This document shows, one piece after another, positions 1 to 64,000 of a stretch of DNA of 64,000 nt. The DNA lies in NCBI RefSeq assembly GCF_004364975.1, contig NZ_SOBW01000007.1:186001-250000 (forward strand), in the 5' to 3' direction. The position numbers were made by a program, and so were the translations under genes. Under the pieces are notes generated by a model. That model ran no database searches and had not been told where the DNA came from. It saw only the letters and a program-made list of their open reading frames with translations. The stretch comes from Gelidibacter sediminis. Lineage in GTDB: Bacteria; Bacteroidota; Bacteroidia; Flavobacteriales; Flavobacteriaceae. The first letter of the stretch is position 1; every line of letters starts with the position of its first letter.

Positions 1-408
1 CGTACCGCTGAAAAAATTAAAATTCAAATTGGTGCTGCTACTGAAGATTTAGAATTACCACCAGAAGAAATGAGCGTTCAAGGACGTGATTTACTGACTG
101 GTAAACCTAAGCAAGTTCAAATTTCGTATCGCGAAATTGCGAAGGCACTTGATAAATCCATTTTGCGTATTGAAGATTCAGTAATGGAAACCTTATCTCA
201 AACCCCACCTGAATTGGCCGCAGACATTTACAATACAGGTATTTATTTAGCTGGTGGAGGATCTATGCTGAGAGGCTTGGATAAACGTTTATCCCAGAAA
301 ACCGATTTGCCAGTATATATAGCTGAAGATCCTTTAAGAGCTGTGGTTAGAGGTACAGGAATTGTATTGAAAAATCTTCCAAAATTCAAAAGCATATTGA
401 TTAAATAG
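1..408 (+). CDS. mreB: Rod shape-determining protein MreB, C-terminal part
   Basis: This is the 3' end of mreB; the reading frame is open from base 1 and the start lies outside the window. MreB is the actin-like ATPase that forms membrane-associated filaments guiding lateral wall synthesis. The visible 135 residues contain the actin-fold C-terminal half: a PPEL segment followed by the adenosine-binding glycine motif LAGGGSMLRGL, then the conserved end with DPLRAVVRGTG. The gene is followed after 9 bp by mreC and by mreD, mrdA and rodA, the standard rod-shape cluster order. The product call is secure from motif plus context; only the N-terminal part is missing. Confidence 0.95.
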   Translation, partial: RTAEKIKIQIGAATEDLELPPEEMSVQGRDLLTGKPKQVQISYREIAKALDKSILRIEDSVMETLSQTPPELAADIYNTGIYLAGGGSMLRGLDKRLSQKTDLPVYIAEDPLRAVVRGTGIVLKNLPKFKSILIK

Positions 409-417
409 TAAGCCCAG

Positions 418-1239
418 ATGCAACAAATCATAAACTTTGTACTTCGGAACAAAACCTTCCTAGTGTTTTTGTTGCTTTTTGGTCTGTCGTTATTTTTTAC
501 CATTCAGTCCCATTCTTATCATAAAAGTAAGTTTATCAACTCGTCCAATATGGTTACAGGAGGGGTGTATCAAGTTGCTAATGGCATTGGTCAATATTTT
601 AATTTAGCCGATGAAAATAAGGCATTATTGGAAGAAAACCGGATGTTGAAAACCATAGTATATAATTTAGATCTTGACACGACCCGTCTTGAACTAGAAA
701 ATTTTAAGCTCAACCCGAGCTATAAGTTCAGGACTGCTCAAGTTTATAAAAATAGTTACTCTCAAACCACCAATTATCTTACTATAAATAAAGGAAAAAA
801 AGACAGTATAAAGGTCGATTTTGGCGTTGTTACCTCAAAAGGAATTGTGGGCATCGTAGAGAATACCTCACAGAACTTTTCATCAGTGCTATCTATTTTA
901 AACACACGTAGCCGCATCAACGCACAACTTAAAAAAACCAACCACATTGGGTCCTTGGTTTGGAACACAGAATCAGCTGAATTTGCGCAATTGATTGATA
1001 TATCCAAATTTGCACCACTCAACATTGGAGATACTATCATTACTGGTGGCCAGTCTACTATTTTCCCAAAAGGAGTATTAATTGGCACGGTAAACTCCTT
1101 TAAGATTGACAATGGAGGTGATAGTTACGTGGTTAACGTTAAGCTTTTTAATGACATGACCAATATTGGCCATGTCTATGTGATTGAGAATTTGCAAGCT
1201 GCCGAAATTAAATCGCTACAAAAACCGAAGAATGACTAA
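418..1239 (+). CDS. mreC: Rod shape-determining protein MreC
   Basis: A 273-residue MreC, the periplasmic scaffold linking MreB and MreD to PBP2 and RodA. Residues about 10-30 form a single membrane anchor, residues about 60-90 (EENRMLKTIVYNLDLD) a short coiled coil, and the rest the beta-barrel MreC domain with the typical segments KGIVGIVENTSQNFSSVLSI, GDTIITGGQSTIFPKGVLIGTV and NIGHVYVIE. Length and position after mreB agree with the family. Its stop overlaps the mreD start by 8 bp, indicating translational coupling in one operon. Confidence 0.95.
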   Translation: MQQIINFVLRNKTFLVFLLLFGLSLFFTIQSHSYHKSKFINSSNMVTGGVYQVANGIGQYFNLADENKALLEENRMLKTIVYNLDLDTTRLELENFKLNPSYKFRTAQVYKNSYSQTTNYLTINKGKKDSIKVDFGVVTSKGIVGIVENTSQNFSSVLSILNTRSRINAQLKKTNHIGSLVWNTESAEFAQLIDISKFAPLNIGDTIITGGQSTIFPKGVLIGTVNSFKIDNGGDSYVVNVKLFNDMTNIGHVYVIENLQAAEIKSLQKPKND

Positions 1240-1738
1240 GGTAATATTAAATATGTCCGTTAGGTTTGTGGTTTTGATTTTAATACAGGTTTTGATCTTC
1301 AATCACATTAATTTTATGGGGTATATCAATCCCTATATCTACATTCTATTTATCATTTTATTTCCAGCAAATAACAATCGTACGTTATTCGTGTTTTTAG
1401 GATTCCTACTTGGACTTTGTGTGGATATATTTTCTGATTCTGGTGGTGTACATGCTGCAGCCTGTGTAACTATAGCGTATATAAGACCTGTCTTTTTAAA
1501 ATTCTCATTTGGAACGGTGTATGATTATCAGTCAATCAAATTCAACCAAATTGATTTTGGAAGTAAGCTAACCTATTTTTCTGCGTTGATTTTTATCCAT
1601 CATTTCATTATGTTTTCCTTAGAAATCTTTAACATTTCTAAAATACTTTTAATACTTCAAAAAACGTTATTCTCAGGGATTTTCACTATACTCCTATGTT
1701 TGATAATCACAATACTTTTTAGTCAAAAACGTAAATGA
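1232..1738 (+). CDS. mreD: Rod shape-determining protein MreD
   Basis: MreD is the integral-membrane partner of MreC. The 168-residue product is almost entirely hydrophobic with about five predicted membrane segments; the motif INPYIYILFIILFP near residue 30 and GFLLGLCVDIF with an acidic residue in a membrane helix are typical. The frame stays open upstream to 1184, but the ATG at 1232 gives the usual MreD length and an N-terminus (MTKVILNMSVRF) that leads straight into helix 1. It overlaps mreC by 8 bp and mrdA by 4 bp (ATGA), so the five rod genes look like one translation-coupled transcript. Confidence 0.92.
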   Translation: MTKVILNMSVRFVVLILIQVLIFNHINFMGYINPYIYILFIILFPANNNRTLFVFLGFLLGLCVDIFSDSGGVHAAACVTIAYIRPVFLKFSFGTVYDYQSIKFNQIDFGSKLTYFSALIFIHHFIMFSLEIFNISKILLILQKTLFSGIFTILLCLIITILFSQKRK

Positions 1739-3678
1739 GAAAATTATTACTCCTTACTGTTATTGTTGTTGTAGGTTTTATTTTTATTGCACGCTTATTT
1801 TATCTTCAGGTTTATAATGAAGATCCGTATAGCTTGTATGAAGATAATGCCATACGAAAGGTATACGACTACCCAAAACGCGGTTATATATATGACCGTC
1901 ATGGCAAATTACTGGTCGCCAATCAACCATCATATGATGTGATGTTTATTCCGCGGGAAGTAAAACCTTTAGATACTCTAGAATTCTGTAACCTTTTAAA
2001 AATTACGAAGGACGATTTTATAAAATTTTATGAGAAAGCATATCGCTATTCGCCCCGTTTGCCTTCAGTATTTATTCCACAACTCTCTAGAATGGAATAT
2101 GCGGTTTTACAGGAGAAAATTAGAAAATATGAAGGGTTTTATATTCAAAAACGATCCTTAAGGGATTACCAGACTACTATTGGCGCAAATGTTTTAGGTG
2201 ATATTGGAGAAGTAAACAATTATATTATTGAAAACGATCCCTATTATAAAAGCGGCGATTTGATTGGAAAACAAGGTGTCGAATTATCTTATGAAGAAGT
2301 GCTTCGAGGGGTAAAAGGTATAAAATTTATTCAGAAGGACCGCTTTAATAGAGATATAGGGCCGTACAAAGAAGGCATTTATGATACGCTGCCCCAAGCT
2401 GGTAAGGACATTAGCATTACCATTGACTCTGAACTTCAAGAATATGGCGAGCTCTTAATGCGTCATAAGCACGGAGGTATTATTGCAATAGAACCGAGCT
2501 CTGGCGAAATTATTTCTATGGTTACAGCGCCGTCCTACAATCCTAACCTATTGGTGGGACGACAACGTTCGAGAAATTTTTCTAAACTGTATACGGATAC
2601 GATTGCAAAACCACTATTTGATAGAAGTTTAAAAGCCCAATATCCACCAGGGTCGCCTTTTAAAGTATTAAGTGCGTTGATCGGACTTCAGGAAAACGTG
2701 GTGACTCCACAGGATCAATTTTCCTGTAGACATGGGTATTATTTAGGTAACAGACGTTTAACTGGCTGTCATAGTCACGTTAGCCCTTTAGCAATGAACC
2801 AGGGTATTGCACAATCCTGCAATGCTTATTTTGTAAATGTTTATAGACGTATTATTGATAAGTATGACAAACCATCGGAAGGCATGGATGTGTGGAGCAA
2901 CCACGTGAAAAGTTTTGGTCTTGGAGATTATTTAGGCTATGACCTTAAAATTGGAAACAAAGGACGTATTCCTGATGCCGATTTTTATGACAAATGGTAT
3001 GGCAAAAATCGCTGGTCCTCAACATATAACATTTCCAACTCCATTGGGCAGGGTGAAGTTGAAACTACCCCGATTCAATTGGCAAACATGGTAGCAGCCA
3101 TTGCTAATCGTGGCTATTATTATACCCCTCATATTATCAAAAGTATTGAAGGGGAATCTATAGACGAGAAATTTACGACACGTAATTATACCACTATTGA
3201 CAAAGAGCATTTTGAGCCCGTAGTACAAGGCATGTTTGATGTTTATAATACCGGAACCGCATACAGCCTTCAGGTTCCTGGAATTGAAATTTGCGGTAAA
3301 ACAGGAACAGCTGAAAACTTTATGAAGATAGACGGCAAACGTACACAACTTACAGATCATTCAATATTTGTGGCTTTTGCACCTAAAGACAATCCAAAAA
3401 TTGCAATTGCTGTTTTTGTGGAAAACGGGTATTGGGGAAGCCGATTTGCAGGACGAATTGCAAGTTTAATGATTGAAAAATACATTAAAGGAGAGGTTAC
3501 CATGACTTCTATGGAAAATTGGATTTTAACCCATAGCTTAGAAAATGAGTATGCAAAACCGTATTCAGGCAAAGAATTTGGAATCAATAGACAGTCCTCC
3601 TTACAAGTTATAGATAAAATAACTAAGGATACTGTGGTAAACCCTAGTAGCACAAGAACATCGTCATTTAACCAGTAA
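1735..3678 (+). CDS. mrdA: Penicillin-binding protein 2 (rod-shape transpeptidase)
   Basis: A class B penicillin-binding protein of 647 residues that cross-links lateral-wall peptidoglycan together with RodA. There is one N-terminal membrane anchor (residues about 4-24), a PBP dimerisation domain starting with the PKRGYIYDRHGKLLVAN motif, and a transpeptidase domain with all three catalytic motifs: SPFK with nucleophile Ser307 and Lys310, SCN at 361-363 and KTG at 522-524. The gene starts inside the mreD stop codon and ends 3 bp before rodA. The last roughly 50 residues are polar, probably a flexible tail. Confidence 0.95.
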   Translation: MRKLLLLTVIVVVGFIFIARLFYLQVYNEDPYSLYEDNAIRKVYDYPKRGYIYDRHGKLLVANQPSYDVMFIPREVKPLDTLEFCNLLKITKDDFIKFYEKAYRYSPRLPSVFIPQLSRMEYAVLQEKIRKYEGFYIQKRSLRDYQTTIGANVLGDIGEVNNYIIENDPYYKSGDLIGKQGVELSYEEVLRGVKGIKFIQKDRFNRDIGPYKEGIYDTLPQAGKDISITIDSELQEYGELLMRHKHGGIIAIEPSSGEIISMVTAPSYNPNLLVGRQRSRNFSKLYTDTIAKPLFDRSLKAQYPPGSPFKVLSALIGLQENVVTPQDQFSCRHGYYLGNRRLTGCHSHVSPLAMNQGIAQSCNAYFVNVYRRIIDKYDKPSEGMDVWSNHVKSFGLGDYLGYDLKIGNKGRIPDADFYDKWYGKNRWSSTYNISNSIGQGEVETTPIQLANMVAAIANRGYYYTPHIIKSIEGESIDEKFTTRNYTTIDKEHFEPVVQGMFDVYNTGTAYSLQVPGIEICGKTGTAENFMKIDGKRTQLTDHSIFVAFAPKDNPKIAIAVFVENGYWGSRFAGRIASLMIEKYIKGEVTMTSMENWILTHSLENEYAKPYSGKEFGINRQSSLQVIDKITKDTVVNPSSTRTSSFNQ

Positions 3679-3681
3679 CTA

Positions 3682-4959
3682 ATGCAAAGAGAATATAAAC
3701 TATTAAATTTTGATTGGCTTACAATCATTATATTCATGCTTCTTGTATTCTTTGGTTGGCTAAATATCATGTCGGCTTCACATGTTGGAGATATCGAAAA
3801 TTATTTCGATATGAGTCAACCCTACGGAAAGCAATCTATTTTTATCTTATTCACAATAGTTCTTATTATCCTAATTCTAGCTTTAGACGCAAAATTTTAT
3901 GAACGTTTTGCGAGTATTATTTACGCCCTGTCAATCCTCTCATTAATAGGACTTTTTATATTTGGAAAGAACGTTAATGGCGCTACAGCTTGGTATGGGA
4001 TAGGCGGTATGACCCTTCAGCCTAGTGAGTTTGCAAAATTTGCGACCTCATTGGCGGTTGCAAAATACATGAGTGATCTACAAACCAATATGAAAACGTT
4101 TAAAGATCAGGCCAAAACCATGGCGCTTATAATATTACCAGCTATTCTTATTCTATTACAAAATGATGCAGGGAGTACAGTTGTCTATGCCGCCTTCTTT
4201 TTTGTGTTTTATCGAGAAGGATTGCAACAAATATATCTTGTCATTGCCGTGTTTTTAATAGGATTATCGGTTTTAGCTCTTAAATTTAATGTAGTTATTG
4301 CAAGTTCAGTAGCCGCACTGGTGATTTTCGGCTATCATTTTTTCGGCCAGAGAAAACGTCCACAGCTCATTCAACCAATTGCTGCAGTAATATTATGTGT
4401 GGCCGTATCATTTGGTGTAAAGTATTTTTATAATTCCATACTCCAACCACATCAAAAAGATAGAATTAGTTTATGGTTACGATTGGAAAAAGACCCGGTA
4501 AAGCTTCTAGAAATGAAACAAACCATACTTTACAACCTCAACGAGTCTGAAAAAGCCATCAGTTCTGGAGGATTGACAGGAAAGGGGTTTTTACAAGGCA
4601 CACGAACTACCGGAAAATTTGTACCAGAACAACATACTGATTATATTTTCAGTACAGTTGGAGAGGAATGGGGCTTCTTGGGGAGCGCGCTAGTGGTCAT
4701 TTTATTTGTAGGGCTCCTGTTACGTATATTATACTTAGCCGAGTTACAGAAATCGACCTTTAGCCGGGTATACGGCTATTGTGTAGCCTCCATTTTATTT
4801 ATCCATTTTTTGATCAATGTTGGGATGGTAATGGGATTAATCCCGACTATCGGGATTCCGCTGCCCTTTTTCAGTTATGGCGGATCTGGGCTTTGGGCCT
4901 ACACCATCCTTCTCTTTATATTTATTAAGCTCGATTCCAACCGGATCAACGAGTGGTAA
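3682..4959 (+). CDS. rodA: SEDS peptidoglycan glycosyltransferase RodA
   Basis: RodA polymerises lipid II during elongation. The 425-residue product has about ten membrane segments and the SEDS signatures: WYGIGGMTLQPSEFAKF in the first third, TDYIFSTVGEEWGF, and the C-terminal block GLIPTIGIPLPFFSYGGSG. It begins 3 bp after mrdA, its cognate class B PBP, as expected for a RodA-PBP2 pair. It is the last gene of the rod operon; a perfect 13-bp inverted repeat follows and the next gene points the opposite way. Confidence 0.95.
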   Translation: MQREYKLLNFDWLTIIIFMLLVFFGWLNIMSASHVGDIENYFDMSQPYGKQSIFILFTIVLIILILALDAKFYERFASIIYALSILSLIGLFIFGKNVNGATAWYGIGGMTLQPSEFAKFATSLAVAKYMSDLQTNMKTFKDQAKTMALIILPAILILLQNDAGSTVVYAAFFFVFYREGLQQIYLVIAVFLIGLSVLALKFNVVIASSVAALVIFGYHFFGQRKRPQLIQPIAAVILCVAVSFGVKYFYNSILQPHQKDRISLWLRLEKDPVKLLEMKQTILYNLNESEKAISSGGLTGKGFLQGTRTTGKFVPEQHTDYIFSTVGEEWGFLGSALVVILFVGLLLRILYLAELQKSTFSRVYGYCVASILFIHFLINVGMVMGLIPTIGIPLPFFSYGGSGLWAYTILLFIFIKLDSNRINEW

Positions 4960-5026
4960 CATTCTGGTGTTTTTAGAAAGTTTAGGTTATAATGTGACCC
5001 CTTATTATGCAGTACCGCACAACATA

Positions 5027-5057
5027 AGAAAACCTGTCTAGGTCAGACAGGTTTTCT
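5027..5057. terminator. Bidirectional terminator between rodA and valS
   Basis: A perfect 13-bp inverted repeat (5027-5039 with 5045-5057) around a 5-base loop sits between the convergent genes rodA and valS. The outer base pairs are A/T-rich (AAAA facing TTTT), so it can act as an intrinsic terminator on either strand. Confidence 0.8.
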
Positions 5058-5080
5058 AAGTTACAGAATAACAAGTTCCA

Positions 5081-7711
5081 CTAATTTAAACTCGACAAAC
5101 TTGATTTAATGGTTTCAATTTTAGCTAATGCATCAGCTTCTTTATTGCGTTCATTTTGCAATACCTGGGCTGGTGCATTGTTTACAAAACGCTCATTAGC
5201 CAACTTTTTTTGGACTGATTTTAAGAAGCCTTCCGTATAATTCAATTCATCGTTTAATTTTTTAATCTCCTCTTCAACATTAATAGCTCCTGAAATTGGG
5301 ATAAAATATTCATTTGATTGAACCCTGAAACTCAATGCACCATCCACGGTCTCATTAACTGACGCCATTTGGGAAATGTTTCCCATTTTTTGTATCACTA
5401 CATTATAATGCTCAGACAACTTCTCGTTATTAATAAATGATAATTCAATACTATCCTTAAACGAAATATTCTTATCTTTTCTTATTGTTCTAATGCCAGA
5501 AACAACTTCTTTGACCACTTCAAAATCGGAGATCAATTGTTTATCAAATGTTTTAATTGTTGGATATGTTGCAACAATCAAAGCATCTTCTGGAGTTCTA
5601 TCCGCTATAAAATGCCAAATTTCTTCAGTTAAGAAAGGCATAAAAGGATGCAATAGCTTTAAATTGGCCTCAAAAAGATCTATGACACTTTTAAATGTTA
5701 CTGAATCTATAGGCTGTTGGTATTCGGGTTTGATCATCTCTAACAACCAAGAACAGAAATCATCCCATATTAATTTATAAATGCCCATAAGTGCATCGGA
5801 CAGCCTGTATTTGCTATAATGATCTTCAATTTCAACCAAGGCCTGTTGGAATCTGGATTGATACCAATCTACCGCAATTTTAGACGCTTTTGGCTGTTCT
5901 ATTTCTGCAACCTCCCACCCTTTAACGAGCCTGAATGCATTCCATATTTTATTCGCAAAGCCTTTTCCCTGATTACATAAATCTTCATCAAACATTAAAT
6001 CATTACCGGCGGCAGAACTCAACAGTAATCCTACGCGCACGCCATCAGCACCATAATCTTCAATCAATTTTATTGCATCAGGAGAATTCCCTAGGGATTT
6101 ACTCATTTTACGACGTTGTTTATCACGTACCAATCCGGTGAGGTAAACGTTTTCAAATGGTTTTTCATCCCTAAACTCATAACCTGCAATTACCATTCGA
6201 GCCACCCAGAAAAAGAGAATATCCGGTCCGGTTACTAAATCATTCGTTGGGTAATAATATTCAATTTCAGGATTGTCAGGATTTCGAATGCCATCAAATA
6301 CACTTATTGGCCACAACCAGGAAGAAAACCAGGTGTCTAGTGCATCTTTATCTTGAGTTAAATCAGCTGTGGTAAGCTTGGGATTTTTCGATTTTTCCTG
6401 CGCCAACAATACAGCGTCTTCCAGACACTCAGCTACCACAAAGTCCTCTTTCCCATCGCCATAGAAATAGGCGGGTATTTGTTGTCCCCACAATAATTGA
6501 CGTGAAATATTCCAATCGCGAATGTTCTCCATCCAATGACGGTAAGTATTGTTAAATCGTTTTGGGAATAACTTCACTTCTTCATCTTCCAAAACTGCTT
6601 TAATAGCCGGTTTTGCAAGATCTTCCATTTTCAAAAACCACTGATCAGATAGTCGCGGCTCTATAACCGCCTTAGTACGCTCACTTGTTCCAACTTTATG
6701 TGTAATATCTTCAGTTTTTGAAAGAATACCTAAATCTTTCAACTCCTGGGTCACATCTTTTCGCGCTACAACCCTATCTTTACCCTGATGATGTAAACCA
6801 AAACTATTTAACGTAGCATCATCATTTAAGATATCTACTACTTCTAAACCGTGCCGGTCTCCAATCTCTTTATCGTTGACGTCATGTGCAGGCGTGATTT
6901 TTAAACAGCCTGTACCAAATTCCATATCCACATAATCATCTGCAATTATGGGTACAATTCTATTGCAAATTGGCACAATCACGTTTTTGCCAATGAGATG
7001 TTGAAAACGTTCATCATTAGGATTCACGCACACCGCAGTATCGCCCAATATAGTTTCAGGACGAGTGGTCGCAATGGTTATAAAATCGTCCTGATTTTCA
7101 ATACGGTAATTTACATAGTACAATTTGTCAGTACGTTCAATATGGATTACCTCTTCATCTGACAACGTAGTTTTAGCTTCAGGATCCCAATTAACCATGC
7201 GATAGCCACGATAAATCAACCCTTTGTTGTACAAATCGACAAAAACTTTAATGACCGATTCACTCATAGCGTCATCCATTGTGAACTTTGTACGGTCCCA
7301 ATCGCAAGAACAACCCAATTTTTTTAATTGCTCGAGAATAACCCCACCATACTCATGAGTCCAATCCCACGCGTGACTTAAAAACTCTTCACGGGATAAT
7401 TTATTTTTATCAATCCCTTGTTCCTTTAATTTGGCTACAACCTTAGCTTCTGTTGCTATGGACGCGTGATCTGTACCAGGTACCCAACAGGCATTCTTAC
7501 CCTGTAAACGCGCTCTACGGATAAGTACGTCCTGAATGGTATTGTTAAGCATATGCCCCATATGCAGTACGCCCGTAACATTTGGAGGAGGGATCACAAT
7601 AGTATAAGGTTCACGCTCGTCTGGTACGGACTTAAAATACTGATGCTCCATCCAATAGGAATACCATTTATCTTCTACGCTAGAGGCGCTGTATTTTGTT
7701 GGGATTGTCAT
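5081..7711 (-). CDS. valS: Valyl-tRNA synthetase
   Basis: An 876-residue class Ia synthetase that charges tRNA-Val. It carries the HIGH signature as HMGH at 50-53 inside [13 protein letters not shown], the editing domain with [13 protein letters not shown], and the second ATP-binding signature KMSKS at 535-539. The last roughly 70 residues form the ValS-specific coiled-coil arm ([20 protein letters not shown]). Length is normal for bacterial ValS. It is a single-gene unit, convergent with rodA and divergent from the DUF1573 gene, with its own -7 box. Confidence 0.97.
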
Positions 7712-7749
7712 ACTTTGGTACTGTTTTTGTATATCTATATAATAACAGG

Positions 7750-7757
7750 CAAAGTTA
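7750..7757 (-). promoter_or_regulatory. Predicted -7 box for valS
   Basis: On the minus strand the sequence reads TAACTTTG, a perfect match to the Bacteroidota -7 consensus TAnnTTTG, about 40 bp before the valS start. No TTG was found at the expected -33 spacing, so the call rests on the -7 box and location. Confidence 0.5.
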
Positions 7758-7852
7758 CTTATATTTCTGTTTTCGTGAAATTATAGAAACATTTATTAAG
7801 ACGAAATTTGACGTCTAATTAAGACAGATATATGTCGTACGTCTAATTTATT

Positions 7853-7882
7853 TTGCGAAACGATTTAAAGTAAGTAATTTTG
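7853..7882 (+). promoter_or_regulatory. Predicted promoter (-33/-7) for the DUF1573 gene
   Basis: TTG at 7853-7855 and TAATTTTG at 7875-7882 are separated by 19 bp, the textbook geometry of the Bacteroidota housekeeping promoter. The start codon is 22 bp downstream. This is the best complete promoter match in the window. Confidence 0.65.
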
Positions 7883-7904
7883 ACACTATCAATTTAAATA
7901 TAAA

Positions 7905-8333
7905 ATGATGAAAAATTTATTTGCAATTTTATTTGTAGGAATGCTAAGTGTTTCTGCCTTTGCACAAACCAAAGTAGCAAAAATCGAGTTCAAAACTGAT
8001 GTAATTGATTACGGTACTATAGAAAAAGGTGCTGACGGTGTGCGTGTTTTTGAATTTACCAATACAGGTAATGCGCCTTTAATTATATCTAGGGTGACGT
8101 CTACTTGTGGATGTACAATACCTAAAAAACCGGAAGCTCCAATTCTTCCAGGTGATACCGGTGAGATTCAAGTGAAGTACAATACACAACTTGTAAATCC
8201 GATAAGAAAAACTATTACGGTTATCTCTAATGCCGAGACTCCAACTGTAGCTCTCAAAATAAAAGGTGAGGTAATTGATCCTAACAAAACAAGTTTGTTA
8301 GACAAAAAAGATAAAAGTGTAATGCAACAGTAA
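7905..8333 (+). CDS. DUF1573 domain secreted protein
   Basis: A 142-residue exported protein with a clear signal peptide (residues 1-20, ending SAFAQ) followed by one DUF1573 immunoglobulin-like domain. The family signature is present: DYGTIEKGADGVRVFEFTNTG, then TSTCGCTIPKKPEAPILPG and the strand IQVKYNTQ. DUF1573 proteins are very common in Bacteroidota; their function is unknown, and the fold resembles ASH/MSP beta-sandwich domains. Two ATGs (7905 and 7908) compete for the start. It has its own promoter and terminator, so it is a single-gene unit. Confidence 0.9.
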   Translation: MMKNLFAILFVGMLSVSAFAQTKVAKIEFKTDVIDYGTIEKGADGVRVFEFTNTGNAPLIISRVTSTCGCTIPKKPEAPILPGDTGEIQVKYNTQLVNPIRKTITVISNAETPTVALKIKGEVIDPNKTSLLDKKDKSVMQQ

Positions 8334-8355
8334 TTGGTTCATTACAACACACTAT

Positions 8356-8383
8356 AAAAGCCCTTATGATAAGGGCTTTTTTT
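8356..8383 (+). terminator. Terminator after the DUF1573 gene
   Basis: An 11-bp inverted repeat (8356-8366 with 8370-8380, 3-base loop) with core AGCCCTTA and a run of seven T follows the DUF1573 stop by about 25 bp. The next gene is convergent, and the A-run on the other side could serve it too. Confidence 0.8.
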
Positions 8384-9695
8384 ACAATAAACTCACCAAT
8401 TTAAAGCGAAAGGTCATTATAACCCCATTCCTATCAACTACAAGTTTGATGAATTTCCCTTCACTGCCCCTGAAAAATGCGTTAACTTCCTGTAATTTCA
8501 TAGAATGCACCTCCCGTCTATTTACGGAAATAATCACATCCCCTATCATTAAACCCGCATTTTCTGCAGGAGAGTTTGGTCTTAACTCTGCAATTTTGAA
8601 AGCTGGTTTTAATTGGTATTTGTACGTTTCAACTACCATTATACCAACCGTTTCATCTGCTTTTATCTTGCCGCTATTCTGACGCTCCTTTATTATCCTG
8701 CTGCCGGCTTGCTCTAAAACAATTCCACTTTTATCATATGAAAAGGACGATTTGAAATGTTTGTTCTTTTTAAAAGTGACTTTGGTATTGCCATAATCCA
8801 TAATAATATTGAAACGCTTTAATAGTTCGCCCGACATACTCCCGCTGCGTTCTTTAAATTTTCTCGCAAAACTGACGGCTGCGGAATCTGGATAAGCTAC
8901 GTTTAAATTATTAAGATGAAAACTGTTAATGGAAAATTGATCTAATTTAGAACGTTTGCCATACACACTACCACTTAACCCCTTGCCCAAATAGTCCATA
9001 AAATATTTATCCTTATCGGGCACCAATCCCAACGAATCATTTTCAAAAAGCCATAAGGCATCACTACCCCCTGAATCCATCAAAAGTTTTACAGGAACTA
9101 CATTTCCATTAGTAGTTACGGAGGCATCAATATAGGGTTTGTTATTCACTAAGGTAAGTGCAATAGTTTCACATTTACTACATTTTTTATAAGTATATGT
9201 TTTAGGATTGTTCAACCTAATATACTTAGCACTATAGTTGATCTCCACAATAAAATCTTTGAAAATATCATACCCAATAATCCCATGCACTTGCACCCCT
9301 AGCCTGGACGTAAAATTGATAGACTCATCTGTAATAATATAAACATCCTGATTCACGTTAATGGCGTCTCCTATTTTAAACAGGTTCTTTTCTGATTTTA
9401 ACGCCACAACGTAATCCCCATCACCCAAGCCTCGCAAATAAATTGTTTCAAGGTTCTTTAGTTTTAGCGAATCGGCTGAATCAATTATATTGAACAATAT
9501 GGGTTTACTCACCCCTGTATCTAGTAGAAAAGAAAGGGTTACACCATTGATTTCTACAGGAATTATAATGAGATTATCTATTAACTGGAAGTGAATTTTA
9601 GTCCGTTCTGATCGGGACAGGATAAAACTACTTTGCGAGAAGGCGATATCGCAAAAAAACAGAAAAACTGTCGCTATTAAGAGTCTTTTAAGCAT
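8382..9695 (-). CDS. Secreted retropepsin-like aspartyl protease with PDZ domain
   Basis: A 437-residue exported protein. The start at 9695 (MLKRLLIATVFLFF) is preferred over the in-frame 9719 because it begins directly with a signal peptide. There are two retroviral-type aspartyl protease half-domains: DTG near residue 59 (FLLDTGVSKP) and DSG near residue 207 (LLMDSGGSDALW). The last roughly 90 residues form a PDZ domain with the peptide-binding segment SPAENAGLMIGDVIISVN. Such aspartyl protease-PDZ proteins are frequent in Bacteroidota; substrates are unknown. Convergent with the DUF1573 gene. Confidence 0.88.
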   Translation of the reverse strand: MLKRLLIATVFLFFCDIAFSQSSFILSRSERTKIHFQLIDNLIIIPVEINGVTLSFLLDTGVSKPILFNIIDSADSLKLKNLETIYLRGLGDGDYVVALKSEKNLFKIGDAINVNQDVYIITDESINFTSRLGVQVHGIIGYDIFKDFIVEINYSAKYIRLNNPKTYTYKKCSKCETIALTLVNNKPYIDASVTTNGNVVPVKLLMDSGGSDALWLFENDSLGLVPDKDKYFMDYLGKGLSGSVYGKRSKLDQFSINSFHLNNLNVAYPDSAAVSFARKFKERSGSMSGELLKRFNIIMDYGNTKVTFKKNKHFKSSFSYDKSGIVLEQAGSRIIKERQNSGKIKADETVGIMVVETYKYQLKPAFKIAELRPNSPAENAGLMIGDVIISVNRREVHSMKLQEVNAFFRGSEGKFIKLVVDRNGVIMTFRFKLVSLL

Positions 9696-9801
9696 ATATA
9701 AATGGCAGCGTTCTACCAATTTACAATTCTTTAACTTTAGTTTCCATTTTTACATGGATAATTTCAAAAATCTTTGAGATTATTTTCAGAACTTTACCCC
9801 T

Positions 9802-9809
9802 TAAATTTG
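9802..9809 (+). promoter_or_regulatory. Predicted -7 box immediately before the aminotransferase start
   Basis: TAAATTTG matches TAnnTTTG and ends only 6 bases before the ATG at 9816. Transcription from it would start at or within a few bases of the ATG, giving a leaderless or nearly leaderless mRNA. No TTG lies at the ideal -33 spacing. Confidence 0.4.
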
Positions 9810-9815
9810 ATTCAC

Positions 9816-11009
9816 ATGCCAAAAATTTCACAAAAAGGGCAATTGATGCCTTCATCTCCTATTAGAAAGTTAGTACCCTACGCTGAACAAGCTTATAAAG
9901 AAGGAAAAACGGTTTATCATTTAAATATAGGACAACCTGATATTAAAACCCCAGATGTTGCGCTAGATGCTGTAAAAGTGCATTCTTTAGATATTTTGGC
10001 ATACACACGGTCAGAAGGTTCTGAAGAATACCGAAAAAAAATTGCACAGTATTATGCAAAAAATGATATTAATGTAAGCCATAAAGATATTATAGTAACT
10101 ACTGGCGGTAGTGAAGCCTTGTTATTTGCTTTTGGAAGTGTCATGGATTCTGGCGATGAGATCATCATACCAGAACCTTTTTATGCTAACTATAATGGCT
10201 TTACGACAGCTTCAGACATTACTGTAGTACCTGTAATATCTAAAATTGAGAATAATTTTGCCTTACCTCCAATAGAAAAATTTGAACAGCTCATTACAGA
10301 AAAAACGAAAGCTATTTTAATTTGTAACCCTGGTAATCCAACAGGATATCTTTACTCAAGAGAGGAAATTAAGCAATTGGCTACGCTTGTAAAAAAACAT
10401 GATCTTTTCCTAATAGCTGATGAAGTTTACAGAGAATTTGTGTATGATGGAAATGAATTCTATTCTATTATGCAGGAGGAAGGTTTAGAAGACCACGCCA
10501 TTATGATTGATTCAGTTTCAAAGCGCTATAGTATGTGTGGTGCTAGAATTGGTTATTTCGTCTCTCGTAATAACGCAGTCATACAAACGGCATTAAAATT
10601 TGCACAAGCACGATTGAGCCCTCCAACTCTGGCACAGATTGCTAGTGAGGCCGCCTTAAATACGCCGCAAAGCTATTTTGATGATGTTATTGTAGAATAT
10701 GTCAAAAGAAGGAACACCCTTATTAGGGAATTAAAGAAAATTGACGGTCTCAAAATTGCAGAACCAAAAGGTGCCTTTTATTGTATTGTGGAATTGCCTA
10801 TAAAAAGCGCCGATCATTTTGCACAATGGTTATTAGAAAGCTATGCGTACGAAAAGGAAACGGTTATGGTGGCTCCGGCTGCAGGTTTTTATTCAACTCC
10901 AGAAGTTGGACTCAACCAAATTAGAATTGCTTATGTGCTTAACGAAGAAAGTTTGATTAAAGCGGTTCATATTTTAAAAGAAGCTCTAAAAGTATACCCA
11001 AACAGCTAG
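9816..11009 (+). CDS. PLP-dependent aminotransferase, class I/II (aspartate family)
   Basis: A fold-type I aminotransferase of 397 residues. Motifs include HLNIGQPDIKTP, TTGGSEALLFA for cofactor phosphate, NPGNPTGYLYSREEI with the PLP-contacting Asn, ADEVYREFVYDG with Asp and Tyr, and SVSKRYSMCGARIGY with Schiff-base Lys236; a substrate Arg lies near the C-terminus (QIRIAY). The family converts amino acids to 2-oxo acids; aspartate or an aromatic amino acid is possible but sequence reading does not fix the substrate. A TTG at 9774 is in frame, but the ATG at 9816 gives the normal N-terminus. Its stop overlaps the murB start by one base. Confidence 0.88.
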   Translation: MPKISQKGQLMPSSPIRKLVPYAEQAYKEGKTVYHLNIGQPDIKTPDVALDAVKVHSLDILAYTRSEGSEEYRKKIAQYYAKNDINVSHKDIIVTTGGSEALLFAFGSVMDSGDEIIIPEPFYANYNGFTTASDITVVPVISKIENNFALPPIEKFEQLITEKTKAILICNPGNPTGYLYSREEIKQLATLVKKHDLFLIADEVYREFVYDGNEFYSIMQEEGLEDHAIMIDSVSKRYSMCGARIGYFVSRNNAVIQTALKFAQARLSPPTLAQIASEAALNTPQSYFDDVIVEYVKRRNTLIRELKKIDGLKIAEPKGAFYCIVELPIKSADHFAQWLLESYAYEKETVMVAPAAGFYSTPEVGLNQIRIAYVLNEESLIKAVHILKEALKVYPNS

Positions 11010-12022
11010 TGACCATACAAAAAGACATATCGCTTAAACCCTATAATACGTTTGGTTTGGATGCTCGAGCATCGTATTTTACAAAAGTCGAATGTATCCA
11101 AGACCTCATAAAAGCACTTAGCTTAGAGGCGTATCCTAACAAATTCATCCTTGGTGGCGGCAGTAATATGCTGCTCACGAAAGATTTGGATTGTTTAGTA
11201 ATTCAGGTGGCCTTAAAAGGCATTGAAATAATTGAACATCAGAAAGATCATGTGTTGGTTAAAGCCAGTGCAGGAGAAAATTGGCATGAATTCGTAGTGT
11301 GGTGTTTGGCACATAATTTTGGTGGCATTGAGAATCTATCCTTAATTCCAGGTAATGTAGGTACTGCTCCCATACAGAATATTGGAGCCTATGGCGTGGA
11401 AATTAAAGATTCACTCGTCTCTTGTGAGGCTTTAAACATAAAGACAAAAACAATTGAAACCTTTACGAATGCACAATGTCAATTTGATTATCGCGAATCT
11501 GTATTTAAACAAGACCAGAAAAATAATTATGTCATTGTAAGCGCCACATTTAAATTAACGACCAACAACCATCAATTGCATATAGATTATGGTGCCATTA
11601 CCTCAGAATTAGAAGCTATGGAAGTGAAAACACCTACTATTCATGATATTTCAAAGGCAGTGATTGGCATTCGTGAAAGCAAGCTACCAAACCCAAAAGA
11701 AATAGGTAACAGTGGTAGTTTTTTTAAAAACCCAATCATCACTAAAAGTCATTTCGAAAAACTCAAAATCAATTTTCCAGACATCCCAAGTTATAGTATA
11801 TCTGCAAACCAAGTTAAGGTTCCGGCAGGTTGGTTAATTGAAAAATCAGGCTTTAAAGGCAAAACTTTTGGGAACTATGGCGTTCATAAAAAACAAGCCT
11901 TGGTTTTGGTTAATTATGGGAACGCTAAAGGCGAAGACATTTATGCATTGGCTAAACTCATACAAAAAACAATTCTGCAAATTTTCGGGATCACCATAGA
12001 GACAGAAGTCAATATCATATAA
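11009..12022 (+). CDS. murB: UDP-N-acetylenolpyruvoylglucosamine reductase
   Basis: MurB, an FAD enzyme that reduces UDP-GlcNAc-enolpyruvate to UDP-MurNAc in peptidoglycan synthesis. The 337-residue length and the segments LGGGSNML (FAD), NLSLIPGNVGTAPIQNIGAYG, YRESVFK and NSGSFFKNP with proton donor Ser237 fit the E. coli-type (type I) MurB; the conserved acidic end ETEV is present. The start is GTG at 11009, inside the aminotransferase TAG, so translation is probably coupled. Family members typically begin near this point (ISLKPYNTFGLDA). Confidence 0.95.
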   Translation: MTIQKDISLKPYNTFGLDARASYFTKVECIQDLIKALSLEAYPNKFILGGGSNMLLTKDLDCLVIQVALKGIEIIEHQKDHVLVKASAGENWHEFVVWCLAHNFGGIENLSLIPGNVGTAPIQNIGAYGVEIKDSLVSCEALNIKTKTIETFTNAQCQFDYRESVFKQDQKNNYVIVSATFKLTTNNHQLHIDYGAITSELEAMEVKTPTIHDISKAVIGIRESKLPNPKEIGNSGSFFKNPIITKSHFEKLKINFPDIPSYSISANQVKVPAGWLIEKSGFKGKTFGNYGVHKKQALVLVNYGNAKGEDIYALAKLIQKTILQIFGITIETEVNII

Positions 12023-12024
12023 AA

Positions 12025-12055
12025 AAAGGCTTCAACCATTAAAGTTGAAGCCTTT
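12025..12055 (+). terminator. Terminator after murB
   Basis: A perfect 12-bp inverted repeat (12025-12036 with 12044-12055, core GGCTTCAAC, 7-base loop) starts two bases after the murB stop. The U-tract is short on the plus strand (CCTTTAG). Confidence 0.7.
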
Positions 12056-12251
12056 AGATAATCTCTGTAGTGTAAATTGAAAAAGCTATTAATCAAATTC
12101 CTTATTAAGAAGAAAATTAAACCCTACAGATATAAAAACTATATTATAATTATAAAGCAGTTTATTTGTAATTTTACCACCATATAGTTGATATACGATC
12201 AAAACGCGTATTTAGACTTTATTAACCTCACATTGAATTAAATTTTAACTT

Positions 12252-12782
12252 TTGAGCTATTCATTAGAAGAACATATTGTAGAGCTTCTTGAAAAAGGAG
12301 ACAAGGCTGCGCTTAATTTACTTTATGAAAATTATTCCGATAGCCTATATGGTGTTATATTAAAGATTACAAACAATGAAGAAATTGCTCAAGATGCTCT
12401 GCAAGAGAGCTTTATAAAGATTTGGAAAAATTCAAAAAAATATGATTCAAAAAAGGCTCGACTATTTACTTGGCTTTATAGAATTGCGCGAAATACTGCA
12501 ATTGATAAATTAAGAAGTTTTAATAATCGTTTCGAAAAAGAAGTCCAAATTGACAAATCCAACGTATATATTTTACCAACTGCAAGTTTAAATCAGGATG
12601 TCATTGATTTAAAGGACCATGTAACTAAACTGGATGAAAAATACCAAGTTGTTCTTAATGCCTTGTTTTTCGAGGGCATGACGCAACAAGAGGCTAGTGA
12701 TGAACTAGACATTCCGCTAGGCACAATTAAGTCGAGGTTGAAAATTGGTTTAAGAGATTTACGAAAACTTTTTGACCATTAA
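12252..12782 (+). CDS. ECF-type RNA polymerase sigma factor
   Basis: A 176-residue extracytoplasmic-function sigma factor: region 2 covers residues about 20-85 (LNLLYENYSDSLYGVILKIT, QESFIKIWKN, TWLYRIARNTAIDKLR) and region 4 residues about 115-175 (LFFEGMTQQEASDELDIPLGTIKSRLKIGLRDLRK). No ATG precedes region 2, so the start is the TTG at 12252. It lies 13 bp before a membrane anti-sigma factor, the classical regulator pair; target genes are unknown. About 196 bp of A/T-rich DNA after the murB terminator separate it from murB and should hold its promoter. Confidence 0.92.
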   Translation: MSYSLEEHIVELLEKGDKAALNLLYENYSDSLYGVILKITNNEEIAQDALQESFIKIWKNSKKYDSKKARLFTWLYRIARNTAIDKLRSFNNRFEKEVQIDKSNVYILPTASLNQDVIDLKDHVTKLDEKYQVVLNALFFEGMTQQEASDELDIPLGTIKSRLKIGLRDLRKLFDH

Positions 12783-12795
12783 AAAGTTAGAAATA

Positions 12796-13599
12796 ATGGA
12801 AAAAAAATTACAACATTTTATGGAATCGGGCCTTTTAGATAGCTATATCTTGGGGACCACAACTTTAGATGAAAATTTAGAAGTTGAAAGCTATATTGCT
12901 GAATTTCCGGAGGTGGCGTCAGAATATGAACGGCTTCAAGAGAATCTCGAAATTTTAGCTAAAGCAAGTACTGTAGAAGCCCCTAAGTACATATTGAATG
13001 ATGTGCTTAAGGAGATTTCTAAGGAAACACCAGTGGTACAAATGACTCCCGTAGCACAAAGACGTACGCCGTGGTATAGCATTGCAGCTAGCATAATCGC
13101 GTTTGTATTTGCTAGCACAGCGTTTTTCCTGTATGAAAAAAATATATCCTTAAGCCATGAAAACCAAGTGGTAGTTGATGAAATTTTTGACCTGAGAAGT
13201 GATATTGAAGAAAATAACAATAAGTTAGAAAATGTGATGCTTCAATTTATGAAGTTGAACAATCCTGAAACTGAGAAATATGTATTAAGAGGAAACTCTA
13301 GAGCAAAAAATTTAAAAACGGTAGCCTATATTAATGCTGTTGATAAAACATCAATGATTGATGTGGTGTCGCTTCCTAAATTACCTGAAGACCAATCTTA
13401 TCAAATTTGGGCTGAACTTCAGGACAGAATGGTAAATCTAGGCATCTTGGATGAATCTGAGCGTAAACTTAAGACCATTCCTTATATGGAAAACGCACTT
13501 GGTTTAAGCATTACAATAGAGCCCAAATCCGGAGCACAATTGAGTACTGCCAATGCAGAAAACTCAGTTGCTGAAATTGTCTTAAAGAACAATAAATAA
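12796..13599 (+). CDS. RskA-like membrane anti-sigma factor
   Basis: A 267-residue single-pass membrane protein next to the ECF sigma gene. The cytoplasmic N-terminal part (residues 1-90) begins like anti-sigma domains (ESGLLDSYILGTTTLDENLE); a membrane helix follows at about residues 95-115 (WYSIAASIIAFVFASTAF), then a short coiled coil, then an RskA/anti-sigma-K C-terminal domain (VVSLPKLPEDQSYQIWAE, SGAQLSTANAENSVAE). The frame is open to a TTG at 12772, but the ATG at 12796 places the gene cleanly after the sigma factor. It would hold the sigma factor at the membrane until a signal arrives. Confidence 0.9.
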   Translation: MEKKLQHFMESGLLDSYILGTTTLDENLEVESYIAEFPEVASEYERLQENLEILAKASTVEAPKYILNDVLKEISKETPVVQMTPVAQRRTPWYSIAASIIAFVFASTAFFLYEKNISLSHENQVVVDEIFDLRSDIEENNNKLENVMLQFMKLNNPETEKYVLRGNSRAKNLKTVAYINAVDKTSMIDVVSLPKLPEDQSYQIWAELQDRMVNLGILDESERKLKTIPYMENALGLSITIEPKSGAQLSTANAENSVAEIVLKNNK

Positions 13600-13620
13600 A
13601 AATTTTTACCAATAAATTTG

Positions 13621-13647
13621 AAAACCATCCAAAAGGATGGTTTTTTT
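13621..13647 (+). terminator. Terminator after the sigma/anti-sigma operon
   Basis: A perfect 10-bp inverted repeat (13621-13630 with 13635-13644, core CCATCC/GGATGG, AAAA loop) with seven T at its end, 21 bp after the anti-sigma stop. Confidence 0.85.
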
Positions 13648-13703
13648 GTCTTTATTCCTTTTGATCTCTTGTCGTTATTGTCCATAAAATTATTTAAAAG
13701 CAT

Positions 13704-13711
13704 TATCTTTG
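13704..13711 (+). promoter_or_regulatory. Predicted -7 box before the four-cysteine protein operon
   Basis: TATCTTTG matches TAnnTTTG and lies 17 bp before the ATG at 13728. A TTG 23 bp upstream is slightly farther than the ideal 19-21 bp. It would drive the 13728-16803 gene block. Confidence 0.5.
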
Positions 13712-13727
13712 CATAAATTCTAGTCGC

Positions 13728-13931
13728 ATGAAACTTTTACTCATCACATTAATTCTATTAGGCCTTGGTGTTGCTGGTATAGCCATTAAAATCTGGGCGA
13801 AAAAAGACGGAAAATTTGCCGGCACCTGTGCAAGTCAAAACCCTATGCTCAATAAAGAGGGAGAAGCTTGCGGGTTCTGTGGAAAATCTCCAGATCAATT
13901 TGACAACTGTAATGAACCTCAACATTCATAA
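13728..13931 (+). CDS. Small membrane-anchored four-cysteine protein, unknown function
   Basis: A 67-residue protein with one N-terminal membrane helix (residues 3-22) followed by a 40-residue tail carrying four cysteines: Cys33 (GTCASQNPMLN), Cys48 and Cys51 (EACGFCGKSP) and Cys60. The CxxC plus flanking cysteines suggest a metal site or disulfides. The protein appears conserved in Flavobacteriia, judging from memory of similar short annotated proteins, but no function is known to me. It ends 6 bp before the glycosyltransferase gene and probably shares its transcript. The -7 box and position support it being a real gene. Confidence 0.75.
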   Translation: MKLLLITLILLGLGVAGIAIKIWAKKDGKFAGTCASQNPMLNKEGEACGFCGKSPDQFDNCNEPQHS

Positions 13932-13937
13932 AGGTTA

Positions 13938-15050
13938 ATGGTTATATTACACGTACTGTTCTACATCTTTGCAGCAGTTACCTTTGTCCAATTGTTTTAT
14001 TACGGTTTTATTTTTTCTAATGTTAAACAGAAAAAACACACCTCTACCCCCTCACAAACCCTTCCAGTTTCAGTTATTGTTTGTGCTAAAAATGAGGCCA
14101 AAAATTTAACCCAATTTTTACCCTATATTTTAGATCAAGACTATCCTGAATTTGAGGTAGTGTTAATTAATGATAGCTCCAATGATTCCACTTTGAGGGT
14201 CATGGAAAAATTTAAAGCGTCCTACAGCAATATTAAAATTGTTAATGTAAAGAATATTGAAGCCTTTTGGGGTAATAAGAAATATGCATTAACTCTAGGT
14301 ATTAAAGCCGCTACACATAACCGATTATTATTTACTGACGCAGATTGCCAACCAGTTTCACGGCGTTGGATAAGCGAAATGACTAATCATCTTGACGCGC
14401 AACACCAGTTGGTTCTAGGCTATGGAGCCTACGCTAAGGTTAAAAATTCCGTTCTCAACAAACTCATACGTTATGAAACCTTCATGACGGCAGTTCAATA
14501 TTTCTCCTATGCTAAATTAGGAAATCCATACATGGGTGTTGGCCGAAACATGGCTTATACCAAAGAGTTGTTTTTTGAAGCTAGAGGTTTTATGGATCAC
14601 ATGAACGTAAAATCTGGTGATGATGATTTATTTGTAAATCAAATAGGCAATTCAAAAAACACCACCATGTGTTTATCTAAAGACAGTTTTACCGAATCAA
14701 TCCCTAAAAAAACTTACGGCGACTGGATTATACAAAAACGAAGGCACGTCTCTACTGCCAAACATTACAAGTTAAAACACAAAGCGGCATTAGGATTGTT
14801 CTTTATTTCTCAACTTTTATTTTTTATACTTGGGCTAATTCTAATCAGTACTGCTTTCTATTGGCAAATTGTAGTCGGATTGATCGCGGCAAGGTATTTA
14901 GCATTTTTTATCAATTTAACTTTAGTTGCTAAGAAGTTAAATGAAAAAGATTTAATTCCATTATTTCCACTTTTGGAAATCTTTTTAATTGTAACACAAT
15001 TTTCTATCTTTATAAAAAATCTCGTATCAAGACCAAGTCGTTGGAAATAA
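13938..15050 (+). CDS. Membrane glycosyltransferase family 2
   Basis: A 370-residue GT2 enzyme. One membrane helix is at the N-terminus; the GT-A domain follows with VSVIVCAKNEAKNL, VVLINDSSNDST, the metal-binding DxD-like TDADCQP at about residues 134-140, and a downstream acidic motif GDDDLFVNQ. Two or three membrane helices close the C-terminus. The layout resembles processive or lipid-glycosylating GT2 enzymes; the substrate cannot be read from the sequence. It follows the small cysteine protein by 6 bp and its last 10 bp overlap the sigma factor gene. Confidence 0.88.
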   Translation: MVILHVLFYIFAAVTFVQLFYYGFIFSNVKQKKHTSTPSQTLPVSVIVCAKNEAKNLTQFLPYILDQDYPEFEVVLINDSSNDSTLRVMEKFKASYSNIKIVNVKNIEAFWGNKKYALTLGIKAATHNRLLFTDADCQPVSRRWISEMTNHLDAQHQLVLGYGAYAKVKNSVLNKLIRYETFMTAVQYFSYAKLGNPYMGVGRNMAYTKELFFEARGFMDHMNVKSGDDDLFVNQIGNSKNTTMCLSKDSFTESIPKKTYGDWIIQKRRHVSTAKHYKLKHKAALGLFFISQLLFFILGLILISTAFYWQIVVGLIAARYLAFFINLTLVAKKLNEKDLIPLFPLLEIFLIVTQFSIFIKNLVSRPSRWK

Positions 15051-15589
15051 AACAAGTCATTGCGAAAGCAAAAAAGAATGACCAGTCTGCCTTTAAGGTA
15101 TTATTGGATTCCTTTTGGAATGATGTTTATGGTTTTCAGCTGAAACGCACCGAAAACGAAAATGACGCGGAAGACATCACCATCCAAACATTTTCAAAGG
15201 CGTTTGATAAGATTGATACCTATAATGATACTTATGAGTTTAAAACTTGGTTAATTACCATCTCAAAAAATATTCATATAGATCTTTTAAGAAAAAGAAA
15301 ATCATTAATTCAAAATAGTAGCCGACGCAATGAAAACGATGAATTTTATGATATTGTTGATGAATCCCCCTCCCCAGAAGACAAATTAATTACCGAACAA
15401 AACCTAGCCAAGTTACTACGCGACATCAAAAAACTAAAACCGCACTATCAGGAAATTATTAATCTGAGATACTTTCAGGAATTGAGCTATAAAGAAATCT
15501 CTGAAGAGCTTAATGAACCAATTAATAATGTGAAGGTAAAACTCTTGAGAGCGCGAAAATTATTGGCAGAAGTTATTACTAAAAAATAA
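15041..15589 (+). CDS. ECF-type RNA polymerase sigma factor (no adjacent anti-sigma)
   Basis: A second ECF sigma factor of 182 residues with region 2 (AFKVLLDSFWNDVYGFQLK, DAEDITIQTFSKAFDKI, FKTWLITISKNIHIDLLRKRKS) and region 4 (KKLKPHYQEIINLRYFQELSYKEI, then NNVKVKLLRARKLL). The start is TTG at 15041, overlapping the glycosyltransferase end by 10 bp; its TAA shares a base with the ATG of the next gene. No anti-sigma gene is adjacent, so control may be transcriptional or by an unlinked partner. The NRAMP-like gene downstream and the glycosyltransferase upstream are its natural candidate partners. Confidence 0.92.
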   Translation: MEIKQVIAKAKKNDQSAFKVLLDSFWNDVYGFQLKRTENENDAEDITIQTFSKAFDKIDTYNDTYEFKTWLITISKNIHIDLLRKRKSLIQNSSRRNENDEFYDIVDESPSPEDKLITEQNLAKLLRDIKKLKPHYQEIINLRYFQELSYKEISEELNEPINNVKVKLLRARKLLAEVITKK

Positions 15590-16803
15590 TGCAACTCAGC
15601 TTAAAAAAGATTGGTCCCGGTTTATTATTTGCCGGTGCTGCTATTGGAGTTTCACATTTAGTCCAATCAACAAAAGCAGGTGCCGATTTTGGTTTTGGGC
15701 TACTTTGGGCTTTAGTATTGGTACATATATTTAAATATCCATTTTTTCAATTCGGTCCGAGATATGCCCTTGCTACTGGAGAAAGCTTGCTAAGCGGTTA
15801 TAAAAAATTGGGTAAAGGTGTATTGATTATTTACTTTATCATCACATTTACAACCATGTTCACCATCCAAACGGCAGTCACGATCGTGACTGCCGGAATT
15901 GCCAACACCCTATTTGGCGGTTATATTTCAACAGAACTCTGGACAATAATAATTCTTTCAATATGCATATTAATACTTATAAAGGGACAATTTAGGTTGT
16001 TAGACAAATTGATGAAGGTGATTGTCATTACTCTAACCCTTAGTACCATCATTGCCGTTATTTTAGCTCTCAACAACAACCATCAAGCACTTTCATTTGC
16101 GCAACAACTTCCAAAAAACGCTATCGAAATTGCTTTTTTAATTGCCTTTATGGGATGGATGCCTGCACCCTTAGACGTCTCTGTATGGCAATCTCTTTGG
16201 GCACTTGAAAAGCAAAAAGCAACTAAAGAATACGACGTAAAAACTTCTCTGTTCGATTTTAATGTGGGCTATTTTGCTGCAATCGTTATCGGTATTGGCT
16301 TTATGGCTCTAGGTAGCTTTGTTATGTATCAAAGTGGTGAAACCTTTAGTGTAAAGGCTGGAGAATTTTCCAATCAATTAATTTCAATGTACACCAAAAG
16401 CTTGGGTAATTGGACATATCTCGTTATTGGTGTTGCGGCGTTTACCACCATGTTCAGTACAACTTTAACTACTTTAGACGCTTCGCCACGAACTATGGTT
16501 AAAACATCAGAATTGCTTTTTGGCACGCTTTCTAGATACACCTATTTATTTTGGATAGTACTATTAATTGCGGGCACCATTGCAATCTTTTTCTTTTTAG
16601 GTTCAGAAATGGGGTTATTGGTTAAAATTGCTACCATCATTTCATTTTTAACCGCGCCGTTTTATGCTGTCATCAATTATAGACTTCTTTGTAGCAGGCA
16701 TACACCTGTGGCATGGCGCCCCACGCTACAAATGCACATTTTATGTTGGATGGGAATACTTTTTTTAATCGGATTTAGCATCTGGTATCTCACCATACTA
16801 TAA
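15589..16803 (+). CDS. NRAMP (SLC11)-family transporter with non-canonical metal site
   Basis: A 404-residue membrane protein with about eleven helices and the overall layout of NRAMP/MntH transporters: helix 1 begins [15 protein letters not shown] and is followed by the family-like [16 protein letters not shown]. The metal-site motif of helix 1, DPGN in MntH, is replaced by GVSH at 20-23; in helix 6 the MPH motif reads MPA at 191-193, so the methionine is kept but Asp, Asn and His are not. Substrate is therefore uncertain; Mn2+/Fe2+ transport should not be assumed. The start codon shares one base with the ECF sigma stop, so the two are translationally coupled. Confidence 0.82.
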
Positions 16804-16826
16804 CCTTTATTTCCGATTATACTTTG

Positions 16827-16834
16827 TATCTTTG
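16827..16834 (+). promoter_or_regulatory. Predicted -7 box for lipA
   Basis: TATCTTTG matches TAnnTTTG, 22 bp before the ATG at 16856 and after the transporter gene stop. It would make lipA-gap a separate transcription unit. Confidence 0.5.
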
Positions 16835-16855
16835 TCCTTGAAAATTTTCGAATTA

Positions 16856-17734
16856 ATGAGCACAGAAACTATTTCAAAAATAATCCCAGAACGTCAACCT
16901 AAACCGAAGTGGCTAAGAGTAAAATTGCCAACTGGCAAAAAATATACTGAACTTAGAGGCCTAGTTGACAAATATAGTTTAAATACCATCTGCACTTCAG
17001 GGAGTTGCCCAAATATGGGCGAATGCTGGGGCGAAGGAACCGCAACGTTTATGATTTTAGGCAACGTATGTACACGTTCTTGTGGTTTTTGCGGAGTGAA
17101 AACAGGCCGACCAGAGGCATTGGATTGGGATGAACCTGAAAAAGTTGCCCGCTCCATCAAAATTATGGGTATCAAACATGCCGTTCTGACCAGTGTTGAT
17201 AGAGATGATATAAAAGATATGGGCAGCATCATGTGGGCTGAAACAGTTAAGGCCGTTCGCAGAATGAATCCTGAGACAACACTGGAAACGTTAATTCCTG
17301 ATTTTCAAGGCATAGAACAACATCTCGATAGAATTATTGACGTGGCTCCAGAAGTAGTATCGCACAATATAGAGACTGTCAGAAGATTGACCAGGGCAGT
17401 GAGAATTCAAGCGAAGTATGATCGGAGTTTAGGAGTTTTGAAATATTTAAAGGATCAAGGACAACGTCGGACTAAATCAGGGATCATGTTGGGCCTTGGC
17501 GAAACACGGGAAGAAGTTATTGAAACCCTTCACGATTTAAGAGCGCATGACGTGGATGTAGTGACCATTGGTCAATATTTGCAACCAAGCAAAAAACATT
17601 TACCAGTGAAACAATTTATACTCCCAGAACAGTTCAAGGAATATGAAAACATAGGACTTGATCTTGGTTTTAGACATGTTGAAAGTAGCGCCCTTGTAAG
17701 ATCTTCCTACAAAGCTCAGAAACACATCAATTAA
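16856..17734 (+). CDS. lipA: Lipoyl synthase
   Basis: LipA, a radical-SAM enzyme that inserts two sulfurs into protein-bound octanoyl chains to make lipoyl cofactors. The 292-residue product shows both cluster motifs: the auxiliary cluster ligands Cys46, Cys51 and Cys57 ([14 protein letters not shown]) and the radical-SAM CxxxCxxC ligands Cys72, Cys76 and Cys79 (CTRSCGFC). The C-terminal RSSYKAQ supplies the serine ligand typical of LipA. The frame is open to a TTG at 16832, but that TTG lies inside the predicted -7 box, so the ATG at 16856 is preferred. The stop overlaps the gap start by one base. Confidence 0.96.
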
Positions 17735-18750
17735 TGATTAGAGTAGCGATTAATGGGTTTGGACGTATTGGCCGTCGCGTTTTTCGACTTATCCAAGAAC
17801 GCAATGACATGCAAGTAGTTGCGATAAATGACCTGGCCGACACAAGAACCTTAAGTCATTTGCTGAAGTACGACAGCATTCATGGTGTATTAAAGGCATC
17901 AATTGGATGCGATGAATCCCATATCATATTTGAAGATCAATATATTCCGTTACTTAACCATAAAGATATTAAAGAGTTAAAGTGGCAACCATATCATGTT
18001 GATTTTGTTATAGAATCTACTGGAAAGTTTAAAACTTCCGAAGACTTGGAATACCATATTAAAAATGGTGCTAGAAACGTAATTTTATCTGTACCGCCCA
18101 CAGATGATGCCATTAAAACCATCGTGTTGGGGGTTAATGAAGGGATTTTGGATGGCAGTGAAAGAATTATTTCCAACGCCTCTTGTACTACAAACAATGC
18201 CGCGCCCATGATTGCGGTAATTGACGATTTGTGTGGCATTAAACAAGCTTACATTACTACAGTACATTCATATACAACAGATCAAAGTTTGCACGATCAA
18301 CCACACAAGGATTTAAGACGTGCAAGAGCTGCTGGTCAATCCATAGTCCCTACTACAACTGGTGCAGCCAAAGCTTTAACTAAAATTTTTCCGAAATTAA
18401 ATGATGTTATCGGAGGCTGTGGCATTAGAGTTCCGGTACCCAATGGATCTCTTACAGACATTACACTTAATGTTGACAGAATGGTGTCTATTAGAGATAT
18501 TAATCTAGCGTTCAAAAATGCATCCGAAACACATCTAAAGGGTATCTTAGAATATACTGAAGATCCTATTGTTTCTATTGATATTGTGGGGAATCCACAT
18601 TCATGTATTTTTGATTCCCAAATGACTTCCGTCATTGGGAATATGATTAAGATTGTTGGATGGTATGATAATGAAACAGGATATTCAAGTCGAATTCTTG
18701 ATTTAATTTGCAATATAACGATGAAAAATGCACTTTTATCGAATAAATAA
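17734..18750 (+). CDS. gap: Glyceraldehyde-3-phosphate dehydrogenase, type I
   Basis: A 338-residue GAPDH of glycolysis or gluconeogenesis. The NAD-binding start (VAINGFGRIGRRVFR), the catalytic SCTTNN with Cys151, TTVHSYTTDQ and the C-terminal GWYDNETGYSSR are all present. Bacteroidota often encode more than one Gap; whether this is the main glycolytic copy cannot be told from the window. It starts on the last base of the lipA stop (TAATG). A 30-bp spacer separates it from the histidine kinase. Confidence 0.95.
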   Translation: MIRVAINGFGRIGRRVFRLIQERNDMQVVAINDLADTRTLSHLLKYDSIHGVLKASIGCDESHIIFEDQYIPLLNHKDIKELKWQPYHVDFVIESTGKFKTSEDLEYHIKNGARNVILSVPPTDDAIKTIVLGVNEGILDGSERIISNASCTTNNAAPMIAVIDDLCGIKQAYITTVHSYTTDQSLHDQPHKDLRRARAAGQSIVPTTTGAAKALTKIFPKLNDVIGGCGIRVPVPNGSLTDITLNVDRMVSIRDINLAFKNASETHLKGILEYTEDPIVSIDIVGNPHSCIFDSQMTSVIGNMIKIVGWYDNETGYSSRILDLICNITMKNALLSNK

Positions 18751-18780
18751 TTATATTTGTTTTTATAAAGTGACCAAAAA

Positions 18781-21012
18781 ATGTCCCAATACAAATACTA
18801 TATCGTTGCTTTTTTTATTTTAATATGCTCTACCCTGTACTCACAAAGCACAGTGGATGAAGATATTGATATCCTTAAAATGCGCATTCAAAATCATATC
18901 ACACAATCTGGTTTTGAAACTGAGCGTGGTGAGTTTTACAATGCTCAAGACAATTTAGAGCAAGCCTTGGTTATTGCCAATAAAATTGGTGACAAAAAAT
19001 CTGAAGGCAGCATTTACACCAAAATTGCTAAAATTCAATTCATCATAGAAGAACCAGAAAGTGCATTAGTCTCCTTAACTAAAGCCGCTGAATTGCAACG
19101 GGAAATTAATGATTATTCCAATTTAGCTATTACTTATAACCTCAGGGGTATTTTACATACTAGTAAAAAGGAGTATCAAACAGCTTTAGATTATTTTCAG
19201 TCTGCAAAAACGAAATTTGAAGAAGAAGGTTTAGAGCGCTTCGTAACGGACGTTAACTTAAACGAGGCTAAGGTATATATTGAATTGGAAGATTATAAAA
19301 CAGCCAAATCCAAGCTTGAAAAAACCATCATCTTAGCAAAAAAGCATGATCAAGCGGGTATATTAAGTAGCGCCTTTATAAATATAGGTAAGGTTTATCA
19401 AAAGTTAGGAAACTCAGAATTAGCATTATCAATGGCCAATGAAGGGATGGTATTGGCAAAACGCAACAATATCCCTGACTATATAAATGACAGCTACTTA
19501 ACCTTGAGTGATATTTACGAAGCCAATGGCGACTATCAACTTTCGAATCAATACCTACGAAAACACTTACAGCTCTCTGATTCACTTCAAGATATAAAAC
19601 GTAAAAATCTTTCACCAGAAAAGAAAGCTCAATTTGTTAACAATTACAAAGACTCTGAACGTAAACAAATGGAGATTAAGTTAGAGGAAGCTGACGCTTC
19701 TAATAACTTAACCAGAATTACCACTATTTTGAGTATTGCTTTAATAACAATATTATCGCTGCTCACTTTGTCATTATATAAAAACAACAATATTAGACTT
19801 AAAACTAATAATATGCTCCATAAGAAAAATGATGAGCTCATTGTTGCAAAAGAAAAAGCTGAGCTTGCCTCAAAAACAAAAGCAAACTTCTTGTCCACCG
19901 TTACCCACGAATTGAGAACGCCACTATACGCGGTAACCGGACTCACCAATATGCTATTGGATGAGGATCCCAAACCAAATCAAATTGCACACTTAAAATC
20001 CTTAAAATTTTCGGGAGATTATTTATTGACCTTTATTAATGACATTTTACAAATCAATAAAATTGAAGCCAACAAGGTCGAACTAGATCCTGAAGTTTTT
20101 AACCTTAAGAAAAAAGTCGAGAATATTATCTCTGCATTAAGCAATTCTGCCATGGATAACAATACCAAATTGCATGTAGAATATGACCATAATTTGCCTT
20201 CAACCTTTATCGCTGATCAATTAAAGATTTCTCAAATCCTTATCAATCTTATAGGTAATGCCATTAAATTTACAAAAGATGGTGACATCTGGGTAAAATT
20301 AAATATGGTAAAACAGGATAAGGATGTATATACAGTGAGATTCGAAATTCAAGACAACGGTATCGGGATTACTAAAGAAAAACAGGAACATATGTTTGAA
20401 AGCTTTTCCCAAGGATCTATTCAGATTAACCGAAAATATGGTGGTACTGGCCTCGGATTGTCTATTGTTAAAGGTCTTATAGAAATTTTAAAAGGTAAAA
20501 TCTATTTAAAGAGTGAACTCGGAAAAGGATCTAGTTTCTTTTTTGAAATCCCGCTTACATATTCTAAAGAACCGATTATTGCTGAAAAGCCTAAAACACT
20601 TAATGAACTTAACACATTGGACTTGACTAATATCAAAATTTTAGTTGTTGAAGACAACAAGATTAACCAAATGATTACCCGAAAGATTCTGAATAAAATG
20701 AATCTATACTGTGATATTGTTGAAAATGGCGAGGATGCTGTTGAACGTGTTAAACAGGTTCAGTATGACGTGGTCTTGATGGATATCCACATGCCTGGTA
20801 TCAGCGGATTGGAAGCAACTAAAATTATTCGAACCTTCGACAAAGAGCTTACTATATTTGCACTTACAGCTGTGACTATTGAAGATAAAATGCACGAATT
20901 TGACGAAGCTGGTTTTAATGATATTATTTCCAAACCATTTAAACAGGAAGACTTTGAAAAAAAATTATTCAATGCTTTAAAAGTTAACCAAGATTCTTCT
21001 GCGTCCATTTAA
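18781..21012 (+). CDS. Hybrid histidine kinase with periplasmic TPR sensor region
   Basis: A 743-residue hybrid sensor kinase. A signal peptide (residues 1-22, STLYSQ) leads into about five TPR-like repeats (residues 45-270, e.g. GSIYTKIAKIQFIIEEPESA), then a membrane helix (about 312-334), a coiled coil, the dimerisation/phosphoacceptor domain with His376 in VTHELRTPLY, the ATPase with NLIGNAIKFT, DNGIGI and GGTGLGLSI, and a C-terminal receiver with phosphoacceptor Asp668 in VLMDIHMPG. TPR-sensor hybrid kinases are common in Bacteroidota; the stimulus is unknown. Its 3' end overlaps lpxK on the other strand by 29 bp. Confidence 0.93.
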   Translation: MSQYKYYIVAFFILICSTLYSQSTVDEDIDILKMRIQNHITQSGFETERGEFYNAQDNLEQALVIANKIGDKKSEGSIYTKIAKIQFIIEEPESALVSLTKAAELQREINDYSNLAITYNLRGILHTSKKEYQTALDYFQSAKTKFEEEGLERFVTDVNLNEAKVYIELEDYKTAKSKLEKTIILAKKHDQAGILSSAFINIGKVYQKLGNSELALSMANEGMVLAKRNNIPDYINDSYLTLSDIYEANGDYQLSNQYLRKHLQLSDSLQDIKRKNLSPEKKAQFVNNYKDSERKQMEIKLEEADASNNLTRITTILSIALITILSLLTLSLYKNNNIRLKTNNMLHKKNDELIVAKEKAELASKTKANFLSTVTHELRTPLYAVTGLTNMLLDEDPKPNQIAHLKSLKFSGDYLLTFINDILQINKIEANKVELDPEVFNLKKKVENIISALSNSAMDNNTKLHVEYDHNLPSTFIADQLKISQILINLIGNAIKFTKDGDIWVKLNMVKQDKDVYTVRFEIQDNGIGITKEKQEHMFESFSQGSIQINRKYGGTGLGLSIVKGLIEILKGKIYLKSELGKGSSFFFEIPLTYSKEPIIAEKPKTLNELNTLDLTNIKILVVEDNKINQMITRKILNKMNLYCDIVENGEDAVERVKQVQYDVVLMDIHMPGISGLEATKIIRTFDKELTIFALTAVTIEDKMHEFDEAGFNDIISKPFKQEDFEKKLFNALKVNQDSSASI

Positions 21013-22009
21013 GAAACTGTTGTATTAGATTATCAAATTCAGCGTGCCTATCAATGACCATCTCAATTGGCAAATAATAGAGATCCTCACTGGGCTTAAA
21101 GTGAGACTGTAAGCGCACCATATCCTTTTCTGTAGTAACAATCAAACCTTTTCGTTTTAAAGTTTCAATTTCATTGGCCTGGAACTCATGATGGTCTTTA
21201 TATTTAAGATGTACAAAATTTAATCCCTGTGCACGTAAATGTGCCACTAAAGGTTTTGGATTTGCAATTCCGGTAACTAATGTGAATGGCTTATGTTTTA
21301 AGTTGTCTAATGAAATGGTTGCCTCAGCATTTTTAACGACATCTGAATATCCTATCCCTCCGAAAAACACGGCTTGACGCGCTAATGGATTTATTCTATT
21401 GATTATGGCTTGCTTTTTATCAATTGATAGAGCTTGTGGAGCTTTTGTGACAACAATTATATCGGCCCGTTTAGCACCTTGTCGAGGTTCTCTTAAATTT
21501 CCGGTTGGCAACAGAATATCATCCACATAAAGATCGTCATATGAGGTGAGAAGAATGTTAAGACCCGCACGTACTTTTCGATGCTGATAGGCATCATCTA
21601 ATAAAATCACATCAGGAGGAGTCTTCAAATTCATTAACTTACCAATGCCATGAACTCGATCAGCATCCACACTTACAATAATATCTTCAAATTTTTGGTA
21701 GAACTGAAATGGTTCGTCTCCTATTGTATTTGCAGTTGCTGACTGGTCAGCAATTATAAAGCCTTGTGTTTGCCGTTTATAGCCTCTACTCAAAGTAGCT
21801 AATTGATAGTCTGCACGCAATAATTGGATCAGATATTCAATCATTGGGGTTTTACCTGTACCACCAACACTTAAATTACCAACACAAATTACAGGGAAAT
21901 CGTAAGCTGTAGATTTTTTAATCCCGTTCTCATAAAGTTGATTGCGCAACCACGTAACCATATAGTAAATGGGAACGACAGGAAAAAGGAGATACCGAAT
22001 TAATTTCAT
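20984..22009 (-). CDS. lpxK: Tetraacyldisaccharide 4'-kinase
   Basis: LpxK phosphorylates the lipid A disaccharide at the 4' position on the inner membrane. The 341-residue product begins with a membrane-associated helix (MKLIRYLLFPVVPIYYM), has the Walker A motif GGTGKT at 49-54, and the family segments LSRGYKRQTQGF, LLDDAYQHRKVRAGLNILL and TEKDMVRL. The start at 22009 is chosen because it matches the family N-terminus; the frame continues to 22087 but that extension would overlap the divergent gene. It indicates a lipopolysaccharide-type outer membrane. Confidence 0.95.
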   Translation of the reverse strand: MKLIRYLLFPVVPIYYMVTWLRNQLYENGIKKSTAYDFPVICVGNLSVGGTGKTPMIEYLIQLLRADYQLATLSRGYKRQTQGFIIADQSATANTIGDEPFQFYQKFEDIIVSVDADRVHGIGKLMNLKTPPDVILLDDAYQHRKVRAGLNILLTSYDDLYVDDILLPTGNLREPRQGAKRADIIVVTKAPQALSIDKKQAIINRINPLARQAVFFGGIGYSDVVKNAEATISLDNLKHKPFTLVTGIANPKPLVAHLRAQGLNFVHLKYKDHHEFQANEIETLKRKGLIVTTEKDMVRLQSHFKPSEDLYYLPIEMVIDRHAEFDNLIQQFLKWTQKNLG

Positions 22010-22030
22010 CAGAACGAAAATATAATATTT

Positions 22031-22038
22031 TATCTTTG
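22031..22038 (+). promoter_or_regulatory. Predicted -7 box for the NIF3 gene
   Basis: TATCTTTG matches TAnnTTTG and lies 27 bp before the ATG at 22065, in the short divergent spacer with lpxK. Confidence 0.5.
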
Positions 22039-22064
22039 CTTTATACCTAAAATCGAAAAAACAT

Positions 22065-23159
22065 ATGATTATCCAAGATGTCATCAATCATCTCGAAATA
22101 TTAGCACCTTTAGCGTATGCAGAAGAATTTGACAACGTAGGTTTATTAGTTGGAGATAAGAATGAAAAATTAAAAGGTGTTTTAGTTACCCTTGACACGC
22201 TCGAAAGTGTTGTTGATGAAGCCATCGATAATAACTGCAATTTAATTGTCAGTTTTCATCCCATCATTTTTAAAGGGTTAAAAAAGATAAATGGCAGTTC
22301 ATATGTAGAACGCGTGGTTCTTAAAGCTATTAAAAATGATATTGCGATATTCTCGATTCACACCGCTTTGGACAATGCGCTACAGGGCGTAAACGCTATT
22401 ATATGCAATACTCTAGGAATTGAGAGTAAAAAAATTCTTATACCTCAAAAAGGGACCATAAAAAAATTGACGACCTACGTACCACAAAAAGATGCTGATG
22501 TTTTACGAACTGCGCTTTTTAATGTTGGCGCAGGACAAATAGGCAATTACGACAATTGCAGTTATAACGTGGAAGGTATTGGTACGTTTAGAGGCAATGA
22601 AGCTTCTGACCCGAAAGTTGGGGAACGCTTTGAATACCGTCAAGAACAAGAAACGCAAATCTCTGTTACGTTTCAAAAACATTTGGAACACAACATTCTT
22701 AAATCGCTTGTTGAAAACCATCCTTATGAGGAGGTTGCTTTTGAAGTAACCACTTTAGATAATTACAACCAACATATAGGCATCGGAATGGTTGGAGAGC
22801 TCCCAAATGAAATGAATACGGACGACTTTTTACAATTTGTGAAGCAAAAAATGAAGGTGGCAACTATAAGACATTCTGAACTTATAAAAAATAAAGTGAA
22901 AAGGATTGCAGTGCTTGGCGGTTCTGGTAGTTTTGCCATTGGTGCGGCAAAGTCAGTTAAAGCTGATATGTTCATTACGGCAGATTTAAAATATCACGAT
23001 TTTTTTTCGGCAGAAAATCAAATAATTTTAGCAGATATAGGACATTATGAAAGCGAACAGTTCACAAAATCTTATTTAGCTGACTATCTATCAAAAAAAA
23101 TTACTAATTTTGCAGTCGTTTTATCGACGATAAACACCAATCCTGTAAAGTATTTATAA
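22065..23159 (+). CDS. NIF3-like dinuclear metal-centre protein (YbgI/YqfO family)
   Basis: A 364-residue member of the NIF3 family, hexameric proteins with a two-metal site, often called GTP cyclohydrolase I type 2. Both metal-binding halves are present: VSFHPIIFKGLKKI and IFSIHTALDNA near residues 60-105, and ITADLKYHDF with ADIGHYESEQ near residues 305-330. About 120 residues between the halves form the PII/CutA-like insert found in the longer members. True cellular function is unresolved for the family. The downstream coiled-coil gene starts 3 bp later, a pairing I recall as common in Bacteroidota. Confidence 0.9.
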   Translation: MIIQDVINHLEILAPLAYAEEFDNVGLLVGDKNEKLKGVLVTLDTLESVVDEAIDNNCNLIVSFHPIIFKGLKKINGSSYVERVVLKAIKNDIAIFSIHTALDNALQGVNAIICNTLGIESKKILIPQKGTIKKLTTYVPQKDADVLRTALFNVGAGQIGNYDNCSYNVEGIGTFRGNEASDPKVGERFEYRQEQETQISVTFQKHLEHNILKSLVENHPYEEVAFEVTTLDNYNQHIGIGMVGELPNEMNTDDFLQFVKQKMKVATIRHSELIKNKVKRIAVLGGSGSFAIGAAKSVKADMFITADLKYHDFFSAENQIILADIGHYESEQFTKSYLADYLSKKITNFAVVLSTINTNPVKYL

Positions 23160-23161
23160 TT

Positions 23162-23944
23162 ATGGCAAAAAAAGCTGAACTTTCTGTTGAAGACCGATTA
23201 AGAGCGTTGTATGATTTACAACTAATTGATTCTAGAGTTGACGAAATCAGAAATATAAGAGGAGAACTTCCTTTAGAAGTAAGAGATTTAGAAGATGAAG
23301 TTGAAGGACTTAATACTAGACTTGAAAAATTAAACGGTGGACTTACCTTGGTTGATGACGAAATCAAATCTAAAAAGAACTTGATCGAAGAGGCTAAAAC
23401 TTTGATTAAAAAGTATGCAGAGCAACAAAAAAATGTTAGAAATAACAGAGAATTTAATTCAATTACAAAGGAAATAGAATTTCAGGAATTGGAGATTGAG
23501 TTGGCTGAAAAGCACATAAAGGAATTTAAAGTTCAGATTGAGCAGAAAAAAGAAATTATTGCTGAGACTAAAGACCGTTTGAAAGATCGTCAATCGCATT
23601 TAAAGCATAAAAAAAATGAATTAAATGCTATCCTTGCTGAAACAGAAAAAGAAGAAACTGCTTTAATAAAAAAATCTGAAGAATATCAGGAATCTATTGA
23701 TGAGCGTTTGGTAAATGCTTACCGCAGAATTAGAGCAAATGTTAAAAATGGATTAGCTGTTGTTGCTATTGAAAGAGGTGCTTCTGGTGGATCTTTCTTC
23801 ACTATTCCTCCGCAAGTTCAGGTTGAGATTGCTTCTCGTAAGAAAGTAATTACTGATGAGCACAGTGGTCGTATTTTAGTTGATGCACAATTAGCTGAAG
23901 AACAAAAAGAGAAAATGGAAAAATTGTTCGCTAAATTAAGCTAA
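23162..23944 (+). CDS. Coiled-coil protein of the C4 zinc-ribbon family, cysteines lost
   Basis: A 260-residue protein made of a long coiled coil (residues about 30-185) and a small C-terminal domain (residues about 195-255). The overall plan and the end GRILVD match the bacterial 'C4-type zinc ribbon' family (DR0291/CdsZ-like), where two CxxC pairs bind zinc. In this protein there is no cysteine at all: the first knuckle reads GASGGSFF and the second ITDEHSGRILVD. It therefore cannot bind zinc the usual way. Function is unknown; a role in nucleic-acid binding has been proposed for the family. It follows the NIF3 gene by 3 bp and ends at a strong terminator. Confidence 0.85.
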   Translation: MAKKAELSVEDRLRALYDLQLIDSRVDEIRNIRGELPLEVRDLEDEVEGLNTRLEKLNGGLTLVDDEIKSKKNLIEEAKTLIKKYAEQQKNVRNNREFNSITKEIEFQELEIELAEKHIKEFKVQIEQKKEIIAETKDRLKDRQSHLKHKKNELNAILAETEKEETALIKKSEEYQESIDERLVNAYRRIRANVKNGLAVVAIERGASGGSFFTIPPQVQVEIASRKKVITDEHSGRILVDAQLAEEQKEKMEKLFAKLS

Positions 23945-23967
23945 ACATTATCCTCATTATATTGAAG

Positions 23968-23998
23968 AAGCCTTTACAATTTTTGTAAAGGCTTTTTT
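23968..23998 (+). terminator. Terminator after the NIF3/coiled-coil operon
   Basis: A perfect 12-bp inverted repeat (23968-23979 with 23983-23994; core GCCTTTACAA) with a 3-base loop and six T at its end, 24 bp after the stop codon. Confidence 0.88.
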
Positions 23999-24070
23999 AT
24001 TTTGGCACAACTTTCACATGATTCCACTAAGGTTTTAAATATCTTAGCGACTACTTCTAAAAATATCATT

Positions 24071-24721
24071 ATGAAATCTCTCTTTTTAGCTTTATCCTTC
24101 ATATTTTTCTTTAGTTGCCAAAATTCGGCACAAAATCCTCCAAAACAGCAAGCGGTTAAAACTGCTGATCCTATTGAAGTACCACTAATTAACGGGAAGG
24201 CTAAAGCCTATTTTGCAAGCGGCTGTTTTTGGTGTGTAGAAAATATTTATGAGCATGTTAAGGGTGTTGAGGAAGTCATTAGCGGCTATGCTGGAGGGCA
24301 TACCAAAAACCCGACGTACGAATCGAGCAATACAGGACGAACAGGGCATGCAGAAGTTGTAGAAGTCATCTACGATCCTAACGTGGTTAGTTTTGCGACG
24401 TTGGTGGATGTGTATTTTGGCTCACAAAATCCGACGCAAGTCAATGGTCAGGGTGGCGATATCGGTTCACAATACCGTTCTATTATTTTTTATCAGAATA
24501 AGGCCCAAAAAAAAATAATTGAAGATAAGAAAGCGGCATTGGCTAAAAAATTGAATCAAAAAGTGGCTGCGGAAGTGTATCCATTTCAAAAATTTTGGAT
24601 TGCAGAAGACTACCATCAAGATTACGAAAAACACAATCCACAAAATCCATACATTCAAAATGTATCCATCCCAAGATACGAACGCTTTAAAGCAAAATTT
24701 CCAGAGTTGATTAAGCAATAA
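24071..24721 (+). CDS. msrA: Peptide-methionine (S)-S-oxide reductase, lipoprotein
   Basis: MsrA repairs oxidised methionine in proteins. From the ATG at 24071 the 216-residue product has a lipoprotein signal (lipobox FFSC, Cys16), so it should be membrane-anchored outside the cytoplasm. The catalytic motif GCFWC places the nucleophile at Cys52, followed by the family segments SGYAGGHTKNPTYE, GHAEVVEVIYDP, GDIGSQYRSIIF and AEDYHQDY. No MsrB domain is fused. The frame is open to a TTG at 24002, but that would bury the signal peptide inside the protein and overlap the upstream terminator. Confidence 0.94.
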   Translation: MKSLFLALSFIFFFSCQNSAQNPPKQQAVKTADPIEVPLINGKAKAYFASGCFWCVENIYEHVKGVEEVISGYAGGHTKNPTYESSNTGRTGHAEVVEVIYDPNVVSFATLVDVYFGSQNPTQVNGQGGDIGSQYRSIIFYQNKAQKKIIEDKKAALAKKLNQKVAAEVYPFQKFWIAEDYHQDYEKHNPQNPYIQNVSIPRYERFKAKFPELIKQ

Positions 24722-24757
24722 GATCTAGTTAAATCCTCTTAATAATATGATTTCGAC

Positions 24758-24790
24758 CTCACAGGTTTTCAAAACCTGTGAGTTTTTTTT
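24758..24790. terminator. Terminator between msrA and the methyltransferase
   Basis: A 12-bp inverted repeat (24758-24769 with 24771-24782, core CTCACAGG) followed by eight T on the plus strand. The neighbouring genes are convergent, so it may serve both. Confidence 0.82.
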
Positions 24791-25592
24791 ATGACTCTTT
24801 GCTTGCTTTCAAAGTGAATATTAAAGGATATAGCTTATCCCTTGTCACAAACATTTCTGAATCAGTTGGCACTAAATCGGGCAATACATTGTACGGACTT
24901 TCATCATGCTCTTTGAGATATTCAATACGCAATCCTGCTTCTGACAAAGCCGATACAACCGCTCCCAATCCGTGGTTCCAGCCATATTCTTTACTTATCA
25001 TTTTTGAATTCGGATTTGCATACGTGCCTTCATACTCTTCGTAAATAGCACCATCCTGCATATACCCATACTCAAGTTTAGGTTTGCCATCCAAATAATC
25101 GAACATCCACACAATTGGATGAAACTCGGCCATAAAAAAGATCCCTCCTGGCTTTAAACGTTCAGCAATCATTCGTCCCCAAGGCTTTAAATCGGGCAAC
25201 CAACCAATGACGCCGTAGCTAGTGAAGACAATATCAAAAGTTTCAGAAATGTGTTTAGATGTTTCCAATACATTACAGCATACAAACTTGGCATCAAGCT
25301 GAAGTTCTTCATTGAGCTGCTGCGCTAATGCAATGCCTTTATCGCTTAAATCGACTCCCACACACTTCGCTCCCATCCTACTCCAACTCAAGGTATCCTG
25401 ACCAAAATGACACTGCAAGTGCAGTAAAGTTTTTCTATTAACATCGCCAAGCGCTTCCAATTCATAGGACATTAGAGACGATTTACCGCTTTTGAAAGCT
25501 TCCATATTGTACATCTCACTTTCAGCGTGAACATCAACTTTGCTGTTCCACGTGTCTCTATTGGTGATAAAATATTGATCATTTGTATCCAT
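24789..25592 (-). CDS. Class I SAM-dependent methyltransferase
   Basis: A 267-residue methyltransferase of the UbiE/Methyltransf_11-25 type. SAM-binding motif I is LLHLQCHFGQDTLSWSRMGA near residues 56-75, followed by an acidic residue in GVDLSDK, the post-motif FDIVFTSYGVIGWL and RLKPGGIFF. The substrate cannot be deduced. It stands alone between msrA (convergent) and a divergently transcribed lipoprotein gene, with about 70 bp of spacer on the upstream side. Confidence 0.85.
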   Translation of the reverse strand: MDTNDQYFITNRDTWNSKVDVHAESEMYNMEAFKSGKSSLMSYELEALGDVNRKTLLHLQCHFGQDTLSWSRMGAKCVGVDLSDKGIALAQQLNEELQLDAKFVCCNVLETSKHISETFDIVFTSYGVIGWLPDLKPWGRMIAERLKPGGIFFMAEFHPIVWMFDYLDGKPKLEYGYMQDGAIYEEYEGTYANPNSKMISKEYGWNHGLGAVVSALSEAGLRIEYLKEHDESPYNVLPDLVPTDSEMFVTRDKLYPLIFTLKASKES

Positions 25593-25662
25593 AAACCCTG
25601 TTTGATATTTAAAATTAATACTTCTAAACCATTCTTGTTTATCTTTATCAAAAAATTAAAAG

Positions 25663-26328
25663 ATGAAAAAATCATTGATTATAATTCTATTAGTCACTTT
25701 CTCACTATCCTGTAAACAAAAGGAAAAAGCTAAAGTCATAGAAAAAGAATGGTCAACCGCAGAGAAAATTGCCAATGCTCATGGTTTAGAAAATTGGAAA
25801 AAGGTCTCTGAAGTACAGTTCACATTTAATGTTGATAGAGATACGACGCATTTTGAACGTTCGTGGATTTGGAAACCAAAGTCAGAAGATGTAGTGATGA
25901 TTTCTGGGAAGGACACCGTTGCTTACAACAGAAAATCTATCGACAGCATCTCATTAAATGCAGATAAAAGCTTTATTAACGACAAATACTGGCTATTAGC
26001 ACCTTTTCAATTGGTCTGGGACACCTCAGCAAGCATTTCTGAAGCTACTATTACCGAGGCGCCCATAAGCAAAACACAACTCAATAAGATAACAATAACC
26101 TATACTAGTGAAGGCGGCTATACGCCAGGCGATGCATATGATTTTTACTATGGTGATGATTTTATGTTGAAAGAATGGGTCTATCGCAAAGGAAATTCCA
26201 AAGAACCTTCTATGATGACAACCTGGGAGGATTTTGAAGACTTCAATGGCATTAAAATTAGTAAAACACATAAACGTCCAGAGGTTGATTGGACACTACA
26301 TTTTACAAACATCAAGGTCATCCAATAA
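25663..26328 (+). CDS. Lipoprotein of unknown function
   Basis: A 221-residue lipoprotein: signal peptide with lipobox LSC (Cys17), then a soluble beta-rich domain with many aromatic residues (SWIWKPKSEDVVMISG, YTPGDAYDFYYGDDFML, WEDFEDFNGIKISKTH). The pattern of alternating strands resembles LolA/outer-membrane-lipoprotein-carrier folds, but that is only an impression; I do not recognise a named family with certainty. A near-consensus -7 box (TATCTTTA, 25640-25647) precedes it. A terminator hairpin lies about 110 bp downstream. Confidence 0.75.
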   Translation: MKKSLIIILLVTFSLSCKQKEKAKVIEKEWSTAEKIANAHGLENWKKVSEVQFTFNVDRDTTHFERSWIWKPKSEDVVMISGKDTVAYNRKSIDSISLNADKSFINDKYWLLAPFQLVWDTSASISEATITEAPISKTQLNKITITYTSEGGYTPGDAYDFYYGDDFMLKEWVYRKGNSKEPSMMTTWEDFEDFNGIKISKTHKRPEVDWTLHFTNIKVIQ

Positions 26329-26440
26329 GATTTGTTAAACTATTGCTAAAACCGCCTTTCTGAACATCCAAAACATGTAGAGACCACGTATATATAGTGT
26401 ATCAGATGAATATTCCGCAGCAATGCGTCTCTATATATTC

Positions 26441-26479
26441 AAAGAGCTTCCACTTAAAAAGTTGAAGCTCTTTTTTTTT
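26441..26479 (+). terminator. Terminator upstream of the kynurenine island
   Basis: A 10-bp inverted repeat (26441-26450 with 26464-26473, core AGAGCTTC; two further pairs beyond one mismatch) ends in nine T. It separates the lipoprotein gene from kynU. The 112 bp between the lipoprotein stop and this hairpin hold nothing recognisable. Confidence 0.8.
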
Positions 26480-26579
26480 CTAACAGACTTCCGTTTTCTT
26501 TACTACAAAATGTCAAGGAAATCCACTCTGGCATCTTATAAACTCTCTTTTTAGAACTTCTTTCTAAGCTTATAATTCT

Positions 26580-26587
26580 TATTTTTG
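26580..26587 (+). promoter_or_regulatory. Predicted -7 box at the kynU 5' end
   Basis: TATTTTTG matches TAnnTTTG. It overlaps the first in-frame start candidate of kynU (TTG at 26585), so if used, translation must begin farther downstream. Confidence 0.4.
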
Positions 26588-27880
26588 TGTACAACCGAAA
26601 ATAAATACACCTTGTCACATCATAAATTAGGCTTAGCATACGCGCTACAACAAGATCAATCTGATGCATTGGCATCTTATAGAAATCACTTCCATATTCC
26701 AAAAGACACAAATGGAAACGAATTGATTTATATGACTGGGAATTCTCTCGGACTTCAGCCAAAATCTACTAAAGACTATATCAATCAAGAATTGGAAGAT
26801 TGGGCAAATTTAGGTGTTGAAGGACATACTGAAGCAAAAAACCCATGGTTGCACTATCATGAATTGCTAACAGAAAACATGGCAAAAGTGGTCGGTGCAA
26901 AACCGATTGAAGTGATTGTCATGAATACCTTGACGGTCAATCTGCATTTGATGATGGTTTCTTTTTATAAGCCGACACCAAAACGTTATAAAATACTTAT
27001 TGAAGCTGATGCATTTCCTTCAGATAAATATGCCGTTGAATCCCAATTGAAACACCACGGTTTTGATCCGAAAGATGGTGTTGTTCTGTGGAAAGCCAGA
27101 AAAGGCGAAGAATTGGCAAATTATGAAGATTTAGAAGCCATCATGGAAACGCAAGGCGATGACATTGCCTTGATTATGATTGGTGGCGTTAATTATTACA
27201 CAGGACAGTTTTTCAATTTTAAACGCATCACCCAACTCGGTCATAAACATGGCTGTTTGGTTGGTTTTGATTGTGCACATGGCGCAGGAAATGTAGCATT
27301 AAATCTTCACGATTCAGGTGCGGATTTTGCCGTTTGGTGTACTTATAAATATTTAAATTCGGGTCCGGGAAGTTTAGGTGGCGCTTTTGTTCATGAACGT
27401 CACGCACATAACAAAGACCTCAACCGTTTTGCAGGTTGGTGGAGCCATAATAAAGCAACCCGTTTTAAAATGCGCGACGAATTTGATCAACTCGCTGGCG
27501 CAGAAGGTTGGCAATTAAGCAACCCTCCTATCTTATCAATGGCAGCCATTAGAGCTTCATTAGATATTTTTGCAGAAGTCGGCATGGAAAAACTAACTGC
27601 AAAATCGAAGGAACTCACGGGTTATTTTGAATTTCTATTGAATCAATTAGGGAACGACAGCATTAAAATCATCACGCCATCAAATCCTGACGAACGTGGA
27701 TGTCAACTCTCTATTCAAGTTAAAAATGCAGACAAGGCCTTGCACAACAAATTAACGGAAGCAGGTGTCATTTCAGACTGGCGTGAACCTGACGTGATTC
27801 GCTGTGCGCCAACACCATTATACAATTCGTTTGAGGATGTATATTATTTGGTAGAAAAATTAAAGGAGATTTTAAATTAA
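26585..27880 (+). CDS. kynU: Kynureninase
   Basis: A PLP enzyme of up to 431 residues that cleaves kynurenine to anthranilate or 3-hydroxykynurenine to 3-hydroxyanthranilate, plus alanine. Typical segments are YMTGNSLGLQPKS, NTLTVNLHLMMVSFYKPT, GFDCAHGAGNVALNLHD, WCTYKYLNSGPG with Schiff-base Lys255, and the C-terminal SDWREPDVIRCAPTPLYN. The start is uncertain: no ATG precedes the catalytic fold, TTG at 26585 overlaps a -7 box, and TTG at 26612 is an alternative giving an N-terminus closer to relatives. With the 3-hydroxyanthranilate genes downstream its likely substrate is 3-hydroxykynurenine. First gene of the kynurenine island. Confidence 0.93.
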   Translation: MCTTENKYTLSHHKLGLAYALQQDQSDALASYRNHFHIPKDTNGNELIYMTGNSLGLQPKSTKDYINQELEDWANLGVEGHTEAKNPWLHYHELLTENMAKVVGAKPIEVIVMNTLTVNLHLMMVSFYKPTPKRYKILIEADAFPSDKYAVESQLKHHGFDPKDGVVLWKARKGEELANYEDLEAIMETQGDDIALIMIGGVNYYTGQFFNFKRITQLGHKHGCLVGFDCAHGAGNVALNLHDSGADFAVWCTYKYLNSGPGSLGGAFVHERHAHNKDLNRFAGWWSHNKATRFKMRDEFDQLAGAEGWQLSNPPILSMAAIRASLDIFAEVGMEKLTAKSKELTGYFEFLLNQLGNDSIKIITPSNPDERGCQLSIQVKNADKALHNKLTEAGVISDWREPDVIRCAPTPLYNSFEDVYYLVEKLKEILN

Positions 27881-27988
27881 AAATGCTCAAAAATCCCTTC
27901 CCTTTTTAGGAAAGTTGGACTAAAGTTCGAATCAGAGCTTTAAATTGGAAGAGTTTTCAATCTTAGATTAAAACCAAAAATAAAAGGT

Positions 27989-28004
27989 TCCTGCCTTCGC
28001 AGGA
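27989..28004 (+). repeat. Start-proximal hairpin before kmo
   Basis: A 6-bp stem TCCTGC/GCAGGA with a CTTC tetraloop lies 6 bases before the ATG of kmo. The same type of element occurs at 31588 and 33381 directly before two other genes of this island, so it is listed as a repeat. Confidence 0.7.
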
Positions 28005-28010
28005 CATATT

Positions 28011-29426
28011 ATGAAAAAACAACAAAACATACTCATCATCGGCGCTGGTCTTTGTGGCAGCTTACTTGCTTTACGATTAGGCCAACGCGGCTTTAACGTG
28101 AATCTTTATGAAATGCGTCCTGATTTACGGAAGGTTGAAATTAGTGCAGGGCGCTCCATCAACTTGGCACTTTCTGATAGAGGCTTAAAAGCGATGCGCC
28201 TTGCAGGTGTAGAGGATAAGGTAAAGGAACTCTGTATCCCAATGAATGGACGACTTTTGCACGACATGGAAGGGAATACGGTACTAGCACCTTATAGCGG
28301 ACGCGAACATGAATTTATAAATTCCATTTCTCGTGGCGATTTGAATGCTTTACTTTTGGATGAAGCGGAAAAACATCAAAATGTAAATATTTATTTCAAC
28401 AAAAAATGCAAATCAGTCGATTTCGAAAATACGACAGCCCTTTTTGAAGATTATGAAACAAAAGAAAATTTTGTAGAAGACGCTGATATTATTATAGCTA
28501 CAGACGGTGCCGGTTCAGCATTGCGGAAAAGTTACTTTTTAGGAAAGAAAATTTTATTCAGTTTTTCACAGGATTGGTTAACCCATGGCTACAAAGAGTT
28601 AAGCATCCTTCCTGCTAAAAATGGAGGCTACCAGACCTACAAAAATGCGCTTCATATTTGGGGACGCGATAGTTTTATGCTCATTGCCCTGCCCAATTTA
28701 GATGGCAGTTTTACCGTTACCTTATTTTTAAGTTTTGATGAGGGCGAATACAATTTTGGAAATTTAACAACCCCAGAAAAGGTGCTTGAGTTTTTCGAAA
28801 AATATTTCAAAGACGCCTTAGAACTGATGCCAAATTTGGTAGATGATTTTTTCACCAATCCAACCTCACCTTTGGGGACCGTAAAATGTTCGCCATGGCA
28901 TTATAAAGGAAACACCTTATTGATGGGCGATGCAGCACATGCCATTGTGCCTTTCTACGGACAAGGGATGAATGCGTCTTTTGAGGATGTTGTTGTATTT
29001 GACAAGGCGTTAGATGAAGGAGAACCAAATAGCGAAGCAGGTTGGGAAGCCATTTTTAAGGCCTATGAAAATAGTCGCAAAATGGACACTGACGCTATTG
29101 CTGATTTGGCTATTGATAATTTCCATGAGATGAAAGGTCACGTCAATAATGCGATTTTTAGAGAAAAACGCAATTTGGAGATGGCCTTCGAAAAAAACTT
29201 CCCTGATGACTATTCGTCAAAATATTCATTGGTTACCTTTAATGAGGATATTGGCTATAGAGAGGCCATGTTAAGAGGTCGTGCACAAGATAAAGCCATC
29301 TTGAATATGCTTGCCGACAAGGAACTCGACAGCAATGCTGATTTAAAAACTAATTTAGAAAAAGTAAATCGTGCTACTGAGGAGATTTTGGAAGATGATC
29401 GGGTAGCAAAGAATTTTAAACACTAA
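28011..29426 (+). CDS. kmo: Kynurenine 3-monooxygenase
   Basis: A 471-residue FAD monooxygenase that hydroxylates kynurenine to 3-hydroxykynurenine with NADPH and O2. It has the dinucleotide motif GAGLCGSLLALRLG (Gly11-Gly16), the KMO-typical GRSINLALSDRGLKAM, the DG motif IIATDGAGSALRKSY, and the second FAD motif LLMGDAAHAIVPFYGQGMNASFED. The C-terminus is polar rather than a mitochondrial membrane anchor, as in bacterial KMOs. It lies 130 bp after kynU and starts 6 bases after a small hairpin. Confidence 0.95.
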   Translation: MKKQQNILIIGAGLCGSLLALRLGQRGFNVNLYEMRPDLRKVEISAGRSINLALSDRGLKAMRLAGVEDKVKELCIPMNGRLLHDMEGNTVLAPYSGREHEFINSISRGDLNALLLDEAEKHQNVNIYFNKKCKSVDFENTTALFEDYETKENFVEDADIIIATDGAGSALRKSYFLGKKILFSFSQDWLTHGYKELSILPAKNGGYQTYKNALHIWGRDSFMLIALPNLDGSFTVTLFLSFDEGEYNFGNLTTPEKVLEFFEKYFKDALELMPNLVDDFFTNPTSPLGTVKCSPWHYKGNTLLMGDAAHAIVPFYGQGMNASFEDVVVFDKALDEGEPNSEAGWEAIFKAYENSRKMDTDAIADLAIDNFHEMKGHVNNAIFREKRNLEMAFEKNFPDDYSSKYSLVTFNEDIGYREAMLRGRAQDKAILNMLADKELDSNADLKTNLEKVNRATEEILEDDRVAKNFKH

Positions 29427-29481
29427 GAACAATAAAAGTTAATTTAAACATCGATAAGATTTAAATTATAAAATAGACGTT

Positions 29482-29922
29482 ATGGCAGAAAAAACAAATG
29501 AGACTTCTACCGCCACAGGAACTAAGGTTACACCAAGAGGCGCTTACCCACATACCAAACGCGTAGGCGATTTTATTTTTGTATCGGGCACAAGTTCCCG
29601 TCGTGCAGACAATAGCATTGCAGGTGTAGATATTATTGACACCATGGGTACCAAACACTTAAATGCTGAAGTGCAAACGCGTGAGGTCATCAAGAATATT
29701 GAGAAAAATCTAGCCAAAGAAGGTGCAACCCTAAAAGACGTCGTCGATGTTACTACATTTTTGGTCAACATGAACGATTTTGCTGGGTACAATAAAGCTT
29801 ATGCCGAGTTTTTTGATAAAGAAACAGGACCAACCAGAACTACTGTAGCGGTACATCAATTGCCACATCCTGATTTGGTGGTGGAAATTAAGGTGATGGC
29901 TTATAAAAAGATTAAAGAATAG
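29482..29922 (+). CDS. RidA-family protein, probable 2-aminomuconate deaminase
   Basis: A 146-residue RidA/YjgF/UK114 enamine deaminase. The core reads [52 protein letters not shown] and the ligand-binding [12 protein letters not shown] with its conserved arginine. About 15 extra N-terminal residues set it apart from plain RidA. In tryptophan catabolic clusters of this kind, RidA-type proteins act as 2-aminomuconate deaminase, giving 4-oxalocrotonate; the setting between kmo and the semialdehyde dehydrogenase supports that here. Function as a general RidA remains possible. Confidence 0.85.
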
Positions 29923-29959
29923 AGAGAAGAGAAAAGAGATTTATTTGAGATTAGGCATT
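29922..29959 (+). repeat. Purine-rich spacer between deaminase and dehydrogenase genes
   Basis: The 37 bases after the deaminase stop begin with an AG-rich tract (GAGAGAAGAGAAAAGAGAT). Similar AG-rich tracts occur at 31400-31440 and near 43000, suggesting fragments of dispersed filler repeats. Confidence 0.35.
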
Positions 29960-31399
29960 ATGAAGATACAGAACTACATCAACGGTCAATATTTACCTCC
30001 AGTCGCTGACGAATGGATAGATAATTATTGCCCTGCCAATGGCGAAGTTTACGGACACATCCCAAACTCGTCAACTGAGGATGTAGAGAATGCCTATATT
30101 GCTGCAAAATCGGCGTTTCCGAGTTGGTCACAAACAACTTTGGAAGAACGCAGCAGAATCCTCATTAAAATCTCAGAACTCCTTGAAGCGAACTTAGAAC
30201 GCTTTGCCGAAGCTGAAAGCAAAGACAACGGGAAACCAATTTCGTTAGCAAAAGCTGTTGATATTCCGAGAGCGGCCAGTAATTTTCGATTTTTTGGGAA
30301 TGCGATTACCCAATTCGGTAGTGAAAGTCACGAGACTGTGGGTTTGGATGCTATTAATTATACCTTACGTCAACCCATTGGAGTTGTGGGCTGTATTTCG
30401 CCATGGAACCTCCCACTCTATCTTTTTACCTGGAAAATCGCTCCAGCCATAGCCGCTGGAAATTGCGTCGTTGCCAAACCCAGTGAAGTCACTCCTATGA
30501 CTGCGTATTTATTGGGAGAAATCTGTACTGAAGCTGAATTGCCAAATGGTGTATTGAACATTGTTCACGGTTTAGGAACTACCGCAGGACAAGCCATCAT
30601 TGAGCATCCAGACATTAAAGCGATCAGTTTTACAGGCGGGACTGCAACTGGTGCGCATATCGCGAAAGTAGCGGCGCCAATGTTTAAGAAATTATCATTG
30701 GAATTGGGCGGCAAAAATCCGAACATCATTTTTGCTGACTGCGATTATAAAGACATGCTAGAAACTACAGTGCGCTCTTCATTTGCCAATCAAGGGCAGA
30801 TTTGTTTGTGTGGCAGCAGGATTTTTGTGGAAGCCTCTATTTATGAAAAATTCAAGGACGATTTTGTCGCCAGGGTAAAAGCGCTTAAAGTAGGTCATCC
30901 TTCAGAAGCAGAAACAAATATTGGCGCCTTGGTATCCAAAGCACACTTAGAAAAGGTTCAGAATTATATCGAAATTGCTAAATCAGAACAAGGAAACATC
31001 CTTTGTGGCGGCAATAAAGTGACTATAAAAGATTACGAAAACGGCTATTATTTAGAGCCTACAGTTATTGAAGTGACATCAAACGAATGTCGCGTTAATC
31101 AAGAAGAAATATTCGGCCCAGTAGTAACTATTATGCCATTTGAAACTGAAGATGATGTTTTAAGAATGGCCAATGCAGTGAAATACGGCTTATCCGCAAC
31201 ACTCTGGACCAATGATTTAAAACGCACTATGCGAATGAGCAATCAATTGCAAGCCGGAATTATTTGGGTAAACACTTGGATGATGCGCGATTTACGCACC
31301 CCTTTTGGAGGGATAAAAGCATCTGGTGTTGGCCGAGAAGGCGGATTTGAAGCTTTACGCTTTTTTACGGAAGCGAAGAATGTTTGTATAAAATACTAG
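29960..31399 (+). CDS. 2-Aminomuconate-6-semialdehyde dehydrogenase
   Basis: A 479-residue aldehyde dehydrogenase. Catalytic features: PWNLPLYLFTWKIAPA with the oxyanion Asn, KPSEVTPMTAYLLGE for NAD, SLELGGKNPNIIF with the general-base Glu, and GQICLCGSRIFVE with nucleophile Cys282. The GQICLCxSR stretch is characteristic of the ALDH8A1/AMSDH branch that oxidises 2-aminomuconic semialdehyde to 2-aminomuconate. That semialdehyde is the product of ACMSD, encoded 3.4 kb downstream, so gene context agrees. The ATG at 29960 is preferred to the in-frame TTG at 29945. Confidence 0.92.
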   Translation: MKIQNYINGQYLPPVADEWIDNYCPANGEVYGHIPNSSTEDVENAYIAAKSAFPSWSQTTLEERSRILIKISELLEANLERFAEAESKDNGKPISLAKAVDIPRAASNFRFFGNAITQFGSESHETVGLDAINYTLRQPIGVVGCISPWNLPLYLFTWKIAPAIAAGNCVVAKPSEVTPMTAYLLGEICTEAELPNGVLNIVHGLGTTAGQAIIEHPDIKAISFTGGTATGAHIAKVAAPMFKKLSLELGGKNPNIIFADCDYKDMLETTVRSSFANQGQICLCGSRIFVEASIYEKFKDDFVARVKALKVGHPSEAETNIGALVSKAHLEKVQNYIEIAKSEQGNILCGGNKVTIKDYENGYYLEPTVIEVTSNECRVNQEEIFGPVVTIMPFETEDDVLRMANAVKYGLSATLWTNDLKRTMRMSNQLQAGIIWVNTWMMRDLRTPFGGIKASGVGREGGFEALRFFTEAKNVCIKY

Positions 31400-31587
31400 A
31401 AAAGGAGCCAAGAATAATAGAGTCAAGAGCCAAGACGGATAATGTTTGCTACTTGAACATGAATAATTGATAGAACATAGAAAAAAGAGAATTACTTTTA
31501 TTATGGTTTAAATAAACTCTCTGTTCTTTTTTCTTTGTTCTCTATTCTCTATTCGCACATTTAATAAATAGATTAACCTTAAAAAAG
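31400..31587. repeat. Non-coding spacer with repeats and an imperfect inverted repeat
   Basis: The spacer between the dehydrogenase and SDR genes has no plausible gene. At 31404-31437 there are near-identical 9-mers (GAGCCAAGA, GAGTCAAGA, GAGCCAAGA). An A-rich segment at 31471-31494 is roughly the reverse complement of a T-rich segment at 31517-31543 (about 20 bp, imperfect), which could fold into an mRNA hairpin. All look like remnants of dispersed repeats. Confidence 0.45.
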
Positions 31588-31608
31588 ATTCCTGCCTCTG
31601 CAGGGAAT
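31588..31608 (+). repeat. Start-proximal hairpin before the SDR gene
   Basis: ATTCCTGC and GCAGGGAAT pair around a CTCT tetraloop with one bulged G; only three bases separate it from the ATG at 31612. Second copy of the element seen before kmo. Confidence 0.7.
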
Positions 31609-31611
31609 ACT

Positions 31612-32394
31612 ATGGATTTAAAACTAAACAATAAATACGCATTAGTCTGCGGGAGCACCGCAGGAATAGGAAAAGCAACAGCAATTTCATTGGCAGCTGA
31701 AGGCGCGAAGGTGACCTTGGTGGCGCGAAATGAGGAGAAACTGAAGCACACTATTTTAAAGCTTAGCAATCCTGAAAACCACAGTTATATTGTGGCCGAC
31801 TTCTCTAAGCCTGAGGAGTTGGAGAGCAAAATATCTGAGTTCATTTCCAAAAATCATGGGTTCCACATCTTATTAAATAATACTGGTGGCCCTGCAGGAG
31901 GACCTATTTTTTCGGCAAAATTGGAAGAGTTTGGAAATGCCTTTACCCAACATTTAAAATGTAACCACATTTTGGCACAAGCTGTTGTTCCTTTTATGAA
32001 AGAACAAAATTACGGGCGCATTATCAATATTATTTCTACTTCAGTGAAGCAGCCTTTAGACGGACTTGGAGTTAGCAACACCATTCGTGGAGCCGTTGCC
32101 AATTGGAGTAAAACTTTGGCCAATGAACTTGGTCAATTTGGAATTACCGTAAATAACGTCCTTCCTGGTGCTACCGAAACAGAGCGTTTAACGGATATTA
32201 TCAAAAATAAATCGGAAAAATCTGGTCAGACGGAAGAGGAAGCTGCCAATGCCATGAAAAATACAGTCCCTGCCAAACGTTTTGCGCAACCAGAAGAGTT
32301 GGCGTATGCGGTGACGTTTTTGGCAAGTGAAAAAGCGGGATATATCAACGGCATTAATCTGCCTGTTGATGGTGGCCGCACCAAATCGTTATAA
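31612..32394 (+). CDS. SDR-family oxidoreductase with atypical catalytic residues
   Basis: A 260-residue short-chain dehydrogenase/reductase. The Rossmann start GSTAGIGKATAI, the NNTGGPAGGP motif, the active-site serine Ser142 in INIISTSV, and the C-terminal YINGINLPVDGG are all present. At the position of the catalytic YxxxK the sequence reads SNTIR (155-159), so Tyr is Ser and Lys is Arg; this is a recognisable SDR subgroup, not random decay, since the rest of the fold is intact. Located in the island between the semialdehyde dehydrogenase and the dioxygenase, it may act on a pathway intermediate such as 2-aminomuconate; that is inference only. Confidence 0.85.
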   Translation: MDLKLNNKYALVCGSTAGIGKATAISLAAEGAKVTLVARNEEKLKHTILKLSNPENHSYIVADFSKPEELESKISEFISKNHGFHILLNNTGGPAGGPIFSAKLEEFGNAFTQHLKCNHILAQAVVPFMKEQNYGRIINIISTSVKQPLDGLGVSNTIRGAVANWSKTLANELGQFGITVNNVLPGATETERLTDIIKNKSEKSGQTEEEAANAMKNTVPAKRFAQPEELAYAVTFLASEKAGYINGINLPVDGGRTKSL

Positions 32395-32756
32395 AATGAT
32401 CATAAATCCCTTTTTCGTCATACGCGTAAAAATCTGCGAATAGCTGTGAAATCAGCGGGATACAAAACTATGACCAAATGAAAGGTTATCCTGGAGATCA
32501 CGAGGATCATCGCAAAATAAATGCTAAGGTTTGTGATTAGTGCCTAAATAAATAAGTAACCATAATGCCACAACTAAGAGCTTTATGATATGTTGCAAAC
32601 AATCACTAAAATCAGGACAAAATAAGCATCAACAAAGTCTTTTTGTTCTGCAGTTTTATACTTAATTTTAAGATCGAAATCTGCGTTAAGGATGGAGGTC
32701 AAGATTGCTTTCTCCAAAAAATTTAAAGTTCATTAACGCCAACAAAAACTAAAACC
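32395..32756. other. 362-bp non-coding spacer
   Basis: No open frame with coding character was found between the SDR and dioxygenase genes. The stretch near 32430-32465 (AATCTGCGAATAGC, AATCAGCGGG) looks like decayed fragments of the 'aatctgcg' type repeats common between genes in flavobacteria. No terminator or -7 box was convincing. Confidence 0.5.
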
Positions 32757-33290
32757 ATGAGCAAATTAGTTTCTCCTATAAATTTCAAGAAATGGATTGA
32801 AGAAAACAGACATCTTCTAAAACCACCAGTTGGTAATAAAGTGGTCTGGAAGGAAGGCGATTTTATTGTGATGGTCGTTGGTGGGCCGAACAATCGAAAG
32901 GATTATCATTACAACGAAACCCCGGAATTCTTCTATCAAGTGGAAGGTGACATGGTTTTAAAAATTATTGATAACGGCACACCTAAAGATGTTCATATTA
33001 GAGAAGGTGATATTTATTTACTGCCACCTAAAGTGCCACATTCCCCACAACGCGAAGCTAATACTGTTGGATTGGTTATCGAATACAAACGTCCGGAAGG
33101 TATGCGAGACGCCTTGCTATGGTTTTGTGAAAATTGCACAACAAAACTCTATGAAGAAGACTTTACGGTTGAAAATATTGAAACTGATATGCCTAAAATT
33201 TTCGACAAATATTACAATGATAAGGACAAACGCAAATGTCCGAATTGTGGCGAATTGATGGAACCGCCTACTAAAGTCAAAATTGAATAA
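32757..33290 (+). CDS. nbaC: 3-Hydroxyanthranilate 3,4-dioxygenase
   Basis: A 177-residue cupin dioxygenase that opens 3-hydroxyanthranilate to 2-amino-3-carboxymuconate semialdehyde (ACMS). The Fe(II) ligands His51, Glu57 and His95 and the substrate arginines Arg47 and Arg99 occupy exactly the positions known for the Cupriavidus enzyme. The C-terminus carries a second, rubredoxin-like metal site with CxxC pairs Cys124/Cys127 and Cys161/Cys164, as in bacterial HAO. The pathway successor ACMSD is encoded next. Confidence 0.96.
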   Translation: MSKLVSPINFKKWIEENRHLLKPPVGNKVVWKEGDFIVMVVGGPNNRKDYHYNETPEFFYQVEGDMVLKIIDNGTPKDVHIREGDIYLLPPKVPHSPQREANTVGLVIEYKRPEGMRDALLWFCENCTTKLYEEDFTVENIETDMPKIFDKYYNDKDKRKCPNCGELMEPPTKVKIE

Positions 33291-33380
33291 TGACATTATT
33301 GTAATGGTATCGAAGGCTAAATCAGATTTGAAGGACCTCATCCCAAAGTTCTTTTTAACAATTGATAATAAAAAATAAGA

Positions 33381-33398
33381 TTCCCGCTGTCGTGGGAA
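33381..33398 (+). repeat. Start-proximal hairpin before the ACMSD gene
   Basis: TTCCCGC pairs with GTGGGAA around a TGTC tetraloop, 6 bases before the ATG at 33405. Relative to the copy at 31588, one T-A pair has become C-G and one G-C has become G-U, so the sequence differs but the pairing is kept. Confidence 0.7.
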
Positions 33399-33404
33399 AT
33401 ACAT

Positions 33405-34493
33405 ATGGAAAAACGTAAACTACGCATCAACGGACACTCACATTTATTGCCTTACCCTGAGGAAATCCCTCAATTTATGAAGGATAAAGGTATTTTTTGG
33501 GTTGATAAAGACCGAAAATTCATGCTTCAAAAAGATTGGAGCCGTCCAGTAACGGATTCAAGTTTCTTTTTAGATGAAAAATTGGCGTGGATGGAACGTT
33601 TCAAAATCGACCATGCGGTGGTATTAAATCTGTCGCAACTGTACGGGAATGGGTTGCGAGTGGAAGAAATGAAGCAAGCCTTACGTTTTCAGAATGATTT
33701 TAATGCGAAAATCCAACGTGAAAATCCGAGTAAATTTACGTCAGGTTTTGTAGTGCACCCAGGTTTCGTTCGGGGCGCCATGTGGGAAATGGAACGCTGT
33801 GTAGAAGAATTGGGCATGCAACTCCTGTGTTTGCCTACGCATTACATGGACACAATTGGGACTTGGCGTTGTATTTTTGATGAAGAAAATGAGCCGCTTT
33901 TTGAACTGGCTAGTAAGTATAATTTAGCTGTTGAAATTCATCCGTATGATGGTGAAAAATTCATCAAATTAGAAAATACGTCATGGCGATTCCACTTGAT
34001 TTGGATGTTGGCGCAATGTGCTGACGCTTATCATTTTTTGACGTTAAATGGCTATCAAGACAAATTCCCAAATATGCGCACCTGTTTTGCTCATGGTGGG
34101 CAATTGGCACAAATCAATTTAGGCCGTCGTATTCAAGGTTTTGACGGTAGGCCCGATTTATTTGAAGGCAAGAGTCACCCGAGAAAAGCTGTAGGCCATA
34201 AAAATATATTCTTTGACACTTTGGTACATGATACCGGAGGACTGCAATTACTGATTAAAAACCAAGGGTCAAAACAAGTACTAATGGGCTTGGATGATCC
34301 GTATCCGTTGGGTGAAATGGAAAGTGCACAACAATCGTCCTACCCAGGCAAAATTTTAGATTTGGCTATGGAAAGAGAAATTATTACTGCTGATGAACAC
34401 GATGCCATTTGGGAAGATAACGTAGTCCGATGGTTGTGCGGTGATGATGAGGTCGCTAAACAAAAGTTGATCAATAGAATTTTAGGGAATTAA
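33405..34493 (+). CDS. nbaD: 2-Amino-3-carboxymuconate-6-semialdehyde decarboxylase (ACMSD)
   Basis: A 362-residue amidohydrolase-2 family zinc decarboxylase that converts ACMS to 2-aminomuconate semialdehyde and so diverts flux away from quinolinate and NAD. Metal and catalytic residues are visible: HxH as His11/His13 (INGHSHLLPYP), His179 in VEIHPYDG, catalytic His230 in CFAHGGQ, and Asp297 in MGLDDPYPLGE. The family tail DAIWEDNVVRWL is intact. Presence of this gene, with the dehydrogenase and deaminase, argues for a degradative rather than NAD-biosynthetic pathway. Confidence 0.95.
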   Translation: MEKRKLRINGHSHLLPYPEEIPQFMKDKGIFWVDKDRKFMLQKDWSRPVTDSSFFLDEKLAWMERFKIDHAVVLNLSQLYGNGLRVEEMKQALRFQNDFNAKIQRENPSKFTSGFVVHPGFVRGAMWEMERCVEELGMQLLCLPTHYMDTIGTWRCIFDEENEPLFELASKYNLAVEIHPYDGEKFIKLENTSWRFHLIWMLAQCADAYHFLTLNGYQDKFPNMRTCFAHGGQLAQINLGRRIQGFDGRPDLFEGKSHPRKAVGHKNIFFDTLVHDTGGLQLLIKNQGSKQVLMGLDDPYPLGEMESAQQSSYPGKILDLAMEREIITADEHDAIWEDNVVRWLCGDDEVAKQKLINRILGN

Positions 34494-34638
34494 AAAGAAC
34501 TAAAATTCCTCTTATAAAAACCTAAGCACCAGATCGAGTTCTTCTATTTAGTAAGACATCTTTAATTGGTGCTTTTCAATTCAAAAACACTGAAAAATCA
34601 ATCTATTCAATTGGGATTGCATATCTAAAACCTATAAC
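34494..34638. other. Spacer with weak hairpin between ACMSD and O-methyltransferase
   Basis: An 8-bp inverted repeat (34524-34531 AAGCACCA with 34567-34574) followed by a T-run could be a weak terminator with a long 35-base loop. If real, the O-methyltransferase would be separately transcribed. Confidence 0.35.
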
Positions 34639-35280
34639 ATGAATTTTTTACCTGAACCCATAAACAAATACGTTACCGAGCATTCTGGAGACGAACCAGA
34701 ATTGTTACAACAACTGACTCGAGAAACATATCAAAAAATTCTGCAACCACGGATGCTCAGCGGACATTATCAAGGTCGGGTTTTGAGTATGATTTCTAAA
34801 TTGGTGAATCCTACAACGATTTTAGAAATTGGAACTTACACCGGCTATTCGGCATTGTGTTTAGCTGAAGGTCTTAATAAAGATGGTGTTTTGCACACCA
34901 TTGATATCAATGAAGAACTTGTCGATTTTCAGCGTAAATATTTTGACAAATCGGAATATGGAGCTCTTATCCATCAGCATTTAGGTGATGCCTCAGAAAT
35001 TATTCCGAAGTTAGATACCACCTTTGATCTGGTGTTTATTGATGCTGACAAGGAAAACTATGCCAACTACTTTCATATGGTGATTGACAAGTTAAATCCT
35101 GGAGGGATTATCTTGTCGGACAACGTCCTATGGAGCGGAAAGGTTATAGAGCCCCTAAAAAAGGATGATGTGTCTACAGAAGCTTTAATTAAGTACAATA
35201 AATTACTTAAAGATGATGCTCGGGTTGAAACGCTCGTGTTGCCTATTCGTGACGGATTGACGGTCTCTCGAAAGAAATAG
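34639..35280 (+). CDS. O-methyltransferase (COMT/CCoAOMT-like)
   Basis: A 213-residue class I SAM-dependent O-methyltransferase of the methyltransferase-3 family. SAM motif I is ILEIGTYTGYSALCLAEGL near residues 58-76; the metal and substrate motif FDLVFIDADKENYANYF with catalytic Asp, and GGIILSDNVLWSGKV follow. These enzymes methylate catechol-type or related hydroxyls. Its location at the end of the kynurenine island may mean it acts on a hydroxylated aromatic intermediate, but such genes also occur alone in flavobacteria. Confidence 0.88.
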   Translation: MNFLPEPINKYVTEHSGDEPELLQQLTRETYQKILQPRMLSGHYQGRVLSMISKLVNPTTILEIGTYTGYSALCLAEGLNKDGVLHTIDINEELVDFQRKYFDKSEYGALIHQHLGDASEIIPKLDTTFDLVFIDADKENYANYFHMVIDKLNPGGIILSDNVLWSGKVIEPLKKDDVSTEALIKYNKLLKDDARVETLVLPIRDGLTVSRKK

Positions 35281-35300
35281 AATTTTTATCCTTGAAATAT

Positions 35301-35342
35301 CTATCGAAGGATTGTCATTTTTTTTAAAGACAACTTCGATAG
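35301..35342. terminator. Hairpin between convergent O-methyltransferase and subtilase genes
   Basis: CTATCGAAG (35301-35309) and TTGTC (35312-35316) pair with GACAA (35329-35333) and CTTCGATAG (35334-35342), leaving a two-base bulge and a T/A-rich loop. It lies 21 bp after the stop of the O-methyltransferase gene. Confidence 0.6.
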
Positions 35343-35360
35343 AATATCATATCAAATAAA

Positions 35361-35563
35361 ATGTCAGTTTGAGAACGTTTTCGACTGCGCTCCAACTGAC
35401 ATTTGTTTTTTAATATTATAATGCCCACGTTCAACCGCCTTTGATCCCCTTTAAAATCTTCCACAAAGATTAATTAAAGTTCAATTATTAAGGTTTTCGA
35501 CTGCGCTCAAACTGACATTTATTTTTATAGTCATATAATGCCTTCACTCAAACTGACAATGTC
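35361..35563. repeat. Cluster of dispersed 'actgaca' repeats
   Basis: Three related copies occur in 200 bp. 35377-35425 and 35493-35542 are direct repeats sharing GTTTTCGACTGCGCTC-AACTGACATTT and then AATGCC; a shorter third copy (CTCAAACTGACA) is at 35546-35558. The first copy also pairs with ATGTCAGTTTGAG at 35361-35373, forming a 13-bp hairpin with one mismatch. The sequence type is common between flavobacterial genes. Confidence 0.7.
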
Positions 35564-35570
35564 TTAAATC

Positions 35571-37076
35571 TTATTGTACAGCTTGCAAGGCATCAATATT
35601 ACCATATCCAAAATTGCTATTCTTACTAGGATAAAAATCAGAAGCTTGCTTCAACCTACTTAACACTTGTTCTCGAGACCAATTTGGATATTTTGACCAC
35701 ACCAAGGCAGCAATGCCTGCAGTAGTCGCAGTAGCAACTGAAGATCCACCGGTATAATTACGGGTCCCATTATAGAATCCTAAAACGGGTGGCGATTTAG
35801 AAGTGTCATTATCTCCTTCCATGACGATGGTGAAATCAATTTTACTACCACTGTGGCAAGTTTCACAACGCTCATAATTAACCCCATCATCTACACCCGT
35901 TACGGCAACCGTTTCATCCATTGTGGCTGGGAAAATCACCCCAAAACCATTTGTAAAACTCGTGGAAGTTCCTCCAGCAGCAAAAATAAGTTTGTTTTTA
36001 CTGTAGGCATACTTTACAGCATCTTTAATATTTCCTATAGACCAAACGTAACCTATAGACATTGAAATAATATGTACATCGCTTCTACGTCCTAATTGAA
36101 CCAATGCATCAGAAACCCCTTTACGCTCATGATAATCATTTAATAACACATCTTCAGTAGCTCTATATGCCACTAAATTTGAATTATAAGCGACACCAAC
36201 CGGCATTCCATTATCATTACGAGGCGAGGCCATTGCAGAGGCCATGGCTGTACCATGACCACATTTATCGTGTGGACCGTCATAGTTGCTGGACCACCAC
36301 CAGCCTGAGTCGATAAACGTTCCATATTTTTGGACCGTACGTCCCGAAGAATAACCATCGTTAAACCCTGAAGAATTTAATAAAGATTGAGATTCCGAAA
36401 CACCCGTATCGATTAATCCTATTGTTACTCCTGCTCCGGTACTTACGTTCCAAGCTTGCGGGATGTTATGCTTACCAAAATTCCATGAAACTTGAGCATT
36501 ATTAGGCGCAATTGTAGTGTAATGTGCTGGATTTATCGTGGCTGAATTGTCATTACAACCTGAACTTGATCGGTTATATTCTTTCCCTTTATAATGACTG
36601 TATCCATTAGGTTCCAAATACCTTACATATTTATGTTTACGAAGTTCAATTATGGTGTTGATATTCTGTATACCTACATCAACAACGTTAATAATTACAT
36701 GGGAAACCGTTGTCAATTCAGACGCCTTTGATTTTTCATTTTGGGCTACGACAGCCAATACCTCATCCTTTTTCGAGATGATTTGTCTATTTTCGCCTTC
36801 CGAAAAGCTCTCTCCTTTTTCACCATAACCAATAGTTAGCACATTATTGCCATGAATAACGGCACTCCACAAAAAATATGCGTCAACCTGACTCCAGTCG
36901 AAATCGCCAGTTTTGTTTAAAGTTTCTGTGATTTTAGTGTTGATTTCATCAATGGTTAAGGGGTGTTCTGGATAGACCACCTGAGGTGCTGCCGCTTCAA
37001 AATTCGTTTCTTCTTTAGAACAAGAAACCAGAACGAGCGTAAAAAGAAATACTACCTTAAAGTGAAGTTTTTTCAT
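35571..37076 (-). CDS. Subtilisin-like serine protease (S8), lipoprotein
   Basis: A 501-residue lipoprotein (lipobox VSC near residue 19) with an S8 peptidase domain. The catalytic triad is visible: Asp223 in GLIDTGVSES, His274 in CGHGTAMASA and Ser446 in GGSSVATATTAG. About 180 residues before the Asp probably form an inhibitory or structural pro-region. The chain ends soon after the catalytic domain (NFGYGNIDALQAVQ) without a T9SS C-terminal sorting domain, consistent with lipid anchoring rather than type IX secretion. Likely exported and active at the cell envelope; substrates unknown. Confidence 0.92.
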   Translation of the reverse strand: MKKLHFKVVFLFTLVLVSCSKEETNFEAAAPQVVYPEHPLTIDEINTKITETLNKTGDFDWSQVDAYFLWSAVIHGNNVLTIGYGEKGESFSEGENRQIISKKDEVLAVVAQNEKSKASELTTVSHVIINVVDVGIQNINTIIELRKHKYVRYLEPNGYSHYKGKEYNRSSSGCNDNSATINPAHYTTIAPNNAQVSWNFGKHNIPQAWNVSTGAGVTIGLIDTGVSESQSLLNSSGFNDGYSSGRTVQKYGTFIDSGWWWSSNYDGPHDKCGHGTAMASAMASPRNDNGMPVGVAYNSNLVAYRATEDVLLNDYHERKGVSDALVQLGRRSDVHIISMSIGYVWSIGNIKDAVKYAYSKNKLIFAAGGTSTSFTNGFGVIFPATMDETVAVTGVDDGVNYERCETCHSGSKIDFTIVMEGDNDTSKSPPVLGFYNGTRNYTGGSSVATATTAGIAALVWSKYPNWSREQVLSRLKQASDFYPSKNSNFGYGNIDALQAVQ

Positions 37077-37190
37077 GTGACAAATATTTAGAAATGAATA
37101 ACATTCTAAATATATTGAATTATCCCTAAGAAAAAATTGTAAATTTTAAATTTGTGACAAAAATTTGCCTCAAATATTTCTAAAGATGTA

Positions 37191-37481
37191 TTACATTTTG
37201 CGTTTAATGGATCCGACAGTATCTTCTACTTCATCTTTAACTTTTTGAATTTCTTCTGTTATAGACTTCGTATATTCGGAGGTATTGATACCGTTTTTTT
37301 CTGTCGTTTTAGTAATCTCTGATTTGAGATCGTTGGTTGCATCTCTTAATGTCCGCATACCTTTACCCATACCCTTTGCAATATCCGGAACTTTATCAGC
37401 ACCAAAAACCATCACCACTATAAATAGGATGAACATGACCTCTGTGGTCCCAATAAACAAAAATGTAGAATGTAGTATCAC
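37191..37481 (-). CDS. tatA: Twin-arginine translocase subunit TatA/E
   Basis: A 96-residue TatA-type protein, which forms the pore-like assembly exporting folded proteins. The pattern is diagnostic: FLFIGTTEVMFILFIVVMVFGADKVPD as membrane helix plus hinge, then the amphipathic helix IAKGMGKGMRTLRDATNDLK and a charged tail. The start is unclear: GTG at 37481 lies only 4 bp after a -7 box, so a downstream TTG in FLFIG could be used, or the mRNA may be leaderless. tatC is not in the window. Confidence 0.9.
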   Translation of the reverse strand: MILHSTFLFIGTTEVMFILFIVVMVFGADKVPDIAKGMGKGMRTLRDATNDLKSEITKTTEKNGINTSEYTKSITEEIQKVKDEVEDTVGSIKRKM

Positions 37482-37485
37482 AATG

Positions 37486-37493
37486 CAAATATA
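37486..37493 (-). promoter_or_regulatory. Predicted -7 box for tatA
   Basis: The minus strand reads TATATTTG, matching TAnnTTTG, only 4 bases before the GTG start candidate. It suggests a very short or absent 5' leader. Confidence 0.4.
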
Positions 37494-37512
37494 GTGAGTT
37501 GTTTTGAATACA

Positions 37513-37545
37513 ATAAAAAAGCCGACTGTTAAATTAGTCGGCCTT
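37513..37545 (-). terminator. Terminator after the M1 metallopeptidase gene
   Basis: On the minus strand AAAGGCCGACT is followed by an 7-base loop, AGTCGGC and six T: stem 37521-37527 with 37535-37541. It lies about 20 bp after the peptidase stop. Confidence 0.78.
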
Positions 37546-37565
37546 TATAGTTAAAGTTTTCTAGT

Positions 37566-39872
37566 TTACTCTTGAACTTTGTTTTTAAAGCTATCAAACT
37601 GACTTGTCTGTTCTTTCCGTGGCCATGAATTATTAGCCGTATCAATATCTGCCGTCTCCGCATTTGGATCCACAACTATAGATATGATTTCTTTTTGAGA
37701 AGCAATGGCTTTACTCACTTGCTTGTCATTTAATCTCCAAATTTCTGCTGGATACTTTTCTGTTTTTGAAGTTCCATCAACGTAATTGTACTGCACGATA
37801 ATTGGCATTACCAAACCTCCTGGTTTTTCAAAGGTCACATTATAAAAATACTTAGGTGTTTTGATATTTTTACGCTCTGCCTCCGTAAAATTATCCATTA
37901 AATATTCTTTAAGAGATGGAATATCGTCAGCCTGAATACCATTTCTCATAGCGTCAGTCAACTCATCGCTGCCATCTTCTACCATATATACCATAGGTTC
38001 TAATTTGTTCAAATCTAAATTTCTTCTCGCCGCCACATCTTTAATGTATTGGTTAGGTTCTGACGATACGTAAAATTTGGTCACTTCCTTAATGCCGATA
38101 TCGACCCAATCTGTAGTGTAGAACCATCCTCTCCAATACCAGTCTAGATCTACCGCAGACGCATCTTCCATAGTTCTGAAGAAATCTTCTGGAGTTGGGT
38201 GCTTAAATTTCCAACGGTGCGCGTATTCTTTAAAGGCATAGTCAAACAACTCACGCCCCATAACGGTTTCCCTCAAAATATTGAGCGCCGTTGCTGGTTT
38301 GCCATAGGCGTTATTTCCAAATTGGTAGGTATTTAAACCTTTACTCATAATGGGTGCAATATAATCTTGGTTCCCTTCCATGTAAGGAATGATATTAATA
38401 GCAGGGCCGCGACGTGACGGAAAGGTTTTATGCTCTGGCGACAGCGCATTCGGATACCATTCTCCAAAATCTTGTTCGGCAACATATTGTAAAAAGGTGT
38501 TTAGCCCTTCATCCATCCAGGTCCATTGGCGCTCGTCACTGTTAACGATCATCGGGAAAAAGTTATGCCCCACTTCATGAATGATTACGCCCATCATCCC
38601 GTATTTGACACGATCGCTATACGTACCATCTTTTTCAGGACGTCCATAATTCCAACAAATCATTGGGTATTCCATACCTTGCCTTTGGGCATGTACTGAT
38701 ATTGCTTTATGATAAGGATAATCAAAAGTCATTCTCGAATAGGTTTTTAAGGTGCTTGCCACAGCTTTAGTAGACCACTCTTCCCATAACGGATTACCTT
38801 CTTTAGCATATAATGACACCGCCATAACATCTTTTCCGCCTACTTTAACTGCCATCATATCCCAAATATATTTTCGTGATGAGGCAAAACCAAAATCACG
38901 CACATTTTCTGCATACAATTTCCAGGTTTTCTTAGCTTTAGATCGGCTTTTTTCTGCCTTTTCAGCTTCAGCTTGTGTCACGATCATGACAGGCTTATCA
39001 TACGATTTTTTAGCTTTTTCATAACGCTCCAACATGGTTTTAGAGAACACCTCTTTTCTATTCATCAATTTCCCAGTGGCATCCAAAATATGGTCTGCAG
39101 GTACGGTAATATTTACTTCAAAATTCCCAAAAGGCAATGCAAACTCATCACGCCCCCAAAATTGTGAATTTTGCCACCCTTCTACATCATTGTACACTGC
39201 CATACGTGGGTAAAACTGCGCGATGACATATGCTCTATTACCATCTTCAGGAAAATATTCGTAACCCGAACGGCCTCCATCTTTAACGTGATCGTTAATA
39301 TTATACCACCATTTAATAGCAAAAGAGAATTTCTCACCAGATTTTAAAGGTTGTGGTAATTCAACACGCATCATCGTTTGATTGATGGTGTGTTGCAAGG
39401 GCTTACCATTGGTTTCTTTTACTTCTAAAATATGGAATCCGCCATCAAAAGGTTTTTCTAAATAGGCTGAAGCAAATTGTCCGGTAGTGGCAGCCTTTGC
39501 TACACCACTACTTTCAATTAATGGCGATTTTGAATCTTTTGCGCGTTGATTTTGATCTAATTGCACCCAGAGATACGTCAAAACATCTGGCGAATTGTTA
39601 GTGTATGTTATGACCTCATCACCATGAATCCTTGCAGTGTCATCATCCAATTCAATATTCATCTTATAATCTGCCTGTTGTTGATAATAGGCATGTCCTG
39701 GTGCTCCAGAAGCTGCTCTATACATATTAGGCGTTGAGAATTCAGTATATAATTGCCTGAATTTATTGGTATTTACGTGACCAGGTTTACGGTCTTGCTT
39801 GGTCTCATCTTGAGCAAAAGTGCTTACTGAAATAGAGAGAACAAAAAGACATAATAATTTAAATGATTTCAT
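37566..39872 (-). CDS. M1-family metallopeptidase
   Basis: A 768-residue exported zinc peptidase of the M1 (aminopeptidase N-like) family. A signal peptide (residues 1-20, STFAQ) precedes a beta-rich N-domain (IELDDDTARIHGDEVITYTN) and a catalytic domain with HEVGH (zinc ligands His432 and His436, Glu433) and the third ligand Glu455 in WTWMDEGLNTF, the correct 18-residue spacing. The usual exopeptidase GAMEN motif is not obvious; GMEYPMICWN is at the corresponding place, as in the Bacteroidota branch. The DUF6702 gene lies 68 bp upstream on the same strand. Confidence 0.93.
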   Translation of the reverse strand: MKSFKLLCLFVLSISVSTFAQDETKQDRKPGHVNTNKFRQLYTEFSTPNMYRAASGAPGHAYYQQQADYKMNIELDDDTARIHGDEVITYTNNSPDVLTYLWVQLDQNQRAKDSKSPLIESSGVAKAATTGQFASAYLEKPFDGGFHILEVKETNGKPLQHTINQTMMRVELPQPLKSGEKFSFAIKWWYNINDHVKDGGRSGYEYFPEDGNRAYVIAQFYPRMAVYNDVEGWQNSQFWGRDEFALPFGNFEVNITVPADHILDATGKLMNRKEVFSKTMLERYEKAKKSYDKPVMIVTQAEAEKAEKSRSKAKKTWKLYAENVRDFGFASSRKYIWDMMAVKVGGKDVMAVSLYAKEGNPLWEEWSTKAVASTLKTYSRMTFDYPYHKAISVHAQRQGMEYPMICWNYGRPEKDGTYSDRVKYGMMGVIIHEVGHNFFPMIVNSDERQWTWMDEGLNTFLQYVAEQDFGEWYPNALSPEHKTFPSRRGPAINIIPYMEGNQDYIAPIMSKGLNTYQFGNNAYGKPATALNILRETVMGRELFDYAFKEYAHRWKFKHPTPEDFFRTMEDASAVDLDWYWRGWFYTTDWVDIGIKEVTKFYVSSEPNQYIKDVAARRNLDLNKLEPMVYMVEDGSDELTDAMRNGIQADDIPSLKEYLMDNFTEAERKNIKTPKYFYNVTFEKPGGLVMPIIVQYNYVDGTSKTEKYPAEIWRLNDKQVSKAIASQKEIISIVVDPNAETADIDTANNSWPRKEQTSQFDSFKNKVQE

Positions 39873-39940
39873 CTGTAAGGGTTATATGTATACTAATTAG
39901 TTTGAAATGTAAATAATTTGAAACAATCCGATGCAATTTG

Positions 39941-40441
39941 TTAAAATTTTAACACAGCTTTATCATTCTGCTGCATGAGGATATAGCTCTTTTTTTCATT
40001 GTTTATATTTAGCTTAACAATATTTTGTTGGTCGTCAAAATTGTCAAACAATAAGGAATTCGTAATATCAAAGGTCTTGATGCTTTTAATTCCCATAACC
40101 TCCAAATAGCAAAAAAGAATATCGTTATCATACTCCTTGCCAATGAATTTAAAGCTAACAGGAGCGCCATTAATAGTAATATTGATTTTATCTTTTAAGT
40201 AGCGCTGCAAATAGACATTGACTTCTTCCGTTTCATTGTTTGGTGTAAACATCAAGCGTTTGTCATAACGCTTGCGAAGCGTATTTTCCAAGTCATCAAT
40301 AAAGATTCTGGAAATAATTTGCACGGATTGCTTCTCTTTAACATATTCAACTTCAGTAACACTCACATAAAACTTATGTGAATTTACCGATAGCAAAAGT
40401 GGTAGACAGATTGCTAAAACAAGAATTTTAATGGCCTTCAT
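39941..40441 (-). CDS. DUF6702 family exported protein
   Basis: A 166-residue protein with a signal peptide (residues 1-19) followed directly by HKFYVSVTEVEYVKEKQSVQI, the hallmark of the DUF6702 family of Bacteroidota. The remaining domain contains FIDDLENTLRKRY and YLKDKINITINGAPVSFKFIG. Function is unknown. In many Bacteroidota this family gene sits beside M1 peptidase genes, as here (68 bp upstream, same strand). Confidence 0.85.
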   Translation of the reverse strand: MKAIKILVLAICLPLLLSVNSHKFYVSVTEVEYVKEKQSVQIISRIFIDDLENTLRKRYDKRLMFTPNNETEEVNVYLQRYLKDKINITINGAPVSFKFIGKEYDNDILFCYLEVMGIKSIKTFDITNSLLFDNFDDQQNIVKLNINNEKKSYILMQQNDKAVLKF

Positions 40442-40503
40442 AGATATTGATAATTTTCAAAAATACAGTTTTAGTATGCAAAAAACAGTCCAAAAACCAA
40501 GTT

Positions 40504-41277
40504 CTACTCTTTTTCTGATTGGAGAATGGATTTAAAGGCTTCTAATTTAGCCATTAGAAAATCAATAGTAGCCATATCATTTTTAAGTTTGCAAAGGCGC
40601 TCAAACTCGGCATCATCTTGACAGTAATAGAAAAATTCTGTTCTTAGCGCTTCTTCCATATAAGATTTGGAGAAGAGATCTTTAGCAAGATTAGATTTAA
40701 TGTAGTCTAAACAATGATCTAATTTTTCCAATTTTATATGTTGCTTTAGTTGTTTTGTTCGCCCAGAAATGCCATTTAAAATAGGGTTTAGTGGAATAAA
40801 ACCACCCCCCGAAGTGGCCTCATACAACCGTCTTTCCGATTGGGTTTTAGGTTTTCCAATATACCCGGGGATGCCAAGATTATAAAAATTGAGTTCTGGC
40901 GTTAAATCAGCATTGTTAATATCCGACATTAAATCACCTGTAAGCACTTTTCCTACCACCACCTCGTCTAACGCATTGACCAATTCCTCTAAGTATACCG
41001 TAACGCGTTTTGTAGCTAAAATAAGTTTAGTAATAATAACTTCTTTAGGCTGGTAAGAAATCCCAGAAAACAGGATGGTGTCATTCAATTTGGCAGGAAT
41101 AGTAAACTCCCCATTACTATTGGAAATGGTGAATCTACTAGCCGTTTTATTGATAACATGAATGCCATCTACCTCACTAGGTGCAATGATTTGCCCTATG
41201 ACTTCTAACGTTTGGCCACTTACAAATTGAATACAAAAAAGCGTTAGCAGGAGAATAAAAACCTTAGTTCTTTCCAC
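40504..41277 (-). CDS. Carboxypeptidase-like regulatory domain protein (second paralogue)
   Basis: A 257-residue exported protein: signal peptide (residues 1-21, FVSGQ), then a CarbopepD_reg-2-type beta-sandwich (residues about 25-95: LEVIGQIIAPSEVDGIHVIN, GEFTIPAKLNDTILFSGISYQPKEV), then a region with ELVNALDEVVVGKVLTGDLMSD and an alpha-helical tail. The related gene at 41264 has the same plan, including LVEKVNKLDEVIILPYDLTGNL, so they are tandem paralogues; the genes overlap by 14 bp. Function is unknown; the domain also occurs at the N-terminus of TonB-dependent receptors, but no barrel is present. Confidence 0.82.
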   Translation of the reverse strand: MERTKVFILLLTLFCIQFVSGQTLEVIGQIIAPSEVDGIHVINKTASRFTISNSNGEFTIPAKLNDTILFSGISYQPKEVIITKLILATKRVTVYLEELVNALDEVVVGKVLTGDLMSDINNADLTPELNFYNLGIPGYIGKPKTQSERRLYEATSGGGFIPLNPILNGISGRTKQLKQHIKLEKLDHCLDYIKSNLAKDLFSKSYMEEALRTEFFYYCQDDAEFERLCKLKNDMATIDFLMAKLEAFKSILQSEKE

Positions 41278-42076
41278 CTTCCTTGTCTAAAAATTCTTTA
41301 CTTTTTTGACTTATAAATTCTAGAAACTGAAACTCTTTGCCGGAGTTTAATAAGGAATAATCAACACCTTCATCTTCTACATAACGAATAAATGCTTCAA
41401 CTTTATGTTCTGGAATATTAAAATTCTCCACTAAAAATTTGGTACTGTAATGATCTGTAAAGTCGTCATAAGAAGTGGCCTTGAGGACGTCTTCCCTATC
41501 ATTGTTCTTTTTTGACTTAAAAATTGGTCGAAGAAATAAATCTACAATCCCAATCACATCAAAACCATATTGAATATTATTTCCGGTTCCGGGCATCGCA
41601 ATATTAACGACCTTCGATTTATAGTCATCAGGAAATTCATAATCGTTCATATTTGCTAAACCGAAGTATATAGCATCTAAATCTGGATTGAAAGTTCTGA
41701 CACTTTCAATATCTACAAGTAAATTCCCCGTCAGGTCATAAGGCAGGATAATGACCTCATCCAGTTTATTTACTTTTTCCACTAAAAACACCGTCATACT
41801 TCGCGTTTTTATAATTTTCTCATCAATAGTGACGGTAAAATCCTGAAATAACAACGCACGCACCTCAATAATGTCGTTTAGAGCAACATTGAGTGTAAAC
41901 ATACCATTTTCATCAGTGAGCGTGCCCTTTTTAGACGACGAGTTGTATACGGTAATATTCTCCAAGTCGCTATTCTCTACAACAATCTTACCTGAAATTT
42001 CAATGCGTTTAATAGTTTGCGCAGTCACTACCGATAGTGGAATTATGAGAAAAAGATACAGTAAAGCAGTTTTCAT
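41264..42076 (-). CDS. Carboxypeptidase-like regulatory domain protein (first paralogue)
   Basis: A 270-residue exported protein with signal peptide (residues 1-19, VTAQ), a carboxypeptidase-like regulatory domain (KRIEISGKIVVENSDLENIT, NGMFTLNVALNDIIEVRALLFQDF) and the shared central motif KLDEVIILPYDLTGNLLVDIE. The C-terminal half is helical and acidic. It is the upstream gene of a minus-strand pair overlapping by 14 bp. A 201-bp spacer separates it from the divergent pepE; no clear -7 box was found there. Confidence 0.82.
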   Translation of the reverse strand: MKTALLYLFLIIPLSVVTAQTIKRIEISGKIVVENSDLENITVYNSSSKKGTLTDENGMFTLNVALNDIIEVRALLFQDFTVTIDEKIIKTRSMTVFLVEKVNKLDEVIILPYDLTGNLLVDIESVRTFNPDLDAIYFGLANMNDYEFPDDYKSKVVNIAMPGTGNNIQYGFDVIGIVDLFLRPIFKSKKNNDREDVLKATSYDDFTDHYSTKFLVENFNIPEHKVEAFIRYVEDEGVDYSLLNSGKEFQFLEFISQKSKEFLDKEGGKN

Positions 42077-42277
42077 AAGTTGATGTTTTAGTTAGGATTA
42101 TAAAGAAAGCTTGAATGCTCTTAATAATAATGTTCAGCCCAATTAAACTTTTGTTAAAGTGACAGATTACTTAAATTTACAACAAAATATTTGAGATTGT
42201 TGACCTTATTGCACCGGAATCGTTCCTTATAACAAAAATCTCATGATAGCGTTTATGTACTAAACAAGATTGAACAT

Positions 42278-42985
42278 ATGAAACAGATGATGATTGCCAG
42301 TACCTCCACCATTCATGGCAGTGGCTATTTAAGTTACTTATTAGAAAACCTTTCTTCCTTTTTTAAGGAGACTGATACCATTCTATTTATACCTTACGCA
42401 AGACCTGGCGGCATTAGTCATGACGATTACACCCAAAAAGCAAAAGATGCCTTTTCACAAATAGGAAAAAAGGTAAAAGGAATTCATGAATTTAACAATC
42501 CTAAAGACGCTTTAAAACAAGCTAAAGGAATTTTTGTAGGTGGTGGCAACACCTTCGTGCTCGTCAATCAGCTTTATAAAAATGATTTGATTAGCACGAT
42601 GCAAGAGGTGATCCAAAATGGAACACCCTATTTGGGCACGAGTGCAGGCAGTAATATTTGCGGACTTACGATTAACACTACTAATGACATGCCTATTGTT
42701 TACCCGCCAAGTTTCAAGGTGTTAGCACAGATTCCTTTTAATATCAATCCCCATTACCTAGACCCTGATCCGAGCAGCAAACATATGGGAGAAACTCGGG
42801 AAACACGGATTCAGGAATTTCATGCGTATAATACACCGCCTGTAGTTGGGCTTCGCGAAGGCAGTTGGCTTGAAGTAAATGGAAATAGTATAGTATTAAA
42901 AGGAGCATTGGATGCTCGAATTTTTGAATACAATACAGCGCCCTATGAAGTGAAAACGGGTACAGATTTGAGTGGGCTGAAGTAA
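42278..42985 (+). CDS. pepE: Alpha-aspartyl dipeptidase (peptidase E)
   Basis: PepE, an S51-family serine peptidase of 235 residues that hydrolyses dipeptides with N-terminal aspartate in the cytoplasm. The family signatures IPYARPGG, FVGGGNTFVLVNQLY and GTSAGSNICG with nucleophile Ser122 are present, as are NINPHYLDP, TRETRIQEFH and VGLREGSWLEV. Length matches the enterobacterial enzyme. It has no close operon partner. Confidence 0.93.
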   Translation: MKQMMIASTSTIHGSGYLSYLLENLSSFFKETDTILFIPYARPGGISHDDYTQKAKDAFSQIGKKVKGIHEFNNPKDALKQAKGIFVGGGNTFVLVNQLYKNDLISTMQEVIQNGTPYLGTSAGSNICGLTINTTNDMPIVYPPSFKVLAQIPFNINPHYLDPDPSSKHMGETRETRIQEFHAYNTPPVVGLREGSWLEVNGNSIVLKGALDARIFEYNTAPYEVKTGTDLSGLK

Positions 42986-43183
42986 ATGAGGGAGTGAGGT
43001 GTGAGGTTTGGGGTTAGAATTAAGTATTAAGAAAGAGAAACTGAAAGGAGATATAATTTCAATATACTTCACTAAGCTGAAATTATTTTTGAAGATTTAT
43101 ATGTGATAACATAGCCTCTATATTGTTTAAGGCCATCTGTGTTAATTCCTGAAATTCGTGTCAAAAACTAAAGTCGCTGTTGT
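42986..43183. repeat. Spacer with repeat fragments after pepE
   Basis: Just after pepE there is a G-rich purine tract (42988-43015, GAGGGAGTGAGG then TGTGAGGTTTGGGG). At 43144-43171 the sequence TTCCTGAAATTCGTGTCAAAAAC matches the 'gaaattcgtgtc' repeat seen again at 48396, 48556 and 49045. No gene is visible. Confidence 0.5.
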
Positions 43184-43609
43184 CTAAATCTTCTTCAAAA
43201 AATGATAGCCTAAAATCTCAAAGCCTTCATTATAATAAAATTTATGCGAAGGGTAATTTTGCACATAGGTATTGAGTTCTACAGCTTGACAACCTTTTTG
43301 GGCCACATAATCGTAGATGCATTTTAAAAACTGTTTGCCCAATCCCTTCTTTCTGTAACCATCATCAATAAATACATGATCTAATTCGACACTTCTCCCA
43401 GAATAATGACGTGTACAAAACCACATTCCTGAGATCCCGATAAGCTTATCACCATCATAAATGCCAGCACATTCGTAATTCTGCGTCACCATTTCTGCAA
43501 AACGTTGCTTTAAAACCGCCTCGGAGGTCTTGTACTCCGTCAGCTTGAGCATTAACGGAATGATGGTATTGATATTGGTAGATTCTATTATTTTAAATGA
43601 AATGGGCAT
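43184..43609 (-). CDS. GNAT-family N-acetyltransferase
   Basis: A 141-residue acetyltransferase. The acetyl-CoA motif appears as DHVFIDDGYRKKGLGKQFLKCIYDYV (R/QxxGxG/A as RKKGLG), followed by AVELNTYVQNYPSHKFYYNEGFEILG, the standard motif-B end. The substrate is unknown; small GNATs of this type acetylate amines or protein termini. It stands alone with spacers on both sides. Confidence 0.88.
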   Translation of the reverse strand: MPISFKIIESTNINTIIPLMLKLTEYKTSEAVLKQRFAEMVTQNYECAGIYDGDKLIGISGMWFCTRHYSGRSVELDHVFIDDGYRKKGLGKQFLKCIYDYVAQKGCQAVELNTYVQNYPSHKFYYNEGFEILGYHFLKKI

Positions 43610-43734
43610 ACTCTTAAATTTGAGTAAAAATAAATAAAATCTCTCAAGATAAAATCAATTGATAGAGATTTGACCCTAAATAACAATTGAAAACATTTAA
43701 TGTTGTGCACGGCCAAAATTAAAGAGTATCAACC

Positions 43735-43971
43735 TTAGCGACGAATCAGACAGGGGTTGCTTGCTATGGTTATTGGAAGACTGTAATCTATTACCTGAAT
43801 CTCTACAACTGTTTCAATGTTACCATTAGTAATAGTTATGCAATACGAGCGTTTCTCAATTTTAGTTCTAATTTGATGTGCCTCTGGCATATCTTCAATA
43901 AATGTTGCAGCATTAGAGGAATTGATTAAAAACCCTAATACAATGGCAGAAATAATGATTGTTTTTTTCAT
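43735..43971 (-). CDS. Small exported protein, unknown function
   Basis: A 78-residue product with a good signal peptide (residues 1-21, ending NSSNA-A) and a mature part of about 57 residues with two cysteines (RSYCITIT and SNPCLIRR) that could form a disulfide. No family is recognised. The signal peptide and positioning between two gene units support it as a real gene. Confidence 0.55.
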   Translation of the reverse strand: MKKTIIISAIVLGFLINSSNAATFIEDMPEAHQIRTKIEKRSYCITITNGNIETVVEIQVIDYSLPITIASNPCLIRR

Positions 43972-44175
43972 GATGAATGATTTTTGATGCTATAAGACAG
44001 ACGAATGGAAATTATATCTGTTACAGAATTTCTAATAAAACTTCATTATTTCATGCTGTAAAGATTAAAGCAGATCGTCTTTTACGAATCCCATATATCA
44101 GATTTATCACTTATTATACCTTCAAAATTTTACTGATTTTAGCAGTCTTATACGTTCAATTAGGTTATAAACTTT

Positions 44176-44183
44176 TATCTTTG
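44176..44183 (+). promoter_or_regulatory. Predicted -7 box for gpmI
   Basis: TATCTTTG matches TAnnTTTG and lies 21 bp before the gpmI ATG. No TTG at the exact -33 spacing. Confidence 0.5.
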
Positions 44184-44203
44184 AAATCTTAAACCCATTA
44201 CAA

Positions 44204-45721
44204 ATGAACAAAAAAGTGATTCTTATGATTCTTGATGGTTGGGGGAAATCTCCAGACCCAAAAGTATCAGCTATAGACAACGCCCACACCCCGTTTATAG
44301 ATTCATTATACACCAACTACCCTAGCGCTTCCTTAAGAACTGATGGCCTACATGTAGGACTTCCTGAAGGCCAAATGGGTAACAGTGAAGTAGGTCATAT
44401 GAATTTAGGTGCAGGAAGAATTGTCTACCAAGATTTGGTAAAAATCAACTTGGCGGTTGAGAATCACACCCTTGCTCAAGAAAAAGTCTTAGTGGATGCC
44501 TTTACCTATGCAAAAGAAAATAAAAAGCCTGTTCATTTATTAGGTTTATTGAGTGATGGTGGCGTACACTCGCATATTAACCATTTATTTGGATTGCTTG
44601 ATGCGGCAAAACAGTATGATCTGGACGATGTATTTGTGCATGCATTTACAGATGGACGTGATGTAGATCCTAAATCAGGTAAAGGCTTTGTGTCTCAACT
44701 TCAAAACCACCTGTTAGACTCCTCTGCTGAATTGGCTACTGTAACGGGTCGTTATTACGCCATGGACCGTGATAAACGTTGGGAGCGTGTTAAATTAGCT
44801 TATGATGCTGTAGTGAATGGTATTGGTCAGCCATCTTCTGATGCAATTGAAAGCATTCAACAAAGTTATGATAAGGACATTACAGATGAGTTCATTCAAC
44901 CCATTGTAATGACAGATGCTGATGGCAACCCAAAAACTAAAATCAAGGACGGCGATGTAGTTATATTTTTCAACTTTAGAACCGATAGGGGCCGCCAATT
45001 AACTGAAGCGCTTTCACAGTATGATTTTCATGTACAAAACATGCACAAACTCGATTTGTACTATGTTACCATGACAAATTACGACGAAGTCTTTACAGGT
45101 ATTAATGTTGTTTTTGAAAAAGACAATCTGACGGAAACTTTAGGCGAAGTATTGGAGAAATATCATAAAAAACAAATCCGTATTGCGGAGACAGAAAAAT
45201 ATCCACACGTCACTTTTTTCTTTTCTGGTGGACGAGAAATTCCATTTGATGGAGAGAAACGTATTTTACGCAATTCACCTAAAGTAGCCACATACGATTT
45301 ACAGCCAGAAATGAGCGCCTATGAACTTCGCGATGCCTTAATTCCTGAATTAGAGAATGGAGAGGTGGACTTTGTTTGTCTTAATTTTGCAAATGGCGAC
45401 ATGGTGGGGCATACAGGCGTTATGGAAGCCGCCATTAAAGCTTGCGAGGCTGTAGATACTGCTGTAAAAGATGTAGTAACCACTGCATTGGCCCACAATT
45501 ATACCACCTTATTGATTGCTGACCATGGTAATTGCGAAACGATGATCAACCCAGACGGCACACCTAATACTGCCCACACCACCAATCCGGTACCTATTAT
45601 TTTAATTGATAAGGATCTGAAGCATATAAATGATGGTATTTTAGGAGATATTGCACCGACCATTCTAAAGTTAATGGGCGTACCACAGCCCGATATAATG
45701 ACGCAACATCCGTTGGTGTAA
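44204..45721 (+). CDS. gpmI: 2,3-Bisphosphoglycerate-independent phosphoglycerate mutase
   Basis: A 505-residue alkaline-phosphatase-superfamily mutase that interconverts 3- and 2-phosphoglycerate in glycolysis, Mn-dependent. Metal ligand Asp11 is in ILDGWGKS, the phosphorylated nucleophile Ser61 is in MGNSEVGHMNLGAGR, and the typical HAFTDGRDVDPKSG, FFNFRTDRGRQLT, FANGDMVGHTG and IADHGNCETM follow. Length matches E. coli GpmI. Own promoter; a small HAD gene follows after 53 bp. Confidence 0.97.
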   Translation: MNKKVILMILDGWGKSPDPKVSAIDNAHTPFIDSLYTNYPSASLRTDGLHVGLPEGQMGNSEVGHMNLGAGRIVYQDLVKINLAVENHTLAQEKVLVDAFTYAKENKKPVHLLGLLSDGGVHSHINHLFGLLDAAKQYDLDDVFVHAFTDGRDVDPKSGKGFVSQLQNHLLDSSAELATVTGRYYAMDRDKRWERVKLAYDAVVNGIGQPSSDAIESIQQSYDKDITDEFIQPIVMTDADGNPKTKIKDGDVVIFFNFRTDRGRQLTEALSQYDFHVQNMHKLDLYYVTMTNYDEVFTGINVVFEKDNLTETLGEVLEKYHKKQIRIAETEKYPHVTFFFSGGREIPFDGEKRILRNSPKVATYDLQPEMSAYELRDALIPELENGEVDFVCLNFANGDMVGHTGVMEAAIKACEAVDTAVKDVVTTALAHNYTTLLIADHGNCETMINPDGTPNTAHTTNPVPIILIDKDLKHINDGILGDIAPTILKLMGVPQPDIMTQHPLV

Positions 45722-45774
45722 ACCGTTTAGGCTTACAGAATATTTGTTGTATTTTTAACCCCAAAGCATTACTC

Positions 45775-46188
45775 ATGAATTTTCTTAACAGACTTACTAT
45801 AGCTGTAGATTTTGACGGCACCATTGTGGAAGATCGGTACCCTGGCATTGGAAAACCGCGCATCTTTGCTTTTGAGACGCTCAAGCGACTTCAGGAAGAT
45901 GGGCATCGCCTAATTTTATGGACATATAGATATGGTAAAAGCCTTGATGAAGCGGTTGCTTTCTGCAAAGAAAATGGCATTACATTTTATGCGGTGAACA
46001 GCAGTTTTCCAGAAGAGCAATTTGACAATACCAAAAGTCGTAAGATCAATGCTGATTTGTTTATTGATGATCGCAATATTGGCGGTGTACTCGGCTGGGG
46101 CGAAATTTATCAAATGATTACAAAAGAGGAACCAAACATTCCTATCCCACGTAAAAAAGGACTATTCTCTTTTTTCAGTAGGGATTAG
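45775..46188 (+). CDS. Small HAD-superfamily hydrolase
   Basis: A 137-residue HAD protein. Motif I is AVDFDGTIVED with nucleophile Asp12 and acid Asp14, motif II IMLWT-like LILWTYR (threonine), and motif III/IV residues lie in INADLFIDDRNIGG. It resembles the Bacteroides BT0820-type single-domain phosphatases, which have no cap domain. The substrate is unknown. Its 3' end overlaps the convergent CoA-transferase gene by 4 bp. Confidence 0.85.
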   Translation: MNFLNRLTIAVDFDGTIVEDRYPGIGKPRIFAFETLKRLQEDGHRLILWTYRYGKSLDEAVAFCKENGITFYAVNSSFPEEQFDNTKSRKINADLFIDDRNIGGVLGWGEIYQMITKEEPNIPIPRKKGLFSFFSRD

Positions 46189-47456
46189 TTTCTCAATAAT
46201 TGGAAGTATTGCCGATCTATAGCTTCCTGATGATCAGGATGCGCGATATTCACTAAAGCTTTTACCCTATTTGTAATTGATTTACCATAAAGTTCAGCAA
46301 TGCCATTTTCGGTTACTACGTAATGTACGTGGGCTCTTGTAGTCACCACGCCCGCACCTGGCTTTAAATTTGGTACTATCCGGCTGATTCCTGATTTGGT
46401 TACCGATGGCAATGCTATTATTGCTTTACCGCCTTCACTTAAAGAAGCTCCTCTGATAAAATCCATTTGACCACCAACGCCAGAATATATTTTAGACCCA
46501 ATAGAATCTGCACATACTTGTCCCGTAACATCTACTTCAATGGCAGAATTAATGGCCACCATTCGAGGGTTTTGTTTGATTATAGATACGTCATTGGTGT
46601 AATTTGAAGCGCGCATTTCAATAAACGGATTGTCATCTACATAATCATACAACCGTTTAGAGCCCATTAAAAATGTCGCTAATGCCCTGCCCCTATTGAT
46701 AGTTTTATAATTTCCATTTATTACATTTTTCAAAATCAAATCAATCACACCATCACTAAACATTTCAGTATGCAATCCTAAATCTTTATGATTGGATAAT
46801 CTTGTCAATACTGCATTTGGGATGCTGCCAATACCCATTTGCAAGGTACTTCTATCATCAATTAAACTGGCCACAAAATCACCTATCATTCCCTCAGTAG
46901 CAGTTGGCTTTTCCATATAATGAATAGGAAGCGCTTCATCACAATCTACAAAAGCATCAATTTCTGAGATATGAATAATACCAGCGCCATGTGTTCTAGG
47001 CATTTGTTGATTGACCTGCGCGATTACATATTTGGCGTTGTCAATGGCTGCCAATGTTGCTTCCACAGAAACACCAAGGGAACAATACCCATGCCTATCC
47101 GGGACAGACACATGTATTAATACGACATCCAGATCTATAATGCGTCGCTTAAAGAGCAACGGCAATTCACTTAAAAAAACAGGTGTGTATGATCCGTTTC
47201 CGGCCTTTATCGTATGTCTGACGTTTTTACCAATAAAAAAGCAATTCACATGGAAACTGTCCTTTAACTCCGGGTTGGCATACGGCGCATCGCCTTCAGT
47301 ATGTAGTTGACAAATTTCTACATTTCTGAGTTCTTCATGCCGATTAGCTAGGGCATTGACCAGTAATTGTGGCGCTGCAGCAGCTGCTTGTATGTAGACA
47401 CGATCATTTGATTTGACAGCCTTTAGGGCTTCTTCTGCAGAAACTGATTTGTACAT
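46185..47456 (-). CDS. Acetyl-CoA hydrolase/CoA-transferase family protein
   Basis: A 423-residue family I CoA-transferase/hydrolase. The start at 47456 (MYKSVSAEEAL) is preferred because a -7 box lies just upstream; the frame extends to 47477. Characteristic pieces are SVPDRHGYCSLGVSVEATLAA, MGIGSIPNAVLTRL, LHTEMFSDGVIDL with the catalytic glutamate, and GVGGQMDFIRGASLSEGGKAI. It resembles 4-hydroxybutyrate or acetate CoA-transferases; the exact acyl substrate is not readable. Divergent from map. Confidence 0.9.
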   Translation of the reverse strand: MYKSVSAEEALKAVKSNDRVYIQAAAAAPQLLVNALANRHEELRNVEICQLHTEGDAPYANPELKDSFHVNCFFIGKNVRHTIKAGNGSYTPVFLSELPLLFKRRIIDLDVVLIHVSVPDRHGYCSLGVSVEATLAAIDNAKYVIAQVNQQMPRTHGAGIIHISEIDAFVDCDEALPIHYMEKPTATEGMIGDFVASLIDDRSTLQMGIGSIPNAVLTRLSNHKDLGLHTEMFSDGVIDLILKNVINGNYKTINRGRALATFLMGSKRLYDYVDDNPFIEMRASNYTNDVSIIKQNPRMVAINSAIEVDVTGQVCADSIGSKIYSGVGGQMDFIRGASLSEGGKAIIALPSVTKSGISRIVPNLKPGAGVVTTRAHVHYVVTENGIAELYGKSITNRVKALVNIAHPDHQEAIDRQYFQLLRN

Positions 47457-47474
47457 ATTCGTCCAATTTAATTG

Positions 47475-47482
47475 CAAAACTA
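47475..47482 (-). promoter_or_regulatory. Predicted -7 box for the CoA-transferase gene
   Basis: Minus strand TAGTTTTG matches TAnnTTTG, 18 bp before the start at 47456. Confidence 0.45.
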
Positions 47483-47552
47483 TTCAACAAAATCCAGTAA
47501 AAAACTGTCGAAAGTCATGTTTTCAAAAAATGTCCACCCCATTTATTTTAAG

Positions 47553-47560
47553 TATCTTTG
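47553..47560 (+). promoter_or_regulatory. Predicted -7 box for map
   Basis: TATCTTTG matches TAnnTTTG, 17 bp before the map ATG at 47578. It supports that start over the longer in-frame extension from 47413. Confidence 0.5.
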
Positions 47561-47577
47561 CCAATATTTTTTTTACA

Positions 47578-48396
47578 ATGATTATACAAAAAACACGAGA
47601 AGAAATAGAATTGATGCGTGAAAGTGCGCTTATCGTTTCTAAAACTTTAGGCATGTTGGCCAAGGAAGTAAAACCTGGCGTTACTACCATGCAATTGGAT
47701 AAAATGGCCGAAGAATTTATTCGCGAACAAGGTGCCATTCCTGGGTTTTTAGGTCTATATGATTGTCCTTCCACACTACTTTGTAGCACCAATGAGGCTG
47801 TAGTCCATGGATTGCCAACAAATGTGCCTTTGAAAGAAGGAGATGTAGTAGCGATTGATTGTGGTGCGATCAAAAACGAATTTTATGGGGATCATGCCTA
47901 TACTTTTGAAATTGGTGAAGTTGCACCTGAAACCAAAAAGCTCCTTCAAATTACCAAAGAGTCTTTATATGTAGGTATCAGAGAATTAAAAGTAGGCAAT
48001 CGTGTAGGTGACGTTGGTTTTGCTATTCAGCAGTATTGCGAAGCCGAAGGTTACGGCGTGGTTAGAGAATTGGTAGGTCATGGATTGGGCAGGAAAATGC
48101 ACGAGGATCCTGAAATGCCTAACTACGGAAAACGCGGTCGTGGTAAGAAATTTATTGAAGGTATGGTTGTGGCTATTGAGCCTATGATCAATTTAGGCAC
48201 CCATCGGATTAAGCAATTGGATGATGGTTGGACTATTGTTACCTTAGATGGAAAACCTAGTGCGCATTTTGAACATGATGTAGCTATTGTTGATGGAAAA
48301 CCAGAGATACTGTCGACTTTTGGGTATATATATGAAGCTTTGGGGATTGTGTCTGATGAGGAAGATGAGTTTAGACAGAAGGCTTTAGTTCTCTAG
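47578..48396 (+). CDS. map: Methionine aminopeptidase, type I
   Basis: MetAP removes initiator methionine from nascent proteins. The 272-residue product has the five metal ligands in their motifs: VAIDCGAIKNEFYGDHAYTFEIG (two Asp), LVGHGLGRKMHEDP (His), GMVVAIEPM (Glu) and HFEHDVAIVDG (Glu). The ATG at 47578 gives the standard N-terminus IIQKTREEIELMRESA. Upstream extension to 47413 would enter the divergent gene. The last 25 codons are followed by a diverged tandem copy of themselves (see repeat at 48315). Confidence 0.95.
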   Translation: MIIQKTREEIELMRESALIVSKTLGMLAKEVKPGVTTMQLDKMAEEFIREQGAIPGFLGLYDCPSTLLCSTNEAVVHGLPTNVPLKEGDVVAIDCGAIKNEFYGDHAYTFEIGEVAPETKKLLQITKESLYVGIRELKVGNRVGDVGFAIQQYCEAEGYGVVRELVGHGLGRKMHEDPEMPNYGKRGRGKKFIEGMVVAIEPMINLGTHRIKQLDDGWTIVTLDGKPSAHFEHDVAIVDGKPEILSTFGYIYEALGIVSDEEDEFRQKALVL

Positions 48397-48633
48397 ACAC
48401 GAATTTCACGAATTACCACTAACTAAACTCACGTCAAATTTCATCTGAAGCAATAAACAATGAAGGACAATGTGGACTTTCGGTATATAAATGAAGTATT
48501 GGAAATTGTGTCAGATGAGGAAGATGAGTTTAAACAGAAAGCTTTAGTTCTTTAGACACGTATTTCACGAATTACCACTAATTAAACTCACGTTAAATTT
48601 CCTCTTAAGCCATAAAAAATGAATGAGAATCTG
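48315..48633 (+). repeat. Tandem duplication of the map 3' end and downstream spacer
   Basis: Two copies with a 159-bp period: about 48315-48474 and 48475-48633. The first contains the last 25 codons of map with its stop at 48394, the second an equivalent in-frame tail (ending DEEDEFKQKALVL, stop 48553). Both continue with TAGACACG-ATTTCACGAATTACCACTAA, and up to the start of the next gene, so the ATG at 48619 has a counterpart at 48460. The copies differ at roughly a tenth of positions. The second map tail is a remnant with no start codon. Confidence 0.85.
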
Positions 48634-48996
48634 ATTTATCGTGAAGAAGCTTACAAAATTGTGGGTATATGTATGGAGGTACATCGTGAATTAGGCAAAG
48701 GGTTTAATGAAGTGGTTTATAGTGATGCTTTGGAAATCGAATTCATTGAGCATAATATCAACTACTTAAGAGAAAAGCGCTATTTAATAAGCTATAAAGG
48801 AAATATTCTTTCTCACCAATACAAAGCTGATTTTATAATTGATGATAAAATAGTTTTGGAAATTAAAGCAATTGAATGTTTAAATACCGCTCATCTAAAG
48901 CAAACATTAAATTATTTAGCCGTTTCAAAATTAAAACCTGGTCTTTTAATCAATTTTGGAGAAGACAGTCTGAAATATAAAAGAGTTGTTCTTTAA
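48619..48996 (+). CDS. GxxExxY protein
   Basis: A 125-residue member of the GxxExxY family, named for its motif, here GFNEVVY (residues 28-34). The rest matches the family: IVGICMEVHRELGKG, EIEFIEHNINYLREKRY, SHQYKADFIIDDKIVLEIKAIE and a PD-(D/E)xK-like pattern Asp...Glu-x-Lys (DFIIDDKIVLEIKA) that suggests a nuclease fold. Function is unproven. Such genes occur in variable neighbourhoods. The gene lies directly after the map tail duplication, whose second copy supplies its first codons. Confidence 0.88.
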   Translation: MNENLIYREEAYKIVGICMEVHRELGKGFNEVVYSDALEIEFIEHNINYLREKRYLISYKGNILSHQYKADFIIDDKIVLEIKAIECLNTAHLKQTLNYLAVSKLKPGLLINFGEDSLKYKRVVL

Positions 48997-49098
48997 GCGC
49001 AGAAAAAAAGTTGAAATGAATTTTAAGTCTTTTCGTGATAATTAGTGAAATTCGTGTCAAAAACACACCATTACTCAAAATGAAATTTATATAATACC
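48997..49098. repeat. Spacer with 'gaaattcgtgtc' repeat
   Basis: GTGATAATTAGTGAAATTCGTGTC at about 49035-49058 is the inverse-oriented relative of the TAGACACGAATTTCACGAATTA seen after map; the two sites flank the GxxExxY gene. Confidence 0.5.
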
Positions 49099-49863
49099 TT
49101 GAAGAAACTCTTTAAATTAATCCTCAATACCATCCCAAGACCAATCCTCATCCGATTGAGTTATGTAGCAAGGCCTGTTTTAGCTTTCATTTTAAAGGGC
49201 AATCAATTTACTGATCCGATAGATGGTAAGAGTTTTAGAAGATTTTTGCCTTATGGCTATGGCACCCAACGCAACAATGTGTTATCGCCATCAACATTGA
49301 GTTTGGAACGCCACCGACTGTTATGGTTGTACCTTAAAAGGGACACAGATTTCTTTTCCGCGCCTAAAAAAGTCCTTCATTTTGCCCCAGAGCAAGCATT
49401 TTACAAAAGATTCAGAGCAATGAAGCATTTGGATTATGTGACGACAGATTTACATTCGCCGTTAGCTGATGTAAAGGCCGATATTTGCAATCTGCCGTTT
49501 AAGGACAATGAGTATGATATCATTTTATGCAACCATGTATTGGAACATATTCCGGATGACACCAAAGCTATGCAAGAATTATATCGCATCATGAAACCCG
49601 GAGGTTATGGCATTTTTCAAATTCCATTGGATATAAATAGAGTAGAGACTTTTGAAGACGATACTATTACGGATCAGAAAGAACGGGCGGCAATTTTTGG
49701 CCAGTATGACCATGTTCGTATTTACGGTCGGGATTATTTTGATAAGCTACGCACGATTGGTTTTACAGTGGAGGAAGTTGATTATACGGCAACACTGTCG
49801 GATGCAGACGTTTTGCGGTATTGTTTAGCGAAAGGGGAAGTTATTCCGGTGGTGCGTAAGTAG
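49099..49863 (+). CDS. Class I SAM-dependent methyltransferase
   Basis: A 254-residue methyltransferase of the Methyltransf_11 type. It starts at TTG 49099; no in-frame ATG fits. The SAM domain contains VLHFAPEQAFYKRFRAM (a variant motif I lacking the usual GxGxG), TTDLHSPLADVKADICNLPF, and the strong NEYDIILCNHVLEHIPDD and RIMKPGGYGIF. The basic, hydrophobic N-terminus (residues 1-35) could contact the membrane. The substrate is unknown. Confidence 0.82.
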   Translation: MKKLFKLILNTIPRPILIRLSYVARPVLAFILKGNQFTDPIDGKSFRRFLPYGYGTQRNNVLSPSTLSLERHRLLWLYLKRDTDFFSAPKKVLHFAPEQAFYKRFRAMKHLDYVTTDLHSPLADVKADICNLPFKDNEYDIILCNHVLEHIPDDTKAMQELYRIMKPGGYGIFQIPLDINRVETFEDDTITDQKERAAIFGQYDHVRIYGRDYFDKLRTIGFTVEEVDYTATLSDADVLRYCLAKGEVIPVVRK

Positions 49864-49900
49864 AGTGTTGGATTATAACATTTCGCCTATGTGCTTATGC

Positions 49901-49931
49901 AATTCTTCCTTTGTCGGAATGACCAAAGAAG
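49901..49931. repeat. Dispersed palindromic repeat between methyltransferase and apbE
   Basis: CTTCCTTTGTC and GACCAAAGAAGG form an imperfect hairpin around GGAAT between two convergent genes. The sequence type (TTGTCGGAATGAC) resembles dispersed intergenic palindromes of flavobacteria; it may also terminate transcription. Confidence 0.45.
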
Positions 49932-49932
49932 G

Positions 49933-50958
49933 TTAATCTTCAGGGAAACCGTTTAAGGATAAAGTTTCCAATTCCCTTTTATCATTTTCAAAAATCAAGA
50001 ATACTTTTAATTCTGGGTGAGTTGCTAAAAAAGTTTTCACCTTTTCAATTCCCATAGCCTTGAATGCCGTGGCGTAGGCATCAGCCGTCATGCAGTCATC
50101 AGCGATTACTGAAATACTCAACAAATTCGTTTTACTTGGATATCCCGTTTTGGTATCGATAATATGGGAATACCGATTTCCCAAACTGTCCGTCTTAAAT
50201 TTTCGATAGGTTCCGGAGGTGGCCATGGCTTCATCATGCAAGGAAATCGCTTTTAAAATGGATTGTTCACCATCAAAATGTGGAAGCTCAACACCTACTC
50301 GCCATGGTTTTTGTTTTTCAAAATTCTGACCTTTACATCTAATTTCGCCGCCAATATCTACAATATAATCTTTGATATTCTGGCTTTCAAGAAATTCCGC
50401 AATGACATCTACACCATAACCTTTGGCTATCGCATTAAAATCGATAAACGTATTTGGATTATCTTTGACGATTTCATTATTGTTTAAATTCACCTTATCC
50501 AACCCTACACTCACCATCAAACTGTCAATTTTAAGACTATCTAAGGCAATGATTGTTCCTTCGGGACCAAAATCCCATGCATTGACCAATACACCGATTG
50601 TTGGATCAAAAACGCCGTTGGTGGCTTCGTAAATATTCTTAGATGCATTGAAAACAGTTTTAAAATGGGAGTCCACCAAACCAGCTTTGTTATGATTAAT
50701 TTTTGAAATATCTGAATCCGCTTGATAAGTAGACATTGAATTATTGATCACCTGAAATAAGCTATCTATTTGATGTTGATAGTTGACATTATCTTCAGAA
50801 TAATATTGCACGCCATAAGTGGTTCCAAAAATGTTTCCAGATAGCACAGTATTTTTAGATTCCTGCTTACAGGAAACTAAAATTAAGATGAACATAATTC
50901 CAAAAAAGTTTCGACTCTGTTTAAGTAAATTCATCAGTATACTTTTTGGTTCTTTCAT
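49933..50958 (-). CDS. apbE: FAD:protein FMN transferase (ApbE), lipoprotein
   Basis: ApbE attaches FMN covalently to threonines of exported flavoproteins such as NqrB and NqrC. The 341-residue product has a lipoprotein signal (lipobox LVSC near residue 30), then FGTTYGVQYYS, MSTYQADSDIS, FIDFNAIAKGYGVDVIAEFL, DIGGEIRCKGQ, ATSGTYRKF and the metal-binding TADAYATAFKAMG. A second in-frame ATG at 50934 is possible. It lies 8 bp after the gene at 50967 and 3.3 kb from the nqr operon, whose subunits are its expected substrates. Confidence 0.94.
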   Translation of the reverse strand: MKEPKSILMNLLKQSRNFFGIMFILILVSCKQESKNTVLSGNIFGTTYGVQYYSEDNVNYQHQIDSLFQVINNSMSTYQADSDISKINHNKAGLVDSHFKTVFNASKNIYEATNGVFDPTIGVLVNAWDFGPEGTIIALDSLKIDSLMVSVGLDKVNLNNNEIVKDNPNTFIDFNAIAKGYGVDVIAEFLESQNIKDYIVDIGGEIRCKGQNFEKQKPWRVGVELPHFDGEQSILKAISLHDEAMATSGTYRKFKTDSLGNRYSHIIDTKTGYPSKTNLLSISVIADDCMTADAYATAFKAMGIEKVKTFLATHPELKVFLIFENDKRELETLSLNGFPED

Positions 50959-50966
50959 CTTCAGAT

Positions 50967-51344
50967 TTAATTCAAATTAGTATCAACTACCTGAATGCCA
51001 TTGTACTCAATCAAGTATTCTTCGTTCAAATAAACAGGTAAATCCTCTCCTTTCGGATTACCGAGGCCGACACCTGCATATAAAACTTTCGCATCCTTTT
51101 CCCGTGCATGTTTTTTGAAGGATTCCATCCAAATCATGTCATAGTTGTTAGGATTTTCAGGTAGCATCACCGCCTTAACGATGACAAAGAAATAGTGCTT
51201 GTTTTTATCAATACAAACAAACTGAGGATGTCTTTTAAGTTTGCTATTGATGGCTATAAATTCAAAGCCTCGTTTCTCCAAATCCTTCCCAACATGGTTC
51301 ATGGCGAGGTTATGTAGTTCTTGTGGTGTAAGTGCTTTGCTCAT
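50967..51344 (-). CDS. Conserved flavobacterial protein, unknown function
   Basis: A 125-residue cytoplasmic protein (start MSKALTPQEL at 51344; the frame extends to 51371). The conserved-looking core is HNLAMNHVGKDLEKRGFEFIAINS, HPQFVCIDKNKHYFFVIVKAV and AGVGLGNPKGEDLPVYLNEEYLI. I recall this family as often being labelled 'Na+-translocating NADH-quinone reductase subunit F' in automatic annotation, but it has neither the ferredoxin nor the flavin domain of NqrF, so that name is not supported by sequence. It shares a transcript with apbE (8-bp spacing). Confidence 0.75.
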   Translation of the reverse strand: MSKALTPQELHNLAMNHVGKDLEKRGFEFIAINSKLKRHPQFVCIDKNKHYFFVIVKAVMLPENPNNYDMIWMESFKKHAREKDAKVLYAGVGLGNPKGEDLPVYLNEEYLIEYNGIQVVDTNLN

Positions 51345-51348
51345 GTTG

Positions 51349-51356
51349 CAAAAATA
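51349..51356 (-). promoter_or_regulatory. Predicted -7 box for the 50967-apbE unit
   Basis: Minus strand TATTTTTG matches TAnnTTTG and ends 4 bases before the ATG at 51344, again implying a very short leader. Confidence 0.4.
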
Positions 51357-51557
51357 CAATAATGCCAACAATTAAGATCTTAAGTAAATTAGAAAATATA
51401 ACAAATCAGAAAAGGGATAATTCAATTAGAACGGATTGGAATTGTAACACCCATGATCCTGATTTTTGGAATACAAGAGTTCTGATCTGTTAAAACGCAT
51501 TAAATACTTCTTTTAAAATCGGTTTTTCAGTATCTTAATTGTCATAAATTTCTAATT

Positions 51558-52022
51558 ATGAACACTTCACACCGATTAGAACAAGCATTGAAGAAACTTT
51601 ACACGGCGTTTTACAACGACACATTACATCCAGAATGCTGTCAACAGTGTGCCGTTGGAAATATTTTAGACCAAACCGATGCCTGGAAACATTTTTCAGA
51701 CCGTCATGGTTCATTACAGTTGAATTATGTGGGCTTAGTACACCAAAATTTAGGACGAAAGTTCAACGGGTATACACCTTCAGAACTACTTCAAATTGAA
51801 GCTATATTTCTAAAAGCATGTGGATATTCACTCCCACTAATGTCTACTAGTAAACGAATTGAAGACCCTCAAGATAAAGATCTTCTGTTTGTGGCGCTAT
51901 TAGAAACGATTAAATTTTTGTGTGAGTTGGATGGTATACCAGATATTTTAGAGCATAAACCTATGCTCAGGAACCACAAAGACCAACAAATCAGCGTTCT
52001 AGAAAATCAACCCATTGATTAG
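51558..52022 (+). CDS. Conserved cysteine-containing protein, unknown function
   Basis: A 154-residue soluble protein with a cysteine cluster CCQQC near residues 26-30 (HPECCQQCAVGNIL) and a further CGYSLP near residue 92, plus conserved-looking WKHFSDRHGSLQLNYVGLVHQNLGRKFNGY. Mostly helical. Like its neighbour at 50967, I recall homologues mislabelled as an Nqr subunit in some genomes. The cysteines suggest a metal or redox site. It lies divergent from the apbE pair and close to the nqr operon. Confidence 0.72.
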   Translation: MNTSHRLEQALKKLYTAFYNDTLHPECCQQCAVGNILDQTDAWKHFSDRHGSLQLNYVGLVHQNLGRKFNGYTPSELLQIEAIFLKACGYSLPLMSTSKRIEDPQDKDLLFVALLETIKFLCELDGIPDILEHKPMLRNHKDQQISVLENQPID

Positions 52023-52152
52023 GCTTAGATTTTGACAATAAATTTTAACATTAAAATGTTTCAATAAGTTTTATTAATGTAAAAAATAAAATTTATATTC
52101 GAAGCCTAGGATGCCTATTATCCTTAATTGCCCCAAATACCTACAAATTATA

Positions 52153-53637
52153 ATGCAAGTTACACCTACTAATGACAACACCCTTTTCTTACTTAATTTT
52201 ATACAACAACAAGCTTCTATCGGAACTTGGGAGTATCATGTAGAAGAGGAAGCGCTCCAATGGAGTGATGAGACAAAAAGAATTCATGAACTCTCCCTAG
52301 ATTATGAACCAGAAATCGCATCAGGCATTTCGTTTTATAAAGAAGGATATAGTAGAGAGACCATCAAAAAACTTTTTGCTGATTGTTTAGAACACAACAA
52401 AAACTTTGACGAAGAACTAGAAATCGTTACAGCTAAAGGTAGCGAGAAATGGGTCCGGGCTATAGGAATGGCTGTAATGGAGGATGGTAAATGCATCAAG
52501 GTCCAAGGTCTATTTCAGGATATTGATGAAAAAACCAAGAATATCAAAGCGTTAGCTTTTAAAGAGGAACAGCTCTCAAAAACTTTTGAAAACGCAGTGG
52601 TAGGTATGGCTATTTTAGATTTAAATGGCCAATGGATTGAATTCAACAAAAGTCTCTGTCACATCTTTGGCTACAAAAAAGAAGAACTTCAACGTATTTC
52701 CTACTTAGATATTACGCATCCCGAGGACTTGAAATATGATTATCAAGCAATGGCGAAAATGATGAAGGGGACTAAACATAATTATGAGGCAGAAAAACGC
52801 TTTATTGGAAAGAATGGCAATGCAATCTGGGCTTTGTTATCAATGTCCATTATAAGAGACGATGATGGAAAACCCCAACATTTTGTAGCCCAAATAAACG
52901 ATCTTACGCATATGAAGATCCATAGAGATGAAGTAAATCAGCTTTTAGAAACTACTGAAAATCAAAATAAGCGTTTGTTAAATTTCGCTCACATTGTCTC
53001 ACACAATTTAAGATCTCATTACAGCAATTTAGATATGTTATTGGATCTCGTGAAGATTGATTACCCAGACAACACCAAAAACGATATATTCCCACATATA
53101 GAGGAGGCTGTCAGTCATTTAGGCGAAACGGTAGAAAATTTAAATGAGGTCGCTTCAATAAATATAAAAAATGCGATCATGCTAGAACCTATAAATCTAT
53201 TGGGAAATCTTAATAAAGTTATAAAAGGCATGAGTGCTCTCATTTTAGATTCTAAGACTATTGTTGTTAAAGACATTGAACAGCATTTGAGGGTAATGGC
53301 AATTCCTGCATATTTAGATAGTATACTACTAAATTTTCTAACTAATGCCATAAAATACAAGAAACCGGGTAAACCAGCTCACATCCATTTTCATACTGAA
53401 ATTACGGAAGATCATATTATATTACATATTTCAGACCAAGGGCTTGGAATAGATCTTGAAAAGCACGGTAAAAAATTATTTGGAATGTATAAAACATTTC
53501 ATAATCACAAAGACTCAAGAGGCTTAGGCCTATTTATTACAAAAAATCAAGTAGAAGCACTTGGTGGCAAGATTGAAGTGACAAGTCAACTTGGTACAGG
53601 TACAACATTTTCTATATACTTAAAAAAACATGAATAA
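52153..53637 (+). CDS. PAS-domain sensor histidine kinase
   Basis: A 494-residue soluble kinase (start ATG at 52153; an in-frame ATG at 52111 is possible). Two PAS domains: residues about 20-140 (WEYHVEEEALQWSDETKRIH, with WVRAIGMAVMEDGKCIKVQG) and about 150-270 (FENAVVGMAILDLNGQWIEF, ISYLDITHPEDL). The phosphoacceptor region reads VSHNLRSHYSNLDMLLDL with His284, a variant H-box typical of Bacteroidota PAS kinases. The ATPase domain has NFLTNAIKYK, ISDQGLGID and SRGLGLFI. No membrane helix. The response regulator gene overlaps by 8 bp. Confidence 0.92.
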   Translation: MQVTPTNDNTLFLLNFIQQQASIGTWEYHVEEEALQWSDETKRIHELSLDYEPEIASGISFYKEGYSRETIKKLFADCLEHNKNFDEELEIVTAKGSEKWVRAIGMAVMEDGKCIKVQGLFQDIDEKTKNIKALAFKEEQLSKTFENAVVGMAILDLNGQWIEFNKSLCHIFGYKKEELQRISYLDITHPEDLKYDYQAMAKMMKGTKHNYEAEKRFIGKNGNAIWALLSMSIIRDDDGKPQHFVAQINDLTHMKIHRDEVNQLLETTENQNKRLLNFAHIVSHNLRSHYSNLDMLLDLVKIDYPDNTKNDIFPHIEEAVSHLGETVENLNEVASINIKNAIMLEPINLLGNLNKVIKGMSALILDSKTIVVKDIEQHLRVMAIPAYLDSILLNFLTNAIKYKKPGKPAHIHFHTEITEDHIILHISDQGLGIDLEKHGKKLFGMYKTFHNHKDSRGLGLFITKNQVEALGGKIEVTSQLGTGTTFSIYLKKHE

Positions 53638-54031
53638 AATTGATATTGCCTGTATAATTGATGACGACCCAATTTTTATTTTCGGAGCCAAACGCATGAT
53701 GGAACTTGCAAACTTTTGCGAATCCTTCATGATATTCAAAAATGGCAAGGAAGCGTTAAACAATTTAAAATCCCTAATTAAAACTGGAGAAAATATCCCT
53801 GACGTCATTCTGTTAGATATTAATATGCCAGTAATGGACGGATGGGAGTTTTTAGATGAATTCATTAAGATTGAATCACAAAAACCAATAACCATCTTTA
53901 TTGTGAGCTCATCTATAGACCCAACTGATCAGGATAAGGTTAAGAAATATCAAAATGTTTCTAATTTTATTGTAAAACCAATCTCAATAGAAACCTTAAA
54001 ATCCATTTCTGCGAAGGTTTTAAACCCTTAA
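53630..54031 (+). CDS. Single-domain response regulator
   Basis: A 133-residue receiver domain without an output domain. Acidic pocket IIDDDP (Asp11-Asp13), phosphoacceptor Asp63 in VILLDINMPVMDGWEF, serine switch IVSSSI, and Lys-Pro in FIVKPIS. It overlaps the kinase gene by 8 bp, so the two form a coupled system; the output must be by protein-protein interaction or phosphorelay. Confidence 0.93.
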   Translation: MNKIDIACIIDDDPIFIFGAKRMMELANFCESFMIFKNGKEALNNLKSLIKTGENIPDVILLDINMPVMDGWEFLDEFIKIESQKPITIFIVSSSIDPTDQDKVKKYQNVSNFIVKPISIETLKSISAKVLNP

Positions 54032-54170
54032 ATTAAAAAACATTACTCTTTTAATTAGCTGACTTAGTTACGGTACGTCGTTAACCTAAGACCAGCTTTT
54101 TATACTCCTAAAACAACAATCTTGTTTATATCAAGAGTTCATTCCAATTTGATATCGAGATGGAAAATAT

Positions 54171-54201
54171 AAAAAAACCCAACACTTTCATGTTGGGTTT
54201 T
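54171..54201 (-). terminator. Terminator of the nqr operon
   Basis: A perfect 11-bp inverted repeat (54174-54184 with 54191-54201, core CCCAACA, 6-base loop) with seven T after it on the minus strand, 56 bp beyond the nqrF stop. Confidence 0.85.
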
Positions 54202-54257
54202 AAAATTCCTACACCATAGGAATCCTATAATAGTAAATTAAGATTCAATTTTTATAA

Positions 54258-55568
54258 TTATCCACCAAAGTCATCAAATCTGATGTTCTCATCAGGAATT
54301 CCGAAGTCTTCACCCATCTTCTGCACCGCTTGGTTCATCAACGGTGGACCACAGAAATAAAGTTCAATATCCTCTGGAGCATCATGGTGATTTAAATAAT
54401 TATCGATCACACAGTTGTGAATAAAGCCTACAAATCCATCTCCAGGCGCGTCAATATTCTCTTTTACTTTCCAATTGTCTTCTTCCATAGGTTCAGACAA
54501 GGCTAAGTAAAATTTAAAATTAGGGAAATCCCTTTCCAACTCACGGAAATGCTCTAAGTAGAACAACTCACGCTTAGATCGGCCACCATACCAATACGTC
54601 ACTTTACGGCCTGTTTTTAAGGTTTTGAACAAGTGGTACAAGTGTGAACGCATTGGCGCCATACCAGCTCCACCACCAACATATAACATTTCTGCTTCAG
54701 ACTCATTGATAAAGAATTCGCCATAAGGTCCAGAAATTATTACTTTATCTCCTTTTTTCTGATTAAAGATGTAAGAAGAAGCAATTCCTGGATTGACATC
54801 CATCCAACCATTTTTAGCACGATCAAAAGGAGGCGTCGCAATACGTACGTTTAACATAATTTCACGTCCTTCTGCTGGGTAAGAAGCCATAGAATATGCG
54901 CGCTCTACCGTCTCGTCATTTTTCATTACTAACGGCCACAATTTAAATTTGTCCCATTCCGCTTGAAATTTATCAGGTCTATCATGTTCTTCAGGATGCG
55001 CTGTAATGTCCATATCTTCGAACTTTACAGTACACGGCGGAATTTCAATTTGAATATATCCACCAGCTTTATAGCCCATATCTTCAGGAATCTCTACAAC
55101 AAATTCCTTAATAAAAGAGGCGACATTATAATTTCTTACAACTGTTGCTTCCCATTTCTTGATCCCAAAGACTTCTTCAGGAATGGTGATTTCCATATCC
55201 TGTTTCACTTTTACCTGACAGGATAAACGTGCGCCTTCTTGTAACTCTTTTCTTGTAAAGTGTGGTGTTTCTGTTGGAAGTGCCTCACCCCCACCAGATA
55301 ATACATGACATTCACATTGAATGCATGTACCACCGCCACCACATGCCGATGGTAAGAATATCTTTTCGCCACTAAGGGTAGATAGTAAACTGCTCCCAGA
55401 AGAGACTTCAATTTCGCGCTCACCATTAATCATGATCTTTACAGGACCTGATGGTGATAATTTTTGTTTTACAAAGAGCAATAATGTTACCAATACCAAC
55501 GTAATTACTAAAAACGCTGCTACTGTTGCTATAATGGTACCTAAGGTTCCTGCTGCTAATAAAATCAT
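54258..55568 (-). CDS. nqrF: Na+-translocating NADH:quinone reductase subunit F
   Basis: NqrF accepts electrons from NADH. The 436-residue chain has one N-terminal membrane helix (residues about 8-33), a [2Fe-2S] domain with ligands Cys76, Cys82, Cys85 and Cys117 (spacing as in Vibrio NqrF), and a ferredoxin-reductase module with RAYSMASYP for FAD, YVGGGAGMAPMRSHLYHL for NADH, and FCGPPLMNQAV. It is the last gene of nqrABCDEF and starts 1 bp after nqrE. Confidence 0.97.
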   Translation of the reverse strand: MILLAAGTLGTIIATVAAFLVITLVLVTLLLFVKQKLSPSGPVKIMINGEREIEVSSGSSLLSTLSGEKIFLPSACGGGGTCIQCECHVLSGGGEALPTETPHFTRKELQEGARLSCQVKVKQDMEITIPEEVFGIKKWEATVVRNYNVASFIKEFVVEIPEDMGYKAGGYIQIEIPPCTVKFEDMDITAHPEEHDRPDKFQAEWDKFKLWPLVMKNDETVERAYSMASYPAEGREIMLNVRIATPPFDRAKNGWMDVNPGIASSYIFNQKKGDKVIISGPYGEFFINESEAEMLYVGGGAGMAPMRSHLYHLFKTLKTGRKVTYWYGGRSKRELFYLEHFRELERDFPNFKFYLALSEPMEEDNWKVKENIDAPGDGFVGFIHNCVIDNYLNHHDAPEDIELYFCGPPLMNQAVQKMGEDFGIPDENIRFDDFGG

Positions 55569-55569
55569 C

Positions 55570-56304
55570 TTATTCGTTTACTTTAGTGATGTTCAACGTT
55601 TGTTTATCTTCTGTTGTCTTTTCAACTTGAGAAATTTCCTTGTCTCCTTCTTGTACAACAGTTCCTTTAGCTACTTCTGGCTCATCTCCACCAGTTAGCA
55701 TTCCTCCAAAACTCATAAACCCAATTGCCATAAGTCCGGTAATAATAAATGTAATTCCCAATCCTCTTAATGGCGCAGGCACATTAGAATATCTGATCTT
55801 CTCGCGAATTGCTGCAATGGTAAGAATTGCTAAAAACCAACCAATTCCTGAAGAGACGCCATAATTAAATGCCAATCCTAAAGTTTGGATATCTCTAGAC
55901 TGCATGAATAACGACCCTCCTAAGATGGCACAGTTAACGGCAATAAGTGGTAAGAAAATACCTAATGAATTATACAGGGATGGAGAAAATTTCTCTACTA
56001 CAATCTCAACCAGCTGCACCATTGTAGCGATGGTAGCAATAAACATGATAAAAGAAAGAAAGCTCAAGTCGTAACTTGCATATTCAGCACCTAACCAAGA
56101 TAAAGCACCTTCTCTGAGTAAATACTGATCTAATAACCAGTTTAAAGGTACTGTAATGGCCAATACAAAAATAACCGCTGCACCAAGACCTACTGCTGTA
56201 GCCACCTTTTTAGATACGGCAAGGTAAGAACACATTCCAAGGAAGGTTGCAAATACCATGTTATCTATAAATATCGATTTAAAAAATAATTCTACGTGTT
56301 CCAT
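55570..56304 (-). CDS. nqrE: Na+-translocating NADH:quinone reductase subunit E
   Basis: NqrE is an integral-membrane subunit that with NqrD holds a [2Fe-2S] cluster in the membrane. The 244-residue product has six membrane helices and the family segments MVFATFLGMCSYLAVSKK and LIAVNCAILGGSLFMQSRD with its conserved cysteines. It is about 40 residues longer than the proteobacterial subunit (about 200): after the last helix a hydrophilic tail follows (GGDEPEVAKG to KVNE), as in other Bacteroidota as far as I know. It is separated from nqrD by 84 bp, the only sizeable gap in the operon. Confidence 0.95.
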   Translation of the reverse strand: MEHVELFFKSIFIDNMVFATFLGMCSYLAVSKKVATAVGLGAAVIFVLAITVPLNWLLDQYLLREGALSWLGAEYASYDLSFLSFIMFIATIATMVQLVEIVVEKFSPSLYNSLGIFLPLIAVNCAILGGSLFMQSRDIQTLGLAFNYGVSSGIGWFLAILTIAAIREKIRYSNVPAPLRGLGITFIITGLMAIGFMSFGGMLTGGDEPEVAKGTVVQEGDKEISQVEKTTEDKQTLNITKVNE

Positions 56305-56388
56305 TTTTTATAGTCTTCAGTCCTCAGTCAACAATCTTTAAAAACAACAACGTGTTTTCTTTGGAATGTCTACTGCAGACTAATTAAA
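56305..56388. other. Intra-operon spacer between nqrD and nqrE
   Basis: All other nqr junctions are 1-3 bp, but here 84 bp intervene. The segment contains CTTCAGTCCTCAGTCAAC and CTGCAGACT, short repeated AGTC-type words that look like a dispersed intergenic repeat inserted into the operon. No promoter box seen on the minus strand. Confidence 0.4.
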
Positions 56389-57039
56389 TTAGTCTTCTAT
56401 TAAATCTTTGTTTCTACTACGCTGGATCCAAATAATGATTCCAACTACAATCAAGGCCATTGGTGATAATAACATAAATCCGTTATTTTCATAGCCCAAT
56501 GCATATAATCCAGTTTGTTCACCAGGTATAGGATTACCTAACACTGGAAATCCCAACAAGGTTCCTGAACCCAATAATTCTCTGAAAAATCCTACGATTA
56601 TTAAAATTAGCCCATAACCTGCAGCGTTACCTATACCGTCCAAAAATGAACGCCAAGGTCCATTGCCGAGCGCAAACGCCTCAAAACGTCCCATAATAAT
56701 ACAATTGGTAATAATTAACCCAACAAATACAGAAAGGGTTTTACTCAATTCGTAAGCAAACGCTTTTAGCACCTGATCTACAATAATTACTAAAGCAGCA
56801 ACTACTACAAGTTGTACAATAATTCTAATTTTAGAAGGAATGACATTTCTTAACAAAGAAATCACGACGTTTCCGATGCCCAATACAAAAAATACTGAAA
56901 TTGCCATAACTATGGAAGCTTTCAACTCTGCTGTAATAGCCAAAGCAGAACAGATTCCAAGAACCTGAATTGTAATAGGGTTATTGTCTGCTAATGGATC
57001 AGTAATTAATTTTGTATCTTTTTTAGATAAAAGTCCCAT
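56389..57039 (-). CDS. nqrD: Na+-translocating NADH:quinone reductase subunit D
   Basis: NqrD, the six-helix partner of NqrE, 216 residues. The conserved PITIQVLGICSALAIT and GLIITNCIIMGRFEAFA, each with a cysteine that contributes to the membrane iron-sulfur cluster, are visible, plus GPWRSFLDGIGNAAGYGLILI. It lies 3 bp after nqrC. Confidence 0.96.
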   Translation of the reverse strand: MGLLSKKDTKLITDPLADNNPITIQVLGICSALAITAELKASIVMAISVFFVLGIGNVVISLLRNVIPSKIRIIVQLVVVAALVIIVDQVLKAFAYELSKTLSVFVGLIITNCIIMGRFEAFALGNGPWRSFLDGIGNAAGYGLILIIVGFFRELLGSGTLLGFPVLGNPIPGEQTGLYALGYENNGFMLLSPMALIVVGIIIWIQRSRNKDLIED

Positions 57040-57042
57040 AGA

Positions 57043-57834
57043 TTAATTGTTTTTTAAAGTGTCAAAATAAGGTTTGTAAAGCTTTAAGTCGCTTTTAATC
57101 ATTGCTGTTACACCGTCTCCTGTAATGGTTGCACCTGCAATTGCATCTACGGCATTATCAGTTTTATCAGTATTCTTTGGGTCCGCATTGCCTTTCGCAA
57201 CGGTAATACCTTTAAAGACACCTGATTCAGAAAGTAAATGCTCGCCTTCAAAATCATCCATAAAATAACGTTGCTTGATATTGGCCCCTAAACCAGGAGT
57301 TTCTCCTTTATGATCAAAATAAGCACCTTGTACTACCATATCTTTGTCTAGAGCTACATAGCCCCAAATAGCATCCCAAAGCCCTTTTCCGTAAATTGGC
57401 GCTACATAATATGTTTTACCATCTCTTTCTCCAACAAATAAAGGTAATTTTCTTGGCTGGCCTTGTTTTGCATTTGCCTGTTCCTTTTTAACATCAATCA
57501 AGTAAGGTTCCTGCTTCGTTTCGGCAACATACTCATCGCGCGTTTGCGTCTTAATTATTTTACCATTGGAATCAATAGTAATTACCAATTGGTCTTTAAT
57601 ATTAGACTTAAAGGCTTCCGGCGCTTTATCTGTAGATATGAATATTGCATTGGACTCATCGTTGTCATTGATGCCCATTGCGTATAATATATTCTGCTGT
57701 TTTTCCAGACGTTGATTTTCAGTAATATTTGGTTTCAACGACGAGGCTGTAAAGGCCAATAATGCACCTACCACCACCACCATAATAACGGCGAATAGTA
57801 TTGTATATGAATTTTTATCTGTTCTCTTTTCCAT
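57043..57834 (-). CDS. nqrC: Na+-translocating NADH:quinone reductase subunit C
   Basis: NqrC is an inner-membrane-anchored subunit carrying covalent FMN on the outer side. The 263-residue product has one membrane helix (residues about 10-30) and the FMN-binding domain with GKGLWDAIWGYVAL, GETPGLGANIKQRYF and the flavinylation motif DAIAGATITGDGV, where Thr236 is the expected FMN acceptor. ApbE (49933) would attach it. It lies 2 bp after nqrB. Confidence 0.96.
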   Translation of the reverse strand: MEKRTDKNSYTILFAVIMVVVVGALLAFTASSLKPNITENQRLEKQQNILYAMGINDNDESNAIFISTDKAPEAFKSNIKDQLVITIDSNGKIIKTQTRDEYVAETKQEPYLIDVKKEQANAKQGQPRKLPLFVGERDGKTYYVAPIYGKGLWDAIWGYVALDKDMVVQGAYFDHKGETPGLGANIKQRYFMDDFEGEHLLSESGVFKGITVAKGNADPKNTDKTDNAVDAIAGATITGDGVTAMIKSDLKLYKPYFDTLKNN

Positions 57835-57836
57835 TC

Positions 57837-59060
57837 TTAAGCCGTTTTAACTTTTAAACGTTTCATTCTTTTCTTCACATTACCTTGCACTACATAATGA
57901 TCAATGGTAGGTGCAAAAACATTCATTAATAATATCGCCAACATAACACCTTCTGGGTATGCAGGGTTAAACACACGTATCAAAATTGAAATAAACCCTA
58001 TAAAGAATCCGTAATACCATTTACCAATATTGGTTTGTGAGCCTGTTACAGGGTCAGTAGCCATGTACACAGCTCCAAATGCGAACCCACCAATTAATAG
58101 ATGATGCCACCATGTGGTGTTCATCAAGCCGAAGAATTTACTGCTTTCAGAAATCCAACCCTGGGCCACTACAAAATTAAAAATCAAGCCCATGGTAAGT
58201 GCTCCCGCCACGGTTGAAACGATAATTCTCCAACTTCCTATTTTGGTAAAGATCAAGAATAAAGCACCCAATAAAATCAACATGGTAGATGTTTCGCCAA
58301 CTGAACCCGGAATCATTCCAAAAAACATTTCTGCTACGGAATAGGAAGGTTCATGATTTTGAGCCAAACTACCCAATACTGTTTCTCCAGATATAGCGTC
58401 AACATTTTGACCGGCTGCAATGGCCTTGTCTCGTGCAACTGCACCATGCACCCAAACTTTGTCTCCAGACATCCAAGTTGGATAGGCGAAGAATAAAAAG
58501 GCACGTATGGTTAAGGCAGGGTTTAAGATATTCATCCCTGTGCCACCAAACACTTCTTTTCCAATAACAACTCCAAAAGCTACCGCGACACCAAGCATCC
58601 AAAGCGGTGTATCAATTGGCACAATTAATGGCACTAACATACCCGTTACCAAATACCCTTCTTCAACCTCATGACCTTTAATGACGGCAAAAAGGAATTC
58701 AATGGCTAATCCTACACCGTAAGATACGATCACCAATGGCAACACTTTCCAAAGACCGATAACCAAGTTGTCCCAAGACCAGAAGATAGCACTAAAAAAT
58801 CCGTCAGCACGACCAATTTCTCCCAATGCTAAATGGTGTTGGTACCCCGCATTGAACATCCCGAAAATCAAACAAGGAACCAAAGCCATAATAACCGTGT
58901 TCATTGTTCGTTTTAAATCATCCACGACCCTAATATGAGAACCACTGTGAGTGGTTTCATTAGGCGCATACAAAAATGTATGCAATGCATTGAACGCAGG
59001 CGCCATTTTGGTGCCTCTATATTTTTCTTTTAAACTATGTAAATTACTTTTCAAGCCCAT
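57837..59060 (-). CDS. nqrB: Na+-translocating NADH:quinone reductase subunit B
   Basis: NqrB, the largest membrane subunit, carries a covalent FMN and riboflavin and takes part in sodium transport. The 407-residue product has about ten helices, the FGMFNAGYQ segment, IDTPLWMLGVAVAFGVVIGKEVFGGTGMN and TDPVTGSQTNIGKWYYG. The flavinylation motif reads DAISGETVLG: the likely acceptor is Thr227, but the residue before it is Glu where the usual motif has Ala (SGAT). It lies 2 bp after nqrA. Confidence 0.95.
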   Translation of the reverse strand: MGLKSNLHSLKEKYRGTKMAPAFNALHTFLYAPNETTHSGSHIRVVDDLKRTMNTVIMALVPCLIFGMFNAGYQHHLALGEIGRADGFFSAIFWSWDNLVIGLWKVLPLVIVSYGVGLAIEFLFAVIKGHEVEEGYLVTGMLVPLIVPIDTPLWMLGVAVAFGVVIGKEVFGGTGMNILNPALTIRAFLFFAYPTWMSGDKVWVHGAVARDKAIAAGQNVDAISGETVLGSLAQNHEPSYSVAEMFFGMIPGSVGETSTMLILLGALFLIFTKIGSWRIIVSTVAGALTMGLIFNFVVAQGWISESSKFFGLMNTTWWHHLLIGGFAFGAVYMATDPVTGSQTNIGKWYYGFFIGFISILIRVFNPAYPEGVMLAILLMNVFAPTIDHYVVQGNVKKRMKRLKVKTA

Positions 59061-59062
59061 GT

Positions 59063-60418
59063 TTAACCAATTTCTTTAATCATTACGTCCAAACCTTTTC
59101 TGATAATTTGTTGGTGTGGTTGTTTAGAGACACACACAAATTCTGTCAATGCAAAATCCTCAGGCGCAACTTCGTACATTCCTAAAGCTTCCATTTCATC
59201 CAAATCTTGATATAGACAAGCTTTTAGTATTTGCATTGGGTAAATATCAAAAGGAAAAACTTCCTCATAATTGCCCGTCAATACAAAATTACGGTGCTCA
59301 CCATTGGTATTGGTGTCTAGATCATATTTTTTATTTGGAGTTAACCAAGAGAATGTTAGTGCTCTTGAACTAGATATTTTATCAAAAACTGGTTTGTTCC
59401 ATCCGAAGAACTCATAGTCATCACCTTCTGGTATAACTGTAATGGTATTGCTGTAATAATCTAAATAACCATCAGGCTTAACATGTTTTCCTGTCAATAC
59501 ATTTCCTGAAATAATACGATCATTACTATTTTGCTCAACACCATTATCATAAACCATGGTAGACACTTCACTCGCAATTTTAGTAACGAAGTAGCGTGGT
59601 TTCTTTACTGAAGATCCTACAAGTGCAACAATACGCTCAGCATTGAACTTACCTGTTAGTAACAATTCGCCAATAATAACCAAGTCTTGAGCTGCCACAG
59701 TCCAGACAACTTCACCTTTATTAACTGGGTCAATTTTATTGATCTGCGTTCCTACATTTCCTGAAGGATGTGGTCCTGAAACTTTATGAAGTGTGATATT
59801 TGACAAACCTGCTAACGGTGAGTTAGATTTACTGCCTATACTGACATGTACCTTACCCTCAGTTAACTTACTTAGAGCGGTAACGGCAGCTTGCAACTCA
59901 GCTTCCTTTCCTTGCAGCACGTAATCCAAATCTGCTGCCAATGGCGCACTAGCGTAAGCGGAAATGAATATGGCCTTCGGGGCACGATCTGGTTTTGCAA
60001 TAATATCATACGGTCGTTGTTTGATAAACGCCCAGCAACCTGTTGCCAATAAATGTGCCTTTACAGTTTCTGCATCAACAGCATCTACGTTAAATTGTCC
60101 ATAATCCTGATAAGATTGCTCTTTATCTGCTTGGATTTTAATGCCTACGATTCGTCTTTTCTCAGCACGCTGTATCTCAATAATTTCTCCTGAAACTGGT
60201 GAGACAAACTTCACAGCTTCATTTGACTTGTCATAAAAAATAGGTTCTCCAGCTTGCACCTTTGCACCTTCTTTTAAAATTAATTTTGGAATAACACCGT
60301 GGAAGTCTTCAGGTCTTAAAGTGTAAAAGTTGCTCAAAACAGCCTTCTCAGTAGTTTTTTCAGCTTCGCCCTTAAGTTTGATATCGAGACCTTTTTTAAT
60401 CTTAATGTCGTTTGACAT
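59063..60418 (-). CDS. nqrA: Na+-translocating NADH:quinone reductase subunit A
   Basis: NqrA is the cytoplasmic peripheral subunit of the complex. The 451-residue product has an N-terminal biotinyl-lipoyl-like fold (GVIPKLILKEGAKVQAGEPIFYDKS, SPVSGEIIEIQRAEKRRIV), KQRPYDIIAKPDRAPKAIFISA, and HPSGNVGTQINKIDPVNKGE, all typical. First gene of the nqr operon; 180 bp separate it from the divergent T9SS plug gene. Confidence 0.96.
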   Translation of the reverse strand: MSNDIKIKKGLDIKLKGEAEKTTEKAVLSNFYTLRPEDFHGVIPKLILKEGAKVQAGEPIFYDKSNEAVKFVSPVSGEIIEIQRAEKRRIVGIKIQADKEQSYQDYGQFNVDAVDAETVKAHLLATGCWAFIKQRPYDIIAKPDRAPKAIFISAYASAPLAADLDYVLQGKEAELQAAVTALSKLTEGKVHVSIGSKSNSPLAGLSNITLHKVSGPHPSGNVGTQINKIDPVNKGEVVWTVAAQDLVIIGELLLTGKFNAERIVALVGSSVKKPRYFVTKIASEVSTMVYDNGVEQNSNDRIISGNVLTGKHVKPDGYLDYYSNTITVIPEGDDYEFFGWNKPVFDKISSSRALTFSWLTPNKKYDLDTNTNGEHRNFVLTGNYEEVFPFDIYPMQILKACLYQDLDEMEALGMYEVAPEDFALTEFVCVSKQPHQQIIRKGLDVMIKEIG

Positions 60419-60479
60419 GTTATAAGTCTATTTGTTAATAGTTATAGTAAATGTGATTTAATAACAGTAAAAATCGCTG

Positions 60480-60495
60480 CAAATTTACAAATTTA
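60480..60495 (-). promoter_or_regulatory. Two overlapping -7 boxes for the nqr operon
   Basis: The minus strand reads TAAATTTG twice (60487-60480 and 60495-60488), both matching TAnnTTTG, about 62-70 bp before the nqrA start. No TTG at ideal -33 spacing was found. Confidence 0.4.
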
Positions 60496-60598
60496 TAATG
60501 CAGATTTCATAATTATTGTTATAAAATTTGTACGGCATCGATTGCGTAAAATTAACGGCGCAATTTTTGTTTATCTTTACTTTTCAAATCACATCTCA

Positions 60599-61849
60599 AT
60601 GGTCTTACAATTCAAGCTTTTTATGGCGCTTTTATGTCTCTCCTTTTTTGGATATTCGCAAGTTAAAGAAGTCAACCCACCCAATTACATCAAAACTATT
60701 TCATTTAAAGGTAATACTAGTGAAAGTCAGTTGCCCATCTTGCGATTAGGAGAATCATTTTTGTTGGAATTTGATGCGCTTACGGGCAACGAACCTGACT
60801 ATTATTATGTTATAGAACATTATAATTATGACTGGAAACCTTCCAACTTAGCAAAGTCGGAATATTTAAGTGGTTTTGACAACCAGCGTATTCAAGACTA
60901 TAGAAACTCATTTAACACTTATCAAATTTATTCACATTACAAACTCCAAATCCCCAATCAACAAACCCGTGGCCTATTGGTTACTGGAAATTATTTGATC
61001 AGTATATTTAATGATAGCAACGAGTTAATGTTTTCGAGAAAGTTTATGATTTATGAAGACTTGGTAAATGTAGGCGTATCAATAAAACGTTCACGCGACG
61101 TTAAATTTATTGACAAGAAACAATCCGTAGACATTGTTATTAACAACTCCAATTTCAACTTTAATAACCCTTTAGAAAACGTTAAGAGCTTGATTGTGCA
61201 AAATAACAATCTTAACACTGCCATTTCAAATATAAAACCACAATACACTTTAGGCAACCAATTGGTGTATAAATACGCGTCTGAAACAAGTTTTTGGGGC
61301 GGTAATGAATATCTTTATTTTGAGAACAAAGATGTCAGAGCGGCCAACGTTGGCGTTCAATATATAGATCTTAAGGACATTTACCACAACTATCTGTTTA
61401 TAAATACACCCAGAATAAATCAGATCTACACTTACAATCCTGACATTAATGGCAATTTCCTGATCACTGCCGTAGACACTGATGATGTTTCTATTGAAGC
61501 AGATTATACCATGATACATTTTGCGCTTCAACATCCAGAACTTACCAATGGTGAAAGCCTTTATGTATATGGCAATTATAATAATTACGCGCTCGAACCT
61601 GACAATCAACTTCATTACAATAGTGAAAGTGGCTTATACGAAGTTGCTTTTAAGTTAAAACAGGGGTTTTATAATTACAAATACGTTTTGACAGATAAGG
61701 CTGGCCTCTTAAAGGAAGGCGCAATCAGTGGAGATCATTATCAAACTGAAAATAATTACAAAGTATTGGTGTATTACAAAGATTTGGGTGCACGTTATGA
61801 CCGCCTCATAGGTATAGGTGAAGCGTCTTCAATTGATATTACAAATTAG
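60599..61849 (+). CDS. Type IX secretion system plug protein (DUF5103)
   Basis: A 416-residue exported protein with signal peptide (residues 1-21 from the ATG at 60599; an in-frame TTG at 60542 is rejected because it buries the signal). The N-terminal domain has FKGNTSESQLPILRLGESFLLEFDAL, YYVIEHYNYDWKPSNLAKSEYLSGF and YRNSFNTYQIYSHYKLQIPN, hallmarks of DUF5103. Members include the Plug protein that closes the SprA (type IX) translocon in Flavobacterium johnsoniae. It shows the organism has, or recently had, T9SS. Confidence 0.9.
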   Translation: MVLQFKLFMALLCLSFFGYSQVKEVNPPNYIKTISFKGNTSESQLPILRLGESFLLEFDALTGNEPDYYYVIEHYNYDWKPSNLAKSEYLSGFDNQRIQDYRNSFNTYQIYSHYKLQIPNQQTRGLLVTGNYLISIFNDSNELMFSRKFMIYEDLVNVGVSIKRSRDVKFIDKKQSVDIVINNSNFNFNNPLENVKSLIVQNNNLNTAISNIKPQYTLGNQLVYKYASETSFWGGNEYLYFENKDVRAANVGVQYIDLKDIYHNYLFINTPRINQIYTYNPDINGNFLITAVDTDDVSIEADYTMIHFALQHPELTNGESLYVYGNYNNYALEPDNQLHYNSESGLYEVAFKLKQGFYNYKYVLTDKAGLLKEGAISGDHYQTENNYKVLVYYKDLGARYDRLIGIGEASSIDITN

Positions 61850-61996
61850 CTATATGTTTTTTTGAGCGTTTTTTTATTTTGGATTAAACCAATAAGAAAT
61901 TGTTAAACTAGCATACGGATTAAAGGTAGATTGATATTAATTATTAACTTGTCATAAAAAATACTATTTTAGCAAATAGCTAAAGATTGATTCATT

Positions 61997-62383
61997 ATGG
62001 TTCAGCAAGTTACAAGTGGAATTAGAATAAGTGTGGAGACTGTTTTTGAAGGCACTTTTTATAAGAATTATAAAGTTCATTATGCTTTTGGATATAAAGT
62101 GACCATTGAAAATCAAAGTAAAGATGCAGTGCAGTTAAATTCTCGTCATTGGCGGATTTTGGACGCGCTAAATAATATCGAAATTATTGAAGGAGAAGGT
62201 GTCATTGGCAAAAAACCGGTTATCAAGCCGGGTGAACTTCACACCTACAGATCAGGATGTTTGCTTGCCTCACCGTTTGGTGCAATGCAGGGGCATTACA
62301 ACATGGTCAACTTTACAAAATCCAATGATTTAAAGGTTTACATTCCTACATTTAAACTAAGTGCTCCGTTTGCCTTAAATTAA
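61997..62383 (+). CDS. apaG: ApaG-like protein
   Basis: A 128-residue ApaG, a small fibronectin-III-like beta-sandwich protein (in E. coli linked to cobalt resistance and Mg2+ efflux; true function unclear). The core matches the family: HYAFGYKVTIENQSKDAVQLNSRHWRILDA, EGVIGKKPVIKPGELHTYRSGCLL and GAMQGHYNMV. Length is standard. Confidence 0.93.
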   Translation: MVQQVTSGIRISVETVFEGTFYKNYKVHYAFGYKVTIENQSKDAVQLNSRHWRILDALNNIEIIEGEGVIGKKPVIKPGELHTYRSGCLLASPFGAMQGHYNMVNFTKSNDLKVYIPTFKLSAPFALN

Positions 62384-62692
62384 AATAAAAAACGCGCCCT
62401 CTTATAGTCCAAAAAAATTTGTTATTAATATTATCTGCAAATTTTATAATTCTATGTTTTTCGCGCACTGACAACGGAGGTTCTAAAACGTAATTTACGG
62501 CTGAACTCATGTCATAATTAAGCTTAGCTTCTCAAAAAAAACACGCTCCAATGCACCTTATTTAGGTGTAGCTCATTCCTATAAAACAACATTCCATTTT
62601 TAACGTCCTTTTAGCAGGAAATCAGCCATTAAAACATACAATTTTTTGTACCTTTGGCACTTAAATTTTTAAACTTTCAAACTAAAATACTC
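62384..62692. other. 309-bp spacer upstream of pruA
   Basis: No gene found. A short 5-bp hairpin (62554-62568, CACCT/AGGTG) is present. The 3' end contains the pruA promoter. Confidence 0.5.
62649..62656 (+). promoter_or_regulatory. Predicted -7 box for pruA
   Basis: TACCTTTG matches TAnnTTTG, 36 bp before the pruA ATG. No clear TTG at -33 spacing. Confidence 0.5.
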
Positions 62693-64000
62693 ATGGGAAA
62701 AGGATTTTTCAAGGTACCAGTAGCAGTAAATGAACCAGTAAAGACATATGCACCAGGATCGCCTGAACGCGAAGCTGTTTTAGCTGAATATGCAAAAATG
62801 TACAAAAGCACAGTTGATGTTCCATTATATATCAATGGAAAGCACATAAAAACCAACAACACCAGAACCATGTCTCCGCCACATGATCATAAACATGTAG
62901 TGGGCACCTACCATTTAGCTGAAAAGAAACATGTTGAAGAAGCGATAGAAACATCATTAGCAGCACGACAAGCTTGGGCTGATTTACCTTGGGAACACCG
63001 TGCTGGCATTTTCCTTAAAGCTGCAGAATTGATTGCCGGTCCTTACCGGGCAAAGATTAATGCTGCAACCATGATTGCCCAATCAAAAACCATTCATCAA
63101 GCTGAAATTGATTCAGCCTGTGAGCTGATTGACTTTTTAAGATTTAATGTTCAGTTTATGACTGAAATCTTTAATGATCAGCCAGCAAGTACAAGTGATG
63201 CATGGAACAGAATAGAATATAGACCTCTAGAAGGTTTTACTTATGCAGTTACTCCATTCAATTTTACAGCCATTGCAGGCAACCTGCCATCATGTATGGC
63301 TTTGATGGGAAATGTGGTAATTTGGAAGCCTAGTAATCATCAAATTTACTCTGCAAAAGTAATTATGGACGTTTTTGAAGAAGCTGGCGTTCCGGCAGGG
63401 GTGATCAACGTTGTTTTTGGTGATCCTGCGATGATTACAGAAACCGTAATGGCAAGTCCGGATTTTTCAGGATTACATTATACAGGATCAACTAGTGTAT
63501 TCCAGAATTTGTGGAAACAAATTGGAAATAACATCGCAAACTATAAAACATATCCAAGGATTGTTGGAGAAACCGGAGGAAAAGATTTTATCGTAGCACA
63601 TAAGACTGCTGATGCGAAGCAAGTAGCCACAGCTATTGTTAGAGGAGCTTTTGAATTTCAAGGTCAAAAGTGTAGCGCAGCTTCTAGAGCTTATATTTCT
63701 AAAAGCATTTGGGCTGACGTTAAAAAGTATGTCATTGAAGATTTAAAAACCATTACGCTAGGCTCTCCAGAAGACATGAGTAATTTTATGACTGCAGTAA
63801 TTCATGAAGCGTCATTTGATAAATTGGCAAGTTATATCGACAAGGCCAAAAATGACAAAAACGCCACTATCATTTCTGGAGGAAATTATGATAAAAGCAA
63901 AGGTTACTTTATAGAACCTACCGTTATTGAAACTACTGATCCAAAATATAGCACAATGTGTACTGAACTTTTTGGACCTGTAATAACTGTATATGTATAT
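62693..64000 (+). CDS. pruA: L-glutamate gamma-semialdehyde dehydrogenase, 5' part
   Basis: The first 436 residues of a delta-1-pyrroline-5-carboxylate dehydrogenase; the gene runs off the window. It oxidises glutamate semialdehyde to glutamate in proline catabolism. N-terminal features (FFKVPVAVNEPVKTYAPGSPER, VPLYINGKH) are those of the long P5CDH (ALDH4) family. Catalytic features visible are TPFNFTAIAGNLPS, WKPSNHQIYSA, VGETGGKDFIVAH with the catalytic Glu and FEFQGQKCSAASRAY with the nucleophile Cys. Its own -7 box is upstream. Confidence 0.93.
   Translation, partial: MGKGFFKVPVAVNEPVKTYAPGSPEREAVLAEYAKMYKSTVDVPLYINGKHIKTNNTRTMSPPHDHKHVVGTYHLAEKKHVEEAIETSLAARQAWADLPWEHRAGIFLKAAELIAGPYRAKINAATMIAQSKTIHQAEIDSACELIDFLRFNVQFMTEIFNDQPASTSDAWNRIEYRPLEGFTYAVTPFNFTAIAGNLPSCMALMGNVVIWKPSNHQIYSAKVIMDVFEEAGVPAGVINVVFGDPAMITETVMASPDFSGLHYTGSTSVFQNLWKQIGNNIANYKTYPRIVGETGGKDFIVAHKTADAKQVATAIVRGAFEFQGQKCSAASRAYISKSIWADVKKYVIEDLKTITLGSPEDMSNFMTAVIHEASFDKLASYIDKAKNDKNATIISGGNYDKSKGYFIEPTVIETTDPKYSTMCTELFGPVITVYVY

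Follow-up and report, generated by a model that had tools for sequence, protein, structure and literature searches.

Are the hairpins that stand directly before start codons in the kynurenine gene island of Gelidibacter sediminis copies of a dispersed palindrome that happened to land there, or an mRNA structure that has been kept? Ribosomes of Flavobacteriaceae and other Bacteroidota initiate without Shine-Dalgarno pairing, and published work on Bacteroidota holds that structure near the start codon strongly inhibits translation and is avoided. In the 64,000-nucleotide stretch of DNA analysed here (the window), an earlier note had described three hairpins with loops CTTC, CTCT and TGTC just upstream of the ATGs of kmo, a short-chain dehydrogenase/reductase (SDR) gene and ACMSD, and the sequence confirms all three (Table 1). 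The differences among the copies, a T-A pair that becomes C-G and a G-C pair that becomes G-U, are likewise as described. Covariation among these three paralogous copies is in itself little proof of structure; it is the comparison of orthologues that carries the case. Covariation among paralogous copies found with a palindromic search pattern was not used as proof either, because the pattern itself had chosen them.

Table 1. Hairpins, A-rich boxes and genes in the window
Feature	Position	Strand	Remarks
A-rich box 5' of kmo hairpin, aaaaccaaaaataaaa	27970..27985	+	From sequence and hairpin-excised A profile
kmo hairpin, TTCCTGC-CTTC-GCAGGAC	27988..28005	+	6 G-C/A-T pairs at 27989-28004; stem ends 6 nt before ATG
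kmo, FAD monooxygenase, kynurenine 3-monooxygenase-like	28011..29426	+	ATG at 28011; name from the earlier note and context
A-rich box 5' of SDR hairpin, taaaaaaga	31580..31588	+	From sequence and hairpin-excised A profile
SDR hairpin, TTCCTGC-CTCT-GCAGG(G)AA	31589..31607	+	Drawn with one G bulged or with a U-G pair; stem ends 3-5 nt before ATG, depending on how the bulge is drawn
SDR-family oxidoreductase gene	31612..32394	+	ATG at 31612; top NCBIfam match PRK08339, below cut-off
A-rich box 5' of ACMSD hairpin	33366..33379	+	From sequence and hairpin-excised A profile
ACMSD hairpin, TTCCCGC-TGTC-GTGGGAA	33381..33398	+	From sequence; stem ends 6 nt before ATG
ACMSD	33405..34493	+	ATG at 33405; name from the earlier note; no NCBIfam match

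The NCBIfam matches of the kmo product are to general FAD-hydroxylase models, all below cut-off. The pattern TTCCYGC-N4-GYRGGAA with up to three mismatches matches the window 31 times, whereas 100 shuffles average 15.4 matches and one of them was as high; the kmo, SDR and ACMSD sites are the only ones with zero or one mismatch. A scan of the window by structure alone (6 strict pairs, loop of 4, at least 4 G-C) returned two hairpin sites, one of them that of kmo. None of the three hairpins is followed by the T run of an intrinsic terminator (the sequences are ATATT, ATACT and ATACAT, then ATG); one other site in the same genome, C1:146082, does resemble a terminator. Across Gelidibacter, the mean minimum free energy of positions -32 to -1 points to weak predicted structure in the leaders of RidA (-1.5, n = 10), aldehyde dehydrogenase (-1.6, n = 5) and HAO (-2.9, n = 10). 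The kmo leaders average -5.9, those of ACMSD -8.0 and those of SDR -8.9, with 10 leaders per gene. Leader z-scores are better than that of the control gene OMT (-1.75) for SDR (-2.3) and ACMSD (-2.8) and no better for kmo (-1.6). The kmo site is kept in six genomes (G001, G003, G005-G008), with changed sequence, partial decay in some and one or two pairs lost in several species, and the SDR hairpin has orthologous copies in other Gelidibacter and in some of the remaining genera. A related palindrome lies within the first codons of RidA in G002-G005, G007 and G008 (as a variant or lengthened form in some) and, in the same six, directly 5' of the conserved N-terminus of aldehyde dehydrogenase.

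The Gelidibacter hairpins form a set with 7 bp, a 4-nt loop and an end 4-8 nt (peak 5-6) before an ATG, and such hairpins occur at some genes of other Flavobacteriaceae. The earlier note had envisaged a random intergenic scatter without start-codon enrichment as the case that would undo its proposal; we found the opposite in Gelidibacter. Among the 30 best matches of a covariance model (R1) in the G. sediminis genome, 20 have the ATG of a frame of at least 60 codons at -1 to +12 nt, four have an ATG at 13-35 nt and six have none. In 396 kb from the relatives G007 and G008, an ATG lies at 0-15 nt for 32 of 80 R1 matches, as against one when the sequence is read in reverse. Because the A-rich flank of R1 partly builds in an orientation bias, we also used scans by structure alone, which over the same 396 kb (174 hairpin readings, 331 genes) peak at 5-8 nt, with 8, 7, 2 and 2 starts at 5, 6, 7 and 8 nt and 13 in the whole of 10-60 nt. 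Overall, 40 of 108 copies sit 2-12 nt ahead of a start, and their orientation is fixed, with GA on the 5' side in 36 of the 40 and none reversed. From their N-termini we take the genes concerned to be trpS, hisS, thyA, trpA/B/D/G, argH, atpH, ABC transporter genes and others. A signal specific to the kynurenine pathway was thus rejected, since the same hairpins precede unrelated genes, and the proposal that the hairpins were kept at a subset of pathway genes drew its subset too narrowly, while its other half, that they were kept for their structure, is supported by the orthologous covariation described below.

Further afield the positional signal is more mixed. Exact palindromes across the family have an ATG 4-7 nt downstream in 70 of 588 cases (12%), against a background of about 7% estimated from base composition; 8 of 31 inspected sites of this kind open frames of at most 25 codons, and several palindrome-rich genera have no such sites. 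Hairpins after stop codons also exist. In other genera, loci centred on ACMSD (908 genes) have 7 non-REP-like hairpins at 4-7 nt, which is no excess over the roughly 10 per four positions seen further upstream. At loci centred on trpS and thyA, all eight non-REP-like start-codon hairpins belong to trpS or thyA. Outside these two genes, the start-codon peak in other genera consists of REP-like hairpins.

We compared orthologous leaders, in sets that for trpS and thyA hold nearly one leader per genus. In 34 trpS leaders 87.8% of cells are paired, and double changes that keep pairing occur in seven of seven pairs; the 29 double-change cells compare with 10.8 after shuffling (reached in 0 of 500 shuffles, as was the covariation score), and controls slid along the leader are 43-57% paired. 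The 23 thyA leaders behave alike, with 88.6% of cells paired, double changes keeping pairing in 7/7 pairs, 29 double-change cells versus 10.0 shuffled (a count that 0/500 shuffles reached, as for the covariation score) and slid controls 40-54% paired. Neither set has a strictly conserved sequence in stem or loop, and no alignable hairpin was present in 36 of the 70 trpS and 27 of the 50 thyA leaders read. For ACMSD, 10 Gelidibacter leaders are 85.7% paired, with double changes in three pairs (reached in 2/500 shuffles). At all three genes, compensatory changes thus exceed the shuffled and slid controls, as is asked of a structured cis-RNA; the number of further pair types is by itself unremarkable (equalled in 183/500 shuffles for ACMSD and 208/500 for thyA). 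Over 21 Gelidibacter gene families with 106 hairpins, at least six of seven pairs are retained in 90, and changes on both sides of the stem number 50 where 14.5 are expected. In G005, G007 and G008 the ACMSD stem has drifted in sequence and still largely pairs, and each of these stems has a single exact match in its genome and no second copy; judged from these genomes, the ACMSD hairpins are not the product of simple copying from elsewhere.

To place the hairpins in their leaders, we compared 52 hairpin leaders with 437 plain ones. The frequency of A at -14 to -10 is 0.46-0.55 in plain leaders; in hairpin leaders it is 0.04-0.29 with the hairpin in place and 0.56-0.71 once 18 nt are excised. 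Excision leaves an A-rich run at -9 to -14 plus an A at -6 and -3; in the intact leader the hairpin follows the A-rich box and only a few bases separate it from the start codon. The excised profile correlates only weakly with that of plain leaders (0.34). These features resemble the A-rich, Kozak-like signals of F. johnsoniae, whose leaders, in the part of that study used here, are in general poorly structured from -20 to +20 (PMC6847099), whereas the hairpin leaders carry a stable hairpin there. The energy gap between hairpin and plain leaders is large and no evidence in itself, because leaders were sorted by hairpin presence. We rejected an additional, outer helix in which the TTTAA region would pair with the bases just ahead of the ATG: of 230 leaders, 10.9% allow such a 5-bp pairing, and shuffled partners give 8.8% (12.6% at most).

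In 7 of 11 trpS leaders without a hairpin, the box TAnnTTTG, which we take to be the Bacteroidetes -7 box, is found at -25 to -29. Where a hairpin is present the box lies 5' of it, at -56 to -90 in 16 of 19 leaders; in one further leader boxes stand at -64 and -47, and the last two lack the box. By this placement the trpS hairpin is transcribed, downstream of its promoter box. Translational coupling within operons was rejected as a general cause, as trpS has its own promoter box 5' of the hairpin in 17/19 leaders; it is also disfavoured in the window, where 108, 190 and 91 nt separate the hairpins of kmo, SDR and ACMSD, respectively, from the ends of their upstream genes.

These comparisons suggest that the start-codon hairpin is an mRNA structure whose pairing and position are under selection. 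Its likeliest role is that of a folded spacer in initiation that does without a Shine-Dalgarno helix, and to this explanation as a whole we give a probability of about 0.5. Ordinary Flavobacteriaceae leaders have their A-rich box around -10 to -14 and an A at -3. In hairpin genes, the leader's translation initiation region contains an 18-nt hairpin that has the A-rich run on its 5' side and ends 5-6 nt short of the AUG. Once folded, it may act as a compact structural spacer and so keep both the AUG and the A-rich run, possibly a bS1 site, correctly registered on the 30S subunit; selection would then act on pairing and spacing and not on sequence. The dispersed palindrome family could seed and replace such hairpins, which would then be inherited and change by compensation. 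Because essential-looking genes (trpS, hisS, thyA) have the hairpin before them, it probably either permits initiation or helps it. A purely structural spacer does not predict the fixed orientation. It is unlikely, though conceivable, that the hairpin replaces the Shine-Dalgarno/anti-Shine-Dalgarno helix from within the mRNA itself and places the start codon by shape alone. If so, an A-form hairpin would occupy the 30S platform where that duplex normally sits, and any pairing sequence at 5-6 nt spacing would do on ribosomes that hide their anti-Shine-Dalgarno tail.

The same genomes hold a homogeneous dispersed palindrome, ATTCCTGC-N4-GCAGGAAT, which resembles CGTC-1 REPs. Such an element exists, then, as the earlier note supposed when it spoke of a palindrome landed at the ribosome-binding site; its start-codon copies, however, differ in stem sequence and eighth pair, and the trpS and thyA hairpin is common to many genera. 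One could still imagine that a CGTC-1-like REP prefers to insert a few bases before an ATG and is passively retained, the covariation reflecting replacement by subfamilies. R1 matches, start-codon and dispersed together, number at least 28 to at least 128 per genome in all nine Gelidibacter genomes (E<=0.01; lower bounds, 150 candidates scored per genome). The SDR and ACMSD sites carry different palindrome families in different genera; the fixed orientation, the REP-like start-codon peak of other genera (trpS and thyA aside), the copies within the RidA coding sequence and a G. sediminis copy against the 5' end of a tRNA-Arg gene also fit a hot spot. Against it, the dispersed Gelidibacter copies are homogeneous and the start-codon copies are not: the stem CCTGC occurs in 52/58 versus 17/40 and the eighth pair in 52/58 versus 14/40 (the 4-nt loop is fixed by the search pattern). 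The start-codon hairpins vary more among themselves, occupy orthologous sites and covary, and the stems of ACMSD, trpS and thyA still pair though far from the palindrome consensus. The Y1 (RAYT) transposase, PF01797, has no match in the G. sediminis genome (5 of 14 control genomes match), which led us to reject a RAYT-borne REP and also weakens the hot-spot account, to us a rather improbable one. Published CGTC-1 REPs (Di Nocera et al., 2013, PMC3733652), which include Neisseria dRS3 and have been reported in Bacteroidetes as well as in other phyla, share a high copy number with the dispersed copies, and their 8-bp stem opening with two A-T pairs and 4-nt loop may match these copies too. The unpaired end tag CGTC (or TGTC/CCTC) is not characteristic here: sense-strand TGAC, marking a TGTC tag, occurs in 1/40 start-codon and 0/58 dispersed Gelidibacter copies, the CCTC variant not counted, and in 3/4 dispersed copies of G014, from another genus. 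Location differs as well; the portions of that paper used here place REPs mostly by the 3' ends of ORFs, and suggest that REPs within the 5' ends of certain ORFs in Pseudomonas, Citrobacter and Stenotrophomonas may exert post-transcriptional control (PMC3733652).

The hairpins might instead repress, blocking initiation until a protein, helicase, temperature or small molecule opens the stem. Several of the genes, as we name them, are related to tryptophan or amino acids (trpS, trpA/B/D/G, the kynurenine genes, hisS, argH), yet the set also holds atpH, thyA, ABC transporters and others, and the trpS and thyA hairpins offer a regulator no strictly conserved stem or loop to read. Hairpins that sequester a ribosome-binding site and RNA thermometers also place a stable hairpin in the translation initiation region; here, unlike there, there is no Shine-Dalgarno sequence to hide, the AUG is free, the stem ends 5-6 nt before it and no sequence is strictly conserved. 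Gelidibacter grows at low temperatures, at which stems this stable would hardly melt. A point for repression comes from Prevotella bryantii, where, in the data available from that report, initiation-region structure of -11.1 kcal/mol lowers protein to 0.007 and of -5.2 to 0.12 (PMC3155529); by this measure hairpins predicted at about -4 to -12 kcal/mol and ending about 5 nt before the AUG should inhibit, which tells against the folded spacer. On balance we regard a repressor as unlikely. Very unlikely, in our judgement, is an mRNA stability or processing element that protects the 5' end or is cleaved, its nearness to the AUG being incidental: the trpS hairpin does lie downstream of the promoter box, and REPs stabilise E. 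coli mRNA (see also PMC12306157), but a 5'-end protector should keep a fixed distance from the transcription start and not 5-6 nt from the AUG.

No Rfam family reached its gathering threshold in positions 26000-36000 of the window (two unrelated weak matches at E<=1) or its threshold in ten trpS/thyA loci. Bacteroid-trp, entered as probably cis-regulatory, Flavo-1 and GUCCY-hairpin are likewise candidate structured RNAs of Bacteroidetes from comparative genomics (Weinberg et al., 2010, PMC2864571); these motifs differ from the hairpins here in that no Rfam match was obtained, GUCCY-hairpin, given without an Rfam number in the part of that paper used, lying outside the comparison. Titles and abstract openings of the top matches in the open-access literature do not name start-codon hairpins in Flavobacteriaceae. 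A covarying hairpin 5-6 nt before many starts, some of them of essential-looking genes, contradicts the simple form of the rule that structure is avoided there. It bears on how start codons are chosen in Bacteroidota without Shine-Dalgarno pairing and on how dispersed palindromes become fixed parts of leaders, and it offers a compact, testable element. A second hairpin class, CCTCCCC-TTT-GGGGAGG-ttaggagggg, lies mostly 14-19 nt before an ATG.

Each hairpin of the kynurenine island had been described in the earlier note by its loop, stem and spacing, and all three descriptions match the window sequence. Kynureninase and 3-hydroxyanthranilate dioxygenase (HAO) exceed NCBIfam cut-offs; the names of the remaining island genes come from that note and from context. 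The relatives of ACMSD point to Gelidibacter (Flavobacteriaceae) as the genus.

Hairpins preceding start codons in the kynurenine island (window positions)
Feature	Position	Strand	Location
kmo hairpin	27988-28005	+	upstream of kmo
SDR hairpin	31589-31607	+	upstream of SDR gene
ACMSD hairpin	33381-33398	+	upstream of ACMSD

We built a covariance model, R1, from 21 copies of the hairpin in the 3.56-Mb genome containing the window; each copy was taken with 18 nt of 5' flank, and nothing downstream was included. The model found at least 59 matches in this genome at E≤10 (150 of 1818 candidates scored). Among the best 30, which include one terminator-like site matched on both strands and a double hairpin 5' of one gene (two matches each), an ATG opening 60 or more codons lay at -1 to +12 nt in 20 (at -1 in two of these) and at 13-35 nt in 4, with none in 6. 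At E≤0.01 there were at least 28 to at least 128 matches per genome in all nine Gelidibacter genomes searched, this one included, at least 46 in a member of another genus, and 0-3 (lower bounds) in the remaining family members. Across 396 kb of two Gelidibacter genomes (G007 and G008), chosen at R1 matches, a start lay 0-15 nt downstream of 32/80 matches, and in the reverse-direction control 1/80 had a start at that distance. As the A-rich flank carried by R1 may favour start contexts, we added a scan by structure only (seven strict pairs, loop of 4, at least four G-C). Of its 174 hairpin readings in the same stretches, 8, 7, 2 and 2 had a start at 5, 6, 7 and 8 nt, respectively, versus 13 over the whole of 10-60 nt. 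When loops of 3-8 nt were allowed, 31 of 237 Gelidibacter hairpins, some counted more than once, had a start at 5-9 nt, and every other 5-nt bin held at most 12. Gelidibacter hairpins that are not REP-like also peaked in a relaxed scan, with 20 at 4-7 nt versus 6.4 per four positions further upstream; some of these differ from the REP-like class by one base, and the stretches had been chosen by such matches.

Within Gelidibacter, most of the 3-10 leaders read per gene retain the hairpin at its position, in families that we take from their N-termini to be kmo, SDR, ACMSD, trpA, trpB, trpD, trpG, trpS, thyA, hisS, argH, atpH and two ABC transporter genes, among others. Covariation was assessed in 21 families, each with a perfect hairpin in at least one species, after excluding a 22nd that was a spurious reading frame. 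The perfect hairpin served as the reference for aligning 106 hairpins by sequence rather than pairing; 5 leaders were unalignable. All seven pairs were kept in 60 and six in 30. Cells changed on both sides numbered 50 versus 14.5 expected under independent arms, a descriptive count, as cells share ancestry. Distinct non-reference states were 17 double paired, 26 single paired, 49 single broken and 11 double broken; a small number of poorly aligned rows inflate the two broken counts.

The clearest local case of pairing apparently kept under sequence change is ACMSD, whose stems read, by species, TTCCCGC/GTGGGAA, TTCCCAC/GTGGGAA, CTCCCA/TGGGAG, TTCTCA/TGAGAA, TTCCAT/ATGGAA and CCCAA/TTGGG. Pairing across ten ACMSD leaders was 85.7%, and double changes occurred in three pairs (reached by 2/500 shuffles); further pair types were unremarkable in these leaders (183/500). 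In G005, G007 and G008 the diverged stem has a single exact match per genome, which suggests change in place rather than copying. The next nearest matches differ by 2-3 bases, some being hairpins themselves, and the G003 stem matched its own site at 3 mismatches.

A family-wide search found the palindrome with an ATG at 4-7 nt at 70 sites in 28/149 genomes, and the palindrome alone at 588 sites in 79. The start-linked share, 12% versus ~7% estimated from base composition, is a modest enrichment overall; it is strong in some genera (11/44, 8/34, 6/18, 5/15) and nil in others (0/45, 0/22, 0/17). Among 30 of these loci, 31 start-linked sites opened a reading frame of 100 codons or more in 23 cases (two of them Gelidibacter) and of at most 25 in 8. 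The same genes came up in other genera: trpS three times, a regulator-like gene three times, thyA twice, and single instances of hisS, kmo, SDR, trpB and an ABC gene. With loops of 3-8 nt, 14 of 262 hairpins from other genera, again with some counted more than once, had a start at 5-9 nt, 8 in the 55-59 bin and 7 at -5 to -1. Non-REP-like hairpins there showed no peak in the relaxed scan (7 at 4-7 nt versus 10.2 per four positions further upstream); the peak outside Gelidibacter is therefore carried by REP-like hairpins, trpS and thyA excepted.

Because the same genes recurred across genera, we read trpS leaders from 70/149 genomes (the 30 best-ranked plus 40 chosen from lower ranks) and thyA leaders from 50/144 (30 and 20). 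For trpS, a promoter-like TTTG motif near the ATG led us to exclude 22, and 14 more were unalignable, leaving 34, nearly one per genus; 23 thyA leaders were aligned. Pairing was 87.8% and 88.6%, respectively, percentages that apply to hairpin-bearing leaders, those without a recognisable hairpin being excluded. Double changes occurred in 7/7 pairs in both (8/500 shuffles for trpS, 4/500 for thyA), in 29 cells each versus 10.8 and 10.0 in shuffles (0/500 for both); further pair types in thyA were unremarkable (208/500). Shuffles ignore relatedness; it is preserved in slid controls, where pairing is far lower (43-57% for trpS), though a consensus-derived structure tends to outscore such controls. 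Among 30 long-flank trpS loci, the promoter box TAnnTTTG lay at -25 to -29 in 7/11 hairpin-less leaders, and the nearest box at -56 to -90 in 16/19 hairpin leaders; of the others, one had boxes at -64 and -47 and two had none. The trpS hairpin thus appears to be transcribed as part of a first gene's leader, where translational coupling cannot explain it.

A is maximal at -14 to -10 (0.46-0.55) in 437 plain leaders, drawn from the window and the Gelidibacter stretches. In 52 hairpin leaders the hairpin occupies these positions (A 0.04-0.29); once its 18 nt are removed, A is 0.56-0.77 at -14 to -9 and 0.62 at -6 and -3. The whole A-profile correlates with that of plain leaders at 0.34 after excision and 0.12 with the hairpin in place; the former value is weak chiefly owing to an avoidance of A at -1 and -5 in hairpin leaders. 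Mean A just upstream of the hairpin was 0.66 in 40 start-codon copies versus 0.44 in other copies (Mann-Whitney p 5e-9; the 57/68 that could be oriented). The A-rich run is part of the start context. In Flavobacterium johnsoniae, as reported in PMC6847099, A-3, A-6 and A-12/A-13 stimulate and structure from -20 to +20 is low. Predicted energies over -32 to -1 averaged -5.9 (z -1.6) for kmo, -8.9 (z -2.3) for SDR and -8.0 (z -2.8) for ACMSD leaders, and -1.5 (z 0.0), -2.9 (z -0.9) and -2.8 (z -1.75) for the controls RidA, HAO and OMT; taken alone, the predicted z-score of kmo is not conspicuous.

The hairpin's position, the A-rich run upstream of it and the selection-like conservation of its pairing lead us to consider it an mRNA structure under selection (probability about 0.85), whose shape and spacing may influence how translation starts. 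The form we favour, a folded spacer that would keep the A-rich run and the AUG in register, stands at even odds. The main rival, which we hold less probable, is that the hairpin represses translation: in P. bryantii, PMC3155529 reports, a structure of -11.1 kcal/mol lowered protein to 0.007, whereas a hairpin at -21 was without inhibition. Boldest, and more doubtful still, is that the hairpin is a stand-in for the SD duplex.

As to origin, other genera carry different palindrome families at the pre-ACMSD and pre-SDR sites, and some leaders swap families within a genus, so palindromes evidently do insert at such sites. Dispersed Gelidibacter copies are uniform (CCTGC 52/58, eighth pair 52/58), whereas start-codon copies are mixed (CCTGC 17/40, CCCGC 16/40, eighth pair 14/40); we therefore read two probable populations: one REP-like family that spread recently, and leader hairpins of greater age that are inherited, some of them seeded by this family. 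CGTC-1 REPs, as described in PMC3733652, come close in stem and loop length, most nearly to the dispersed copies; the hairpins here lack their tag, and the REPs lie mostly 3' of ORFs, unlike the start-codon hairpins. That paper suggests a post-transcriptional role for some REPs at ORF 5' ends. We do not claim CGTC-1 membership for the start-codon hairpins.

Several further placements were seen. ACMSD leaders of other genera (L171, L178, L182, L188, L190) carry other REP-like palindromes, GATTGCC...GGCTCGCAATGACA and GATGCTTCGACAGGCTCAGCATGACA, ending ~5-10 nt before the start, tag side facing the ATG. One copy in the window's genome (L024, C1:329448-329465) ends 6 bases 5' of a tRNA-Arg gene, and G. 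japonicus has a tandem array of seven copies at 135-153-base intervals (L124, 8890-9789). A second hairpin class, CCTCCCC-TTT-GGGGAGG then ttaggaggggctt, lies mostly 14-19 nt before ATGs, which gives these SD-less bacteria an SD-like AGGAGGGG ~6-9 nt upstream of the start; the class occurs at the SDR gene of G. pelagius, HKST71, Bizionia and Subsaximicrobium, with a related hairpin at G. pelagius kmo. The island's RidA has the palindrome or a variant within its first codons, VPAFAG or VPASAG following the ATG (L138, L130, L148 and others; G. gilvus, G. japonicus, G. pelagius and related species), and in the same species' islands it directly precedes the conserved N-terminus of the aldehyde dehydrogenase, where it would read IPAFAG; some copies thus seem to have turned into N-terminal extensions.
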